A stretch of DNA of 43,979 nucleotides from Deltaproteobacteria bacterium. GTDB lineage: Bacteria > Myxococcota_A > JAADFL01. The stretch covers positions 1 to 43,979 of the forward strand of contig JAADFL010000057.1 in assembly GCA_013152945.1 (NCBI GenBank). Reading direction: 5' to 3'. Of the stretch, positions 1 through 43,979 are shown piece after piece. The notes beneath the pieces were generated by a model. The model saw only the letters and a list, made by a program, of their open reading frames with translations, was not told where the DNA came from and ran no database searches. The translations under genes and the position numbers were made by a program. Numbering within the stretch: position 1 is the stretch's first letter; each line of letters opens with the position of its first letter.

Positions 1-243
1 CCATTTCATGCATCGTCGACAAGGCCCTGTTACCCCTTTGACGATAAAAGCACCCTTGCCTGGGTAATCGAAGAGAGCTGTTTTGCACATGGAAGGAGTT
101 CGAAAGTCAGGAACCAGGGCCAGGCAGTAACGGCCGGCACGCGGGTTTTACGCTAGTCCAAAAGGCCGACATGGTGGAGGAGATGACAGTGTCCCTGCCG
201 ATCTCGTTCGACTTCTGAAAAAACCACAAACTTTGATTTTTCC
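1..243. other. Unassigned left edge
   Basis: No gene is recognised here. The frames open from the left edge close at about 39 (frame 3), 66 (frame 2) and 156 (frame 1) on the plus strand, and none of the peptides resembles a family I know, so at most the tail of an upstream gene is present. A minus-strand open frame reaches into this region but is mostly antisense to rplM and rpsI. I see no tRNA or clear terminator. Confidence 0.4.
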
Positions 244-272
244 TTGACATGAAGTCTGAATATCCCTATTTT
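244..272 (+). promoter_or_regulatory. Sigma70-type promoter of rplM-rpsI
   Basis: A perfect -35 TTGACA (244-249) is followed by a 17-bp spacer and a TATTTT -10 (267-272). Transcription would start near 279 and give a leader of about 54 nt. The ATG at 249 lies inside the -35 box, which argues against it as the rplM start. Confidence 0.65.
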
Positions 273-332
273 CATTTGCTCCCAGTTCCCGCTGACTTGG
301 ACTGGAAAGGACGGCAAAGGACGGTAACCGAG

Positions 333-761
333 ATGAAGACCTATCAGGCTAGAAAAGGAGAGATCGAGAGACCATGGTTCGTGGTTGATCTCGATGGCAA
401 GGTGTTGGGAAGAGCAGCTTCCAAGATAGCCATGGCTCTCCGGGGAAAAGACAGGCCCATATTTACTCCTCACGTGGATACAGGGGCTTTTGTAGTATGT
501 ATCAATGCAGCCAAGGTAAAGCTGACCGGCAACAAGTTGGACAAGAAAAGTTATTATCACTACACTGGATACCCCGGAGGCATAAAAGAAGAAACAGCCG
601 GTGAATTGCTTGCAAAGAAACCGGAAGAAATCATCAGGCGGGCTGTAAGAGGTATGTTGCCCCGTAATAGACTGGGGAGGCAACTCTTGAACAAGCTCAA
701 GGTATATGCCGGGCCCGAACATCCTCATCAGGCCCAACAACCAAAACCCCTGGATTTCTAG
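333..761 (+). CDS. rplM: 50S ribosomal protein L13
   Basis: Large-subunit ribosomal protein that binds 23S rRNA early in 50S assembly. From the ATG at 333 (MKTYQARKG) it is 142 residues, the usual family length. L13 hallmarks are visible: the [19 protein letters not shown] opening, the Y..YTGYPGG segment and the [11 protein letters not shown] motif near the C-terminus, ending with the [10 protein letters not shown] tail. An in-frame ATG at 249 would add 28 unrelated residues and overlaps the -35 box, so I prefer 333, which has purine-rich GGACGG upstream. rpsI follows after 12 bp, the standard rplM-rpsI operon. Confidence 0.97.
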
Positions 762-773
762 GAGGAGTCCATT

Positions 774-1169
774 ATGTCCGACATGGTTCGAACCTATGCA
801 ACAGGTCGTAGAAAGCGTGCAGTGGCCAGAATCTGGCTCTGGCCGGGTGATGGGAAAATCACCGTGAACAACAAGCCGATAGATGACTACTTTCCCAGGG
901 AAACGAGCAGGATGATCGCCCAGCAGCCGCTCGAGATCACAGATCGAAAGGGAAAGTACGATGCAATAGTGAACGTGCATGGAGGAGGACTTTCCGGCCA
1001 GGCCGGAGCGCTTCGCCATGGACTGTCACGGGCCCTTGCCTTGGCGGAAACCGAATTGAGGCCCTTACTGAAGAAAGCCGGATTCCTTACAAGGGACCCG
1101 AGAATGGTGGAACGAAAGAAATACGGCCAACGCGGCGCCAGGGCAAGATTCCAGTTCTCGAAGCGATAG
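774..1169 (+). CDS. rpsI: 30S ribosomal protein S9
   Basis: Small-subunit ribosomal protein whose C-terminal tail reaches the P-site tRNA. The 131 residues carry the S9 opening ([14 protein letters not shown]), the central [19 protein letters not shown] signature and the basic end [10 protein letters not shown] strong AGGAGG (763-768) precedes the ATG. It is the second gene of the rplM operon, and its expression probably depends on the promoter at 244-272. The next gene is convergent. Confidence 0.97.
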
Positions 1170-1226
1170 AAAGCTTTCCATTTTTTCTTCCAATTGTTGA
1201 TTCGAGAGATTTGATTATTCAGGTTG

Positions 1227-1249
1227 TGACAGAATCGTATAATCTGTCA
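1227..1249. other. Hairpin between convergent genes
   Basis: TGACAGA (1227-1233) and TCTGTCA (1243-1249) form a perfect 7-bp stem with a 9-nt loop between the ends of rpsI and the minus-strand PilZ gene. There is no clear T-tract on either side, so it is a weak bidirectional terminator candidate at best. Confidence 0.3.
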
Positions 1250-1257
1250 AGGGCCGG

Positions 1258-2337
1258 TCAAACCCCTTTTTCCAGGGCCCGCTTCCTTGCCTTCAACTCT
1301 TCGTTCAATGGATCGAATGAAAGAGCTATCTTGTAACCATTGATAGCCCCAGCCATGTCACCCTTGGCAACAGCCTGCTCTGCCATCTCTGCGAATCTGC
1401 GGGCTTTATCCACACGGTCGGGAAACTGTTTCAAATATATTTCCCTGTACCTGGCTTTGTGCTCTCCAAGCACCCGGGCCTCGGCTTCGTCTTCGGGGTC
1501 CCTTTCAACACCAATCGAAAGATCGTATTCCACCCTTTTCTCTGGATTGGTCAGCATTTCGAATACCTTGCCGATCCGGGCAAATACTGTATTTGCGAGT
1601 TCCCTTGTCTCTTTTGGCGTATCCCTTGGTGCAAGATCCGGATGATATGACTTTGCCAAACCAGTGTATGCGTCCTTTATTTCCTGTCGCATTGCTGTCG
1701 GCTTGACCTTGAACAAATCGTAGTATTTCCTTTGGTCCAATAATCTCTCCGCACGATCCAGCATGCTCCGGTAATCTTTTATTTTCTGACCTGCATTTGA
1801 ATCCGGCCTTTCGTACGGAGCGGTAATCCCGGATCGTGCCGGTCCGGCAGGTCGGGCCGAAGATTTTCCAGGCTTGATTTTATTGGGCGCCGGTCCGGCT
1901 ATTGGAACGGTATTGCCTGTACGGGCGATACCATGGACAGGAGAACCACGATCACGTTTACTTGAAGCCATGTCGTTGTCGGGTCTGATCCTGCCGGACA
2001 AGAGATCTTTGATGAACTGCTCTATTGCCGCCTGCTTGGGCTTGGTCAAGTCCGTGAACTTGATACCCATACCCGGGGTGCGCTTTTTCTTGATTGCTTC
2101 AGGCGTGTCGACGCTATGAGCTACTTCTCCTTTTATTTCGAAAGGCCGCACTGCACCCGGTGGCATGAGTCTTATCAGGACCTTTGTCCCCTTGGGCAAT
2201 GGAGTAGTCGTCGCCAGGAAAATTCCACCCTTGCTGATATTCCTGGCATACACATCCTGGAACTCTTTGACATCGCCGAAGCCAAGCTTAATCTTTATTC
2301 TGGCCTTGATTCTGGGGTAAGCGCGCCTTTTGTCCAT
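1258..2337 (-). CDS. PilZ domain-J domain-TPR-like fusion protein
   Basis: A 359-residue cytoplasmic protein with three parts. Residues 1-115 form a PilZ domain of the myxobacterial TIGR02266 kind, with RRAYPR (an RxxxR motif at R5/R9) and NISKGG, the two elements that bind cyclic di-GMP in PilZ proteins. A Pro/Gly/Ser-rich linker follows (about 116-195). Residues about 203-270 form a J domain with the HPD tripeptide at 232-234, which stimulates Hsp70 ATPase in the family. The C-terminus (about 300-355) resembles a TPR ('AEQAVAKGDMAGAINGYKIA'). The inference is cyclic-di-GMP-gated recruitment of DnaK. The ATG has AGGA about 7 nt upstream. It is monocistronic and divergent from the acyltransferase gene. 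A perfect inverted repeat lies 22-46 bp upstream. Confidence 0.8.
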   Translation of the reverse strand: MDKRRAYPRIKARIKIKLGFGDVKEFQDVYARNISKGGIFLATTTPLPKGTKVLIRLMPPGAVRPFEIKGEVAHSVDTPEAIKKKRTPGMGIKFTDLTKPKQAAIEQFIKDLLSGRIRPDNDMASSKRDRGSPVHGIARTGNTVPIAGPAPNKIKPGKSSARPAGPARSGITAPYERPDSNAGQKIKDYRSMLDRAERLLDQRKYYDLFKVKPTAMRQEIKDAYTGLAKSYHPDLAPRDTPKETRELANTVFARIGKVFEMLTNPEKRVEYDLSIGVERDPEDEAEARVLGEHKARYREIYLKQFPDRVDKARRFAEMAEQAVAKGDMAGAINGYKIALSFDPLNEELKARKRALEKGV

Positions 2338-2358
2338 GCGCGCATCCTAGGGATTCAG

Positions 2359-2383
2359 ACCAGCGCTTGTCAACAGCGCTGGT
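2359..2383. promoter_or_regulatory. 25-bp perfect inverted repeat, candidate operator
   Basis: The arms ACCAGCGCT (2359-2367) and AGCGCTGGT (2375-2383) are perfect complements around a 7-nt centre. On the minus strand the TATAAT at 2395-2390 would place +1 near 2382, so the repeat would be either an operator at the start site or a 5'-UTR hairpin of the PilZ-J gene. The centre also contains TTGACA on the minus strand. Confidence 0.5.
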
Positions 2384-2458
2384 AATATCATTATAAAGAC
2401 AAGCGTTTTAAAAATCCCGGTCTTGACCGTTTTATATGATTGTTGATATCCGGATTAC

Positions 2459-3415
2459 ATGACGTGGAGCAGAAAACAGCATGTCAAGAATGACCTGATT
2501 TATATTGGGGCGAGGCTTTGCCTTGGATGCATCTCGTCCCTTTCAAACGATGGAGCAACAGACCTTGGAGCAGCCCTTGGCAGGCTTGGATTTCACCTTG
2601 CCCGAAAAGATGCAAAAATAGCCTTGTCCAACATTGAAAAGGCCATGGGCCGGGATATTGGCCCCGGCGAAATAAGACAAATTGCAATAGGGTGCTTCGA
2701 GCACCTTGGTACGTGTGCCGGTGAACTCGCATCCGTGCTTTCCGGAAAACTCGATCCCATAAAGCAAGTGCAAATCGATGACGAGGACAAGAAAAACCTG
2801 GAAAGAGCACTGTCCCTGGGCAGGGGGGTGGTTGCCGTTACCGCCCATCTTGGAAACTGGGAGCTTCTGGCCATGGCGCTTGCTGAAATGGGATTTCCAA
2901 TCAATACTGTTGCAAGAAGGAGTTATGATAAGAGGTTCGGGGAGATGATCAACAGGTTTCGCGAATCCCATGGTGTTCATTGCCTGTACAGAGGGGATCC
3001 ATCTCTTGTGGAAAATGCGACCGCAAAGCTTGGCAAAAACGAGGTCCTCGGCTTGTTGATAGATCAAGATACCAAAGTTCCCGGAGTATTCGTGGAATTT
3101 TTCGGTAGGCCGGCATACACGCCTACCGGCGCTGCCGTGCTTGCCAAAAAGAGCAACTGTCCCCTTCTCACGATATTTACCCACAGGACCAAAACCGGCA
3201 TACATAAGATAGAGATAATGAGGCCTATCGACAAGTCACGGGCAAAAGACTGGAAACAGGCCGTGCTGGAAGATACGCAGGCCCTGACCAGGCGTATAGA
3301 AATACAAATCAAGAGGCATCCAAGCCAATGGGTATGGATGCACAAGAGGTGGAACACCAGGCCCGGGAGCACCGGGTCCGGGAATACAATATCCGGGAAT
3401 ACAATATCCAAGTAA
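2459..3415 (+). CDS. Lipid A biosynthesis lauroyl-type acyltransferase (LpxL/HtrB family)
   Basis: Inner-membrane acyltransferase that adds a secondary acyl chain to the lipid A precursor. The 318 residues are typical for the family. The catalytic HX4E motif is AHLGNWE (H130, E135). Also visible are 'LIDQDTKVPGVFVEFFGRPAYTP' features and the C-terminal 'HPSQWVWMHKRW' signature. An N-terminal hydrophobic stretch (about 12-28) probably anchors it. The last residues come from a 15-bp tandem duplication giving GNTISGNTIS. The gene precedes the Lpt genes. I cannot tell LpxL from LpxM or say which chain it transfers. Confidence 0.9.
   Translation: MTWSRKQHVKNDLIYIGARLCLGCISSLSNDGATDLGAALGRLGFHLARKDAKIALSNIEKAMGRDIGPGEIRQIAIGCFEHLGTCAGELASVLSGKLDPIKQVQIDDEDKKNLERALSLGRGVVAVTAHLGNWELLAMALAEMGFPINTVARRSYDKRFGEMINRFRESHGVHCLYRGDPSLVENATAKLGKNEVLGLLIDQDTKVPGVFVEFFGRPAYTPTGAAVLAKKSNCPLLTIFTHRTKTGIHKIEIMRPIDKSRAKDWKQAVLEDTQALTRRIEIQIKRHPSQWVWMHKRWNTRPGSTGSGNTISGNTISK
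3377..3409 (+). repeat. In-frame 15-bp tandem duplication
   Basis: TCCGGGAATACAATA occurs at 3377-3391 and 3392-3406, and the next TCC begins a third copy. It sits at the extreme 3' end of the acyltransferase gene and adds GNTIS repeats to a tail beyond the conserved domain, so it probably has no functional effect. Confidence 0.9.
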
Positions 3416-3588
3416 TTTCCTGTAATCTTTATTTATTGCTCAATCGGCCATCTCCTAGGCCTGCTTTTACCAACTGCAACTTTCGTACCGGATTGGTCGG
3501 TTGGTGTTGCACTTGCTGTCGATGCAATGATACTATCTTTTACGCAAACCCTGGAAGAAAACAAATGGGTTTGTTGGAGGTACCGGCG

Positions 3589-4155
3589 GTGAGAGTGCTA
3601 AATGCAACAGCAATGCTTTTTTTCTCAAGCTTATTCTGCATTGCACCTGCATGTGGCGGAACTCATCTTTCTAATGAAAGAGCTTGCAAGGACTTGTATG
3701 GCACGGAAGATAGCGCCGGGCTCTATGCCAGGGGGGTCGTGCTTACAAGTTACAACAAAGGTAAAAAGGTACTGACAATACATGCCGCACGAGCCGCTTT
3801 TTCAGGTGGAGATACCTTGTTCGAGAAAGCGGATGCAATACTTTTCGTAACAAACAGCCATGGTGACTACACAGTAATACGAGCCAAGGCATCCAGGGTC
3901 AAGACATCAAGGCACATGCAACTTGTACACATGCTGGGAAGGGTTGCACTCGAGGGTAAATCACTGCACATCGCCACCCGGGACCTCATGTTGAACAGGA
4001 AGACCAACAGAGCTTTTTCCAACGAAACGGCTTTATTGTCTGGCAAGGGATTCAAGGCCATCGGCCACGGTCTGGAAATGGATCTCGAAGAAGAAAGAAT
4101 AGTGCTTCTTTCAGGTGTAAAGGCTGTAATTGAACTTCCGGAAAGCAAGAGGTGA
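3589..4155 (+). CDS. lptC: LptC-like LPS export periplasmic protein
   Basis: Probable LptC, the bitopic inner-membrane protein that passes LPS from the LptBFG transporter to LptA. The N-terminus has one hydrophobic segment (MLFFSSLFCIAPAC, a possible lipobox or anchor). The body is a repetitive beta fold typical of LptC/LptA ('GVVLTSYNKGKKVLTIHAARA', 'IRAKASRVKTSRH', 'GKGFKAIGHGLEMDLEEERI'). I chose the GTG at 3589 because GGAGG lies 8 nt upstream. An in-frame ATG at 3565 with GGAAG is almost as good and adds 8 residues. The frame is open back to 3328, but that part overlaps the acyltransferase and looks non-coding. lptA follows after 123 bp. Sequence identity in this family is low, so the name rests partly on context. 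Confidence 0.75.
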   Translation: MRVLNATAMLFFSSLFCIAPACGGTHLSNERACKDLYGTEDSAGLYARGVVLTSYNKGKKVLTIHAARAAFSGGDTLFEKADAILFVTNSHGDYTVIRAKASRVKTSRHMQLVHMLGRVALEGKSLHIATRDLMLNRKTNRAFSNETALLSGKGFKAIGHGLEMDLEEERIVLLSGVKAVIELPESKR

Positions 4156-4278
4156 CGATTGGCAAGGTTGTTTTCCCGGATTGTGAAGCGGATTGAATGA
4201 GAAAAAATGAGGAAAAACCGGGAAAGATATACAGAAAGATATATAAAGGAATATGAGGGAGTGTGAGGAAGCGTAATA

Positions 4279-4794
4279 ATGGGCATACTGATTGGAGTCT
4301 TATGTATATTTTTTGCCCAGCCCGAAGGACTTGTGCATGACTCGAACAAAGACTTGAAAAAAGAATCGAAAAGTAATGAATCAATCAAGCTCTCTTGTGA
4401 AAAGATGGAGGTTTTCAACAAGCAGAGGCGGGCAGTGTGTACTGGCAGGGTGTTACTGGAGCATGGGAGGATGCGGATGAGATGCAATCGTCTCGATGCC
4501 TATTATGGAAAAGGTGGAAAAATCGAACATGCAGTGTGCAACGAAGATGTGAGATTCTTCCTTAAGCCATCAGGAAATAGCCGGGCCGAAACCCGCGAGG
4601 CAGGAGGCAGGAGAGCAGACTACAGGACCAATCCTGAAGAAATTCAGGTAACCGGCGCGCCATGGATGCGCCAGGGAGATAACCTTCTGAAAGGAAAAAA
4701 AATAATATATTTTCCGGGTGAAGACAGGCTGATCATCGAAAGAGCCAAGGGAAATCTGAAGGTTCACCAAGCCGGAAAGGGAGTGAAGAAGTGA
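4279..4794 (+). CDS. lptA: LptA/OstA-like periplasmic LPS bridge protein
   Basis: Periplasmic protein that polymerises into the bridge carrying LPS to LptD. The 171 residues match the family length. A short hydrophobic start (MGILIGVLCIFFA) could act as a signal or anchor, and the OstA-fold phrases 'LSCEKMEVFNKQRRAVCTGRVLLEHGRMRMRCNRLDAYY' and 'RLIIERAKGNLKV' follow. A GAGGAAG ribosome-binding site precedes the ATG at 4279, and an in-frame stop at 4264-4266 limits upstream extension. Its stop overlaps the lptB start (GTGA), so the two are translationally coupled. Confidence 0.82.
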   Translation: MGILIGVLCIFFAQPEGLVHDSNKDLKKESKSNESIKLSCEKMEVFNKQRRAVCTGRVLLEHGRMRMRCNRLDAYYGKGGKIEHAVCNEDVRFFLKPSGNSRAETREAGGRRADYRTNPEEIQVTGAPWMRQGDNLLKGKKIIYFPGEDRLIIERAKGNLKVHQAGKGVKK

Positions 4795-5516
4795 ACCTGC
4801 TGGAGGCCAAATCCCTTTACAAGAGATTCGGGAACCGAAGCGTTGTCCGGGGAGTGGACCTGTCCGTGAGATCAGGCGAGACAGTAGGACTGCTTGGCCC
4901 CAACGGAGCGGGCAAGACCACTTGTTTCTACATGACGGCAGGCTTTTTAAAGCCTGATCAGGGTTCGGTTCATCTCGACGGCCGGGATATCACCTCTGTA
5001 CCCATGCACAAGAGAGCCATGATGGGACTCATCTATTTGCCCCAGGAGCCCTCGGTTTTCAGGAGAATGACTGTAAGACAGAATATTATCACGGCCTTGG
5101 AGCTGCGACACGTAAGCAAGACAGAGCAAAACGGCCTGGCCCGGACATTACTCAACGAGTTCGGGCTTTCAAGCCTGGCCTCTCAAAGGGCGGACACGCT
5201 TTCAGGGGGAGAACGCAGGAAAGTGGAAATTGCCAGGGCCCTGGCGACCAAACCTATATTCATCCTGCTGGACGAGCCTTTCTCCGGCTTGGATCCTTTG
5301 GCTGTCGAAGACCTGAAAGAGGTTATCGCCGGACTGAAACAAAAAGGAATGGGAATATTGCTCACCGATCACAACGTATGGGAGGCCTTGCCACTTTGTG
5401 ACAGAGCGTCCATATTGAATGAGGGTGAGGTCCTGGTAAGTGGTGAGCCCGAAGAACTCGCACAGAGCCGGGAAGCCAGATCCGCTTACCTGGGCCAAAA
5501 TTTCAGATTGAGGTAG
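4791..5516 (+). CDS. lptB: LPS export ABC transporter ATP-binding protein LptB
   Basis: Cytoplasmic ATPase that powers LPS extraction by LptFG. The 241 residues carry Walker A GPNGAGKTT (36-44), a Q-loop at LPQEPSVFRR, the signature LSGGERRKVEIARAL, Walker B FILLDEP, the D-loop and the H-loop 'LLTDHNV'. 'LPQEPSVFRRMTVRQNI' is characteristic of LptB. It starts at a GTG that overlaps the lptA stop by 4 bp. lptF and lptG are not in the window. rpoN starts 4 bp downstream, the common lptB-rpoN order. Confidence 0.95.
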   Translation: MNLLEAKSLYKRFGNRSVVRGVDLSVRSGETVGLLGPNGAGKTTCFYMTAGFLKPDQGSVHLDGRDITSVPMHKRAMMGLIYLPQEPSVFRRMTVRQNIITALELRHVSKTEQNGLARTLLNEFGLSSLASQRADTLSGGERRKVEIARALATKPIFILLDEPFSGLDPLAVEDLKEVIAGLKQKGMGILLTDHNVWEALPLCDRASILNEGEVLVSGEPEELAQSREARSAYLGQNFRLR

Positions 5517-5520
5517 ATAG

Positions 5521-6990
5521 ATGTCAATGGAACTAAAGCAGCAAATGAAATTGGCGCAACAACTTGTTATGACACCGGCTCTTCAGCAGGCCATAAAGTT
5601 GCTGCAACTGTCGAGGCTCGAGCTTGTAACGAAAATCCAGGAAGAACTTGAAGAAAATCCGGTCTTGGAAGAACAAGCAGAGCCTGTCGAAGGGGCACAG
5701 GATGCCGAGCAGTCGGAAGAACCGGCACAACCGGAGGAAACGCAGGCGACCACCCTTGAAGACAAGAATACACTGAAAGCCGATTCAGCAGAGGACCTTC
5801 GTGATGTGGACTGGGAAGCATACCTGAACAGCATCACTGAAGGTTGGTCCAGCGCGCCTTCCAACAAGGAAACTCCCGAGGATTTGCCGTCCGTTGAAGC
5901 CACGCTGTCAAGAGGGGCTACACTTTATGATCACCTGGTATGGCAGTTAAAGCTCTCACCGCTGACCGATACGGAACGCAAGCTGGGTGAGGAAATAATC
6001 GGCAACCTGGATGAAGACGGTTATTTACGAAATTCGACTACCGGGGAATTGGCTCAAAGGCTGGGCACCTCTTCTCATGCAGTCGAGAAGGTTCTGGACA
6101 TAGTGCAGCACTTCGATCCGCTTGGTGTTGGAGCGAGAGATCTACGGGAATGCCTGAAGATTCAGGCAAGGGTTTTAGCCCCGAATTCTCCGGAATTACT
6201 CAAGATAATAGAAAACCATTTGCTGGAAGTCCAACGCAGGGATTTTAAAAAAATATCCAAATCGCTGGGAATATCCATTGCCGATGTAGCAGCCGCGGTA
6301 AAGGTACTTTCCGGATTCGATCCGAAACCCGGGAGAGCATACGGCGGAGAATCCCCTCATTACATAGTACCGGATGTGTATGTTCGTAAGGTCGGCGGTG
6401 AATACATAGTGGAACTCAATGAAGAAGGGCTTCCAAAGCTCAGAATCAGCGAGTTCTACAGAAGAGCCATACAGGAAAGAAAATACAGAGGCGAGACCAA
6501 GGATTATGTCCAGGAAAGGTTGCGTTCTGCGACGTGGCTCGTAAAGAGCATCTACCAACGCCAAAGAACAATCTACCGTGTCACAGAGAGTATCGTAAAA
6601 AAGCAAATAGATTTCCTGGATCACGGGGTGGGACATCTCAAACCCATGATCTTAAGAGACGTTGCTGAAGACGTAGGAGTTCATGAGTCTACTATCAGTC
6701 GTGTGACCACGAACAAGTACGTTCACACCCCCCAGGGAATGTTCGAGTTGAAATACTTTTTCAACACTGGAATCAGGCGTACGGACGGTGACGATATTGC
6801 GGCCGAAAGTGTCAAGGACAAGATTAAGCAGCTTGTTGCCGGAGAAAATCCAAAGAAACCACTATCTGACCAAAAGATAGCTGCTGAACTGGACAGGCGA
6901 TGGGGAATACAGCTTGCCAGGCGGACAGTGGCGAAGTACAGAGAGGCTCTGAAACTTCCTTCGTCGGCACAACGCAGGCGGATCTATTGA
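5521..6990 (+). CDS. rpoN: RNA polymerase sigma-54 factor
   Basis: Sigma factor that recognises -24/-12 promoters and needs AAA+ activators. The 489 residues show region I, rich in Gln/Leu ('LAQQLVMTPALQQAIKLLQ', residues about 11-30), an acidic region II (about 48-90), the core-binding domain, a helix-turn-helix ('RDVAEDVGVHESTISRVTTNKYV') and the RpoN box ARRTVAKYRE near the C-terminus. The ATG at 5521 is 4 bp after lptB. No hpf gene separates rpoN from ptsN, although the common order has one there. Confidence 0.97.
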   Translation: MSMELKQQMKLAQQLVMTPALQQAIKLLQLSRLELVTKIQEELEENPVLEEQAEPVEGAQDAEQSEEPAQPEETQATTLEDKNTLKADSAEDLRDVDWEAYLNSITEGWSSAPSNKETPEDLPSVEATLSRGATLYDHLVWQLKLSPLTDTERKLGEEIIGNLDEDGYLRNSTTGELAQRLGTSSHAVEKVLDIVQHFDPLGVGARDLRECLKIQARVLAPNSPELLKIIENHLLEVQRRDFKKISKSLGISIADVAAAVKVLSGFDPKPGRAYGGESPHYIVPDVYVRKVGGEYIVELNEEGLPKLRISEFYRRAIQERKYRGETKDYVQERLRSATWLVKSIYQRQRTIYRVTESIVKKQIDFLDHGVGHLKPMILRDVAEDVGVHESTISRVTTNKYVHTPQGMFELKYFFNTGIRRTDGDDIAAESVKDKIKQLVAGENPKKPLSDQKIAAELDRRWGIQLARRTVAKYREALKLPSSAQRRRIY

Positions 6991-7019
6991 CAACGCAGTA
7001 GCGGAGGCTGGAGCGAGTA

Positions 7020-7481
7020 ATGAAATTGTTGGATTACCTTCCAAAAGACTTAATAATACCATCTCTGAGGGCCAAGGACAAAAGAGGCGTTCTCGACGAA
7101 CTTTCCGAGGCTTGCGCCGCGTACTCGCCGGAAATAAACAGAAACAAGCTTTTGGAGGTACTCATCGAACGGGAACAACTCGGAAGCACCGGTATCGGTG
7201 ATCATGTGGCTTTGCCACATGGCAAACTTCCAAAACTCTCCAGGATGCTCGTGGCCTTTGCAAGAAGTGAAGATGGTGTGCCGTTCGAGTCAAAGGATTC
7301 CAGGCCTGCTAAACTGTTCTTCCTCCTCGTGGCCCCGGAAGATTCATCGGGCACACATCTGAAGGCATTGGCCCGAATAAGCAGAATGTGCAAAGAAAGA
7401 AACTTCTGCGAGCGCCTCGAATCCGCTGTCGGCAAAGATGAAATTTACCAGGTAATTACCTCGGAGGACAATAAGGATTGA
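7020..7481 (+). CDS. ptsN: PTS IIA(Ntr)-like regulatory protein
   Basis: Phosphoacceptor of the mannitol/fructose IIA type, used mostly for regulation rather than sugar uptake. The 153 residues contain the active-site motif ALPHGK with phospho-His at H67, and the preceding 'REQLGSTGIGDHVA' is diagnostic. It probably takes phosphate from the HPr and EI encoded downstream. The ATG at 7020 follows a GGAG-containing leader. Its stop overlaps the TTG start of hprK (TTGA). Confidence 0.92.
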   Translation: MKLLDYLPKDLIIPSLRAKDKRGVLDELSEACAAYSPEINRNKLLEVLIEREQLGSTGIGDHVALPHGKLPKLSRMLVAFARSEDGVPFESKDSRPAKLFFLLVAPEDSSGTHLKALARISRMCKERNFCERLESAVGKDEIYQVITSEDNKD

Positions 7482-8452
7482 AATCCAAGCCGCCGGTAAT
7501 GACAAGAGTAACAGACCTCCTTAAAAGCGAGGAACTTCAGATCGAGGTTCTTGCAGGTACTTCGGGTTTGAATCGACAAATCACGCATTCCAGGATTCAA
7601 AAGGCAGGTCTGGCAGCAGCCGGCTTCGTATCAAGCGTAGAGAAAGACCGGGTACAGGTGCTGGGCGCGACAGAGTTGGAATACATGAAGAGCCTCGACC
7701 CTGAAAGCAGGCAGGGTGTATGCCGGGCGATCTGTTCAACCAAGGCGGCCTGCCTGATAGCATGCCGTGGAATCGATCCTCCGGACGAACTAAAGGTCGA
7801 AGCGGACAAATCGAAATTTCCCTTGTTGAAATCCCGTCTCCAGACAGGCTCCTTGATAGAGATGACCAATTCTCTCTTGATGTCCAGGCTTGCCGGTTCC
7901 AAGATTCTGCATGGTGTTCTCATTGATGTTTTCGGTGTGGGAATTCTTCTAATGGGACGAAGCGGAATCGGCAAGAGTGAAACGGCCTTGGACTTGATAT
8001 TGAGAGGACACAGGCTCGTTGCTGATGATGTGGTCGAGGTCGTCAGGACGGGAGCCAGTGCAGTAGTCGGCATGGGCGCGGAACTGCTTCGACATCACAT
8101 GGAAATTCGCGGTCTTGGAATAATCAATATCAAGGACTTGTTCGGTGTTTCATCGGTTAGGGATAGAAAGAGGCTCGAGTTGGTCGTGGACATGGTGGTT
8201 TGGGACGAAAAACAGGAATACGACCGACTTGGTTTGGAAGAGCATACCTATTCGATCCTGGGAGTCCCTGTACCCTACCTCGTGTTGCCTGTTGCTCCGG
8301 GACGAAATATTTCCGTAATTCTCGAGGTGGCGGCAAGAGACAGGCTGTTGAAAATAAAAGGCGTAAACGCAGCCAAAGAACTCCAAAAGAAGATACATGA
8401 AGCGATAGCCGCCGGTAGTATGGCGCATATACCGGCTGAGTCGGAGGAATGA
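7478..8452 (+). CDS. hprK: HPr kinase/phosphorylase
   Basis: Bifunctional enzyme that phosphorylates HPr on the regulatory serine and removes that phosphate. The 324 residues have the N-terminal 'RQITHSRIQKAGLAAAGF' phrase, His145 in LHGVLIDVFG, Walker A GRSGIGKSE (160-168), 'GHRLVADDVV' and the C-terminal 'VPYLVLPVAPGRNISVILEVAARD' family signature. I take the TTG at 7478 (GGAGG about 10 nt upstream). The ATG at 7499 lacks a ribosome-binding site. The HPr in this cluster keeps the target serine, so the pair looks functional. Confidence 0.95.
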   Translation: MKSKPPVMTRVTDLLKSEELQIEVLAGTSGLNRQITHSRIQKAGLAAAGFVSSVEKDRVQVLGATELEYMKSLDPESRQGVCRAICSTKAACLIACRGIDPPDELKVEADKSKFPLLKSRLQTGSLIEMTNSLLMSRLAGSKILHGVLIDVFGVGILLMGRSGIGKSETALDLILRGHRLVADDVVEVVRTGASAVVGMGAELLRHHMEIRGLGIINIKDLFGVSSVRDRKRLELVVDMVVWDEKQEYDRLGLEEHTYSILGVPVPYLVLPVAPGRNISVILEVAARDRLLKIKGVNAAKELQKKIHEAIAAGSMAHIPAESEE

Positions 8453-8456
8453 CGGC

Positions 8457-9323
8457 TTGATATCCACGAGGATTGTGGTCGTTACAGGCTTGTCCGGTTC
8501 AGGAAAAACCACTGCCTTGAGGGCATTGGAAGATCAGGGATACTTCTGTATCGATAACCTGCCTTCCAAGTTTCTTCGCCCCGTAGTCAAGATGGCCGAG
8601 GATTCCGGTGGAGAAATTCGTCGCGTGGCGTTCGGCGTGGATATCAGGAGCCGTGATTCCCTGGACAGCTATCCCGGAATTTTCAAGGAACTCGAAAAAG
8701 ATGGAGCTGATATTTCGGTGATTTTCCTGGACTGCTCCGATGAAGTGTTGGCAAGGAGATTCAAAGAGACGAGGCGGCCCCATCCCCTGGCGGATCACAG
8801 CGGCGACATATCCATGGGGATAGCCGAAGAGAGAACTCGCTTAGAGTCGCTCAAGGATAGGGCGGACCAGGTAATAGATACAACCCGCTTGACTGTACAT
8901 GACTTGTCGAGATTGATTACAGAGGCTGTGCGGGGAGAAGATTTCAAGAGACACATGGGCATAACCGTCTTGTCATTCGGCTTCAAGTTCGGGCTTCCAT
9001 CAGAAGCGGATCTTGTCTTCGACGTGCGCTTCCTGCCCAACCCCTTCTTCAAAGAAGGACTCAAACGTGGAACAGGCGAGGACGCCGAGGTAAGCTCATA
9101 TGCGCTTGGCAACCCAACGGGAGCCGGTTTCATTATGTGGATTGGGCGATTCATGGATTTCTTGCTGCCTTGTTATGAAATTGAAGGAAGGAGATCCCTC
9201 ACCATTGCATTCGGATGCACAGGCGGGCACCACAGGTCTGTTGCGGTTGCAAAAACGATAGCCGATAATTTGAAGGATCAGGGGTTTATTGTTGCGCTGC
9301 GTCACAGAGACATCAACAAGTAG
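8457..9323 (+). CDS. rapZ: RNase adapter / nucleotide-binding protein RapZ (YvcJ family)
   Basis: P-loop protein. In enterobacteria RapZ guides RNase E to the GlmZ small RNA, while other lineages use it in less defined metabolic sensing. The 288 residues carry Walker A GLSGSGKTT near residue 11, 'YFCIDNLPSKFL', 'DARFLPNPFF'-type sequence (here VRFLPNPFF) and the C-terminal GCTGGHHRSVAVA motif. Translation probably starts at TTG 8457, with GGAGG about 10 nt upstream at the hprK end. No GlmZ-like RNA is visible. Confidence 0.94.
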   Translation: MISTRIVVVTGLSGSGKTTALRALEDQGYFCIDNLPSKFLRPVVKMAEDSGGEIRRVAFGVDIRSRDSLDSYPGIFKELEKDGADISVIFLDCSDEVLARRFKETRRPHPLADHSGDISMGIAEERTRLESLKDRADQVIDTTRLTVHDLSRLITEAVRGEDFKRHMGITVLSFGFKFGLPSEADLVFDVRFLPNPFFKEGLKRGTGEDAEVSSYALGNPTGAGFIMWIGRFMDFLLPCYEIEGRRSLTIAFGCTGGHHRSVAVAKTIADNLKDQGFIVALRHRDINK

Positions 9324-9351
9324 GCGGCTTATTATGAGAGGTAAGTAATCA

Positions 9352-9765
9352 ATGATTGGTTTAGTAGTGTTCACACATGGAAGTCTTGCATCATCCCTGC
9401 TCGATACGGTTGCAGAAGTAGGCGGTCCCCTGGATGCCGCGGTTGCCCTTGAAGTGTCTTCCGGCGACGATCCCGCAACATTGGCCGGCAAATTGGCCAG
9501 GGCAATGGACATCGTGGATTCAGGTGATGGCGTCCTGGTATTCGTGGATCTGTTGGGCGGAACACCATGGAATACATCCATATCCTTCATGAATTCACGA
9601 AACATGGATGTGCTCGCAGGATTGAACCTGCCGATATTAATCAAGTGCGTCCTTGAAAGGAAAGCAAAGGACCCGCACAAGCTTGCCAGGCTGTTGCTCG
9701 AATACGGCAGGGATCACCTCGTGCAGGCATCAGAACTGTTATACCCGGCGGAGAATGACGGCTGA
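9352..9765 (+). CDS. PTS mannose-family IIA component
   Basis: IIA domain of the mannose/sorbose/fructose family, which takes phosphate from HPr. The 137 residues have phospho-His9 in VVFTHGSLA and the typical 'VDLLGGTPWNTS' segment. It is a stand-alone IIA, not fused to IIB. The IIB start overlaps its end by 11 bp. It begins the IIA-IIB-IIC-IID run 28 bp after rapZ. The transported sugar cannot be deduced. Confidence 0.93.
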   Translation: MIGLVVFTHGSLASSLLDTVAEVGGPLDAAVALEVSSGDDPATLAGKLARAMDIVDSGDGVLVFVDLLGGTPWNTSISFMNSRNMDVLAGLNLPILIKCVLERKAKDPHKLARLLLEYGRDHLVQASELLYPAENDG

Positions 9766-10240
9766 AATGGCGATGATACTGGTTGCAAGAGTGGATTCCA
9801 GGCTCATTCACGGACAAATCATTACATCATGGGTGCCTAAAGTCGCCGCACGTGGTTTGCTGGTTGTCGACAAACAAGCCGCCCAAGATCCGTTCGAAAA
9901 AAAAATGCTCCGGCTTGCCGCTGATTCTTTGAAGGTGGCTGTCTGTAAGCCCGAAGAGGTGATGATGGGCTTGGCTGTATTCAAAGATGAAGGTATCATT
10001 GTTCTGTTCAGAAACATCGAATCTGCATGGCACACGTACGACGCCGGCATGCGATTCGAACGCTTGATCCTGGGAAATTGCCATTTCAGTTCGGGCAAGA
10101 GCAAAATAACGGACTCGGTGTACCTCTCCGAACATGAAAAAAAAATAATCGGCAGGTTCGCCGCCCACGGGGTCGAGGTACTCTGCCAGGCCCTGCCGTG
10201 TGACGCCCCGGTAAAGATCCCAACCGGAAGTGAGCCATGA
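9755..10240 (+). CDS. PTS mannose-family IIB component
   Basis: IIB domain that passes phosphate from IIA to the incoming sugar. The 161 residues include DSRLIHGQIITSW, with the phospho-His at about H19. I use the ATG at 9755 because GGCGGAG lies just upstream and the family N-terminus (ILVARVDSRLIHGQ) begins soon after. The ATG at 9767 is an alternative. Reading further upstream adds a segment that only shadows the IIA gene. Its stop overlaps the IIC start by 4 bp. Confidence 0.92.
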   Translation: MTAEMAMILVARVDSRLIHGQIITSWVPKVAARGLLVVDKQAAQDPFEKKMLRLAADSLKVAVCKPEEVMMGLAVFKDEGIIVLFRNIESAWHTYDAGMRFERLILGNCHFSSGKSKITDSVYLSEHEKKIIGRFAAHGVEVLCQALPCDAPVKIPTGSEP

Positions 10241-10938
10241 ACCTCGTGCTTACAGGTATTTCGACCGCCCTCGTGGTGGGATTGGCGTCTGCGATCGTGA
10301 ATGCCGATCGGAGGGAAGTGGGCCAGGTCATCTTTTCTCCTCCCGTGGTATCCGCGCCCCTGCTGGGCCTTGTTTTGGGCAATTCATTGATAGGCTTGCA
10401 AGTAGGTGCGGTATTCGGGTTGCTGTGGATCGGCAAGCAAGGCTGTGGAACCAGAAAGGCCCCCAATGATTCGCTTGCAGCAATGGCATGTGTGGGAGCA
10501 TCCGTGATTTCAGGAGCGAGTGCCGCTGCTGTCGGGGCCTCCATGCTTCTCTCAGTTCCTTTGGCCCGGATAGGCGGCATGCTGGACTTGAGACGTGAAA
10601 GAAAAAATATCGACCTGGGTGAAATTGTCTATAATGCCGAAGGATCGGAATGGAATGGGATTCTTGCAAAGACTCTTGCGCGTGGCGTGTTCAGGTCTGC
10701 TGTTGAAGGCCTGATTTTTGGAACTATTGCAACATTAATGATTGGGACTATTGTATCCCTTGTTTGCAAGTTTGTTCCACCTTCGTTGAATCAAAGTTTC
10801 AAGGATATTCCGGCCCTGTTACCGGCCTGCGCTGCCGGATGTGCCCTGGCTGCCATGCCTGGAAAATCACCGGCTGTCGTATTCATTATCGCAGCCTTGT
10901 GCCTGGCATTGTATTCGTTTCTCTGGGGCTTTGTTTAG
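10237..10938 (+). CDS. PTS mannose-family IIC membrane component
   Basis: Integral membrane subunit of a mannose-type transporter. The 233 residues form about six hydrophobic segments with the Gly/Ala-rich helices typical of the EIIC sorbose/mannose family. It is somewhat shorter than E. coli ManY. It overlaps IIB by ATGA and ends 8 bp before the IID start. The complete IIC/IID pair suggests real transport, although such clusters in deltaproteobacteria may act mainly as regulators. Confidence 0.82.
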   Translation: MNLVLTGISTALVVGLASAIVNADRREVGQVIFSPPVVSAPLLGLVLGNSLIGLQVGAVFGLLWIGKQGCGTRKAPNDSLAAMACVGASVISGASAAAVGASMLLSVPLARIGGMLDLRRERKNIDLGEIVYNAEGSEWNGILAKTLARGVFRSAVEGLIFGTIATLMIGTIVSLVCKFVPPSLNQSFKDIPALLPACAAGCALAAMPGKSPAVVFIIAALCLALYSFLWGFV

Positions 10939-10946
10939 GAGCGGCA

Positions 10947-11711
10947 ATGGATCTCGATCTCTCGAAAAAAGACTTGTCGAAAATGGCAATTCGACAGATG
11001 CTTATTCTTTCGGCTTTCAATCCCAGGGAAATGCAGGCCATAGGATTTGCTTATGCAGTCCTGCCTGCATTGAAGCGGGCATGCAGGAACAAGAATAAGG
11101 GTGAAATCGAACAAAAAAGGAAAAAGTGCCTTGATGAGGCGGTCAAGAGACATCTCGAACCCTTCAACACCCATCCATATCTCGGGGCTGCATTGGTTGG
11201 AGCTGTGTCCAGGCTCGAAATGGAAAACAGGCCCCAAGAGGCGGTCAGGCTCAAGGCATCTGCATCCGGGCCGCTCGGCGGGATCGGTGACCAGGTAATT
11301 TGGAAGGTTGTCCTTCCTGCCATAGCGCTTGTTACGGCTGCAATGGAATCCTCGGGAATATGGTGGTCATTCTTAATTTTTTTGACGGCTTTCTCTTTAT
11401 CACAGCTCGGGATTCGTACTTGGCTTACTGTAAAATCCTTTGAATTCGGCAAGGATGTCATTTCCCGGCTCGCCGGGCTCGATCTGAAAAAGAAGAGATG
11501 GATCTTGGGGCTAGCGGCTGGAATTGCCGGCGGGATCATGGCATGGAATATCGATACAGGCATGGAAGATGAATCAATGGGGCACGTGACTACAATGACT
11601 CTTGCTACGGCATCGTTTGTCGCCGTTCGAGTAGGTATCTCGCCAACCCTGGTTTTTTACCTGGCATGCACTGCAATAATTGCAGTGCCCTGGCTGATTG
11701 GAAGCGGCTGA
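10947..11711 (+). CDS. PTS mannose-family IID membrane component
   Basis: IID partner of IIC. The 254 residues start at ATG 10947 (TAGGAG upstream) and carry IID features: 'LILSAFNPREMQAIGFAYAVLPAL' near the N-terminus, 'HLEPFNTHPYLGAALVGAV', and 'LKASASGPLGGIGDQVIWKVVLPAI' ahead of the C-terminal membrane segments. Family members are usually 270-300 residues, so it is slightly short. The open frame extends upstream through the IIC gene, but that part is a shadow. Confidence 0.9.
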   Translation: MDLDLSKKDLSKMAIRQMLILSAFNPREMQAIGFAYAVLPALKRACRNKNKGEIEQKRKKCLDEAVKRHLEPFNTHPYLGAALVGAVSRLEMENRPQEAVRLKASASGPLGGIGDQVIWKVVLPAIALVTAAMESSGIWWSFLIFLTAFSLSQLGIRTWLTVKSFEFGKDVISRLAGLDLKKKRWILGLAAGIAGGIMAWNIDTGMEDESMGHVTTMTLATASFVAVRVGISPTLVFYLACTAIIAVPWLIGSG

Positions 11712-11752
11712 TGGATTCGGGAAAAGGAAAAATAAGAAAGGATTGATAAACA

Positions 11753-12049
11753 GTGGACTTTGGTGACAAAAAGGCAGAGAAGATCGTCCTGGTAGTAAAT
11801 GAAAAAGGGCTCCACCTGAAGCCGGCTCAAAACATTGTAAATGTGGCAAGCAAGTTCCAATCTCATATATTGTTGGGACGAGACGGCCAAATGGTGGATG
11901 CAAAGAGTACATTGGGGCTCCTGGCGCTCGGCGCTCCAAAAGGGACCAGGCTTCGAATCGAGGCGTTCGGTGAGGACGCTGCCGAGGCGATCAATGCGCT
12001 GGCCGGTCTCTTCGAACGCGCTTTCGGCGAGACAGGGGAGGAATCTTGA
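11753..12049 (+). CDS. ptsH: Phosphocarrier protein HPr
   Basis: Small phosphocarrier between enzyme I and the IIA proteins. The 98 residues contain NEKGLHLKPA, with the catalytic His at H21. The usual Arg two positions later is Lys (K23). The HprK target is present as AKSTLGLL (S52). It starts at GTG 11753 with AGGA about 10 nt upstream, and its stop is followed directly by the ptsI ATG. About 10 residues precede the usual HPr start. Confidence 0.93.
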   Translation: MDFGDKKAEKIVLVVNEKGLHLKPAQNIVNVASKFQSHILLGRDGQMVDAKSTLGLLALGAPKGTRLRIEAFGEDAAEAINALAGLFERAFGETGEES

Positions 12050-13807
12050 ATGGAAAATGATCTTACGAACATCGAGCTCCGAGCGATTGGAGCTGCAAGG
12101 GGGATAATATTCGGTAATGCATATCTTCTGGACAGAAATCGTATGGATGTCCGGAAATTCTGTTTACTGAACAATGCTATTGAAAAGGAAGTTGAAAGAT
12201 TCGAAAAGGCACTGGCCGAATCGAAGAGGCAGTTGCAGGATATAATAATCTCTCTTAGTTCATCGGATGCATGTCAACATCTCTATGTTCTTGAAGCTCA
12301 TAAAAAGATGCTTGACGATCCAATGGTGGAGGAAGGTACCAAGCAAGGCATCAGGAAAAACAGGATAAATGCGGAATGGGCGTTGGTACAAGTGCTGGAA
12401 GGTATATCAAGGCTTTTCGAGCAGGTGGAAGACGATTACCTAAGGGAAAGAGCTGCGGATGTCGATTTCATAGGACAAAGGCTGCTCCGCAACCTGGCGG
12501 GAAAAGAAAGAGAGGGCATGCCAATTGATGCAACGGGCATGATAATTGTTGCACACGATCTCTCCCCGGCGGACATAGCCCAGTTGGCACACCAAGGTGT
12601 AACAGGAATAGCCACGGATCTTGGAGGCCGAACCGGCCACACTGCAATCATGGCCAGATCCCTTGGCATTCCCACCGTAGTCGGACTCGGGAAGATTACT
12701 CGCCTCGTTACACCCAAGGATCCTCTAATCCTGGATGGGACCAGGGGTGTTGTCGTAGTCAAGCCGGACCAGGAAAAGAGGAAGAGCTATCAAGCCCTGA
12801 AAGCCCTGGAACTCGAACGAAAGGAGGCGCTGACCCGGCTCAAGGACATCCCTGCGATCACTACCGACGGGAAAAGAATAAGCTTGCTCGCAAACCTGGA
12901 TCTTCCCGGGGAATTCGAACAGGTCATGGAAAACGGGGCGGAAGGCATAGGTTTATTCAGGACCGAGTACATGTTCCTTGGAAGGCAATCTCCTCCAACC
13001 GAGAATGAACACTTCGAGGAGTACCTCCGGCTGACACGTTTGGTCGACGGAAAACCCATCACGCTTAGAACTTATGACCTGGGAGGTGAAAAACTGCTTT
13101 GGTCGAAGGTGACACACCATGAGCCGAACCCGGCCCTTGGCGTACGTGGTGTCCGTTTCACATTGAGACATGAGGAGGTCCTGATCGATCAATTGAAGGC
13201 AATGTACAGGGCGGCTGCCCATGGAAAGATCAAGATTCTTTTTCCCATGGTCTCGGGGCTTGGGGAATGGCGTCAGTTGAAAGATTTGGCAGGCAAGGCC
13301 GTTAGGATGCTTGAAGCCGAATCAAGAGAGTACGACAAGTCCTGTCCCCTTGGGCCCATGATAGAGATTCCGTCCGCAGCAATCATTTCAGATCAACTTG
13401 CCAAAGAGGCTGATTTCTTGAGCCTTGGAACGAACGACCTCGTACAGTACATGCTTGCCACCGACAGGGATAACGAGTTGGTTTCCGGCCTGTATGAGCC
13501 CCTTCACCCCGCAATACTTCGGATATTGAAACACGTAATAGACGAGGCGGCCAAGGCTCATACCCCATTGGCCATATGCGGTGAAATGGCCGGCGATCCT
13601 TTCAATGCATTGGTATTGCTGGGCCTTGGTTTGGAAGAGTTTTCCATGACTCCCAATACCATACCGGTCGTCAAGAACATCTTGATAAATGGAAGTAAGC
13701 GCGAGGCCGCCTTGCTGGCAAGCGAGCTGATTGAGCTTTCAACCGCTGAAGAGGTTGCTGAAAGGGTCAAAGAGTGGATGGCCCAGAGGTACCCCGAACT
13801 ATCGTAG
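12050..13807 (+). CDS. ptsI: Phosphoenolpyruvate-protein phosphotransferase (enzyme I)
   Basis: First enzyme of the PTS; it uses PEP to phosphorylate HPr. The 585 residues carry the phospho-His loop GGRTGHTAIMARS (H197; the usual Ser before His is Gly), the PEP-binding 'NGAEGIGLFRTEYMFLGR' and 'LSLGTNDLVQYMLATDRDN' segments, and the active-site Cys in ICGEMAGDP. Length and order match canonical EI. It is the last gene of a run that may start as far back as the LPS genes. No clear terminator follows. Confidence 0.96.
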   Translation: MENDLTNIELRAIGAARGIIFGNAYLLDRNRMDVRKFCLLNNAIEKEVERFEKALAESKRQLQDIIISLSSSDACQHLYVLEAHKKMLDDPMVEEGTKQGIRKNRINAEWALVQVLEGISRLFEQVEDDYLRERAADVDFIGQRLLRNLAGKEREGMPIDATGMIIVAHDLSPADIAQLAHQGVTGIATDLGGRTGHTAIMARSLGIPTVVGLGKITRLVTPKDPLILDGTRGVVVVKPDQEKRKSYQALKALELERKEALTRLKDIPAITTDGKRISLLANLDLPGEFEQVMENGAEGIGLFRTEYMFLGRQSPPTENEHFEEYLRLTRLVDGKPITLRTYDLGGEKLLWSKVTHHEPNPALGVRGVRFTLRHEEVLIDQLKAMYRAAAHGKIKILFPMVSGLGEWRQLKDLAGKAVRMLEAESREYDKSCPLGPMIEIPSAAIISDQLAKEADFLSLGTNDLVQYMLATDRDNELVSGLYEPLHPAILRILKHVIDEAAKAHTPLAICGEMAGDPFNALVLLGLGLEEFSMTPNTIPVVKNILINGSKREAALLASELIELSTAEEVAERVKEWMAQRYPELS

Positions 13808-14317
13808 AGCCGTGGATGCTGTTGGCAATGGCCTTATAACACCAAGCGGCCTTAAGGGATATTACTGCAAAGATCATGATGGTGTTTTTCCCCTGTTATC
13901 CTGTTTATTCAGATAGTAAGAAAATATTCCGGACTGTTTTTTGTTCCCATGCCAGGCCCGCCCTACAGGGCATTCTTGCCGGCTTACGCCTGCGGTAACG
14001 GCTATTTCAGCTACTGCCGCCGACGCATGATCCAAGTCGCTGTCACGGGAGGACCGGCATGTTTCAACACCACAGACGGTGCCTGGAATTGCAATCCTTA
14101 TCTGCAATCAAGGTGCCGGATTCGATCGAACTTTATATGACGGAAAGAACATTACCCTGAAGTATAACCAAAATTCAACATTGGCGGCGGTTACCAACTG
14201 TAATTGCAGGCAGCCGAGTTTATTCAACAGGCAAGTGATTATCCGGAATGCCGGAATGAAGAGACAGGACGTGTGGAAGAAAATCAGAACGTTAAACAGA
14301 AAATATCAAACCGGCCT
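13808..14317. other. Intergenic region without a recognised gene
   Basis: This 510-bp stretch separates ptsI from the convergent hypothetical gene. Short open frames on both strands (for example 13949-14140 plus and 13874-14107 minus) have no ribosome-binding site or recognisable domain. It contains CCTGTTATCCTGTTTAT, a near-tandem phrase whose 16-bp part (13896-13911) recurs inverted at 21561-21576, and small GC-rich stem candidates near 13957-14035. It may hold a decayed gene or dispersed repeat debris. Confidence 0.4.
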
Positions 14318-14989
14318 TCAGTTTTTTCCAAAGATCCTGGCGTTGGCCTCTGCATCCCTCGCAAGTTCTTCGTGCCAATCCCTGGCATTCCTTGTGGATG
14401 CCATGAAGTCTTCATAGATATTCTTGGCCAGTTCACGCACGTCGACTCCTTCCGGTGCAACCTGTATATCGTATTGAGCCATGGCCATGTCAAAATCCGA
14501 GTTTATGATGGAATCCGAATCCATCTTGTACTTTGAAAGCAGCTCTCGAATGCCTCCCACTGTTGTTTTGAACCTGCGGGCGACTTCATGTATGTTCGAA
14601 GGCCTGTATTTGCCATCCTTTCCTATCCCCAGGTGGTATGTGCTGAAAAGTTCGAAAGCATCCAGGCCGCCGGCCGGCGTCCCTGTTGGCTGTTCCTTGC
14701 TATGCGCATATGAAGAACCCCTTGAGCGGCCGGTTGGATTGACGCCCTTTTGCCCGGTATCCTTATTACCTGGTCCGCTGTACCCTGACGGTCTGTGCCG
14801 TCCGCCTTCTCCTACAGGAGGTCCCTTTGTGACAGTTCGTCGTCCCTTTTTTCGATTCTTATGATTTTTCCTGACCCGATTTTTCCCATCCCGGGTTTCG
14901 CCACGGGTCGAACCTGTTCCCATGCTTCCAAGTATGGAAAAACGTCTTCCCTGCCGATCCCGGCTGTCGCCCTGAGACGATCTCGCCAT
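14318..14989 (-). CDS. Conserved hypothetical protein with basic disordered N-terminus
   Basis: The 223 residues split in two. Residues 1-105 are low-complexity and very basic (R, K, G, T, S), like a flexible or nucleic-acid-binding tail. Residues about 108-215 look folded ('AFELFSTYHLGIGKDGKYRPSNIHEVARRFKTTV'), with a helix-turn-helix-like stretch in 'IHEVARRFKTTVGGIRELLSKY' and 'NSDFDMAMAQYDIQVAPEGVDVRELAKNIYEDF'. I recall similar short deltaproteobacterial proteins of unknown function but cannot name a family. GGAGGAG sits just upstream of the ATG. A perfect 18-bp palindrome lies 21-38 bp upstream of the start and a related half-matching site lies inside the gene, so DNA binding and autoregulation are plausible. 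This is inference. Confidence 0.7.
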   Translation of the reverse strand: MARSSQGDSRDRQGRRFSILGSMGTGSTRGETRDGKNRVRKNHKNRKKGRRTVTKGPPVGEGGRHRPSGYSGPGNKDTGQKGVNPTGRSRGSSYAHSKEQPTGTPAGGLDAFELFSTYHLGIGKDGKYRPSNIHEVARRFKTTVGGIRELLSKYKMDSDSIINSDFDMAMAQYDIQVAPEGVDVRELAKNIYEDFMASTRNARDWHEELARDAEANARIFGKN

Positions 14990-15009
14990 AACTCCTCCGA
15001 TATTCTCCT

Positions 15010-15027
15010 GTTTCCAAATTTGGAAAC
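15010..15027. promoter_or_regulatory. Perfect 18-bp palindrome, candidate operator
   Basis: GTTTCCAAATTTGGAAAC is an uninterrupted palindrome 21 bp upstream of the minus-strand ATG at 14989. A weaker relative with arms TTCCA and TGGAA around 4 bp lies near 14929-14943, inside the coding region. The position fits an operator for the hypothetical protein or for the divergent protease gene. Confidence 0.5.
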
Positions 15028-15153
15028 TTCATGAATTTCAATCGGGCAAGCGCTGGTAGGTGAGAATCCCCGCGCTCCGTCCTTTTCTTTATATTACTTT
15101 ATCATAATAGGGGATCTATGCAAGTTATAGAAATGGTGATAATCCTGTAATAG

Positions 15154-15876
15154 ATGAAACGAGCCGAAGAAAAAATAAACCTCGCGACAAAGCCGTCAAT
15201 CAGGGAGGCCCTTGGCGCATACCTGCTGGTCATCATATTCCTGGCTGTCCTTACAAGATTGGCTTTCATACCGTTCATCAAGGACAACATGGGCGGGTTT
15301 GCAATAATCCCGTTTGTATACATGCCCATCCTCCTGTTACGCCGCAAACATGAGGACCTTGCGGATTATGGAATATCGTGGAAGGACACGGGCCATAACA
15401 TTGCAATCGGTCTTCTCGTATCCCTGGCCGTTTTTCCTCTCTTCTGGGCAGGTTACCATGTGTATGCCATGTGGATTTGCAACAGCCACTTCAGTTTCCG
15501 CCTGCCGGATGATTTTTGGTTGAAACTTGTAGGCAATCTGCTCGTGGTCGCGCTGCCTGAAGAATTCTTCTTTCGCGGTTACATGCAAACCATTACAGAC
15601 AGGAAGTGGCCCAAGGGAATAAGAATCCTGGGAGGCCGAATCGGTAAGAGTGCACTTTTCGTTTCAATTGCATTTGCAGCACTTCATCTTGCCACGGACA
15701 TGCAAATATTCAGGCTGGGAGTTTTCTTTCCTTCCCTGGTTTTTTGTTGGCTTCGCTCCAGGACAGGGTCCATAATCCCTGGAATAGTATTTCATGGTTT
15801 GTCGAATGTCTTCATGAACACCCTCGAGGCATCGTACCAGATAGCCGGCCTCTGTATTCCCTTTCTTACCAACTGA
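15154..15876 (+). CDS. CPBP family intramembrane metalloprotease-type protein
   Basis: Polytopic membrane protein of the CAAX protease/bacteriocin-processing (Rce1-like, glutamic-type) family. The 240 residues have about six to seven membrane helices and all three family motifs: EExxxR as PEEFFFRG (E136, E137, R141), a His in FAALHLAT (H178) and HxxxN in VFHGLSN (H214, N218). Some relatives in Myxococcota serve C-terminal sorting tags (MrtC/MrtX type). No such tag is seen nearby, so the substrate is unknown. The ATG has only a weak ribosome-binding site. The gene stands alone between a divergent and a convergent neighbour. Confidence 0.85.
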   Translation: MKRAEEKINLATKPSIREALGAYLLVIIFLAVLTRLAFIPFIKDNMGGFAIIPFVYMPILLLRRKHEDLADYGISWKDTGHNIAIGLLVSLAVFPLFWAGYHVYAMWICNSHFSFRLPDDFWLKLVGNLLVVALPEEFFFRGYMQTITDRKWPKGIRILGGRIGKSALFVSIAFAALHLATDMQIFRLGVFFPSLVFCWLRSRTGSIIPGIVFHGLSNVFMNTLEASYQIAGLCIPFLTN

Positions 15877-16027
15877 ACATCAAGACTACAGTGTGGAACA
15901 TTGGTCATGAATTGGAAAAAATACAATCTGTCTGTACAAAGCGGGAATAATCAAAGAAGGCATTAAGAGATGTGAGGAATTCACAGACAGGTACAGACGG
16001 CTTTAGAATGGCTTTGCATTGACAATG

Positions 16028-17050
16028 CTATATTATGGTTGCTTCCAACTCTTCGTTTGTTGCAGGTCTGTCAACCTCGAAAAACGCGGGAGGGCCGTTT
16101 CCCGGGATCTCCAGCCTGAATGTAATGTTTTTCAATGGTGGCTTGCCGTACCTGGCCGCAGCCCTGCCTGCAAATTCCAGGGATCCATCAGATGGCTGTG
16201 GTTCGAGCAGAACGAGCGGGCCGGGCCAGCCTTCCGGGGTCACTACAGGATTGAAAGACAATACGGCCAGGCGCTTGAGTGCGTCGTTCTCCTGCTCCTT
16301 CCTGCTCACAACGATAAATGCGCCGTCTCTTGTCTTGAAATGCCTTCCGTATTTCAAGATGTGCATCTGTGCATGCGTCATTGGTCTGCCTGCCTCGAAA
16401 CGGGCCACAAGTCTTTTTGCATAAGCAGACTCGGTCAGCAAACAACCTCCGGCAGACCCTGGTGGATCGTTTATCTTAAACCTTGCAGCCAATTCCAACT
16501 GGGGTTTTCTCGACCTGCCCCTGAAATCCAAGAGTTGCTCCCTGTCCACCCACCTGTTCTCTTCCACAAGGGTAGGTTTCAGGTTCTTGGCCGTGAGCGG
16601 CCGCAACAACAAGCCATCCAGGCCGCTGTCTCTTTCTATTATTCTCATTGCGTCCCGCCTCTGGCTCATAGGCCTTTGACCAAGGACCTCTCCCGTAGCC
16701 ACAAAGGACACATCGTATCTGTTCATCAGCCCCCGTGCCTTTGAGAGCATGTGTACCTTGCAATCGATACAAGGATTTGCAGCCTTTCCGTACCCGTGCT
16801 TGGGATTTCTGAGCATTTCGATGTAATCTTGTCCCAGGTCTTCCACTATCAACCGGCATCCCAGTTCAGGGGCCCTCGACTTCAGGGCGCTTGGCGGATA
16901 GTCCGGAGATTCATTTCCAAGTCTCCCGCTGAACGGTAGACGAAAATTGAGCAACAAGATTTCAATTCCGAGTTCCTTGAGCAGACGGGCGGCCAGCAAT
17001 GAATCCAGCCCGCCGGAGAACATGACAAAGGCCCTTTTTCTTTCAGACAA
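16028..17050 (-). CDS. MnmA-like PP-loop (tRNA thiolation-type) protein
   Basis: ATP-pyrophosphatase-fold protein. The 340 residues begin with the PP-loop SGGLDS (12-17) and contain NPCIDCK (C94, C97) and 'FVATGEVLGQRPMSQR', phrases of an MnmA-related family often annotated as thiouridylase-like or ThiI-like. The C-terminal 150 residues differ from classic MnmA and may bind RNA. The inferred role is adenylation and sulfuration of a tRNA base, but the substrate is unknown. It lies 12 bp downstream of the E1-like gene in the same minus-strand operon, so a shared sulfur-transfer path is plausible. Confidence 0.75.
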   Translation of the reverse strand: MSERKRAFVMFSGGLDSLLAARLLKELGIEILLLNFRLPFSGRLGNESPDYPPSALKSRAPELGCRLIVEDLGQDYIEMLRNPKHGYGKAANPCIDCKVHMLSKARGLMNRYDVSFVATGEVLGQRPMSQRRDAMRIIERDSGLDGLLLRPLTAKNLKPTLVEENRWVDREQLLDFRGRSRKPQLELAARFKINDPPGSAGGCLLTESAYAKRLVARFEAGRPMTHAQMHILKYGRHFKTRDGAFIVVSRKEQENDALKRLAVLSFNPVVTPEGWPGPLVLLEPQPSDGSLEFAGRAAARYGKPPLKNITFRLEIPGNGPPAFFEVDRPATNEELEATII

Positions 17051-17062
17051 AAATGCACCTCA

Positions 17063-17857
17063 TCAGTGATTGTAGTTTTCTTTGACCAAAGACGTAATCT
17101 TCGGGGCTTCACCACAGACAGGACAGGATGTGTCACGATGCACCTCGATGGTCCTGATCTCGCCTACCAGCAAATCCATTACCATGAGCCTATCAAGCAA
17201 GAGCCTGCCCTTTTTCAGTAGCAACTTGATCACCTCTGTGGCCTGTAGAGATCCCACGACAGCCGGAGCGGTTCCAATCAAGCCTGCCTGGGCAGGGGTA
17301 GGAACACTACCCGGAGCCGGAGGTGAGCCGAAAAGACACCTGTAACAAGCTGAACGGGCCGGCAGCACAGACATGACTTGACCCTCCCATCCCAGTACGC
17401 CCCCACAGACCAATGGAGTATTGGATAGAACCGCGGCATCGTTTACAAGGAACTTATTTTCAAACCCATCCGTGGCATCGACAATGATGTCATAGCCTTC
17501 AGACAGAATATGCATCGCATTTTCAACCGAAAACCTATCGTTCCTGGCATCAATTGCCACGAGGGGATTGAGCCTGCTCAACTTTTCCAAGGCACTATCC
17601 ACCTTGGGCCTGCCTATATCAGGAGTCAGGTGTAGGATTTGCCTGTGCAGGTTGGACTCATCCACTACATCAGGATCCATGAATGTTATTCTCCCGATGC
17701 CGGCCGCAACCAGGTACAGGAGGACAGGAGATCCAAGACCGCCGGCGCCGACTACCAGGACCCTGGATCCGGATAACCTGGCCTGGCCACGGTCCCCAAA
17801 CTCGGGCAACAGGTTCTGCCTTTCATACCTTGGAGCAGCCAAATGTGACTTTCGCAT
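17063..17857 (-). CDS. ThiF/MoeB/HesA family E1-like adenylyltransferase
   Basis: Enzymes of this family adenylate the C-terminal Gly of small sulfur carriers such as ThiS and MoaD. The 264 residues show the nucleotide-binding GAGGLGS (37-43), 'DPDVVDESNLHRQILH', the DATDGFENKFLVND substrate region and two CxxC zinc pairs (CYRC and CPVC). The position of the catalytic Cys seen in ThiF and MoeB (C-x-x-A-G) reads TPAQAG, so the Cys is replaced by Pro. It is probably still able to adenylate, as this Cys is dispensable in some MoeB proteins. No ThiS- or MoaD-like partner is visible in the window. Confidence 0.88.
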   Translation of the reverse strand: MRKSHLAAPRYERQNLLPEFGDRGQARLSGSRVLVVGAGGLGSPVLLYLVAAGIGRITFMDPDVVDESNLHRQILHLTPDIGRPKVDSALEKLSRLNPLVAIDARNDRFSVENAMHILSEGYDIIVDATDGFENKFLVNDAAVLSNTPLVCGGVLGWEGQVMSVLPARSACYRCLFGSPPAPGSVPTPAQAGLIGTAPAVVGSLQATEVIKLLLKKGRLLLDRLMVMDLLVGEIRTIEVHRDTSCPVCGEAPKITSLVKENYNH

Positions 17858-17966
17858 GTAATATCTCCGCTATCGAAATCCCCGGAACGCTTTGTCCGGT
17901 TTTTCGACTCTGACCATATCATAGTAGTGTGTCTTAAAGCAGGGAATCAAGTCCAATAAGGTTTCC

Positions 17967-17996
17967 TTGATTACTTGGCGTACTCTCTGCTATAGG
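17967..17996 (+). promoter_or_regulatory. Candidate sigma70 promoter
   Basis: TTGATT (17967-17972), an 18-bp spacer and TATAGG (17991-17996) lie upstream of the coiled-coil gene. The start site would be near 18003, leaving about 34 nt of leader that includes the GGAGGG ribosome-binding site. Confidence 0.4.
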
Positions 17997-18036
17997 GCCA
18001 TAAGCAACCATCAGTTCTCGGTTGGAGGGAACAGCC

Positions 18037-18717
18037 ATGGACCAGTTGATTTGGATCGTCTTGACCGCCATAGCGTCGCTCATTGCTATCTACATGGGAT
18101 GGAAGCTCAAGTCAAAAAAAGAAGACCATGAAAAATATGTGAATGATAATCGCAAGCTTGAAGAAAAAAACAAGGCTCTGAAGGAAGAACTGGCCAAGCG
18201 AAGGGAAGAAACAAGCAAACTTCACGCCGACCTGGATGCAATAAAGGGAAAAGGAAAAAGCCAACGCAAGAAACTGCAAGAGGCCAGGGAAGAAATCGAG
18301 CGTCTCCAGGAGGAAACAAGAAGCACGGCTGAAGAAAATAATATCAGGGCCGAGGAATTCAACCGGTTGAAAATAGAATTGACTAAAATAAGAGAAGAGA
18401 TGAAAGAGATCGAGGCCAAGGCCGGGCGTGAGGCGGAGGTCAAAATTGAAGCAGCCAGAAAAGCTGCGGATGCGACGGCAAGAGACTTGCCGAAATACAA
18501 GGACAAGGTTGCGAAACTGGAAAAGAAATTGAAAGAGACTGAAAACAAACTCAAGAAGACCGAAACGGAACTCAAGCTGGTTTCAAAAAAGGCCTCTTCC
18601 GACAGAGTATTGTACATGGTTATTCGTAAACAACTCGAGGCTGCGAATGACAGGATAGCCCACCTGGAAGGCAGGGATATCGAGGAAGCGGAAGCTTTGG
18701 AAAAAGATCTGTCTTGA
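18037..18717 (+). CDS. Membrane-anchored coiled-coil protein
   Basis: The 226 residues comprise one N-terminal transmembrane helix (LIWIVLTAIASLIAIYMGW, about 4-22) and an almost continuous, highly charged coiled coil to the end (Lys/Glu-rich heptads). No enzymatic domain is seen. It is probably a bitopic inner-membrane scaffold with the coil in the cytoplasm. I chose the ATG at 18037 (GGAGGG 8 nt upstream) over TTG 18022. It overlaps the Nudix gene by 4 bp (TTGA), so the two are probably co-translated. No specific function can be assigned. Confidence 0.75.
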   Translation: MDQLIWIVLTAIASLIAIYMGWKLKSKKEDHEKYVNDNRKLEEKNKALKEELAKRREETSKLHADLDAIKGKGKSQRKKLQEAREEIERLQEETRSTAEENNIRAEEFNRLKIELTKIREEMKEIEAKAGREAEVKIEAARKAADATARDLPKYKDKVAKLEKKLKETENKLKKTETELKLVSKKASSDRVLYMVIRKQLEAANDRIAHLEGRDIEEAEALEKDLS

Positions 18718-19310
18718 AAACGAATACTATTGGCATAAAAAACATTGAGACAATCAAAAGGGCGCTTCGATCGAGGGAGCCTGTACTGTTGCCCAAAAAA
18801 TCAGGCGTGAATTCAGCCATATTATTGCCGGTGTATAGGCAAAAAGAAAAATATCACCTTCTTTTCAATTTAAGAACAAGGGAGGTGCTCCACCACAAGG
18901 GACAGATTTCTTTCCCGGGTGGTGCCCGGGAAACAAGAGACCCTGATGCTCTACATACTGCACTTAGAGAGGCTGAAGAAGAGATAGGCCTCGACCCTGG
19001 ACAGGTGCAGGTTCTGGGACGGCTTGATGACGTCCTGACAATCACCGGTTACCTTATATCTCCTTTTGTCGGATTAATCCCATACCCCTATCCATTCAAG
19101 CGCAACCAAAACGAAGTTGCTGAAATCTTCGGCTTGGCCATGGACAGGTTGATGGAGCCCGACGATTACAGGGAGGATATTATCGAGGTGGACGGTCACG
19201 AGTTGGATGTGCCATACTTCCTGGTGCAGGAAAGGATGGTCTGGGGTGCTACAGGCAGGATAGTCAAGAACTTCCTGCAAACGGTCTTTGGCTGGACGCC
19301 ACCAGGATGA
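18714..19310 (+). CDS. Nudix hydrolase, CoA pyrophosphatase type
   Basis: Mg-dependent hydrolase probably acting on CoA or related nucleotide diphosphates. The 198 residues have the UPF0035-like phrase 'LLFNLRTREVLHHKGQISFPGG' directly before the Nudix box (GARET...ALREAEEEIGL), the combination that marks the NudL/PCD1 group. 'GRLDDVLTITGYLISPFVG' after the box also fits. Translation starts at TTG 18714, overlapping the stop of the coiled-coil gene. Confidence 0.88.
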   Translation: MKTNTIGIKNIETIKRALRSREPVLLPKKSGVNSAILLPVYRQKEKYHLLFNLRTREVLHHKGQISFPGGARETRDPDALHTALREAEEEIGLDPGQVQVLGRLDDVLTITGYLISPFVGLIPYPYPFKRNQNEVAEIFGLAMDRLMEPDDYREDIIEVDGHELDVPYFLVQERMVWGATGRIVKNFLQTVFGWTPPG

Positions 19311-19343
19311 ACCGGATACGATTATATTTTTATCGAGGTGAGA

Positions 19344-20786
19344 GTGGAAAGAGACAAAGAAGAGTTCAGGCTGGGACTGTTCAGGCAACTTGCGTACTCA
19401 CTCGGTAACTTCGGCGTTTCTTTCAGCCCGGCGGTCGTAGCCGCTTGGCTGGGCTATTTCTACTACGGCCAAGAGGGCGCTGACGGTCGGCCCCTGGTAT
19501 ACATTACAACCGCCGCTTTTGGAACGATCTGGTTCCTGTGTAATGCACTTAACGGCCCCACCGACCCTATCGTTGGGTACCTCTCGGACAAACTGCGTTC
19601 TCCTTATGGGAGGAGGAAACCATTTGTGCTCATCGGTGCTCCCATATTAGCCCTGTCATTTTTTTTCATGTGGACACCGGTTACAAGTACACCATCCACA
19701 GCCAATAATGCCTTGCTTTTTATCTCGCTCTTCGGGTTCTGGTTCTTTTTCACTGTCGTGGTCGGCCCGTACCTGTCCTTGCTCCCGGAAATAACCCCGA
19801 TAAACAACGAGAGAGTGCGGATCTCGGCTTTCATGGGCATATTCGAGGTCCTGGGCAACATTGGCGGCAACCTTGTCCCTCCACTTCTGGCAAGCGCCCT
19901 GGCAGGCGGTATATGGTTCCTGGAAAACGGATACCAAACAATGGCGCTTGCAGCAGGGATCCTGCTCATCCTGTTCTTCTGGATATCTGTACTATCAGTG
20001 AAAGAGACCTATGAGCCTCCCATGGAAACAAGGGAGGCAGGTCAAGACGGCAGCGGGATACTGGCAGGCATGAAAAAGGCATTCAAGGAATTCGGCACAA
20101 CTTTCAACAACCCTGCATTCAAGCCGTACCTGATATGTGTCGGCTTCTACCGGCTGGCCATTGCAACAGTTGTTTTCATCGCGCCTTTCATAACAACCAA
20201 GGTGTTGGCTTCGTACGAGACATCGGCAGCCGATATCTCCTTGCTCGGCTTTCTCGGGGCAGTAGACGGGCAAAAGATTGATTGGGCGCTTACTGCAGGG
20301 TACATGATGATGCTGGTGCTGGTCGGGGGGGCTCTCTTCTTTCCTCTTGTCTCTTACCTGGCGGATAATCTCGGCAAGAAATTGCTGTTCATAATCGCGC
20401 TCTCCTGGTTCGGCATTATTCTCATCCTGATGGCATTCATAGGATACTCGCCGTTTCTCTCACCTTTAATGCAGGCAGGGCTGCTGTTTATGCTCTCCGC
20501 CTTTCCCGTTTCGATTGCCTTGGTTGTAATCAGGCCCCTTTTGGCCGATGTGATAGATGCAGACGAGGGAATCACGGGCAAGAGAAGAGAGGGTGTGTAC
20601 AACGGCATGGAAGGACTGATAATGAAGATTTCCGCCGGCCTGGGCCCGATGATCGCTGGCTTCCTGTTTGCAGCTTTCGGAAATACACCGGGCAATGACC
20701 TTGGAATCAGGTTGTGCGGACCGGTTGCAGGAGTCAGTCTGCTGGTGGCAGCCTATGCATTTACAAGGTACCCCATAGAAAAATAA
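19344..20786 (+). CDS. MFS transporter, GPH (glycoside-pentoside-hexuronide)-like
   Basis: Twelve-helix transporter of about 480 residues. The first half has 'NGPTDPIVGYLSDKLRSPYGRRKPFVLIGAP', the GPH/MelB loop 2-3 signature with the Asp used for cation coupling in MelB. The C-terminal half has 'DADEGITGKRREGVYNGMEGLI', also typical of this family. Substrate is unknown and could be a sugar or glycoside taken up with H+ or Na+. GTG 19344 is preferred because GAGG is correctly spaced; GTG 19338 overlaps that GAGG. Confidence 0.85.
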   Translation: MERDKEEFRLGLFRQLAYSLGNFGVSFSPAVVAAWLGYFYYGQEGADGRPLVYITTAAFGTIWFLCNALNGPTDPIVGYLSDKLRSPYGRRKPFVLIGAPILALSFFFMWTPVTSTPSTANNALLFISLFGFWFFFTVVVGPYLSLLPEITPINNERVRISAFMGIFEVLGNIGGNLVPPLLASALAGGIWFLENGYQTMALAAGILLILFFWISVLSVKETYEPPMETREAGQDGSGILAGMKKAFKEFGTTFNNPAFKPYLICVGFYRLAIATVVFIAPFITTKVLASYETSAADISLLGFLGAVDGQKIDWALTAGYMMMLVLVGGALFFPLVSYLADNLGKKLLFIIALSWFGIILILMAFIGYSPFLSPLMQAGLLFMLSAFPVSIALVVIRPLLADVIDADEGITGKRREGVYNGMEGLIMKISAGLGPMIAGFLFAAFGNTPGNDLGIRLCGPVAGVSLLVAAYAFTRYPIEK

Positions 20787-20863
20787 TTCTTTTTTTGGGA
20801 GTACTTCCCGGAAGATCGTCGAACAGGGGGGTGACAACATGTGGGTTTTGGAAAGACAACCGC

Positions 20864-21328
20864 ATGAGGGCATTGACCAAAAGGAATATCAATCTTATCC
20901 TTGATGTCATGATGAAGGCGCTTTCAAAAATCCTGCTCCTGTTTTTAGCCATAGGAATTTTTTCATGTGCGGACGGGAAGCCCCCGTCGATTCTGTTTGT
21001 CACCATGCTGCCCAATACGAATGAACCTGCCGGGCCTTACAATGTGGAGGCTATTGCATCCGATGACCGCGCGCTGGATAAGGTGCAACTTTGGTGGTGT
21101 GTTGAGGAACTGGGAGATGACACCTGCCGGAAAGATCTGGATAACGGGTACAACCTTGATGAGATGGCGAATCAGGGCGGAGACATTTTCGAAGGCCGGA
21201 TCCCGGGGCAGGGATATGACGTGATGATAGAATATTATGTTCTGGCAATAGACGATTCCGGCAACCAGGTGTCTGATCCGCCTGAAGCGCCTGTCAATGA
21301 GATATATTCCTTCATGGTGACACGTTAA
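20864..21328 (+). CDS. Small lipoprotein with Ig-like beta domain
   Basis: Probable lipoprotein with a signal ending in LAIGIFSC|ADG (lipobox IFSC). The mature part of about 120 residues resembles a bacterial Ig-like/fibronectin-type fold ('PYNVEAIASDDRALDKVQLWW', 'YYVLAIDDSGNQVSDPPEAP') with a single C-x-C-type disulfide candidate (two Cys). The ATG at 20864 has GGAAAG upstream; the ATGs at 20909 and 20912 give a shorter, more standard signal peptide. It begins 77 bp after the transporter. I do not recognise a specific family. Confidence 0.7.
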   Translation: MRALTKRNINLILDVMMKALSKILLLFLAIGIFSCADGKPPSILFVTMLPNTNEPAGPYNVEAIASDDRALDKVQLWWCVEELGDDTCRKDLDNGYNLDEMANQGGDIFEGRIPGQGYDVMIEYYVLAIDDSGNQVSDPPEAPVNEIYSFMVTR

Positions 21329-21613
21329 CGTGCAGGCGAATGAGTGGGCTCTCGCCCCAGGTTTTCCTCGCTCCGCATGATTATCGCCATCCGGTCATCC
21401 GGTCCGATCAGGCAGCAGGCCGAATGGGAGGCCGAATGGGGGCCGAATGGGGACGGAGGCTCCTTTGCCCTTGAAATCAATGACGTTTTAGGCGATACAG
21501 TCCGCAACCACATACGTTGTAAGAACAACGGTCATCCTTGCAGTCATACAGGCCATGGCATGAATAAACAGGATAAATATTTTGCTGGCAAAAAGGGACC
21601 GGACTAAACGCCT
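21329..21613. other. Intergenic region between convergent genes
   Basis: No gene is recognised. It contains three near-tandem copies of GGCCGAATGGG (about 21418-21452) and the 16-bp sequence at 21561-21576 that recurs inverted downstream of ptsI. No terminator with a clear T-tract was found. Confidence 0.5.
21418..21452 (+). repeat. Three tandem copies of an 11-12-bp repeat
   Basis: GGCCGAATGGGA, GGCCGAATGGG and GGCCGAATGGGG follow each other directly at 21418-21429, 21430-21440 and 21441-21452. They lie outside genes and have no visible coding role. Confidence 0.85.
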
Positions 21614-22702
21614 TTACGGGCAGACCTGGTCCACGCAGACCTTGGTGTCCGCGGTATCACAGACAAGGCTCTTGCATTCCTTGTTGTCTTCGCAGGCTGC
21701 GCCGTTGTCCTTAAATGCCTTGCATTTTCCTTCAACCAGGTCACAGTAACCATTGATACATGTGGTCGTCGTATCATTGCTGCATGCTTCCCCAACTTTG
21801 GGATAGGCAGTGCATGTCCCTTCTGTCTGTCCGGCCGGAAAAACACAGTATGAGCCCCAGCAATCGGCTGTCGGCCTGTTTCCTCCACAGGCTTCGCCCA
21901 CCTTGGGTAATCCTACACACTTGGTGCCGTCACAGTAACTGTGCACGTCACAAGGATCGCCGTTTGTATCATCACACGTCTCGCCAATGGATATTATCTT
22001 GTGGCATTTCTTGTCATCCAGGCATTTAAGGCCCGCCGCGCAAGTGGCGCCGCCTGAGCAACTCCCATTTTCCTGGCTAAGCTTGGCGCACTTTCCGTTT
22101 ACACATGCAAGCCCTGCGCTGCAAATTTCACCCTTCTGCTTGTCGCAGCTTTCGTTTTCCAGCTTGAACATCTTGCATGAACCGCTCTTGCATGTAAGCG
22201 TCGGATATCCCTTTGGCATGCACCATGCACCCAGAGCGCATTCAGCAGTCCATGCAGTGCAATCTCCACCCTGGCCGACCAGTCCCACGAACACATCCTG
22301 GCATTCCTGGATCAACGACGTGTTATCCCAGGAGATCTGCTCGCACGAAGCTTTCTTGACTGCATCAAAGCATGACTGCGCCTTTTCGGAATGGTACTGC
22401 AACCTTTTTTTATTTATGGACGTGTTCCAACCCTCGGGTTGCCCCTTGCAGAGGTCCTGCAATGCATCCACACATTCCTTTTTTGTGGTGTATCCTTCGT
22501 AAGAGAGGGCCTCCTTACTGAAGCACTCGATACGTTTCTCGCAAAAAACGTCCAATAACTGCGGGCAATAATCAGCTATGGCCACGCCTTTTTTGCCGCC
22601 TGAATCGCTACCTCCGCATCCTTGGGTCAAAAAAGCTACTCCGATCAAGGGCCCAAAAGCCAATGAAAGGGAAACCAACCAGAAAAGCTTACCTTTTTTC
22701 AT
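21614..22702 (-). CDS. Cys-rich outer-membrane/surface lipoprotein
   Basis: Secreted lipoprotein of 362 residues. The signal peptide ends in FLTQGC|GG. The mature N-terminus (about 45-160) has a helical Cys pattern C-x7-C-x5-C shared with the lipoprotein at 28485-29012. The rest is built of many short Cys-containing repeats of Dickkopf-like type, with recurring 'G.C.......C.....C' and phrases such as KVGEAC and 'DGTKCVGLPKVGEAC'. Such proteins are common in myxobacteria and relatives. I use the ATG at 22702 with a strong GGAGG 8 nt upstream. Confidence 0.85.
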   Translation of the reverse strand: MKKGKLFWLVSLSLAFGPLIGVAFLTQGCGGSDSGGKKGVAIADYCPQLLDVFCEKRIECFSKEALSYEGYTTKKECVDALQDLCKGQPEGWNTSINKKRLQYHSEKAQSCFDAVKKASCEQISWDNTSLIQECQDVFVGLVGQGGDCTAWTAECALGAWCMPKGYPTLTCKSGSCKMFKLENESCDKQKGEICSAGLACVNGKCAKLSQENGSCSGGATCAAGLKCLDDKKCHKIISIGETCDDTNGDPCDVHSYCDGTKCVGLPKVGEACGGNRPTADCWGSYCVFPAGQTEGTCTAYPKVGEACSNDTTTTCINGYCDLVEGKCKAFKDNGAACEDNKECKSLVCDTADTKVCVDQVCP

Positions 22703-22780
22703 TGCTGTTTTTCCTCCTTTTTTCCATGTGCCTGCGTTCAACCTGCACGCAGTCACCACACTTCCAATAACATTGGCATT

Positions 22781-22809
22781 GCTATACCAGAGCGGTCCAT
22801 GTTGTGCAA
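22781..22809 (-). promoter_or_regulatory. Candidate promoter of the Cys-rich lipoprotein
   Basis: On the minus strand TTGCAC (22809-22804), a 17-bp spacer and TATAGC (22786-22781) precede the ATG at 22702. The leader would be about 70 nt. Confidence 0.45.
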
Positions 22810-22876
22810 CCTTGACCTGGTTGTTTTCTCATCCTACTGTTGATGCCCAGGTATCTTGGCAGGTTTTTTAGAGGAA

Positions 22877-23695
22877 ATGAAAGGGGATGAAAAGATCAAC
22901 CTTGTGGATAACAAAGGCTTGAAGCTACAGAGTCTTGCAACAAGACTCGGGATCTGCCTGCAGGGTGAGGAGCCCACAATCATGGACTGCCTGGAGATTC
23001 TTGCCGCCTTTGCCATGCTTCCGCTCGGAATCGGTGCATGGTCGATCTTGGGATACAGAATCATCACCAGAGGAAATACCGTCACGACAGTTGAGGCAAA
23101 CATTGAGGCAGCCAGGAGAACGGCCGCCAATTCCAGCCACGGTATCGAAAACCGTTTGAGGTTGATGGTTCACAGAAATGTTGTCGGCAGGGAGATGGAA
23201 AAGCTCGGAAGAGTTGATCACGGAAAATGGTTGGACATAGCCACCGGTGCAGGTGATTTGTTCCTGGTAGGCAAAGAAAATTATGGACTGAAGGTCGGCA
23301 TCGACCGGTTTCCCTTTTCAGGCAAAGCCATTGCCGAAAGAGCGTGCGATGCGGGTTTTGTGCAAGCCGATGCTTGTGCGCTCCCTTTCAGGACTGCCAG
23401 CATGGATCTCGTGACGTGCCTGTTTTTCCTGCATCATCTCGACAATCCACTGCCTTGTCTTGAAGAGGCCCGCCGAGTGCTCGCCGAACATGGAAACCTC
23501 ATGTTGCTGACTGTCAATCCGATATATGGGTACAGGTTGCTCCTAAACATGGGCCTGACCGTGGCGTCACCAAGTGGAGATAGGAAGATGTATTCTGCCG
23601 GGCAGGTCGAGAGGTTATGTCTCCATGCAGGGTTGAACGTGGTAAAAATTCTCAGGCCGCCCATGTTTTCGATGTTCTTGTGCAAGAGGGCTTGA
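22877..23695 (+). CDS. SAM-dependent methyltransferase-like protein with N-terminal hydrophobic segment
   Basis: About 272 residues. The core has class-I methyltransferase motifs: WLDIATGAGD (motif I), 'VQADACALPF' and 'FFLHHLDNPLPCLEEARRVL' (motifs around the active site, type-11 family), and a VNPIYGYR region. An N-terminal hydrophobic stretch (MDCLEILAAFAMLPLGIGAW) could tether it to the membrane. The start is ambiguous: TTG 22856 and ATG 22877 both have poorly spaced ribosome-binding sites. The substrate is unknown. Divergent from the Cys-rich lipoprotein. Confidence 0.75.
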   Translation: MKGDEKINLVDNKGLKLQSLATRLGICLQGEEPTIMDCLEILAAFAMLPLGIGAWSILGYRIITRGNTVTTVEANIEAARRTAANSSHGIENRLRLMVHRNVVGREMEKLGRVDHGKWLDIATGAGDLFLVGKENYGLKVGIDRFPFSGKAIAERACDAGFVQADACALPFRTASMDLVTCLFFLHHLDNPLPCLEEARRVLAEHGNLMLLTVNPIYGYRLLLNMGLTVASPSGDRKMYSAGQVERLCLHAGLNVVKILRPPMFSMFLCKRA

Positions 23696-23727
23696 CGGTT
23701 GTGAAACCGGGCTCATGCGGCTAATTT

Positions 23728-23744
23728 CTTGACCACCGGTCAAG
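23728..23744. promoter_or_regulatory. Palindrome overlapping a -35-like box
   Basis: CTTGACC (23728-23734) and GGTCAAG (23738-23744) are perfect arms around ACC, just upstream of the DUF4388 module. TTGACC (23729-23734), a 16-bp spacer and GATAGT form a weak promoter, so the palindrome could be an operator; it has no T-tract and is not a clear terminator. Confidence 0.35.
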
Positions 23745-23785
23745 AGACGTGATAGTAGCTGAAAACCCGCCGGGAGGATGGCCCT

Positions 23786-25201
23786 GTGGTGAAAAAGATA
23801 ATACTTGCAATCAACTCGAAAAGGGTGGCCCACAGAAACGTTCGCACTGCATTGGCTCCTTCCGGACATACCGTGATTGCGGCAACCTCTGCACAAGAAG
23901 GCCTGGCCATAGCCCGCAGGATTCGGCCGTCATTGATTTTCCTGTCCTATCATTTGCCTGGCGGAAGTGCGGTCAATTTTCTCCACAAGCTTTCCGAACT
24001 CCCGTTGATACGAAACGTGCCGGTAGTCCTGACATCAGAGGAGGACGGTGTAGTTCCGGAAGACGTGACCCGGTCCAGGAACGTGGTGGACCAGATAACG
24101 TTTCCCATAGAACCTGATGCCTTGCTCACCCTGACCAAACATCTTTTCGAGAAATACAAGGACCAGGGATTGGAAGAGGAAAAGCCCGGGGAAGAAATCA
24201 CTCAACAAACGGTTACAAGGCCGGTGGCATTGGGGGAGGAAGCATTACCTGAAGAGTACGCAAAACGTCATGATTCAAAAATCGTCATGCCCAAGGGCAA
24301 GGCATCTCCCAAGGAAAGGATGAAGCGGGCCTTTGCAGCAGCCATGGCCGCGCAGTTCGGCAAAATAAAGGGCCTTCCAAGTTCCCGTCACGCCGCAAGG
24401 TGGATGTATGAACTGGCCGAACGTGTCCTGGAAGCTGAATACGTCCCTGCCCGTGACACCGGGGAGGAAAGCCGGGATTCTGCCCTGCGCGGTGACCTGG
24501 GCGCAATTCCTGTTGCGGAAATTCTCCAACTCCTGGCGTTGCAAAGGCAGACCGGATCATTCAACATAGTGCACAAGTCGGCTGACATCAGTATATACTT
24601 CGACAAGGGAATAATAAGCATTTGCCAGGCCAGGAACTTGAGCGAGGAGTTCCTGCTCGGCCGTTACCTGGTACAAGGAGGCTGGATTTCCAGGGAGGAC
24701 CTGGAACTTCTCCTGGCCAGCAGGAAGGGCACGAAAAAAATGCTGGGACAGCAGCTCATCAGGCTCGGATACCTTACCAACGACCAGCTCGAGGACGCCC
24801 TTGCAAAGCAGTCTGCAGAGGTGGTTTACGAGGCATTGAGATGGTCTGACGGCTTCTTCTTCTTCAGGGCAGGAGAAAAACCGCCGAAAGAGACTGCAGA
24901 ACTCAAGCTCTCTTTAAGGGTGGACACTCTGCTCATGGAGGGATTCCGGCGTGTTGACGAGTGGAGGCTTATCCAAAAGGAGATAAGGAAATTCGACCAG
25001 GTATTCGAAAAGGACGAGGGAAGAATAAAAGATTTGACTTCGGAAAAACTCACCATGGAAGAAAGAAGAATACTCAAGCTGATTAACGGCAAGAATTCGG
25101 TGCGGTCGATAGTCAAGAAATCCAACAAGTCATCCTTCGAGGCAAGCAAGATTCTCTATAGACTGTTGTCCATGCACCTGATAAGGCCTGTGGAAGAGTG
25201 A
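23786..25201 (+). CDS. Pseudo-receiver plus DUF4388 regulatory protein
   Basis: The 471 residues have four parts. Residues 1-120 follow the response-regulator fold, but the phospho-Asp is Ser54 (in LIFLSYHLPG), the acidic pair after strand 1 is Asn-Ser and the Lys near the end (FPIEP) is missing, so it should not be phosphorylated in the usual way. A charged linker (about 125-225) follows. Residues about 232-345 form a DUF4388 domain ('ALRGDLGAIPVAEILQLLAL', 'IYFDKGIISIC', 'GRYLVQGGWISREDL'). A winged-helix-like end (about 425-468) closes the protein. GTG 23786 has GGAGG upstream. It overlaps the CheW-like gene by 4 bp. DUF4388 occurs in PatA-type and deltaproteobacterial regulators of gliding and development; the precise role is unknown. 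Confidence 0.82.
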   Translation: MVKKIILAINSKRVAHRNVRTALAPSGHTVIAATSAQEGLAIARRIRPSLIFLSYHLPGGSAVNFLHKLSELPLIRNVPVVLTSEEDGVVPEDVTRSRNVVDQITFPIEPDALLTLTKHLFEKYKDQGLEEEKPGEEITQQTVTRPVALGEEALPEEYAKRHDSKIVMPKGKASPKERMKRAFAAAMAAQFGKIKGLPSSRHAARWMYELAERVLEAEYVPARDTGEESRDSALRGDLGAIPVAEILQLLALQRQTGSFNIVHKSADISIYFDKGIISICQARNLSEEFLLGRYLVQGGWISREDLELLLASRKGTKKMLGQQLIRLGYLTNDQLEDALAKQSAEVVYEALRWSDGFFFFRAGEKPPKETAELKLSLRVDTLLMEGFRRVDEWRLIQKEIRKFDQVFEKDEGRIKDLTSEKLTMEERRILKLINGKNSVRSIVKKSNKSSFEASKILYRLLSMHLIRPVEE

Positions 25202-25590
25202 GTGCCTTGGGGCCTGTCGCGTTTACACATGGCGCAAGGATGTTCGGCCTGGAACCCGATTACGTGATCGAGGCCAGGCCTTTCTTCGAACTCGTCGAAT
25301 TGCCCGGATCCCCGAAAGGACTGCTCGGATGCGTACTCCAGGACGGACAATTCGTTCCGGCTGTTGACGCAGGCATTATCCTGAACGAGGTTGATGACAA
25401 TGCTTTTAATGCTTTTAAGGTTCTCTTGGTTGTAGGCAAGGGCTCGAAGGTCATTGCTCTTGCTCTCAAAGACATTCCCATGGCGATTGAAAATGAAAAC
25501 AAGGAACAAACCGGTCAATTACAATTCCTGGAGATCGACGAGCTCTTGAAATCATGTGAGGCACTGGTGCAAGGGGGTGACGTGAAATGA
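25198..25590 (+). CDS. CheW-like protein 1
   Basis: A 130-residue stand-alone protein with the CheW beta-fold pattern: 'VIEARPFFELVELPGSPKGLLGCVLQDGQFVPAVDAG' resembles the CheW VxxIxxxxxxxxxP..p.yi.GvinlRG.iipviDl sequence. It starts at GTG 25198, overlapping the preceding stop, and its end overlaps the next start (ATGA). CheW normally couples receptors to CheA; no CheA is encoded here, so the partner is probably the HAMP protein or another receptor elsewhere. The fold assignment is moderately secure. Confidence 0.7.
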   Translation: MSALGPVAFTHGARMFGLEPDYVIEARPFFELVELPGSPKGLLGCVLQDGQFVPAVDAGIILNEVDDNAFNAFKVLLVVGKGSKVIALALKDIPMAIENENKEQTGQLQFLEIDELLKSCEALVQGGDVK

Positions 25591-26726
25591 GCGCCTTTGA
25601 CGAAGTCAGCAGGAGGAGAGTCAGAAAAACAGGCCGTCAGGGGCTCGGTTTCCATAAATTCACCTTGTTCAACTGCATTATATTCATGATGGCAGGCCCT
25701 GCCCTGCCCTGGGCGTTCACCATGTGGACGAACCTCGACATCCGTACCGCCGCACTCATGTCGATTGGTATCATGTTCCTCATAGGCCTGCTCTTGTACC
25801 TGGCTATCAGCAAGGGTCTTTTCCAACCGATCTCAAGAATTTTGGAAGCATCAAACCGCCTGCTGGAAGGAGACATCTCAGCCAAGTCCGAACTCGATGA
25901 CAAATTCGGTCCGCTGGAGAAGGTTGCAGGACTCCTATTGGAACTTGTTGAAAAGCTGGAATCCGTATCAGGCGCCGAACTTGAACTGGAGACGGTTCGC
26001 AAGGAAATCGAGTCAATGACATCGGTGATAAGAACAGCCGCCTCTGGCGATCTCTCGGTAAACGCCTCGATCCAGGGAGATATGGCAAACCTGGGAGACA
26101 GGTTGTCGGAGTTGATAAGGAAGAACCGCTTGCTGGCTGAAAAGGCACAGACCCTGGTATCGGCTGTTGAGCAGGGAGCGGGCGCCATTTCGAACTTCGA
26201 TGACCAAAATGGTTCGGGCATGTCAATGGTTGAAGATGCTTCGGCTCTCGCCCTGGAGCTTGTTTCACTGAAATCACAGGCAGAGCATGTCTTGGACGGT
26301 GCTGAAGATCCCCTTGCAGAGTCAGTCCAAAGACTCGGCATAATCTCCCTCAACCTGGCAAAGTCTGCTTCAAGACTGGAGTCAAAGCAGGGAATCGAAA
26401 TTCAGGCACTGACCGGCCGGCTGGCCGCTGAATGCGCCAAATTAAGAGAGTCATTGAATGAAAGCACGCCTGACAATGGAATTTCCAGGTCCGTGTCCGG
26501 TAAAATCGCATCGCTTGCGTCCAAGGCGGGCACGCTGGCAAAAACACTGGAAAAAGAGTTCTCAAAGCTGGACGGCCTCTCGGCGTCTGTTGCAAAATTG
26601 CTTACTGCCGCTTCGGAACTCAAGGCCGAACTCGAACTAATGAGGCTGGATGGTCAGCCTGAATATGGAGAGAACATTTCAAATGAACCAGGCCGCAATT
26701 CTGGAAATTCTGCTCCGGTCGATTGA
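25587..26726 (+). CDS. HAMP-domain membrane protein with coiled-coil signaling region
   Basis: The 379 residues begin with two transmembrane helices (about 25-47 and 55-74) separated by a short periplasmic loop of about 7 residues, then a HAMP domain ('LFQPISRILEASNRLLEGDIS', about 78-128). The rest is a long Ala/Leu/Ser-rich helical coil (130-355) like a methyl-accepting chemotaxis protein, but I do not see the conserved receptor tip (EVRxLAxRS). It therefore looks receptor-like but cannot couple to CheA in the standard way. It lies between two CheW-like genes and overlaps both. Inference: a scaffold or sensor without a classic sensory domain. Confidence 0.75.
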   Translation: MSAFDEVSRRRVRKTGRQGLGFHKFTLFNCIIFMMAGPALPWAFTMWTNLDIRTAALMSIGIMFLIGLLLYLAISKGLFQPISRILEASNRLLEGDISAKSELDDKFGPLEKVAGLLLELVEKLESVSGAELELETVRKEIESMTSVIRTAASGDLSVNASIQGDMANLGDRLSELIRKNRLLAEKAQTLVSAVEQGAGAISNFDDQNGSGMSMVEDASALALELVSLKSQAEHVLDGAEDPLAESVQRLGIISLNLAKSASRLESKQGIEIQALTGRLAAECAKLRESLNESTPDNGISRSVSGKIASLASKAGTLAKTLEKEFSKLDGLSASVAKLLTAASELKAELELMRLDGQPEYGENISNEPGRNSGNSAPVD

Positions 26727-27249
26727 ACTAAAGGACCTCGCAAAGAGGCTCTGGAGTATCGGGGCTAAAGAGACCGGCGGCGAATTGCAGGCGATCGCCT
26801 CTGTAACCGATTCGATTGCCTCCGGCCTGGACAAGCGAGTTATTTCGGAACTTACGAAAGATTCTTATACTCCTGCAATCGCAATAAAGGCGGCAGGTAG
26901 AGAGGTTGCTGTTTTCTCATCGAACACGGAGATAATGCCTCCGAGGAACGATATAATCGAACTCGCAAAACTGAAATCAAGGGGAAGGAATCTGAGACAT
27001 CTCTTCTTGCACCAAGTATTCAGGACCGAACCCGGCAAGGGACCGTTCGCAGCCCTGCTTGTACAAAGGCCCACGTGCGACATTCTGCTGCCGGTGGACG
27101 ATCTGCCCAGACAAACGGTGGTGATTCCTGCAAGGTTCGGAGAGTTGATGAATTCCCATCCAATCTATGGACTCATGGCAATAGAACCTGGACGACGGGT
27201 ATTGCCTGTATTGAATATGGAAAGAATCGAGACCCTTGCAAGCGATTGA
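26683..27249 (+). CDS. CheW-like protein 2
   Basis: About 188 residues. The central part ('DSYTPAIAIKAAGREVAVFSSNTEIMPP') and the C-terminal 'ALLVQRPTCDILLPVDDLPRQTVVIPARFGELMNSHPIYGLMAIEPGRRVLPVLNMERI' match the CheW pattern, where a loop, 'I.G......g.v.pvldl..l', closes the fold. The gene starts within the HAMP gene; ATG 26683 has GGAGAG at a suitable distance, while ATG 26665 is an alternative. The overlap of 44 bp in another frame indicates translational coupling. Fold assignment is by pattern only. Confidence 0.65.
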   Translation: MNQAAILEILLRSIELKDLAKRLWSIGAKETGGELQAIASVTDSIASGLDKRVISELTKDSYTPAIAIKAAGREVAVFSSNTEIMPPRNDIIELAKLKSRGRNLRHLFLHQVFRTEPGKGPFAALLVQRPTCDILLPVDDLPRQTVVIPARFGELMNSHPIYGLMAIEPGRRVLPVLNMERIETLASD

Positions 27250-27293
27250 ATCAAATTCCTCGGCCCGAGTGCTTTTTCACGTGGTACATACAG

Positions 27294-28298
27294 ATGAATA
27301 GGCCGGTCGGGTTCGGGGAAATCGAGCATGCGACAAAGGGAGGAAAGGCGATCCTTCCAAGGTACCGGGCACTCTCCGCGTACATGAAGGCCAGGCACGG
27401 AAAAAGGGTGCAACGCCTGCTGGTCAGGGGAGGTTTTTCATGTCCGAACAGAAACGGTACCATAGGAACGGGTGGTTGCGCATTTTGTGATTATTCAAGC
27501 ACTTTCACGGATTACACAATGGGCCTTTCCGCTGTTACGGCCCAGCTCGAGGCATCGGCCGAGGTGGCTGCCAGACGGTTCAAATCTGCAAGTTACATGG
27601 CGTATTTTCACGACGGCACAGCGACTTATGCACCGATCGAAAGATTGGAATCCTTGTACAACGAAGCCTTGGCTTTTCCAGGCATAGTAGCACTTGCAAT
27701 CGGAACAAGGCCCGATTGCCTGGGTAAAGATGTACTGGACCTTCTCGAAGACGTATCCAGACGAACAGACCTTTGGCTGGAACTCGGGCTGCAGACAGCT
27801 TCGGACCGGACTCTCCACGACTTGGGCCGTGGACACGACGTGGCATGTTTCAGTAGGGCCGTTGCAAATGCACATGAACGGAAGATCAAGATTTGCGCCC
27901 ATGTAATTCTCGGCCTTCCCGGCGAGGGGACAGTCGAGGCGCGGGCAACAGCGAAACTGCTGAACCAAGTGCAAGCCGATGGTGTCAAGATTCACAACTT
28001 TCATGTGCTCAAGGGCGCACGATGGGCCGAAGATTACATGCGAAACAAGATCATCCCGCCCACCCTGGAAGAATATACCCGCCTGGCAGTGGGATTTCTC
28101 GAAGTCCTGAATTCGGGAACAGTGGTGCACAGGCTGTCGGGGTATGCAAACCAGGAGCACCTGCTGGCGCCCTCGTGGACATCAAACCGGTGGCTGGGGC
28201 CGCAATCAATCAGGAAAGCCTTGACTAAAAAAGACACATGGCAGGGAAAAGCCCTTGGAAGCAGCAGGGCATCCCTTGTTTACACCGCTGCAACCTGA
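27294..28298 (+). CDS. TIGR01212-family radical SAM protein (YhcC-like)
   Basis: Radical SAM enzyme of about 334 residues. The Fe-S motif is a long-spaced CPNRNGTIGTGGCAFC, typical of the YhcC/TIGR01212 family, preceded by 'KRVQRLLVRGGFSC'. Other family phrases are 'LWLELGLQTASDRTLHDLGRGHD', 'CAHVILGLPGE' and 'GVKIHNFHVLKGA'. The reaction is unknown for the family. The upstream open frame shadows the CheW-like gene; the ATG at 27294 is the first good start, with a weak ribosome-binding site. A terminator hairpin covers its stop codon. Confidence 0.88.
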   Translation: MNRPVGFGEIEHATKGGKAILPRYRALSAYMKARHGKRVQRLLVRGGFSCPNRNGTIGTGGCAFCDYSSTFTDYTMGLSAVTAQLEASAEVAARRFKSASYMAYFHDGTATYAPIERLESLYNEALAFPGIVALAIGTRPDCLGKDVLDLLEDVSRRTDLWLELGLQTASDRTLHDLGRGHDVACFSRAVANAHERKIKICAHVILGLPGEGTVEARATAKLLNQVQADGVKIHNFHVLKGARWAEDYMRNKIIPPTLEEYTRLAVGFLEVLNSGTVVHRLSGYANQEHLLAPSWTSNRWLGPQSIRKALTKKDTWQGKALGSSRASLVYTAAT

Positions 28299-28326
28299 AT
28301 TTGGAGCGGTTGCCGATTGTTTTTTT
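28285..28326 (+). terminator. Rho-independent terminator after the radical SAM gene
   Basis: CCGCT...AGCGG (28285-28289, 28305-28309) with inner CAA/TTG, or alternatively GCAACC/GGTTGC (28290-28295, 28308-28313), is followed by CGATTG and seven T (28320-28326). The loop contains the stop codon of the radical SAM gene. Confidence 0.5.
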
Positions 28327-28351
28327 CCCGGTATCCGGAATATATAGGCGA

Positions 28352-28450
28352 GCAACCCGAGAGACTGCCAATCCGTGATGGCGAAGTAATACCTACAGGT
28401 GTCTCGGGTAGAAACAAGACATCAAGGTGCTCCAAGAGCCGGCGGGTTGC
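28352..28450 (+). ncRNA. Structured intergenic element with alternative pairings
   Basis: ACCCGAGA (28355-28362) pairs perfectly with TCTCGGGT (28402-28409), enclosing a small hairpin GCCA/TGGC (28367-28370, 28379-28382). The overlapping GCAACCCG (28352-28359) instead pairs perfectly with CGGGTTGC (28443-28450). The two stems exclude each other. It lies between convergent genes, downstream of a terminator, and matches no RNA family I recognise. It may be only a chance fold. Confidence 0.3.
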
Positions 28451-28484
28451 GGAGAATATTATTGGCGACGGCTATTTACGGTCT

Positions 28485-29012
28485 TTATCCGGCATTGTCC
28501 GGCGGCTCTTTCGGCATGTCACATTCTTTGTAAACATCTTCTGTGCACCCGATTTTCTCGATGCATCCTGTGGCCTGCAGCACGTCGGCGGAGTCCTGCT
28601 CTTCGTAATCCTTGCAATATGTCTTCTTCAAAGATGAAGGATCCTCGCACCCCTTTGCCAGGCCTTTGAATAAATCTTCGCAGATTTTCACCCCATTACA
28701 GTTGCCGATGATGTTCGGCCAACATCGATCCAGGTAATCACACCATGCGCGCACCAGGTGATCACACGGATCTTCAGAAGATTGTCCCGGGCCGTTTGCA
28801 TTGCCCTGTCCCAGAAGACCGTCTTGATCGATATTCGAAACAAGGCCTGTATTCGAATTGATATCCTGGCCCATGCTGGTATGGGGATAGCCGTCTCCAC
28901 CATTGCATCCGGTCATTACGGCCGGGGGCCATACAAGAGAACAGAGTGTTGAAACCAGAAATACCAACGGCAAGACCAGGCTGACCGGTTGACCTGAATT
29001 CTTTTTTCCCAT
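28485..29012 (-). CDS. Cys-rich lipoprotein with helical Cys module
   Basis: The 175-residue product has a signal peptide ending in PAVMTGC|NGG (lipobox). After a flexible Asn/Gly/Gln-rich stretch (about 40-75), a Cys-rich region has CDHLVRAWCDYLDRC, i.e. C-x7-C-x5-C, the same spacing as in the lipoprotein at 21614-22702. No Dickkopf-like repeats follow, so this is the module alone. ATG 29012 is used with GGAG upstream; TTG 29027 is an alternative. Function unknown. Confidence 0.75.
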   Translation of the reverse strand: MGKKNSGQPVSLVLPLVFLVSTLCSLVWPPAVMTGCNGGDGYPHTSMGQDINSNTGLVSNIDQDGLLGQGNANGPGQSSEDPCDHLVRAWCDYLDRCWPNIIGNCNGVKICEDLFKGLAKGCEDPSSLKKTYCKDYEEQDSADVLQATGCIEKIGCTEDVYKECDMPKEPPDNAG

Positions 29013-29562
29013 ATTCCCCGGCTCCAAGTAACGATCTCTTACTCTTTTACAAGAACACTACAAGACAATGCCCGTGTCAATAGGAACAACGTGTAATCAA
29101 GGATGTCAAATCGTGCTTTCATCCCTTCCGTGGTTGATTTTTCTGGGGCCGAATATGGCCGTGATATCAAGAGGATATAAGGAGTGAAAGAACCGGGGAT
29201 ACCCACAATATGATTGTCGGGCCTGTCAGGCGGGGTTTTTGATGCCTTGAAAATCAACCTGGAAGGGGAGGCTCGGGCCAGGGAGGCTCGAACTCATTTT
29301 TAAAATTTTCATCCAGCGCTGTTTGGTGTAAAAAAGCGTCGAAACCAAGCGTCGAAACCAACGATGATCACTGTTATAAGTGGAAAAACCCTGATAGGTA
29401 TGGAGTAATGAACATTCCAGCCCTACAGATAACCCTGTCTCCAAGCAAGGTTACCAATAAAATGAACGGCTCAATGCCATGCTTTGAGCCTTGCCTTGAA
29501 AAACGGTTTTCTGGTAGCGTCCGGCAAAGATTACCTGGAGGGGAAGAGCAGGGTATGGTCTG
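29013..29562. other. Long intergenic region with short repeats
   Basis: About 550 bp between divergent genes. It contains a tandem 13-bp repeat AAGCGTCGAAACC (29334-29346, 29347-29359), GGGAGGCTCG twice (29266-29275, 29281-29290), and a perfect hairpin GGCTCAA/TTGAGCC (29468-29474, 29484-29490) in the leader of the DsbD-like gene. No gene is recognised. Promoter elements for either neighbour are not convincing. Confidence 0.5.
29334..29359 (+). repeat. Two tandem 13-bp repeats
   Basis: AAGCGTCGAAACC is repeated directly twice at 29334-29346 and 29347-29359. Only two copies and no spacers are present, so this is not a CRISPR array; it could be a binding site for an activator of the downstream reductase gene. 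Confidence 0.85.
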
Positions 29563-31827
29563 ATGCGTTTGAAAATGGTCATTGTCGTTGTTGAAATCCT
29601 GGCATGCTTCTTTTCCACTGGAATAAGGGCAAACGTTGAAGCAGCCAAAAAATCCTCCAGTCCTGTAAAGGTGGAACTTGTAACCTCGGTGGAAAAGGCT
29701 CAAGTCGGATCACAGTTCAGGCTCGGCGTACTACTGAAAATGGACCGGGGTTGGCATATATATTGGACATTTCCGGGCAACACCGGCAAGCCCACCAGGG
29801 TTTCATTCGAAGCGGACCGGTCATGCTCCGCAGTCGAGGAACCCAGCTATCCTGCGCCGGAAGTTTACAAGGGAAAGAGTAACGACGAACTTAGTTTCGT
29901 GTACAACAGGCAGGTTCTCATTTGGTCGGATGCTGTTGTATTCGATAAGCCGGAGTCAGGCAAGGCCGAGTTCAGGGCCAAGGTCGAATGGCTGGCCTGC
30001 CGGAATTCATGTGTCCCGGGATCCGCGGACCTTGCCTTGAGCCTGGCGCTCGGTAAGCACCCTGCAGCATCCAAATACAAAGATCTTTTCGAAAAAGCCG
30101 TTGAGAAGACGCCAAGGCCACTGCCTTTGAACACATCCTTACTCGAAAACCTGGAGTTCAAAAACGGAACCCTGAGCATGCGGGTTAAGGTACACGGACT
30201 TTCGGAGGTAACGAGGTTCGTGCCTACATGGCTGCAAAGCACGGCGTGCATGATATCCGGCTATTCGATCAATGAGTCAGGGCCGAACACGTACATGCTC
30301 AATGTTTCTCTCAAGGGCCCGGATTGCCTGCCTTGGGCCGGAGGCGTGATAGAGACAAAGAGGAAAGCGGGAAAAGGAGGAAAAGAGCCGGTCACTGCAT
30401 ACTACCGGGCAATCGCCCACACAGGAGGTGCCGGGACCGAAACAACAGGTGCCGAAACACCCCTATCCAAAGAAGAAAGACATGTTTCATCCCGGGCCGG
30501 CACAAAAAAGCAGGGGGAAAGCCCCAATTCTACAAAGTACGGTTTCTGGCTGTTTCTGCTCCTGGCCTTTTTGGGCGGCATGATACTGAACATAATGCCC
30601 TGCGTAATTCCCGTAGTCGTTCCAAAACTCATGCACCTCGTGAGGACGGCAAACCGGATCCAGGATCCCATCGACAGAAAGAGGCATCTCTTCAAGAATG
30701 CTCTCGCCTATACCGCTGGTGTAATGCTTACTATGCTGGCGATCGGCGGAATAGTCGTCATATTGCGTTCGATCGGCGTTGAAGTTGGATGGGGATTCCA
30801 GTTTCAGAATCCATACTTCCTGGTTTTCATGATCGCCCTGCTCCTGGTCCTGGGCCTTGGTATGCTCGAGGTGTTTCCGTTAAGGGCCGGAAAGCATGCG
30901 GAAGGCCTGCGTAAGCTCAAGAGTTACAGGGGTAAAAGTCCCCTCCTCGAATCATTGATGACAGGCCTTCTCGTGACATTTCTGGGAACTCCATGTACTG
31001 CCCCCATGCTGGGACCCGCCCTGGGCTATGCCTTTACAAGGGGAACCTTTGAAATATTATTGCTCCTCGCCGTGGTCGGCTTCGGCTTGAGTTTTCCCTT
31101 CCTTGTTCTCGGAGTATGGACAGGATGGACCGGTATTCTGCCGAAAAGAGTCAGTAAACGTTATGACCGAATCATGAGAGGATTGAGCTTTCTGTTATTC
31201 GCCACCGGTGTATGGCTCGTAGGAGTCCTTGCTGACGGCTTCGGCATTCCTGCGGCAACGAGAGTGCTGTGGTTACTGCTCGGCCTTGCTTTCGCAGCCT
31301 GGATTTTCGGTATCTGGGCCAGAGAGGAGGAAGGTTGGGGCAAGAGACTTACCAAGCTCTTGCCGTTGTTGGTCCTTGTTTTCCTGCTCGGATGGTACAT
31401 CCTCGACTTCTCAAAGCAGAATGATGCAAGCAGGTCTTTCCTCTCATCTAGCGCCGGCATCGAGTGGACCGAGTTTTCCGAAGAAAGGCTGAATGCCTTG
31501 AAAGGCAGAAATAAGCCGTTATTTTTAGACTTTACCGCAGAGTGGTGCATGAACTGTAAATTCAATGAAAAAACAGTAATCGAAACCGAACACACAAGGG
31601 ATATGCTGAAAAAGTTGGGCTTCCTGGCAATCAAGGCTGACAATACCAGGCGGAGCCCTGTTATCAACAAGTGGCTCAAGAGATTCGGAAGGGCCGGAGT
31701 CCCCATGTACCTGGTGTATCCGCCTTGTGCATCAGATGGTCAGGCCGCGGTACTTCCGGAAATACTGACCAGGGGCATATTGGACAATGCATTGAAAGAA
31801 GCCGCGGCAAAGACCTATTGCAAGTGA
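29563..31827 (+). CDS. ScsB/DsbD-like protein-disulfide reductase
   Basis: Envelope enzyme that passes electrons from cytoplasmic thioredoxin to periplasmic partners. The 754 residues comprise a signal peptide (about 1-23), an N-terminal periplasmic DsbD-alpha-like domain with a WLACRNSC pair (C146, C151), a charged linker (about 290-325), eight-helix CcdA-like membrane core with NIMPCVIP (C347) and GTPCTAP (C478), and a C-terminal thioredoxin domain with WCMNC (C662, C665). The N-terminal domain resembles the ScsB subgroup more than classic DsbD. Two thioredoxin-like lipoproteins follow, the likely periplasmic substrates. Start ATG 29563 is followed by another ATG at 29575. Confidence 0.9.
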   Translation: MRLKMVIVVVEILACFFSTGIRANVEAAKKSSSPVKVELVTSVEKAQVGSQFRLGVLLKMDRGWHIYWTFPGNTGKPTRVSFEADRSCSAVEEPSYPAPEVYKGKSNDELSFVYNRQVLIWSDAVVFDKPESGKAEFRAKVEWLACRNSCVPGSADLALSLALGKHPAASKYKDLFEKAVEKTPRPLPLNTSLLENLEFKNGTLSMRVKVHGLSEVTRFVPTWLQSTACMISGYSINESGPNTYMLNVSLKGPDCLPWAGGVIETKRKAGKGGKEPVTAYYRAIAHTGGAGTETTGAETPLSKEERHVSSRAGTKKQGESPNSTKYGFWLFLLLAFLGGMILNIMPCVIPVVVPKLMHLVRTANRIQDPIDRKRHLFKNALAYTAGVMLTMLAIGGIVVILRSIGVEVGWGFQFQNPYFLVFMIALLLVLGLGMLEVFPLRAGKHAEGLRKLKSYRGKSPLLESLMTGLLVTFLGTPCTAPMLGPALGYAFTRGTFEILLLLAVVGFGLSFPFLVLGVWTGWTGILPKRVSKRYDRIMRGLSFLLFATGVWLVGVLADGFGIPAATRVLWLLLGLAFAAWIFGIWAREEEGWGKRLTKLLPLLVLVFLLGWYILDFSKQNDASRSFLSSSAGIEWTEFSEERLNALKGRNKPLFLDFTAEWCMNCKFNEKTVIETEHTRDMLKKLGFLAIKADNTRRSPVINKWLKRFGRAGVPMYLVYPPCASDGQAAVLPEILTRGILDNALKEAAAKTYCK

Positions 31828-31957
31828 AATCATCTTTGTGGCGCTGGTAAATTAAGGCACGAAGGAGTCAAGTCAGGCAACCATTGACTACAAAGTTCAG
31901 ACCATGCTACTAGCTATTCTCCAGGCAATATATACGGCTTGGGACCGGAGGAATTAC

Positions 31958-32650
31958 ATGCAACAAAACTTGAAAATTCTTTTTATTGGTTTTTCTTTGG
32001 CAATTTTCGCAGTCACAACAGGCTGCGGAACATCCGGGGGGTATTCAGATCCCAACAATCACAACGGCAAGGATCCGTGCAAGGGAGTGGTCGAAGGTTA
32101 CCCCTGCAGCCCATATGGCCATGATCTCAACGATACTGTGTTGAACATGACTTTCTACAAGCCTCCGTATGGCGACGAGGACAAGGTTACATTATCAGAC
32201 TACGTAAAAGACAAGGAGAAGAAGAACGCGGACAAAATATTCCTTGTAAGTTCCTTTGCCAGGTGGTGCAGTGCTTGCATGCAGGAATCTCCGCAATTAT
32301 ACGACCTGTTCAAACAATTCAAGGATCGAGGTGTTGTCCTGCTCATGACCATGAACGACGGAGGTGAGACCCCGGGAACAGGATATGCACAGAAAGACAT
32401 TATAACCGGTGCCAAGTGGTGGCTTGAAAACATCCTGCCCGAGGAAGCAAAGAGCGATCCCGACTTCCTGGGAGTCCTGGGAGATTTCGATCACTACATG
32501 GACTCCTTCTATGATGTCAGCGCCACACCGCTCAATATGATCTTGAGTCCCAGGTTTACAATTCTCTACAAGCGTACAGGGTGGGACGGCGAGGAAAAAA
32601 TTGCCAACCTGCTGGATACCATAATTAAAGTTGAACTCGAGAATCAATGA
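31958..32650 (+). CDS. Thioredoxin-fold lipoprotein, WCSAC
   Basis: The 230-residue product has a lipobox (AVTTGC|GT) and a thioredoxin-like domain with WCSAC (C104, C107). The mature N-terminus has 'DPCKGVVEGYPCSPYGHDLNDTVLNMTF', a segment rich in Cys before the Trx domain. It probably acts in the periplasm as a thiol oxidoreductase reduced by the DsbD-like protein. I start at ATG 31958 because GGAGGAATTAC gives a well-spaced ribosome-binding site; extending upstream adds 18 residues without reason. Confidence 0.85.
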   Translation: MQQNLKILFIGFSLAIFAVTTGCGTSGGYSDPNNHNGKDPCKGVVEGYPCSPYGHDLNDTVLNMTFYKPPYGDEDKVTLSDYVKDKEKKNADKIFLVSSFARWCSACMQESPQLYDLFKQFKDRGVVLLMTMNDGGETPGTGYAQKDIITGAKWWLENILPEEAKSDPDFLGVLGDFDHYMDSFYDVSATPLNMILSPRFTILYKRTGWDGEEKIANLLDTIIKVELENQ

Positions 32651-32661
32651 GGCCATGCCGG

Positions 32662-33246
32662 ATGAAAACAAGAGGTATCTTACTTGTCTCAATCTCCATA
32701 TTGCTGTTTCATGCGTGTGCGGCAGGCAACAGCAGCAATATTGATGAAAGCAAAGCAGGTCAAGGAGGAGTGTGGGAGGAAAGGGATTTCACTCTTTCCG
32801 ACCTGAAAGGGAAAAGGGTCTCCTTGTCCGACTTTTCCAATAGCAAGGCCGTGCTTATCGACTTCTGGGCTCTTTGGTGTGATTCGTGCAAGTCAGAGCT
32901 GCCCAGGCTTGAGGACATGGTAAAAAGCCTCGATGGCAAGGGATTTTCCCTTGTGACCGTTAATACGGACGAGGCATCAAGGAGCGCCGAGGTGAGGGCA
33001 TATGTCAAGCAAAGAGGTTATACCTTCCCGGTTCTCCTGGATCCCCAGACAAGGGTAATAAGAAGGTTCAATCCCAGCATGAGCCTTCCTTTTACCGTCC
33101 TTCTCGATCACAACGGCCGGATAGTAAAAACATTCGAAGGATATGAGCCCGGGTCGGAGAAGACCATCTTGGACGAGATAGGAAAGCTCATAGGCACTAC
33201 ATCCGGGCCGGATGACAGCCGAAAGGCACCGGAGAGTAACCCCTGA
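32662..33246 (+). CDS. TlpA-like thioredoxin-fold lipoprotein
   Basis: About 194 residues with a probable lipoprotein signal ending in LFHAC|AAG and a TlpA/ResA-type redoxin domain: 'FTLSDLKGKRVSLSDFSNSKAVLIDFWALWC', active site WCDSC (C73, C76), 'LLDPQTRVIRRFNPSMSLPFTVLLDHNGRIV' with the cis-Pro (SLPFTV). It should be a membrane-bound thiol reductase for cytochrome or envelope proteins. ATG 32662 follows TGAGG; ATG 32647 overlaps the previous stop and is the alternative. It is part of the same transcription unit as its neighbours. Confidence 0.87.
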   Translation: MKTRGILLVSISILLFHACAAGNSSNIDESKAGQGGVWEERDFTLSDLKGKRVSLSDFSNSKAVLIDFWALWCDSCKSELPRLEDMVKSLDGKGFSLVTVNTDEASRSAEVRAYVKQRGYTFPVLLDPQTRVIRRFNPSMSLPFTVLLDHNGRIVKTFEGYEPGSEKTILDEIGKLIGTTSGPDDSRKAPESNP

Positions 33247-33299
33247 TGATCTCCGGGCCAAAGACCCGACCGCTCGGTTCGTAACAGGCAGGCGGATCA

Positions 33300-35096
33300 A
33301 TGACAATGGGTTCGAATAATAATATACCGGGTACAGGTCCTGTAATCAATTCCGCAGTTGCTCCGGGGAGCATGCTGCTTTTATCCTTGGCCTTGACATC
33401 GATGTTTGTTTTTTCAAACGCCTCACCGGCCGGTGCAACCGAATTCTCCCTTTCCGGCCGGCGGTTGACCCTGGATCTATCCTGGGGCATGCTTTTTCAT
33501 TACCACGGAGACAACAATACACCCAAGTACCTGGAGAACCAGCCCAAGGAAGACGATAACTACCTGGACATGCAGAACAGGCTCAATGCTGTTCTCGCTG
33601 CCGGCCCATGGTCCCTGGGTTTGAGAGCGGACATCATATTTTTCCACGATTTGTATGAGAACAGGGCAAAAGGAGCCTTCAGGTATAAAAACCTGTTCAG
33701 ACCGGGCACGGAAATCAATGGTGACATACAAGGGGCATCGTTCCTGCCCGAAAAATTATGGGGCTCTTACAATACCAATAACATGGAAGTCACACTTGGT
33801 GATTTTTACGCCACATTCGGCCATGGCCTGGTCCTTGCTGTAAGAAAAGTAGATGAACTCGGGGTGGACACGACATTGCGCGGCGGAAAGATAAAGGCAT
33901 TTCTGGGGCCTGTGGAACTACAGGCATTGGCCGGAACAGCGAATCCGGCAAACCTGGATCCTGACAAGGAGCTCATCCTTCCGGACCCGGATGACGTGCT
34001 CGCCGCCGCCAGGATTGCGGTCAACCCTTCGGACGGGCTCAAAATAGGAGCGCATACCGTGTACTGCGGCATGCATTATGCCGGCGGATTGGGCGGCAAG
34101 TTACCCAGGGTGGATAACCTGATGGCAGGCCTGGATGTTCAAGCCCTTGGTCTATTGAACGATAAACTTGACATATTTCTGGATGCCGCATTCCAGGACA
34201 GGGATCCCTTCGACAAGCTCAACGTTCTTGACCAGGCGAGTTATAATGCCGGTTATGGGTACGGCCTGTACGGCGGGTTCAACCTGAACCTGCACCCCTT
34301 TACATTTACACTGGAGTTCAAGAATTATGATCAGCTCTTCCTGGTGGACGACAAGGTAAAATTATTGGTTGATCCGGTTGAATACACCTACGTGGACACC
34401 AATGTGTTTTATTATGCCCCTCCTACAATGGAGAGGAAGGACCAGGAGGTTCCTCCCCAGGACAATGTCCTTGGCGGCAGGGCCAAAATCGGAATTCACC
34501 TGGATGCTATAGACTCGGATATCAATGTCAGCTACCTGCTCTACGCGGCCGGTAACAAGGGGAAAGTAGGCGAGAGACGATTTCCCGAGGACAGGAGAAT
34601 CTATCACCTGTTGCTCGGTTTCGAAAAACATTGGATAAAGGGACACAGGCTCATCCTGACCGGAGGATTCAGGGAAGACTACATGTACGAGCCGGCCGGT
34701 TCCAAGTCCCTGTCGGATCAGCTAGGGCATTTCGAAGTTGATGCCAAGTGGGCGGTGTACAAGAAACACGGCATCGGCCTTTTCATGAAACACGAGGAAG
34801 AATACAAGCTGGGAGCAGGCAGATTCAGGGAGGGAGACTTCGCCCTGGAGTATACCTATGGAAGAATCGCGTCTGCAGCATTCATGTTGAGTTACAGTGG
34901 CAATCCCGGCTTTGCGCCCAGAAAGGGTGAGACCAAGTTGTATTTCGGCGGCCAGATAACGTACAGACCTTCGGCCATTGCAAGCCTAAGGCTTTTTGGA
35001 GGAAGCCGGAGGGGGGGACAAAGATGCGTAGGCGGACAGTGCAGGATTTACCCGGCGTTTTCCGGGGTTGAACTGGCTGCAACGATACGCTATTGA
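33300..35096 (+). CDS. Outer-membrane beta-barrel protein, DUF6029-like
   Basis: The 598 residues have a signal-like hydrophobic segment (about 25-45, ending near SPAGATEF) and a long beta-rich body with alternating aromatic and polar strands, e.g. 'GLYGGFNLNLHPFTFTLEFKNYDQL'. It ends in the aromatic IRY typical of outer-membrane barrels. The 'GDFYATFGHGLVLAVRKVDELGVDTTLRGG' region and a late CVGGQC pair are what I recall from DUF6029 proteins. The CVGGQC could form a disulfide maintained by the upstream redox proteins. Starting at 33300 leaves a long n-region; ATG 33372 gives a standard signal peptide but a poor ribosome-binding site. Confidence 0.75.
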   Translation: MTMGSNNNIPGTGPVINSAVAPGSMLLLSLALTSMFVFSNASPAGATEFSLSGRRLTLDLSWGMLFHYHGDNNTPKYLENQPKEDDNYLDMQNRLNAVLAAGPWSLGLRADIIFFHDLYENRAKGAFRYKNLFRPGTEINGDIQGASFLPEKLWGSYNTNNMEVTLGDFYATFGHGLVLAVRKVDELGVDTTLRGGKIKAFLGPVELQALAGTANPANLDPDKELILPDPDDVLAAARIAVNPSDGLKIGAHTVYCGMHYAGGLGGKLPRVDNLMAGLDVQALGLLNDKLDIFLDAAFQDRDPFDKLNVLDQASYNAGYGYGLYGGFNLNLHPFTFTLEFKNYDQLFLVDDKVKLLVDPVEYTYVDTNVFYYAPPTMERKDQEVPPQDNVLGGRAKIGIHLDAIDSDINVSYLLYAAGNKGKVGERRFPEDRRIYHLLLGFEKHWIKGHRLILTGGFREDYMYEPAGSKSLSDQLGHFEVDAKWAVYKKHGIGLFMKHEEEYKLGAGRFREGDFALEYTYGRIASAAFMLSYSGNPGFAPRKGETKLYFGGQITYRPSAIASLRLFGGSRRGGQRCVGGQCRIYPAFSGVELAATIRY

Positions 35097-35160
35097 CGGA
35101 GGCGCGACATCGGCTACAATTGGGAAAGTTTCTTGGAGAACAAAAAAGGAGGACCTGATA

Positions 35161-35856
35161 ATGCGGTTTTCAAGTTTGTCTTTGTTGAGTGCTCTTGGGC
35201 TGGCTTTTTCCGGCCTCTGGATAGCAGGCTGTGGACAGGACCAGTCCAGGAACGAATCCGCCCTGACATGCGATCTTACCTGCAGGGTTGATTCGGATTG
35301 CTATTACCAGCAAATATGCGACGACAACGGTTGTTGTCGTTCTGTCCAGGACAGGTCAGAGCTGAAAGGCTATGTAGAGAGTAAGGTAGTCGCAAGCGAA
35401 AAGGAAGCCAAGTCGGGAAGCGGCGAATGTACAATAGCCGGGAGTTGGCGGATCTCCCGGATTCCACTCTACTTCAACTCGGGCATTGCAAACGGCACCG
35501 GAGCGTACGTGGAGACCGACGAGAAGCTGGGAAAGTCCCTTGTCGTTCTATGCTGGACACGGGTATCGGAAAAGGATGAGTACATGTTGAAGGCCTTCCT
35601 GCCTCTTGCGCGATACAAGGCAGGTGCCGAGATTGCCACGGATGAAGTGCAGGCAAGGGTGGAACTTACACACGATTCGTGGGAACTCGACCAATCGGGC
35701 AACAAAGTTCCGGGCTCCAGCCAGTCGATACTGGAAGGAGTATCTTATGAAGGAACTGCGACAGTCAGCGCGGACAAGGCCGGTTCAGAAATAGGCCAGG
35801 CCTTTCGTGTTGATATCGATACGAATATTGCACAGCCTTTCGGGCCGGTGGATTAG
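35161..35856 (+). CDS. Cys-rich lipoprotein
   Basis: A 231-residue lipoprotein with a lipobox LWIAGC|GQ and an N-terminal Cys cluster (CDLTCRVDSDCYYQQICDDN, then GCC) like a small disulfide knot found in myxobacterial surface lipoproteins. The C-terminal 150 residues look beta-rich ('AGSWRISRIPLYFNSG') and lack known motifs. AGGAGG lies 8 nt upstream of the ATG. It follows the barrel gene by 64 bp, and its disulfides fit the thioredoxin-rich operon. Function unknown. Confidence 0.75.
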   Translation: MRFSSLSLLSALGLAFSGLWIAGCGQDQSRNESALTCDLTCRVDSDCYYQQICDDNGCCRSVQDRSELKGYVESKVVASEKEAKSGSGECTIAGSWRISRIPLYFNSGIANGTGAYVETDEKLGKSLVVLCWTRVSEKDEYMLKAFLPLARYKAGAEIATDEVQARVELTHDSWELDQSGNKVPGSSQSILEGVSYEGTATVSADKAGSEIGQAFRVDIDTNIAQPFGPVD

Positions 35857-35880
35857 GTTCACCTCCCCATCGGGGGCAGC

Positions 35881-37581
35881 TTGGACAAAGAGAAAGGAGA
35901 GGTTTCGGATACTCGAGACCTTGCGGTTCTCCATGCCTTCACCGCAGCCCTTGCACGCACTGTAAAGGCATCCAGGATATACCTTCCAAACAATGAGGTC
36001 TTGCTGACCTTCAAGAGTGAACTCAAGGACCATCTGAAAGAAGTTCTCGAGGAGAACGGCGAACTGGAACTGGATGTCCAGCCCGGTGAAATCAGGTTCC
36101 AGGGCTCCACCGTATACAAGGACATAGGTGCTAACAAGGGGTTCGCTTCCAAGATATATAACGATGGGATGAGAAGACTCATTCTTCGCCAGGGCATGAC
36201 CGAGTCCGAATTGGATGACCTTTTGGATGTCATGGTTACGGACTATGAGGAAGAAGTCAATCTCGAAGATGACCTGGTCACCAAGGTATGGGAAAAAGAC
36301 TTCACCAATGTTGAAATAACCATTGCAGAAGAAATATTGAGATCCACCGATATATGGGATCCGAACGCGGTTGATCCCGAGAAGGTGGCGAGTTATCTCG
36401 AGTATGCCGGGCCTGGAAACGAAGATGAAGAAAACGCCATGGTTCAGGAGTTTTCATTTCTTGGGACGGTCGGCCCGTCCAGCTACCAGCACACGGTTAC
36501 AATGGAAGAGCTCAAGGAACTTGAAGCAGAGGTGCAAAAGGCAAGGCTTTCCAATCCATTGCTGGCCTTCAACGAGCTTGTGTTCGAATTGCTTGATTCG
36601 GATAGGAACCCGGAAGAACTACGTATATTGCTTGAAACCGCTTCAAGAAACCTATACCACATGGCCAGTCAAGGCCTGCTGGAAGCATCAATGGAAACCG
36701 TGGAACGTCTGAAGAGCGTCGGCTTGTTGTTGTCCATCCCGGACATGGACGTGGATAAAGAGGTGGAAAACATCCTGGCCAGGGCTTCTTTACAAGCAGC
36801 ACAAAGAGCCCTGGATTATGCCGAACAGGCACAGGATGTTAGGACCGACGAGCTGATTTCTTTTCTCAAGATTCTCGACGGCACAGTCATAGACCTGCTG
36901 TTCGAAAGGCTGGAATCCACGAAAAGGCCCCATGTTCGTTCAGCCCTGGTGGAGGCCCTTACTCACCATTGCGGCAACCGCCATGATATCCTGAGGACGA
37001 AACTCCTGGAATCGTCGAACCCGGCTCTACTTAGAGACCTGATAAATATAATAGCTGCAATTGGTGATTCCGGTTTCCTCAAATATCTTCCCAAGTTTCT
37101 ACGCCACCACGAAGTTCAGGTCAGAGCCGAAGCTGTTCGCGCCCTTGGCAGGTTCAAATCCGCAGAGGTGGTCCCTCTCCTGCTGATGGCCTTGAAGGAT
37201 CCACAGGAGAGGATCAGACTTACCTCTACCAGGCAGCTTGCGTACTCGGAAGATATCCGGGCCTTTGAAGGCATCAAGGAACGGATCGAATCACAGGATT
37301 TCAACAAGTTCAGTATGACCGAACAGAGGTACCTTTTTACCGCTCTCGCCCTGCTGGGAAAGGAATCCGTTGTTTCTTACCTTTCAAGAATGCTGGACGA
37401 CACCTCTGGCTTTGGCGGACACAGTTCGCCCAAGGGAATAAATGCCGTTCATGCCCTTGCAACAATCGGTACACCGTCGGCCCTGGATGTCCTGAAAAAG
37501 GGCGCAACCAAAGGCCCGAGAAAGATCAAGGAAGCTTGTAACAGGGCCTTGTCCAAGCTGGCGAACAAGAGGAGCGGATAG
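35881..37581 (+). CDS. HEAT-repeat protein with N-terminal module shared with the HD-GYP neighbour
   Basis: The 566-residue cytoplasmic protein has an N-terminal module (about 1-130, 'ASRIYLPNNEVLLTFKSEL') that resembles the start of the next gene's product. An acidic stretch follows (about 125-185) and then alpha-helical repeats; clear HEAT/PBS-type units appear near residues 395-440 and at 'HHEVQVRAEAVRALGRF' (about 405-421), with others from 450 to 560. It starts at TTG 35881 with GGGGGC upstream. It overlaps the HD-GYP gene by 1 bp. Probably a protein-interaction scaffold for a signaling pathway. Confidence 0.75.
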   Translation: MDKEKGEVSDTRDLAVLHAFTAALARTVKASRIYLPNNEVLLTFKSELKDHLKEVLEENGELELDVQPGEIRFQGSTVYKDIGANKGFASKIYNDGMRRLILRQGMTESELDDLLDVMVTDYEEEVNLEDDLVTKVWEKDFTNVEITIAEEILRSTDIWDPNAVDPEKVASYLEYAGPGNEDEENAMVQEFSFLGTVGPSSYQHTVTMEELKELEAEVQKARLSNPLLAFNELVFELLDSDRNPEELRILLETASRNLYHMASQGLLEASMETVERLKSVGLLLSIPDMDVDKEVENILARASLQAAQRALDYAEQAQDVRTDELISFLKILDGTVIDLLFERLESTKRPHVRSALVEALTHHCGNRHDILRTKLLESSNPALLRDLINIIAAIGDSGFLKYLPKFLRHHEVQVRAEAVRALGRFKSAEVVPLLLMALKDPQERIRLTSTRQLAYSEDIRAFEGIKERIESQDFNKFSMTEQRYLFTALALLGKESVVSYLSRMLDDTSGFGGHSSPKGINAVHALATIGTPSALDVLKKGATKGPRKIKEACNRALSKLANKRSG

Positions 37582-39068
37582 TGAAAGCCTCTATGCCGTC
37601 TACAGAGAAAGCTAGGCGTAAGGGCCTTTTCACGCGGCTTGGGAGGCTCTTTATCAACGGCTTGAATTCTTTTTTGAGGAATGCCCGGCTGCATGAACCG
37701 AACAACAAGGCATTTCTTCAATCTCTCAACGCTTTGATGGTGTCGATTGAGCCCATCTTCGAAGAAGATTCCCATGCGTCTATCGAGGTGAACAAGGATG
37801 CCATCTTCGTTAACGAAGTCAGGGTCAGACCCGATGCCTCCTGCTCGGCCAGTTACCGGGCCCTCATCATCGATTTCAATAGGAGGGGGGTAGGCGGAAT
37901 CCTGATCAAGGAGGGGTGCAATAAACAGAACCTAATCGACACCGCCCGGATATGGCGTTTCAACGAGCCCGGCGAGGAATCCTTGCTTGACACCCTCAAC
38001 GAACAAATCAAGGAAGCCGGCGCCGAGCATTTCATCGCGTTTACCAAGCCTCGTTTCATCGCCGACAGTGAAGAAGAGAGCATGGGAGACCCGAGAGAAT
38101 TTGCTCTTCACGTGTACGGCCAGGCCGTCTCCTACCTTCGAGGCCTGCCCAGGCAAATAGCAATGGGCAAGATGGCCTCGGCCAGGAGAGCCAAGAGACT
38201 TGTCCAAAGCTTCGTCGACCTGTCATCAAGGCGTGATTTCAATTTTACGGCCCTGGCTGTAATCAAGAATTATGACGAGTACACGTATTCTCATTCCGTG
38301 AATGTATCCGTCCTTTGCATATCCTTCGGCCAGCGGTTGGGATTGTCAAGAAGTGAGCTGGTGGATCTGGGCATGGCAGGCCTTTTCCACGACGTTGGCA
38401 AGTTGTCGGTTCCGATCAACATTCTCAACAAGCCTGGAAAGTTTGATTCCGGTGAATGGCAGATAATGAAAAACCATTCGACAAAGGGTTTCATCAAACT
38501 CATTTCCATGCCTGAATTCGGTCCGGCTCATTTCAAAAGGGCGATCGTTGCGTTCGAGCATCATTGTGACTATGATCTGGGGGGGTACCCGAGGAAATCG
38601 AATCCCAGGCCATTGCACCTGTTTTCCAGGATTTGCGCTATAGCGGATACATACGATGCCATGACATCAAAGCGGATTTACCAGCCGGCCTTTTCTCCGG
38701 ACCAGGCCATAAAAATCCTCCTGGAAAAGAGCGGTAAGAAATATGACCCGCTGTTGGTCAGGGCTTTTGTCAGCGCAATGGGAGTGTACCCCGTGGGCAC
38801 CGTGGTCGTGCTCGATACGGGCGAAGTCGGAATCGTGTTGGAGGCCAATCCCTACTCTTTGTCCATGAACAGGCCGAAGGTGAAGCTCGTGGGTAAGTCT
38901 CCCGACGATCCTTTGCTTGGAACCGTTGCAGACCTCACCGAGCAGGACGAAAAAGGCAGGTTCAAAAGGACCATATTACATCCGGCGGATCCGGCATTCT
39001 TTGGAATAGATGTTGCCAAGTTCTTGTTTTCGGACATACAGACCTCGAATTCTGGCCAAGGAGTATAA
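37581..39068 (+). CDS. HD-GYP domain protein with N- and C-terminal extensions
   Basis: The 495-residue protein contains an HD-GYP phosphodiesterase domain (about 210-400): HDVGK, 'EHHCDYDLGGYPR' and 'ICAIADTYDAMTSKRIYQPAF'. Canonical HHE is HHC here and GYP reads GGYP, so the metal/cyclic-di-GMP site is altered and activity is uncertain. The N-terminal module (about 30-90, 'NARLHEPNNKAFLQSLNAL') is shared with the HEAT protein. The C-terminal 100 residues ('YPVGTVVVLDTGEVGIVLEANP') form an extra beta domain seen in some HD-GYP proteins. GTG 37581 overlaps the upstream stop. The SDR gene follows after 2 bp. Confidence 0.85.
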   Translation: MKASMPSTEKARRKGLFTRLGRLFINGLNSFLRNARLHEPNNKAFLQSLNALMVSIEPIFEEDSHASIEVNKDAIFVNEVRVRPDASCSASYRALIIDFNRRGVGGILIKEGCNKQNLIDTARIWRFNEPGEESLLDTLNEQIKEAGAEHFIAFTKPRFIADSEEESMGDPREFALHVYGQAVSYLRGLPRQIAMGKMASARRAKRLVQSFVDLSSRRDFNFTALAVIKNYDEYTYSHSVNVSVLCISFGQRLGLSRSELVDLGMAGLFHDVGKLSVPINILNKPGKFDSGEWQIMKNHSTKGFIKLISMPEFGPAHFKRAIVAFEHHCDYDLGGYPRKSNPRPLHLFSRICAIADTYDAMTSKRIYQPAFSPDQAIKILLEKSGKKYDPLLVRAFVSAMGVYPVGTVVVLDTGEVGIVLEANPYSLSMNRPKVKLVGKSPDDPLLGTVADLTEQDEKGRFKRTILHPADPAFFGIDVAKFLFSDIQTSNSGQGV

Positions 39069-39070
39069 AT

Positions 39071-39826
39071 ATGTCGAGCATGGACCTTACGGGAAAATCC
39101 GCAATCGTAACCGGTGGCTCCAGGGGAATAGGCGAGGCCACGGCTTTGGCTTTTGCAGAGGCAGGGGCAAAAGTGGCGGTCATGGGCCGGAAATTGGAAC
39201 CACTACAAGAGGTAGTCGCCAAGATCGAGTCAAAGGGAGGAAAAGGCCTTGCCTTGCAGGCCCACGTGGCGAGGCCGGACGAGGTGGGCGCGGCTGTTCG
39301 GAAGGCGGTTCAGACTTTCGGTGAACTGGACATCCTGGTCAACAATGCAGCCACCAATCCACATTTCGGTCCCCTCATCGATTGCAGCAATGAATTGTGG
39401 GACAAGATTTTCGAGGTCAACCTGAAAGGCTGTTTCCTTGTAACAAAGTCATGTGTGCCCTTCCTGGAAAAGACCGGAGGCTGCATAGTAAATGTGGCAT
39501 CCGTGGCCGGTCTCAAGCCGTTTCCGCTCATGGGAGTCTATGCCGTGACCAAGGCAGGCATGATACATCTCACCAAGATACTTGCAAAGGAACTCGGCCC
39601 CAGAAAAATCAGGGTGAACTGCGTGGCGCCCGGCGTAATCAAGACCAGGTTTTCAAAGGCGATTTGGGAAAATGAGGCCATACTGGATGAGATACTGAAG
39701 GGCCATGCCATAGACCGGATTGGAGAGCCTGAAGAGGTCGCTTCTGCAATAATGTACCTTGCATCCAAGGATTCCGCTTATACTACAGGCACGGTCCTCG
39801 TCCTGGACGGAGGAGAGATGCTTTAG
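39071..39826 (+). CDS. SDR family NAD(P)-dependent oxidoreductase
   Basis: Short-chain dehydrogenase/reductase of 251 residues: the cofactor motif TGGSRGIG, NNAA, the catalytic Ser in VASVAG and YAVTK (Tyr, Lys), and a C-terminal 'PEEVASAIMYLASKDSAYTTGTVLVLDGG' that is typical of FabG-like members. The substrate cannot be read from the sequence, and its link to the HD-GYP gene is only positional (2 bp). AAGGAG lies 8 nt before the ATG. Confidence 0.93.
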   Translation: MSSMDLTGKSAIVTGGSRGIGEATALAFAEAGAKVAVMGRKLEPLQEVVAKIESKGGKGLALQAHVARPDEVGAAVRKAVQTFGELDILVNNAATNPHFGPLIDCSNELWDKIFEVNLKGCFLVTKSCVPFLEKTGGCIVNVASVAGLKPFPLMGVYAVTKAGMIHLTKILAKELGPRKIRVNCVAPGVIKTRFSKAIWENEAILDEILKGHAIDRIGEPEEVASAIMYLASKDSAYTTGTVLVLDGGEML

Positions 39827-39990
39827 ACAGATCTTGTCCGGGCCCAGCATGATTTCAAATAGATTTCCAGTGGTCCGAACTGAAGAAGATTTTTTAAAAT
39901 TCCCAACCGATGAATACCCAAAAGTAGTTCCCTGAATGAAAATGATAACTGATTTCTACAAAAGGTATGTGCAAAATTGCCTTTTTCCTA

Positions 39991-40018
39991 TTGTCCGTAA
40001 GCTCCATAATGTTACACT
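39991..40018 (+). promoter_or_regulatory. Candidate promoter of the Ser/Thr kinase gene
   Basis: TTGTCC (39991-39996), a 16-bp spacer and TACACT (40013-40018) lie just ahead of the kinase gene. The leader would be about 16 nt and include GGAGG. The 214-bp gap upstream shows no other feature. Confidence 0.4.
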
Positions 40019-40040
40019 AAATTCAGGCCTTGGAGGTTAG

Positions 40041-42167
40041 ATGAAAAAGTTCGGAAAGTACCTTCTGATACGGAAGGTAGCTTCAGGCGGCATGGCCGAT
40101 GTGTTCAAGGCCAAGGCACTTGGAATCCGGGGATTCACCAAGACATTGGCCATAAAGCGTATCCATCCGCACCTAACCGATGATGCCAGGTTTGTGAGGA
40201 TGTTTACGGACGAGGCAAAGATAGCCGCAGCATTGCTCCACTCGAATATCGTCCAGATTTACGATCTTGGTGAAACCGAGGGCATTCCATATATAGCCAT
40301 GGAATATGTGCCTGGCCGTGACCTGTTGGAGGTAGTAAGGAGATGTCATGAAGTAAGGCGCAGATTTCCCGTGGCCTTGGCCTGTAAAGTAGTTTCAGAG
40401 GTCTGCGACGGCCTTAATTATGCTCACGAGTTTTGCGGCCTTGACGGACTGCCTCTGGAAATAGTTCACCGTGACGTAACCCCGAGAAATATATTGATTG
40501 GGTTCAATGGCACCATCAAGCTCACGGATTTCGGTGTAGCCCGTGCAAGGCAACGGGAAGAAAAGACTGAGGCCGGACTGATAAAGGGCAAGGTGAGGTA
40601 CTTGAGCCCGGAAGCTGCAAAGGGGCTCGAGGTGGATAGGAGAAGCGATATCTTCTCTTTGGGCTTGGTTTTCATAGAGCTGCTTACTATGAGACCGTTT
40701 TTCGACCAGGAGAACGAGCTGGAGGTACTGCTTGCCATCTCTGAAGGCAAGCTTCCCACGGAACGCTTCGACGAGATACCGGAAAGGCTGGTAGGAGTAA
40801 TAAAAAAGGCACTTATCACGGACAGGGAAAGCCGTTTCTCGACGGCAAAGGAAATGAAGGAGGCCCTTCAAAGTGTAGCAGGAGATGAAATAGAGCAAGT
40901 CGGCCCGTACGAAGTCGCATCAGCCATGCATTTTTTATTCTCCAAAGAAATTGAAGACGAACGCTACGACGATCAGAGAATCGAAGAAGCTATTGTTGCA
41001 AAGATGGAGAAGTCCAGGACAGGAAGATCGATTCGGCCATCGCCAGTGACCAGGCCGGGACCGCCTCCCATGCCTCCGGATGCCCGGGAGGAGTCCCTAG
41101 AGTCCGAGCACGACGTCATCCCCTTGAGCACGGACCTGGAAAATGGTGATACCGGTTCCCTGGAGGTGGAAATACTGACGCCTGTCCCGGATCCACGGGA
41201 CATCAATCCTTCGTCGGATGCACGGTCGTGGGAAGAAGTAGATGTCACCGATGCAGCCCCGGATTCAATTTTGGGCGCCAGTCCAAGTAAACTATTTTCC
41301 CTGGAAAACAGTGACTCCGGCCCGATAGCAGCGCCCGAAAAGGGCAAGGCCGAAGACAAGCCGGGGCAGAAATACATCGAGCCCGGCGGTATACGGCCTG
41401 TTCCCCCATCTTCCCAGCCACAGGCGCTGGATGGGACTTTGGAACAAGACGGCGTGAAACCTGATTTCGAAGGAGACCTCGCCAGGACTTCGTTGGTGCA
41501 CGTCTTCCATACCCTTGCCGAGGAAAAATCCACAGGCCGGTTGGATGTAAAGCGCGAGCCGGTTCAAAAGGCCATATTTTTCAAGCAGGGTGAACCCCTG
41601 TTCGCAACTTCTAACGTGGAGGCCGAGCTGTTCGGTGAACACATAATTTCAAAAGGGATATTGTCCAGGGATGCTGTGGAAAAGGCCCTCGGCGAGGCAG
41701 CCCTGAAGCACGTAAGTCTTACAGCGGCCCTTCTGGCCATGGGACTACTGGCGCCTCACGATCTGTACAGGCATCTCTTGGAGCAGGTACGTGACAAGAT
41801 ACTGGATCTCTTTTCCTGGGTAAGCGGACAGTACGCATTTTACGCAGGTATCGATCCGCCCAGTACGGGCTATCCCCTAGGCTTGAATGCATACTCGCTG
41901 TTACTCGAAGGAATCAGGGAGCACGTCTCTGGTGTCATCATCAAGCGATCTATCGAGCCGTACTATCATCATCTGGTATTAAGGACCGGCGGAGCGCTTC
42001 CCGCCGATCTGAGACTGTCCGGCAAGGAACAGAGGATACTCAATCTTGTTGGCACAGGAGGCAAAGACCTTGGCAGCCTTATGACGCAGTCCATGAATGA
42101 AGAATTGACATTCAAGGTAATTTACCTGTTAAAAGAGATCAGGCGCATAACGTTTGTTTCGAAATAA
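40041..42167 (+). CDS. Ser/Thr protein kinase with C-terminal DUF4388 domain
   Basis: The 708-residue cytoplasmic kinase has an N-terminal Hanks-type domain (about 4-280): GGMADV, the VAIK-type lysine (K39), the conserved Glu in TDEAK, HRDVTPRN with catalytic D145, DFG (D163) and 'RYLSPEAAKG'. A long Pro/Ser/Asp-rich linker (about 320-465) follows, then a DUF4388 domain (about 473-620), 'FEGDLARTSLVHVFHTLAEEKSTGRLDVKRE' and 'FATSNVEAELFGEHIISKGIL', and a terminal winged-helix-like part. The same DUF4388 occurs in the protein at 23786-25201, so the two may share partners. The ATG follows CTTGGAGG. It stands alone. Confidence 0.93.
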   Translation: MKKFGKYLLIRKVASGGMADVFKAKALGIRGFTKTLAIKRIHPHLTDDARFVRMFTDEAKIAAALLHSNIVQIYDLGETEGIPYIAMEYVPGRDLLEVVRRCHEVRRRFPVALACKVVSEVCDGLNYAHEFCGLDGLPLEIVHRDVTPRNILIGFNGTIKLTDFGVARARQREEKTEAGLIKGKVRYLSPEAAKGLEVDRRSDIFSLGLVFIELLTMRPFFDQENELEVLLAISEGKLPTERFDEIPERLVGVIKKALITDRESRFSTAKEMKEALQSVAGDEIEQVGPYEVASAMHFLFSKEIEDERYDDQRIEEAIVAKMEKSRTGRSIRPSPVTRPGPPPMPPDAREESLESEHDVIPLSTDLENGDTGSLEVEILTPVPDPRDINPSSDARSWEEVDVTDAAPDSILGASPSKLFSLENSDSGPIAAPEKGKAEDKPGQKYIEPGGIRPVPPSSQPQALDGTLEQDGVKPDFEGDLARTSLVHVFHTLAEEKSTGRLDVKREPVQKAIFFKQGEPLFATSNVEAELFGEHIISKGILSRDAVEKALGEAALKHVSLTAALLAMGLLAPHDLYRHLLEQVRDKILDLFSWVSGQYAFYAGIDPPSTGYPLGLNAYSLLLEGIREHVSGVIIKRSIEPYYHHLVLRTGGALPADLRLSGKEQRILNLVGTGGKDLGSLMTQSMNEELTFKVIYLLKEIRRITFVSK

Positions 42168-42300
42168 AACGCACGGATAACCAAAAAATTGACGTTGATT
42201 CGCTGAAATCCTTTGCTGTTGACAACAGGTCTTAATTAGGCCCTCCCCACCCAGGTTGATTTTCAAGGTGCCTAAAATATGCTGTTATTTCATGAAGTAG

Positions 42301-42320
42301 GGGCGGTTCGCGAACCGCCC
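42301..42320. repeat. 20-bp perfect palindrome, REP-like
   Basis: GGGCGGTTCGCGAACCGCCC is a perfect palindrome preceded by GTAGG. It matches the general form of the dispersed GTAGGGGCG...CGCCC elements seen between genes in many genomes. Only one copy was found in this window. Confidence 0.65.
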
Positions 42321-42441
42321 ATGCGAGATCCAATCCTAATAATTTATATTTTATCTCCCGTACCAGGCCGGCTTTCCACCGCCCTCACTCCCTTTTGTCC
42401 CCCTCTCCCGCAGAGCTGGCAAGGGGAATTGTTGCTGGGCA

Positions 42442-42471
42442 TTGACACATGTAAATGTTAGGGGCTATTTT
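42442..42471 (+). promoter_or_regulatory. Sigma70-type promoter of the secreted-protein/Asp-X lipoprotein operon
   Basis: A perfect TTGACA (42442-42447), an 18-bp spacer and TATTTT (42466-42471) precede the ATG at 42499. The start near 42478 leaves a short leader with GGGAG. The box overlaps an earlier ATG in the same frame and so argues for the later start. Confidence 0.6.
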
Positions 42472-42498
42472 TTACTAACAAGCAAGTGGGAGCATCTC

Positions 42499-43359
42499 AT
42501 GGAAAGACGGCCGAGCTGGTTGACTTTGCATGTACTTTATCTCGCTGTCCTCATTCCCTTGACTGCATCAGCCCAAAGGGTCACAAAGCTGGCGGTAACC
42601 GAGATAAAGGCCCGAAGGGGCGTGGACCCGGTGCTTTCAAGGGTCATAGAGGAGTATTTGACCTTCGAGCTCGCAAAGATCAAGGGGTTCCAGGTAATCG
42701 GACGTGACGACATACTTCGCATGCTCGACCATGTACAGCAGAAGCAGATGCTTGGTTGCAACGATGAGTCATGCCTTGCCGAGATAGGTGGTGCTCTTGG
42801 TGTTGACAAGATTGTTGGCGGCTCCATGGACAAGGTTGGAGAGTCCATCCTCCTGACCTTGAAGCTGATAGACATAAGGCATGGGACAGTGGAGCGCAGG
42901 GAGATGGAGAGGCTCAAGGGAACAAGCGAGGAGCAGGCCCTGGACGGTATAATGCACCTATATCGTAGGATGTTCTCCATGGAGCTGGGCCAAAAAGCCG
43001 GGGATGGCAGTGGAGGGTACCGTGTTTGGGGGTGGGTATCCGGTGGTTCTGCCGTGGCCTCCGTGGTTGCCGGAGGAGTGCTCTTGGCGCTTGGGCGCAG
43101 GGATATCGGTGATGCCAACAGTCTTGCGGACCAGAGCAAGACAGGGGACGTGCTCTTGTCCGAGGTTGAGGACCTCGAGGGTCGCGGCAGGACCAGGAGC
43201 CTGGCAGGGGGTGTTCTGCTGGGTGTTGGAGGTGCTCTTGGTGTACTTTCATTGATTCTTTTCTTGCTTGAGCCGGAGGATGTGTCGAGCGAAGAGGTGG
43301 CAGCGGTCCCTGTTCTTTCCGGCGGAGTGCTCGGCGTTGTAGCCGGAGGGCGCTTCTGA
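42499..43359 (+). CDS. Secreted protein with TolB-N/CsgG-like domain and C-terminal membrane segments
   Basis: The 286 residues have a signal peptide (cleavage after TASA|Q). The N-terminal domain (about 28-150) has 'KLAVTEIKARRGVDPVLSRVIEEYL', 'VIGRDDILRMLDHVQQKQMLGCNDESCLAEIGGALGVDKIVGG' and 'LTLKLIDIRHGTVERRE', a pattern common in myxobacterial periplasmic proteins related to CsgG/TolB-N. The C-terminus has two hydrophobic stretches (about 180-200 and 232-260) that look like membrane helices or beta segments. ATG 42499 has GGGAG; a TGATG overlap couples it to the next gene. Function unknown. Confidence 0.75.
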   Translation: MERRPSWLTLHVLYLAVLIPLTASAQRVTKLAVTEIKARRGVDPVLSRVIEEYLTFELAKIKGFQVIGRDDILRMLDHVQQKQMLGCNDESCLAEIGGALGVDKIVGGSMDKVGESILLTLKLIDIRHGTVERREMERLKGTSEEQALDGIMHLYRRMFSMELGQKAGDGSGGYRVWGWVSGGSAVASVVAGGVLLALGRRDIGDANSLADQSKTGDVLLSEVEDLEGRGRTRSLAGGVLLGVGGALGVLSLILFLLEPEDVSSEEVAAVPVLSGGVLGVVAGGRF

Positions 43360-43979
43360 TGCGGCGAAAAGTGTCCATTGGTTTTGTTTTGATGCTTTTG
43401 ATTTCTTTCCTCGGCTGCGAGGGAGTGAACTACGATGATACCCGGTTCAAGTGCGGCGAGCCTGGCCAAGGCTGTCCAAGTGGCCAGACATGCTGTGATG
43501 ACGGGTACTGCAGAAGGGTATGCGGTGGAGATGTAGACACGGACACAGATACCGATACGGACACCGACATAGATACTGATTCGGATACCGATACGGACAT
43601 CGATATAGACACCGACACTGATACCGATACAGATACAGACACAGACACGGACACAGACACAGACACAGACACAGACACGGACACAGACACAGACACAGAC
43701 ACAGATACGGACACAGATACGGATACGGATACGGATACGGATACAGATACAGATGCAGACACTGATACCGATACAGATACCGACACTGATACTGACACCG
43801 ACACGGATACAGATACCGACACTGATAGCGATACCGACACTGATACCGATACCGATACGGACACGGATACGGACACGGATACAGATATCGACACGGATAC
43901 TGATACTGACACAGACGAATTCGTCCTTATACAGGCAGGCACATTCTGGATGGGCAGCCCGTCAGGTTGCCCTGGACCT
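43359..43979 (+). CDS. Lipoprotein with Asp-X repeat linker and formylglycine-generating-enzyme-like domain (3' end truncated by window)
   Basis: The ATG at 43359 overlaps the preceding stop (TGATG). A signal peptide with lipobox SFLGC|EG is followed by a Cys-rich stretch (CGEPGQGCPSGQTCCDDGYC) and then Asp-X dipeptides for 127 residues (43536-43916), nearly all Asp-Thr. The last visible residues FVLIQAGTFWMGSPSG match the start of the FGE-sulfatase (SUMF1-like) domain, as seen in many secreted deltaproteobacterial proteins. The reading frame stays open to the window edge. The role of such FGE-like surface proteins is not known; they may bind ligands rather than modify sulfatases. Confidence 0.85.
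   Translation, partial: MRRKVSIGFVLMLLISFLGCEGVNYDDTRFKCGEPGQGCPSGQTCCDDGYCRRVCGGDVDTDTDTDTDTDIDTDSDTDTDIDIDTDTDTDTDTDTDTDTDTDTDTDTDTDTDTDTDTDTDTDTDTDTDTDTDADTDTDTDTDTDTDTDTDTDTDTDSDTDTDTDTDTDTDTDTDTDIDTDTDTDTDEFVLIQAGTFWMGSPSGCPGP
43536..43916 (+). repeat. Coding hexanucleotide repeat GAYACN, 63 Asp-X dipeptides
   Basis: The repeat encodes D followed 63 times by (X-D), where X is Thr except for about four Ile, two Ser and one Ala. Synonymous codons vary widely (ACA, ACC, ACG, ACT), but a central run near 43627-43700 is nearly homogeneous GACACA. This suggests both slippage and selection for protein sequence. The linker would be acidic and extended, and could bind Ca2+. Confidence 0.9.

Follow-up and report, generated by a model that had tools for sequence, protein, structure and literature searches.

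A probable phosphorelay-less descendant of a pilus-type chemosensory operon with a DUF4388 output protein

Organization and coding status of the gene cluster

The window analysed here, a stretch of 43,979 nucleotides from a 4.84 Mb genome assembly of 218 contigs, carries a cluster of four open reading frames (P1 to P4) located on the forward strand between positions 23786 and 27249 (23786-25201, 25198-25590, 25587-26726 and 26650-27249). The coordinates of the genes and of their domains are gathered in Table 1. P1 and P2 overlap by 4 nt, as do P2 and P3, and P4 starts within P3. All four frames are open across the 3.4 kb of the cluster and their codon usage, scored in frame, amounts to +0.135, +0.135, +0.130 and +0.090 log units per codon respectively, against at most +0.04 in the five other frames; a methyltransferase gene flanking the cluster reaches +0.08. 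Codon use is gene-like in all four genes, which look intact. The overlapping genes and their translational coupling, put forward in a preliminary description of this locus, are thus borne out by the frames themselves, the 4-nt overlaps, the start of P4 inside P3 and the codon usage. The genome collection contains no genome of the same class, the sampled relatives being members of the same phylum, which we take to be Myxococcota on the basis of the named records of the orthologs.

Table 1. Genes and features of the cluster (positions in the window)
Feature	Position	Strand	Match
P1, pseudo-receiver, DUF4388 (PATAN) and C-terminal tail, 471 aa, GTG start	23786..25201	+	
P1 receiver domain, D10/D11/D54/K106 replaced by N/S/S/F	23801..24130	+	PF00072, 24 bits (under the Pfam cut-off of 30.2)
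P1 DUF4388/PATAN domain with helical insertion, residues 235-394	24488..24967	+	PF14332, 94.6 bits
MshEN-like 24+5+24-residue tandem motif inside P1 DUF4388, residues 290-342	24653..24811	+	NF053729
P2, predicted CheW, 130 aa	25198..25590	+	PF01584, 27.7 bits (cut-off 23.5)
P3, membrane HAMP coiled-coil protein, 379 aa, at receptor position	25587..26726	+	
P3 clear transmembrane helix (residues 50-80) and HAMP (77-103)	25734..25895	+	
P3 stretch aligned with receptor tip, eroded (LGIISLNLAKSASR-LESKQGIEIQALTGRLAAECAKL)	26334..26456	+	MAFFT alignment
P4, putative CheA C-terminal stump, 188 aa from ATG 26683 (199 aa from ATG 26650)	26683..27249	+	
P4 P5-like domain (CheA regulatory, CheW fold), residues 62-186	26866..27240	+	hhalign, 26.3

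P1 joins a degenerate receiver to a DUF4388 domain, reportedly the PATAN domain of Makarova et al. 2006, and to a C-terminal tail that we read as winged-helix-like. Over 78 aligned P1 orthologs, receiver positions D10, D11, D54 and K106 are occupied by D/D/D/K in 77 of the 77 orthologs with data, and their replacement by N/S/S/F is unique to the window. A phosphorylatable receiver (DD, D and K) is therefore absent from the window P1, which agrees with the earlier account of a receiver deprived of its key acidic residues and attached to a DUF4388 domain.

P2 is recognisable by its profile as a CheW, as had also been described. In addition to its Pfam match, it scores 39.8 against CheW by hhalign, where the shuffle maximum is 14.8, and retrieves CheW matches in a PDB sequence search (E about 0.002).

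P3 has one clear transmembrane helix and a probable one upstream of it, separated by a loop so short that no periplasmic sensor is predicted. Its HAMP match is sub-threshold (16.8 bits, Pfam), it has no Pfam match to MCPsignal (PF00015), and no receptor with an MCP signalling domain and a hairpin tip was found in the cluster by Pfam or MAFFT. By hhalign, P3 scores 55.7 against the HAMP proteins of the type B operons described below and 49.4 against MCPs, with 28.9 and 27.6 for shuffles (40 in each case), margins that are flattering because shuffling destroys the periodicity of coiled coils. These profile scores stem mostly from the HAMP region. The kinship of P3 to receptors is based largely on HAMP and gene position, and the HAMP coiled-coil protein without the chemoreceptor tip, as previously proposed, is retained with a HAMP score above shuffles, no MCPsignal domain and an eroded tip.

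The fourth gene had been presented as a second CheW-like gene starting inside the HAMP gene. Its start within P3 and its CheW-like look are real, ATG 26683, preceded by GGAGAG with a 10 nt spacing, being a likelier start than ATG 26650; its match is with the P5 domain of CheA and not with CheW. As a second CheW, P4 was rejected, its CheW profile score (11.7) being noise next to the shuffle maximum of 14.5 and no match being obtained in Pfam. When compared by hhalign with the C-terminal 180 residues of 55 proteins (CheA and degenerate CheA), P4 scores 26.3 over the whole P5 domain, where the maximum is 16.6 for 60 shuffles and 15.8 for 65 decoys made of pieces from other window proteins; in absolute terms the match is weak (pairwise E about 0.001, 22% probability). 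Because of this match to the C-terminal domain of CheA, P4 is best read as a CheA P5 stump. The G2 box of the CheA ATPase (AGRGVGLD) is aligned against LLRSIELK in P4, so that no nucleotide site is predicted to remain. A structural model guided by an alignment of 23 CheA segments has its residues 61-150 at a pLDDT of about 90 and resembles CheA P5 most closely (Foldseek 6s1k and 1b3q; Z of 14.1 to 1b3q), CheW coming second, and is not independent evidence since the CheA alignment holds the fold and pushes the model towards it; the AlphaFold2 model made without alignment has a pLDDT of 33. P4 has no match in the PDB sequence search, in PHROGs or among plasmids, and its search across 377 genomes of the phylum returned three weak matches only (E 0.002-0.007, 18 bits) and no clear homolog. 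Though an orphan, it is regarded as coding because its in-frame codon use is gene-like. Placed by MAFFT among five degenerate CheA proteins, P4 was scattered.

A profile search of the contigs of this genome revealed no CheA on the window contig apart from the P5-like stump, and a CheA with Hpt and ATPase domains is absent from the cluster. The lack of a CheA kinase at the locus had been correctly noted: the only full CheA of the genome is encoded on another contig (C22, locus L077), with two CheW genes. Elsewhere in the genome, good MCP signalling domains are encoded at three loci. The genome also has 12 matches to the family of pilus and secretion ATPases (PilB/PilT/GspE). The parts retained in the window are binding parts, namely the membrane coil, CheW, the P5-like domain and DUF4388.

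Orthologous operons among the Myxococcota

Full-length orthologs of P1 are present throughout the Myxococcota, according to a search of the genomes of the phylum. The loci of named genomes were surveyed with profiles built in this analysis, and the best 80 of 276 confirmed P1 loci fall into 31 with CheA at most 4.5 kb downstream, 6 with CheW or MCP without CheA (several of them cut by contig ends), 7 with a degenerate CheA (type B), 25 with neither and 11 without enough flank before a contig end; resting on our own profiles and on the best 80 of 276 matches, these counts describe near orthologs and not all DUF4388 proteins. The complete operon (type A) is ordered REC-DUF4388 (- CheY) - CheW - MCP - CheA. 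One relative (G045, locus L042) encodes the P1 ortholog directly followed by CheW and CheA, while in another (G266, locus L057) CheW, then a soluble MCP whose tip is normal, then CheA come after the P1 ortholog; these two are among the nearest sets.

Type A operons (e.g. Polyangium fumosum L150, L102, L103, L106, L156) resemble the window in their orthologous P1 with CheW next to it, in the receptor position, which is kept, and in the CheA P5 domain that comes last. They differ from it by a canonical receiver, by an MCP tip where the MCP gene is present, and by a CheA provided with Hpt and ATPase boxes. The absence of CheA beside orthologous clusters, which the preliminary description had set beforehand as its own test, is contradicted by the 31 loci out of the best 80. 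Because CheA adjoins the orthologs and P4 reads as a P5 stump, the window is better described as a kinase-less derivative of a PATAN-type, pilus-class operon than as an unconnected system.

A second kinase-less form, type B, was found by HMMER among the best-scoring P1 orthologs in seven other genomes (L079, L088, L099, L107, L125, L128 and L130). Its gene order is REC-DUF4388, a HAMP protein of 711-763 aa, a protein of 441-471 aa and, in those loci that were read, a HEAT-repeat protein. The type B P1 proteins are monophyletic (100/100) and have a normal receiver, and the HAMP proteins display two transmembrane helices about 200 residues apart, a HAMP domain and an eroded tip. From its residues, the protein of 441-471 aa is identified as a degenerate CheA. 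Of five such proteins, four have a replacement of the phosphorylated His and all five of the Lys three positions further on, two residues present in 49 of 49 CheA; four have lost the N-box Asn, and none has the G2 box. The central portion of the protein retains a match to histidine kinase ATPase domains of other genomes, and the protein of locus L088 gives a weak Hpt match (18.4 bits). In 250 of the 377 genomes, a profile of these proteins (A3) matched the ATPase domains of ordinary histidine kinases, which supports their CheA origin and makes the profile unusable for counting type B loci. At a further locus (L111), a related tipless HAMP protein adjoins P1 and the contig ends after the HAMP gene. 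The type B genomes also have a second che cluster (a protein of about 470 aa - CheY - MCP - CheW - CheY - CheA), which was rejected as an ortholog of the window cluster given its different gene order and the absence of a P1 ortholog.

Type B operons share with the window a REC-DUF4388 protein, a tipless coil protein with transmembrane and HAMP segments, and a kinase-dead CheA derivative. Conversely, their receiver is canonical, they possess a periplasmic region of about 200 aa, their degenerate CheA is retained at 441-471 aa with a HEAT-repeat gene next to it, and CheW, which the window keeps, is absent. Common descent of the two forms is only possible, because the window P1, on a branch of 1.87, groups loosely with the type B P1 (86/90). 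Given the seven other genomes with type B, the window is not the only case in which an operon of this family has lost its kinase.

A candidate scaffold or switch without a phosphorelay

The gene identities, the conserved operon context, the losses of residues and domains and the gene-like coding come directly out of the computations presented above, and the derivation of the cluster from a REC-DUF4388 - CheW - MCP - CheA operon is well supported by them. In the window lineage, the alignments indicate that the kinase, the receptor tip and the receiver site were lost together. The ancestor would have been a chemosensory operon of the Myxococcota, of the pilus kind (Tfp, Pix/Tax-like), the phosphorelay of which disappeared: CheA would have been cut to its P5 coupling domain (P4), P3 would represent a receptor without periplasmic sensor or kinase-contact tip, and the P1 receiver would have been stripped of all its phosphorylation residues.

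In ordinary arrays, CheW and P5 have one shared fold and alternate in rings. Because of this arrangement, and because the remaining parts bind, we infer that a tethered P2/P4 complex would hold or present P1. The products of the four genes would still assemble into a membrane-tethered complex with P3 as its anchor, in which P2 and P4 would adopt the CheW-P5 pairing of normal arrays and which would recruit or release P1, the DUF4388 output protein. P1 would then act without phosphorylation by binding a partner through its DUF4388 domain, the most likely candidate being a motor ATPase of a pilus or of a secretion system. Altogether, we consider it probable, with some reserve, that the cluster is a phosphorelay-less descendant of a pilus-type chemosensory operon which now serves as a phosphorylation-independent scaffold or switch.

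An operon in decay, belonging to an unused pathway from which the kinase, the tip and the receiver residues were lost and leaving the reading frames as relics, would account for four separate losses within one operon, for the long P1 branch and for the lack of a clear P4 homolog in the 377 genomes of the phylum. It is nevertheless at odds with four frames open over 3.4 kb whose codon use is gene-like in frame only, with the retained 4-nt stop/start overlaps, with a well kept DUF4388 domain and with a parallel kinase-less form common to seven genomes, the P1 of which is monophyletic; we regard decay as unlikely. It is likewise rather improbable that the module is an accessory of a full chemosensory system, P2, P3 and P4 joining the arrays of the CheA of contig C22 with P1 as an adaptor. 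The full CheA and the two CheW genes of that contig, the three loci with good MCPs and the recognisable CheW nature of P2 would suit such a role, but P3 is devoid of the tip needed by CheA/CheW arrays, P1 is not phosphorylatable, and the relatives otherwise encode array partners together. That the four genes are not chemosensory and owe their HAMP and CheW-fold resemblance to chance or to generic features is very hard to believe: although neither P3 nor P4 significantly matches a family by itself, P2 lies above the CheW cut-off, the gene order agrees with that of the orthologous CheA operons and P4 matches CheA P5 specifically.

The accepted view of chemosensory arrays is that of machines for kinase control. 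If the scaffold or switch proposed here is real, array interfaces could transmit a signal, or maintain a scaffold, in the absence of any phosphorelay. What makes the locus interesting is that three phosphorelay elements were lost jointly although the genes seem intact, and that there is a parallel form, type B, the operons of which constitute a conserved set for testing kinase-less signalling. On a wider scale, pilus-type chemosensory operons of the phylum may have been repeatedly turned into phosphorylation-free receptor/CheW/P5 scaffolds controlling a DUF4388 output by binding, with the window and type B as two forms, a generalisation that we advance with rather low confidence.

Relation to known chemosensory and pilus systems

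No paper on an association of DUF4388 with CheW was found in the literature searched, nor anything direct on kinase-less Che operons. The doubt of the preliminary description, which knew of no named system of this kind, was fair in this respect; the cluster is nonetheless a derivative of a known kind of operon.

The tandem motif inside the P1 DUF4388 has the same 53-residue spacing as the MshEN c-di-GMP receptor domain and matches the corresponding NCBIfam model (NF053729) at 47.8 bits, above the cut-off of 38. In both 24-residue motifs, MshEN contacts its ligand through the Arg at position 1 and the Gln at position 24 (PMC5013675). The equivalent residues of P1 are L290, R313, M319 and Q342, both Arg and one of the two Gln being replaced, a pattern also mostly seen across the P1 DUF4388 family. 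As only one of the four Arg/Gln contacts is kept, c-di-GMP binding by P1 seems doubtful and is not claimed.

In Myxococcus, the pseudo-receiver FrzS takes part in the control of pili, and co-occurrence with SgmX is described for two PATAN proteins (PMC11580455). FimL, a Pseudomonas protein, shares homology with the N-terminal part of ChpA and brings PilG to the pole (PMC10519157). FrzS and the FimL of Pseudomonas offer precedents for a pseudo-receiver and for a CheA-related non-kinase protein in pilus polarity; unlike the window, they are single proteins rather than a complete reduced operon, and do not involve DUF4388.

Close parallels come from Synechocystis, where DUF4388/PATAN regulators encoded in MCP-CheA-CheW-CheY operons bind the pilus motor PilB (PMC10519157, PMC5812497) and where the pilus motor is the believed or demonstrated target of the PATAN-domain regulators of the tax operons (PMC5812497, PMC7690835, PMC10519157). 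The pix operon, involved in pilus-dependent phototaxis, comprises PixG (PATAN-CheY), PixH (CheY), PixI (CheW), PixJ (MCP) and PixL (CheA). From this Pix/Tax-like class, the window retains the PATAN/DUF4388 regulator (94.6 bits) and CheW (27.7 bits), and differs by having neither kinase, nor tip, nor phosphorylatable receiver. The domain order also differs, PATAN-REC in pix and tax and REC-DUF4388 in the Myxococcota, including the window. The complete Myxococcota orthologs share with the pix and tax operons the whole set formed by a PATAN/DUF4388 regulator, CheW, a receptor and CheA, several with an extra CheY.

Kinase-less and kinase-linked neighbourhoods of P1 orthologs

In seven relatives (loci L079, L088, L099, L107, L125, L128 and L130), the P1 ortholog, a REC-DUF4388 protein with a canonical receiver, opens a conserved operon, termed type B, continued on its 3' side by a tipless TM-HAMP coil protein, a full-length but degenerate CheA devoid of the G2 box, and, in the loci read, a HEAT-repeat protein. 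This operon is perhaps easier to test than that of the window (P1-P4). In many relatives, including L042, L104, L091, L089 and L097, the P1 ortholog is adjoined by a divergent Ser/Thr kinase gene; no such gene adjoins P1 in the window.

Other genes of the window

The kinase-DUF4388 fusion (Pkinase, 131.9 bits; DUF4388, 68.3 bits) lies about 13 kb from P1-P4. A Pfam search of the cysteine-rich ORF returned no match, and no homology was detectable between the HEAT protein of the window and those of type B.

Coordinates of the features
Feature	Locus	Position	Remark
MshEN-like insertion in DUF4388	window	24653-24811	53-residue layout; also in P1 orthologs
Cysteine-rich ORF	window	21614-22759 (-)	381 aa; signal-peptide-like, lipoprotein-type
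HEAT-repeat protein	window	35881-37581	
HD_5 (HD-GYP-like) protein	window	37581-39068	next after HEAT gene
Ser/Thr kinase with C-terminal DUF4388	window	40041-42167	about 13 kb from P1-P4
Ser/Thr kinase	L042	8359-11481	divergent from P1 ortholog
Ser/Thr kinase	L104	2483-5800	divergent from P1 ortholog

Comparison with MshEN

Across the DUF4388 family (P1 of the window and its orthologs), the first Arg of each MshEN motif is mostly absent; P1 of the window nonetheless scores above the cut-off of the NCBIfam c-di-GMP_motif model (NF053729).
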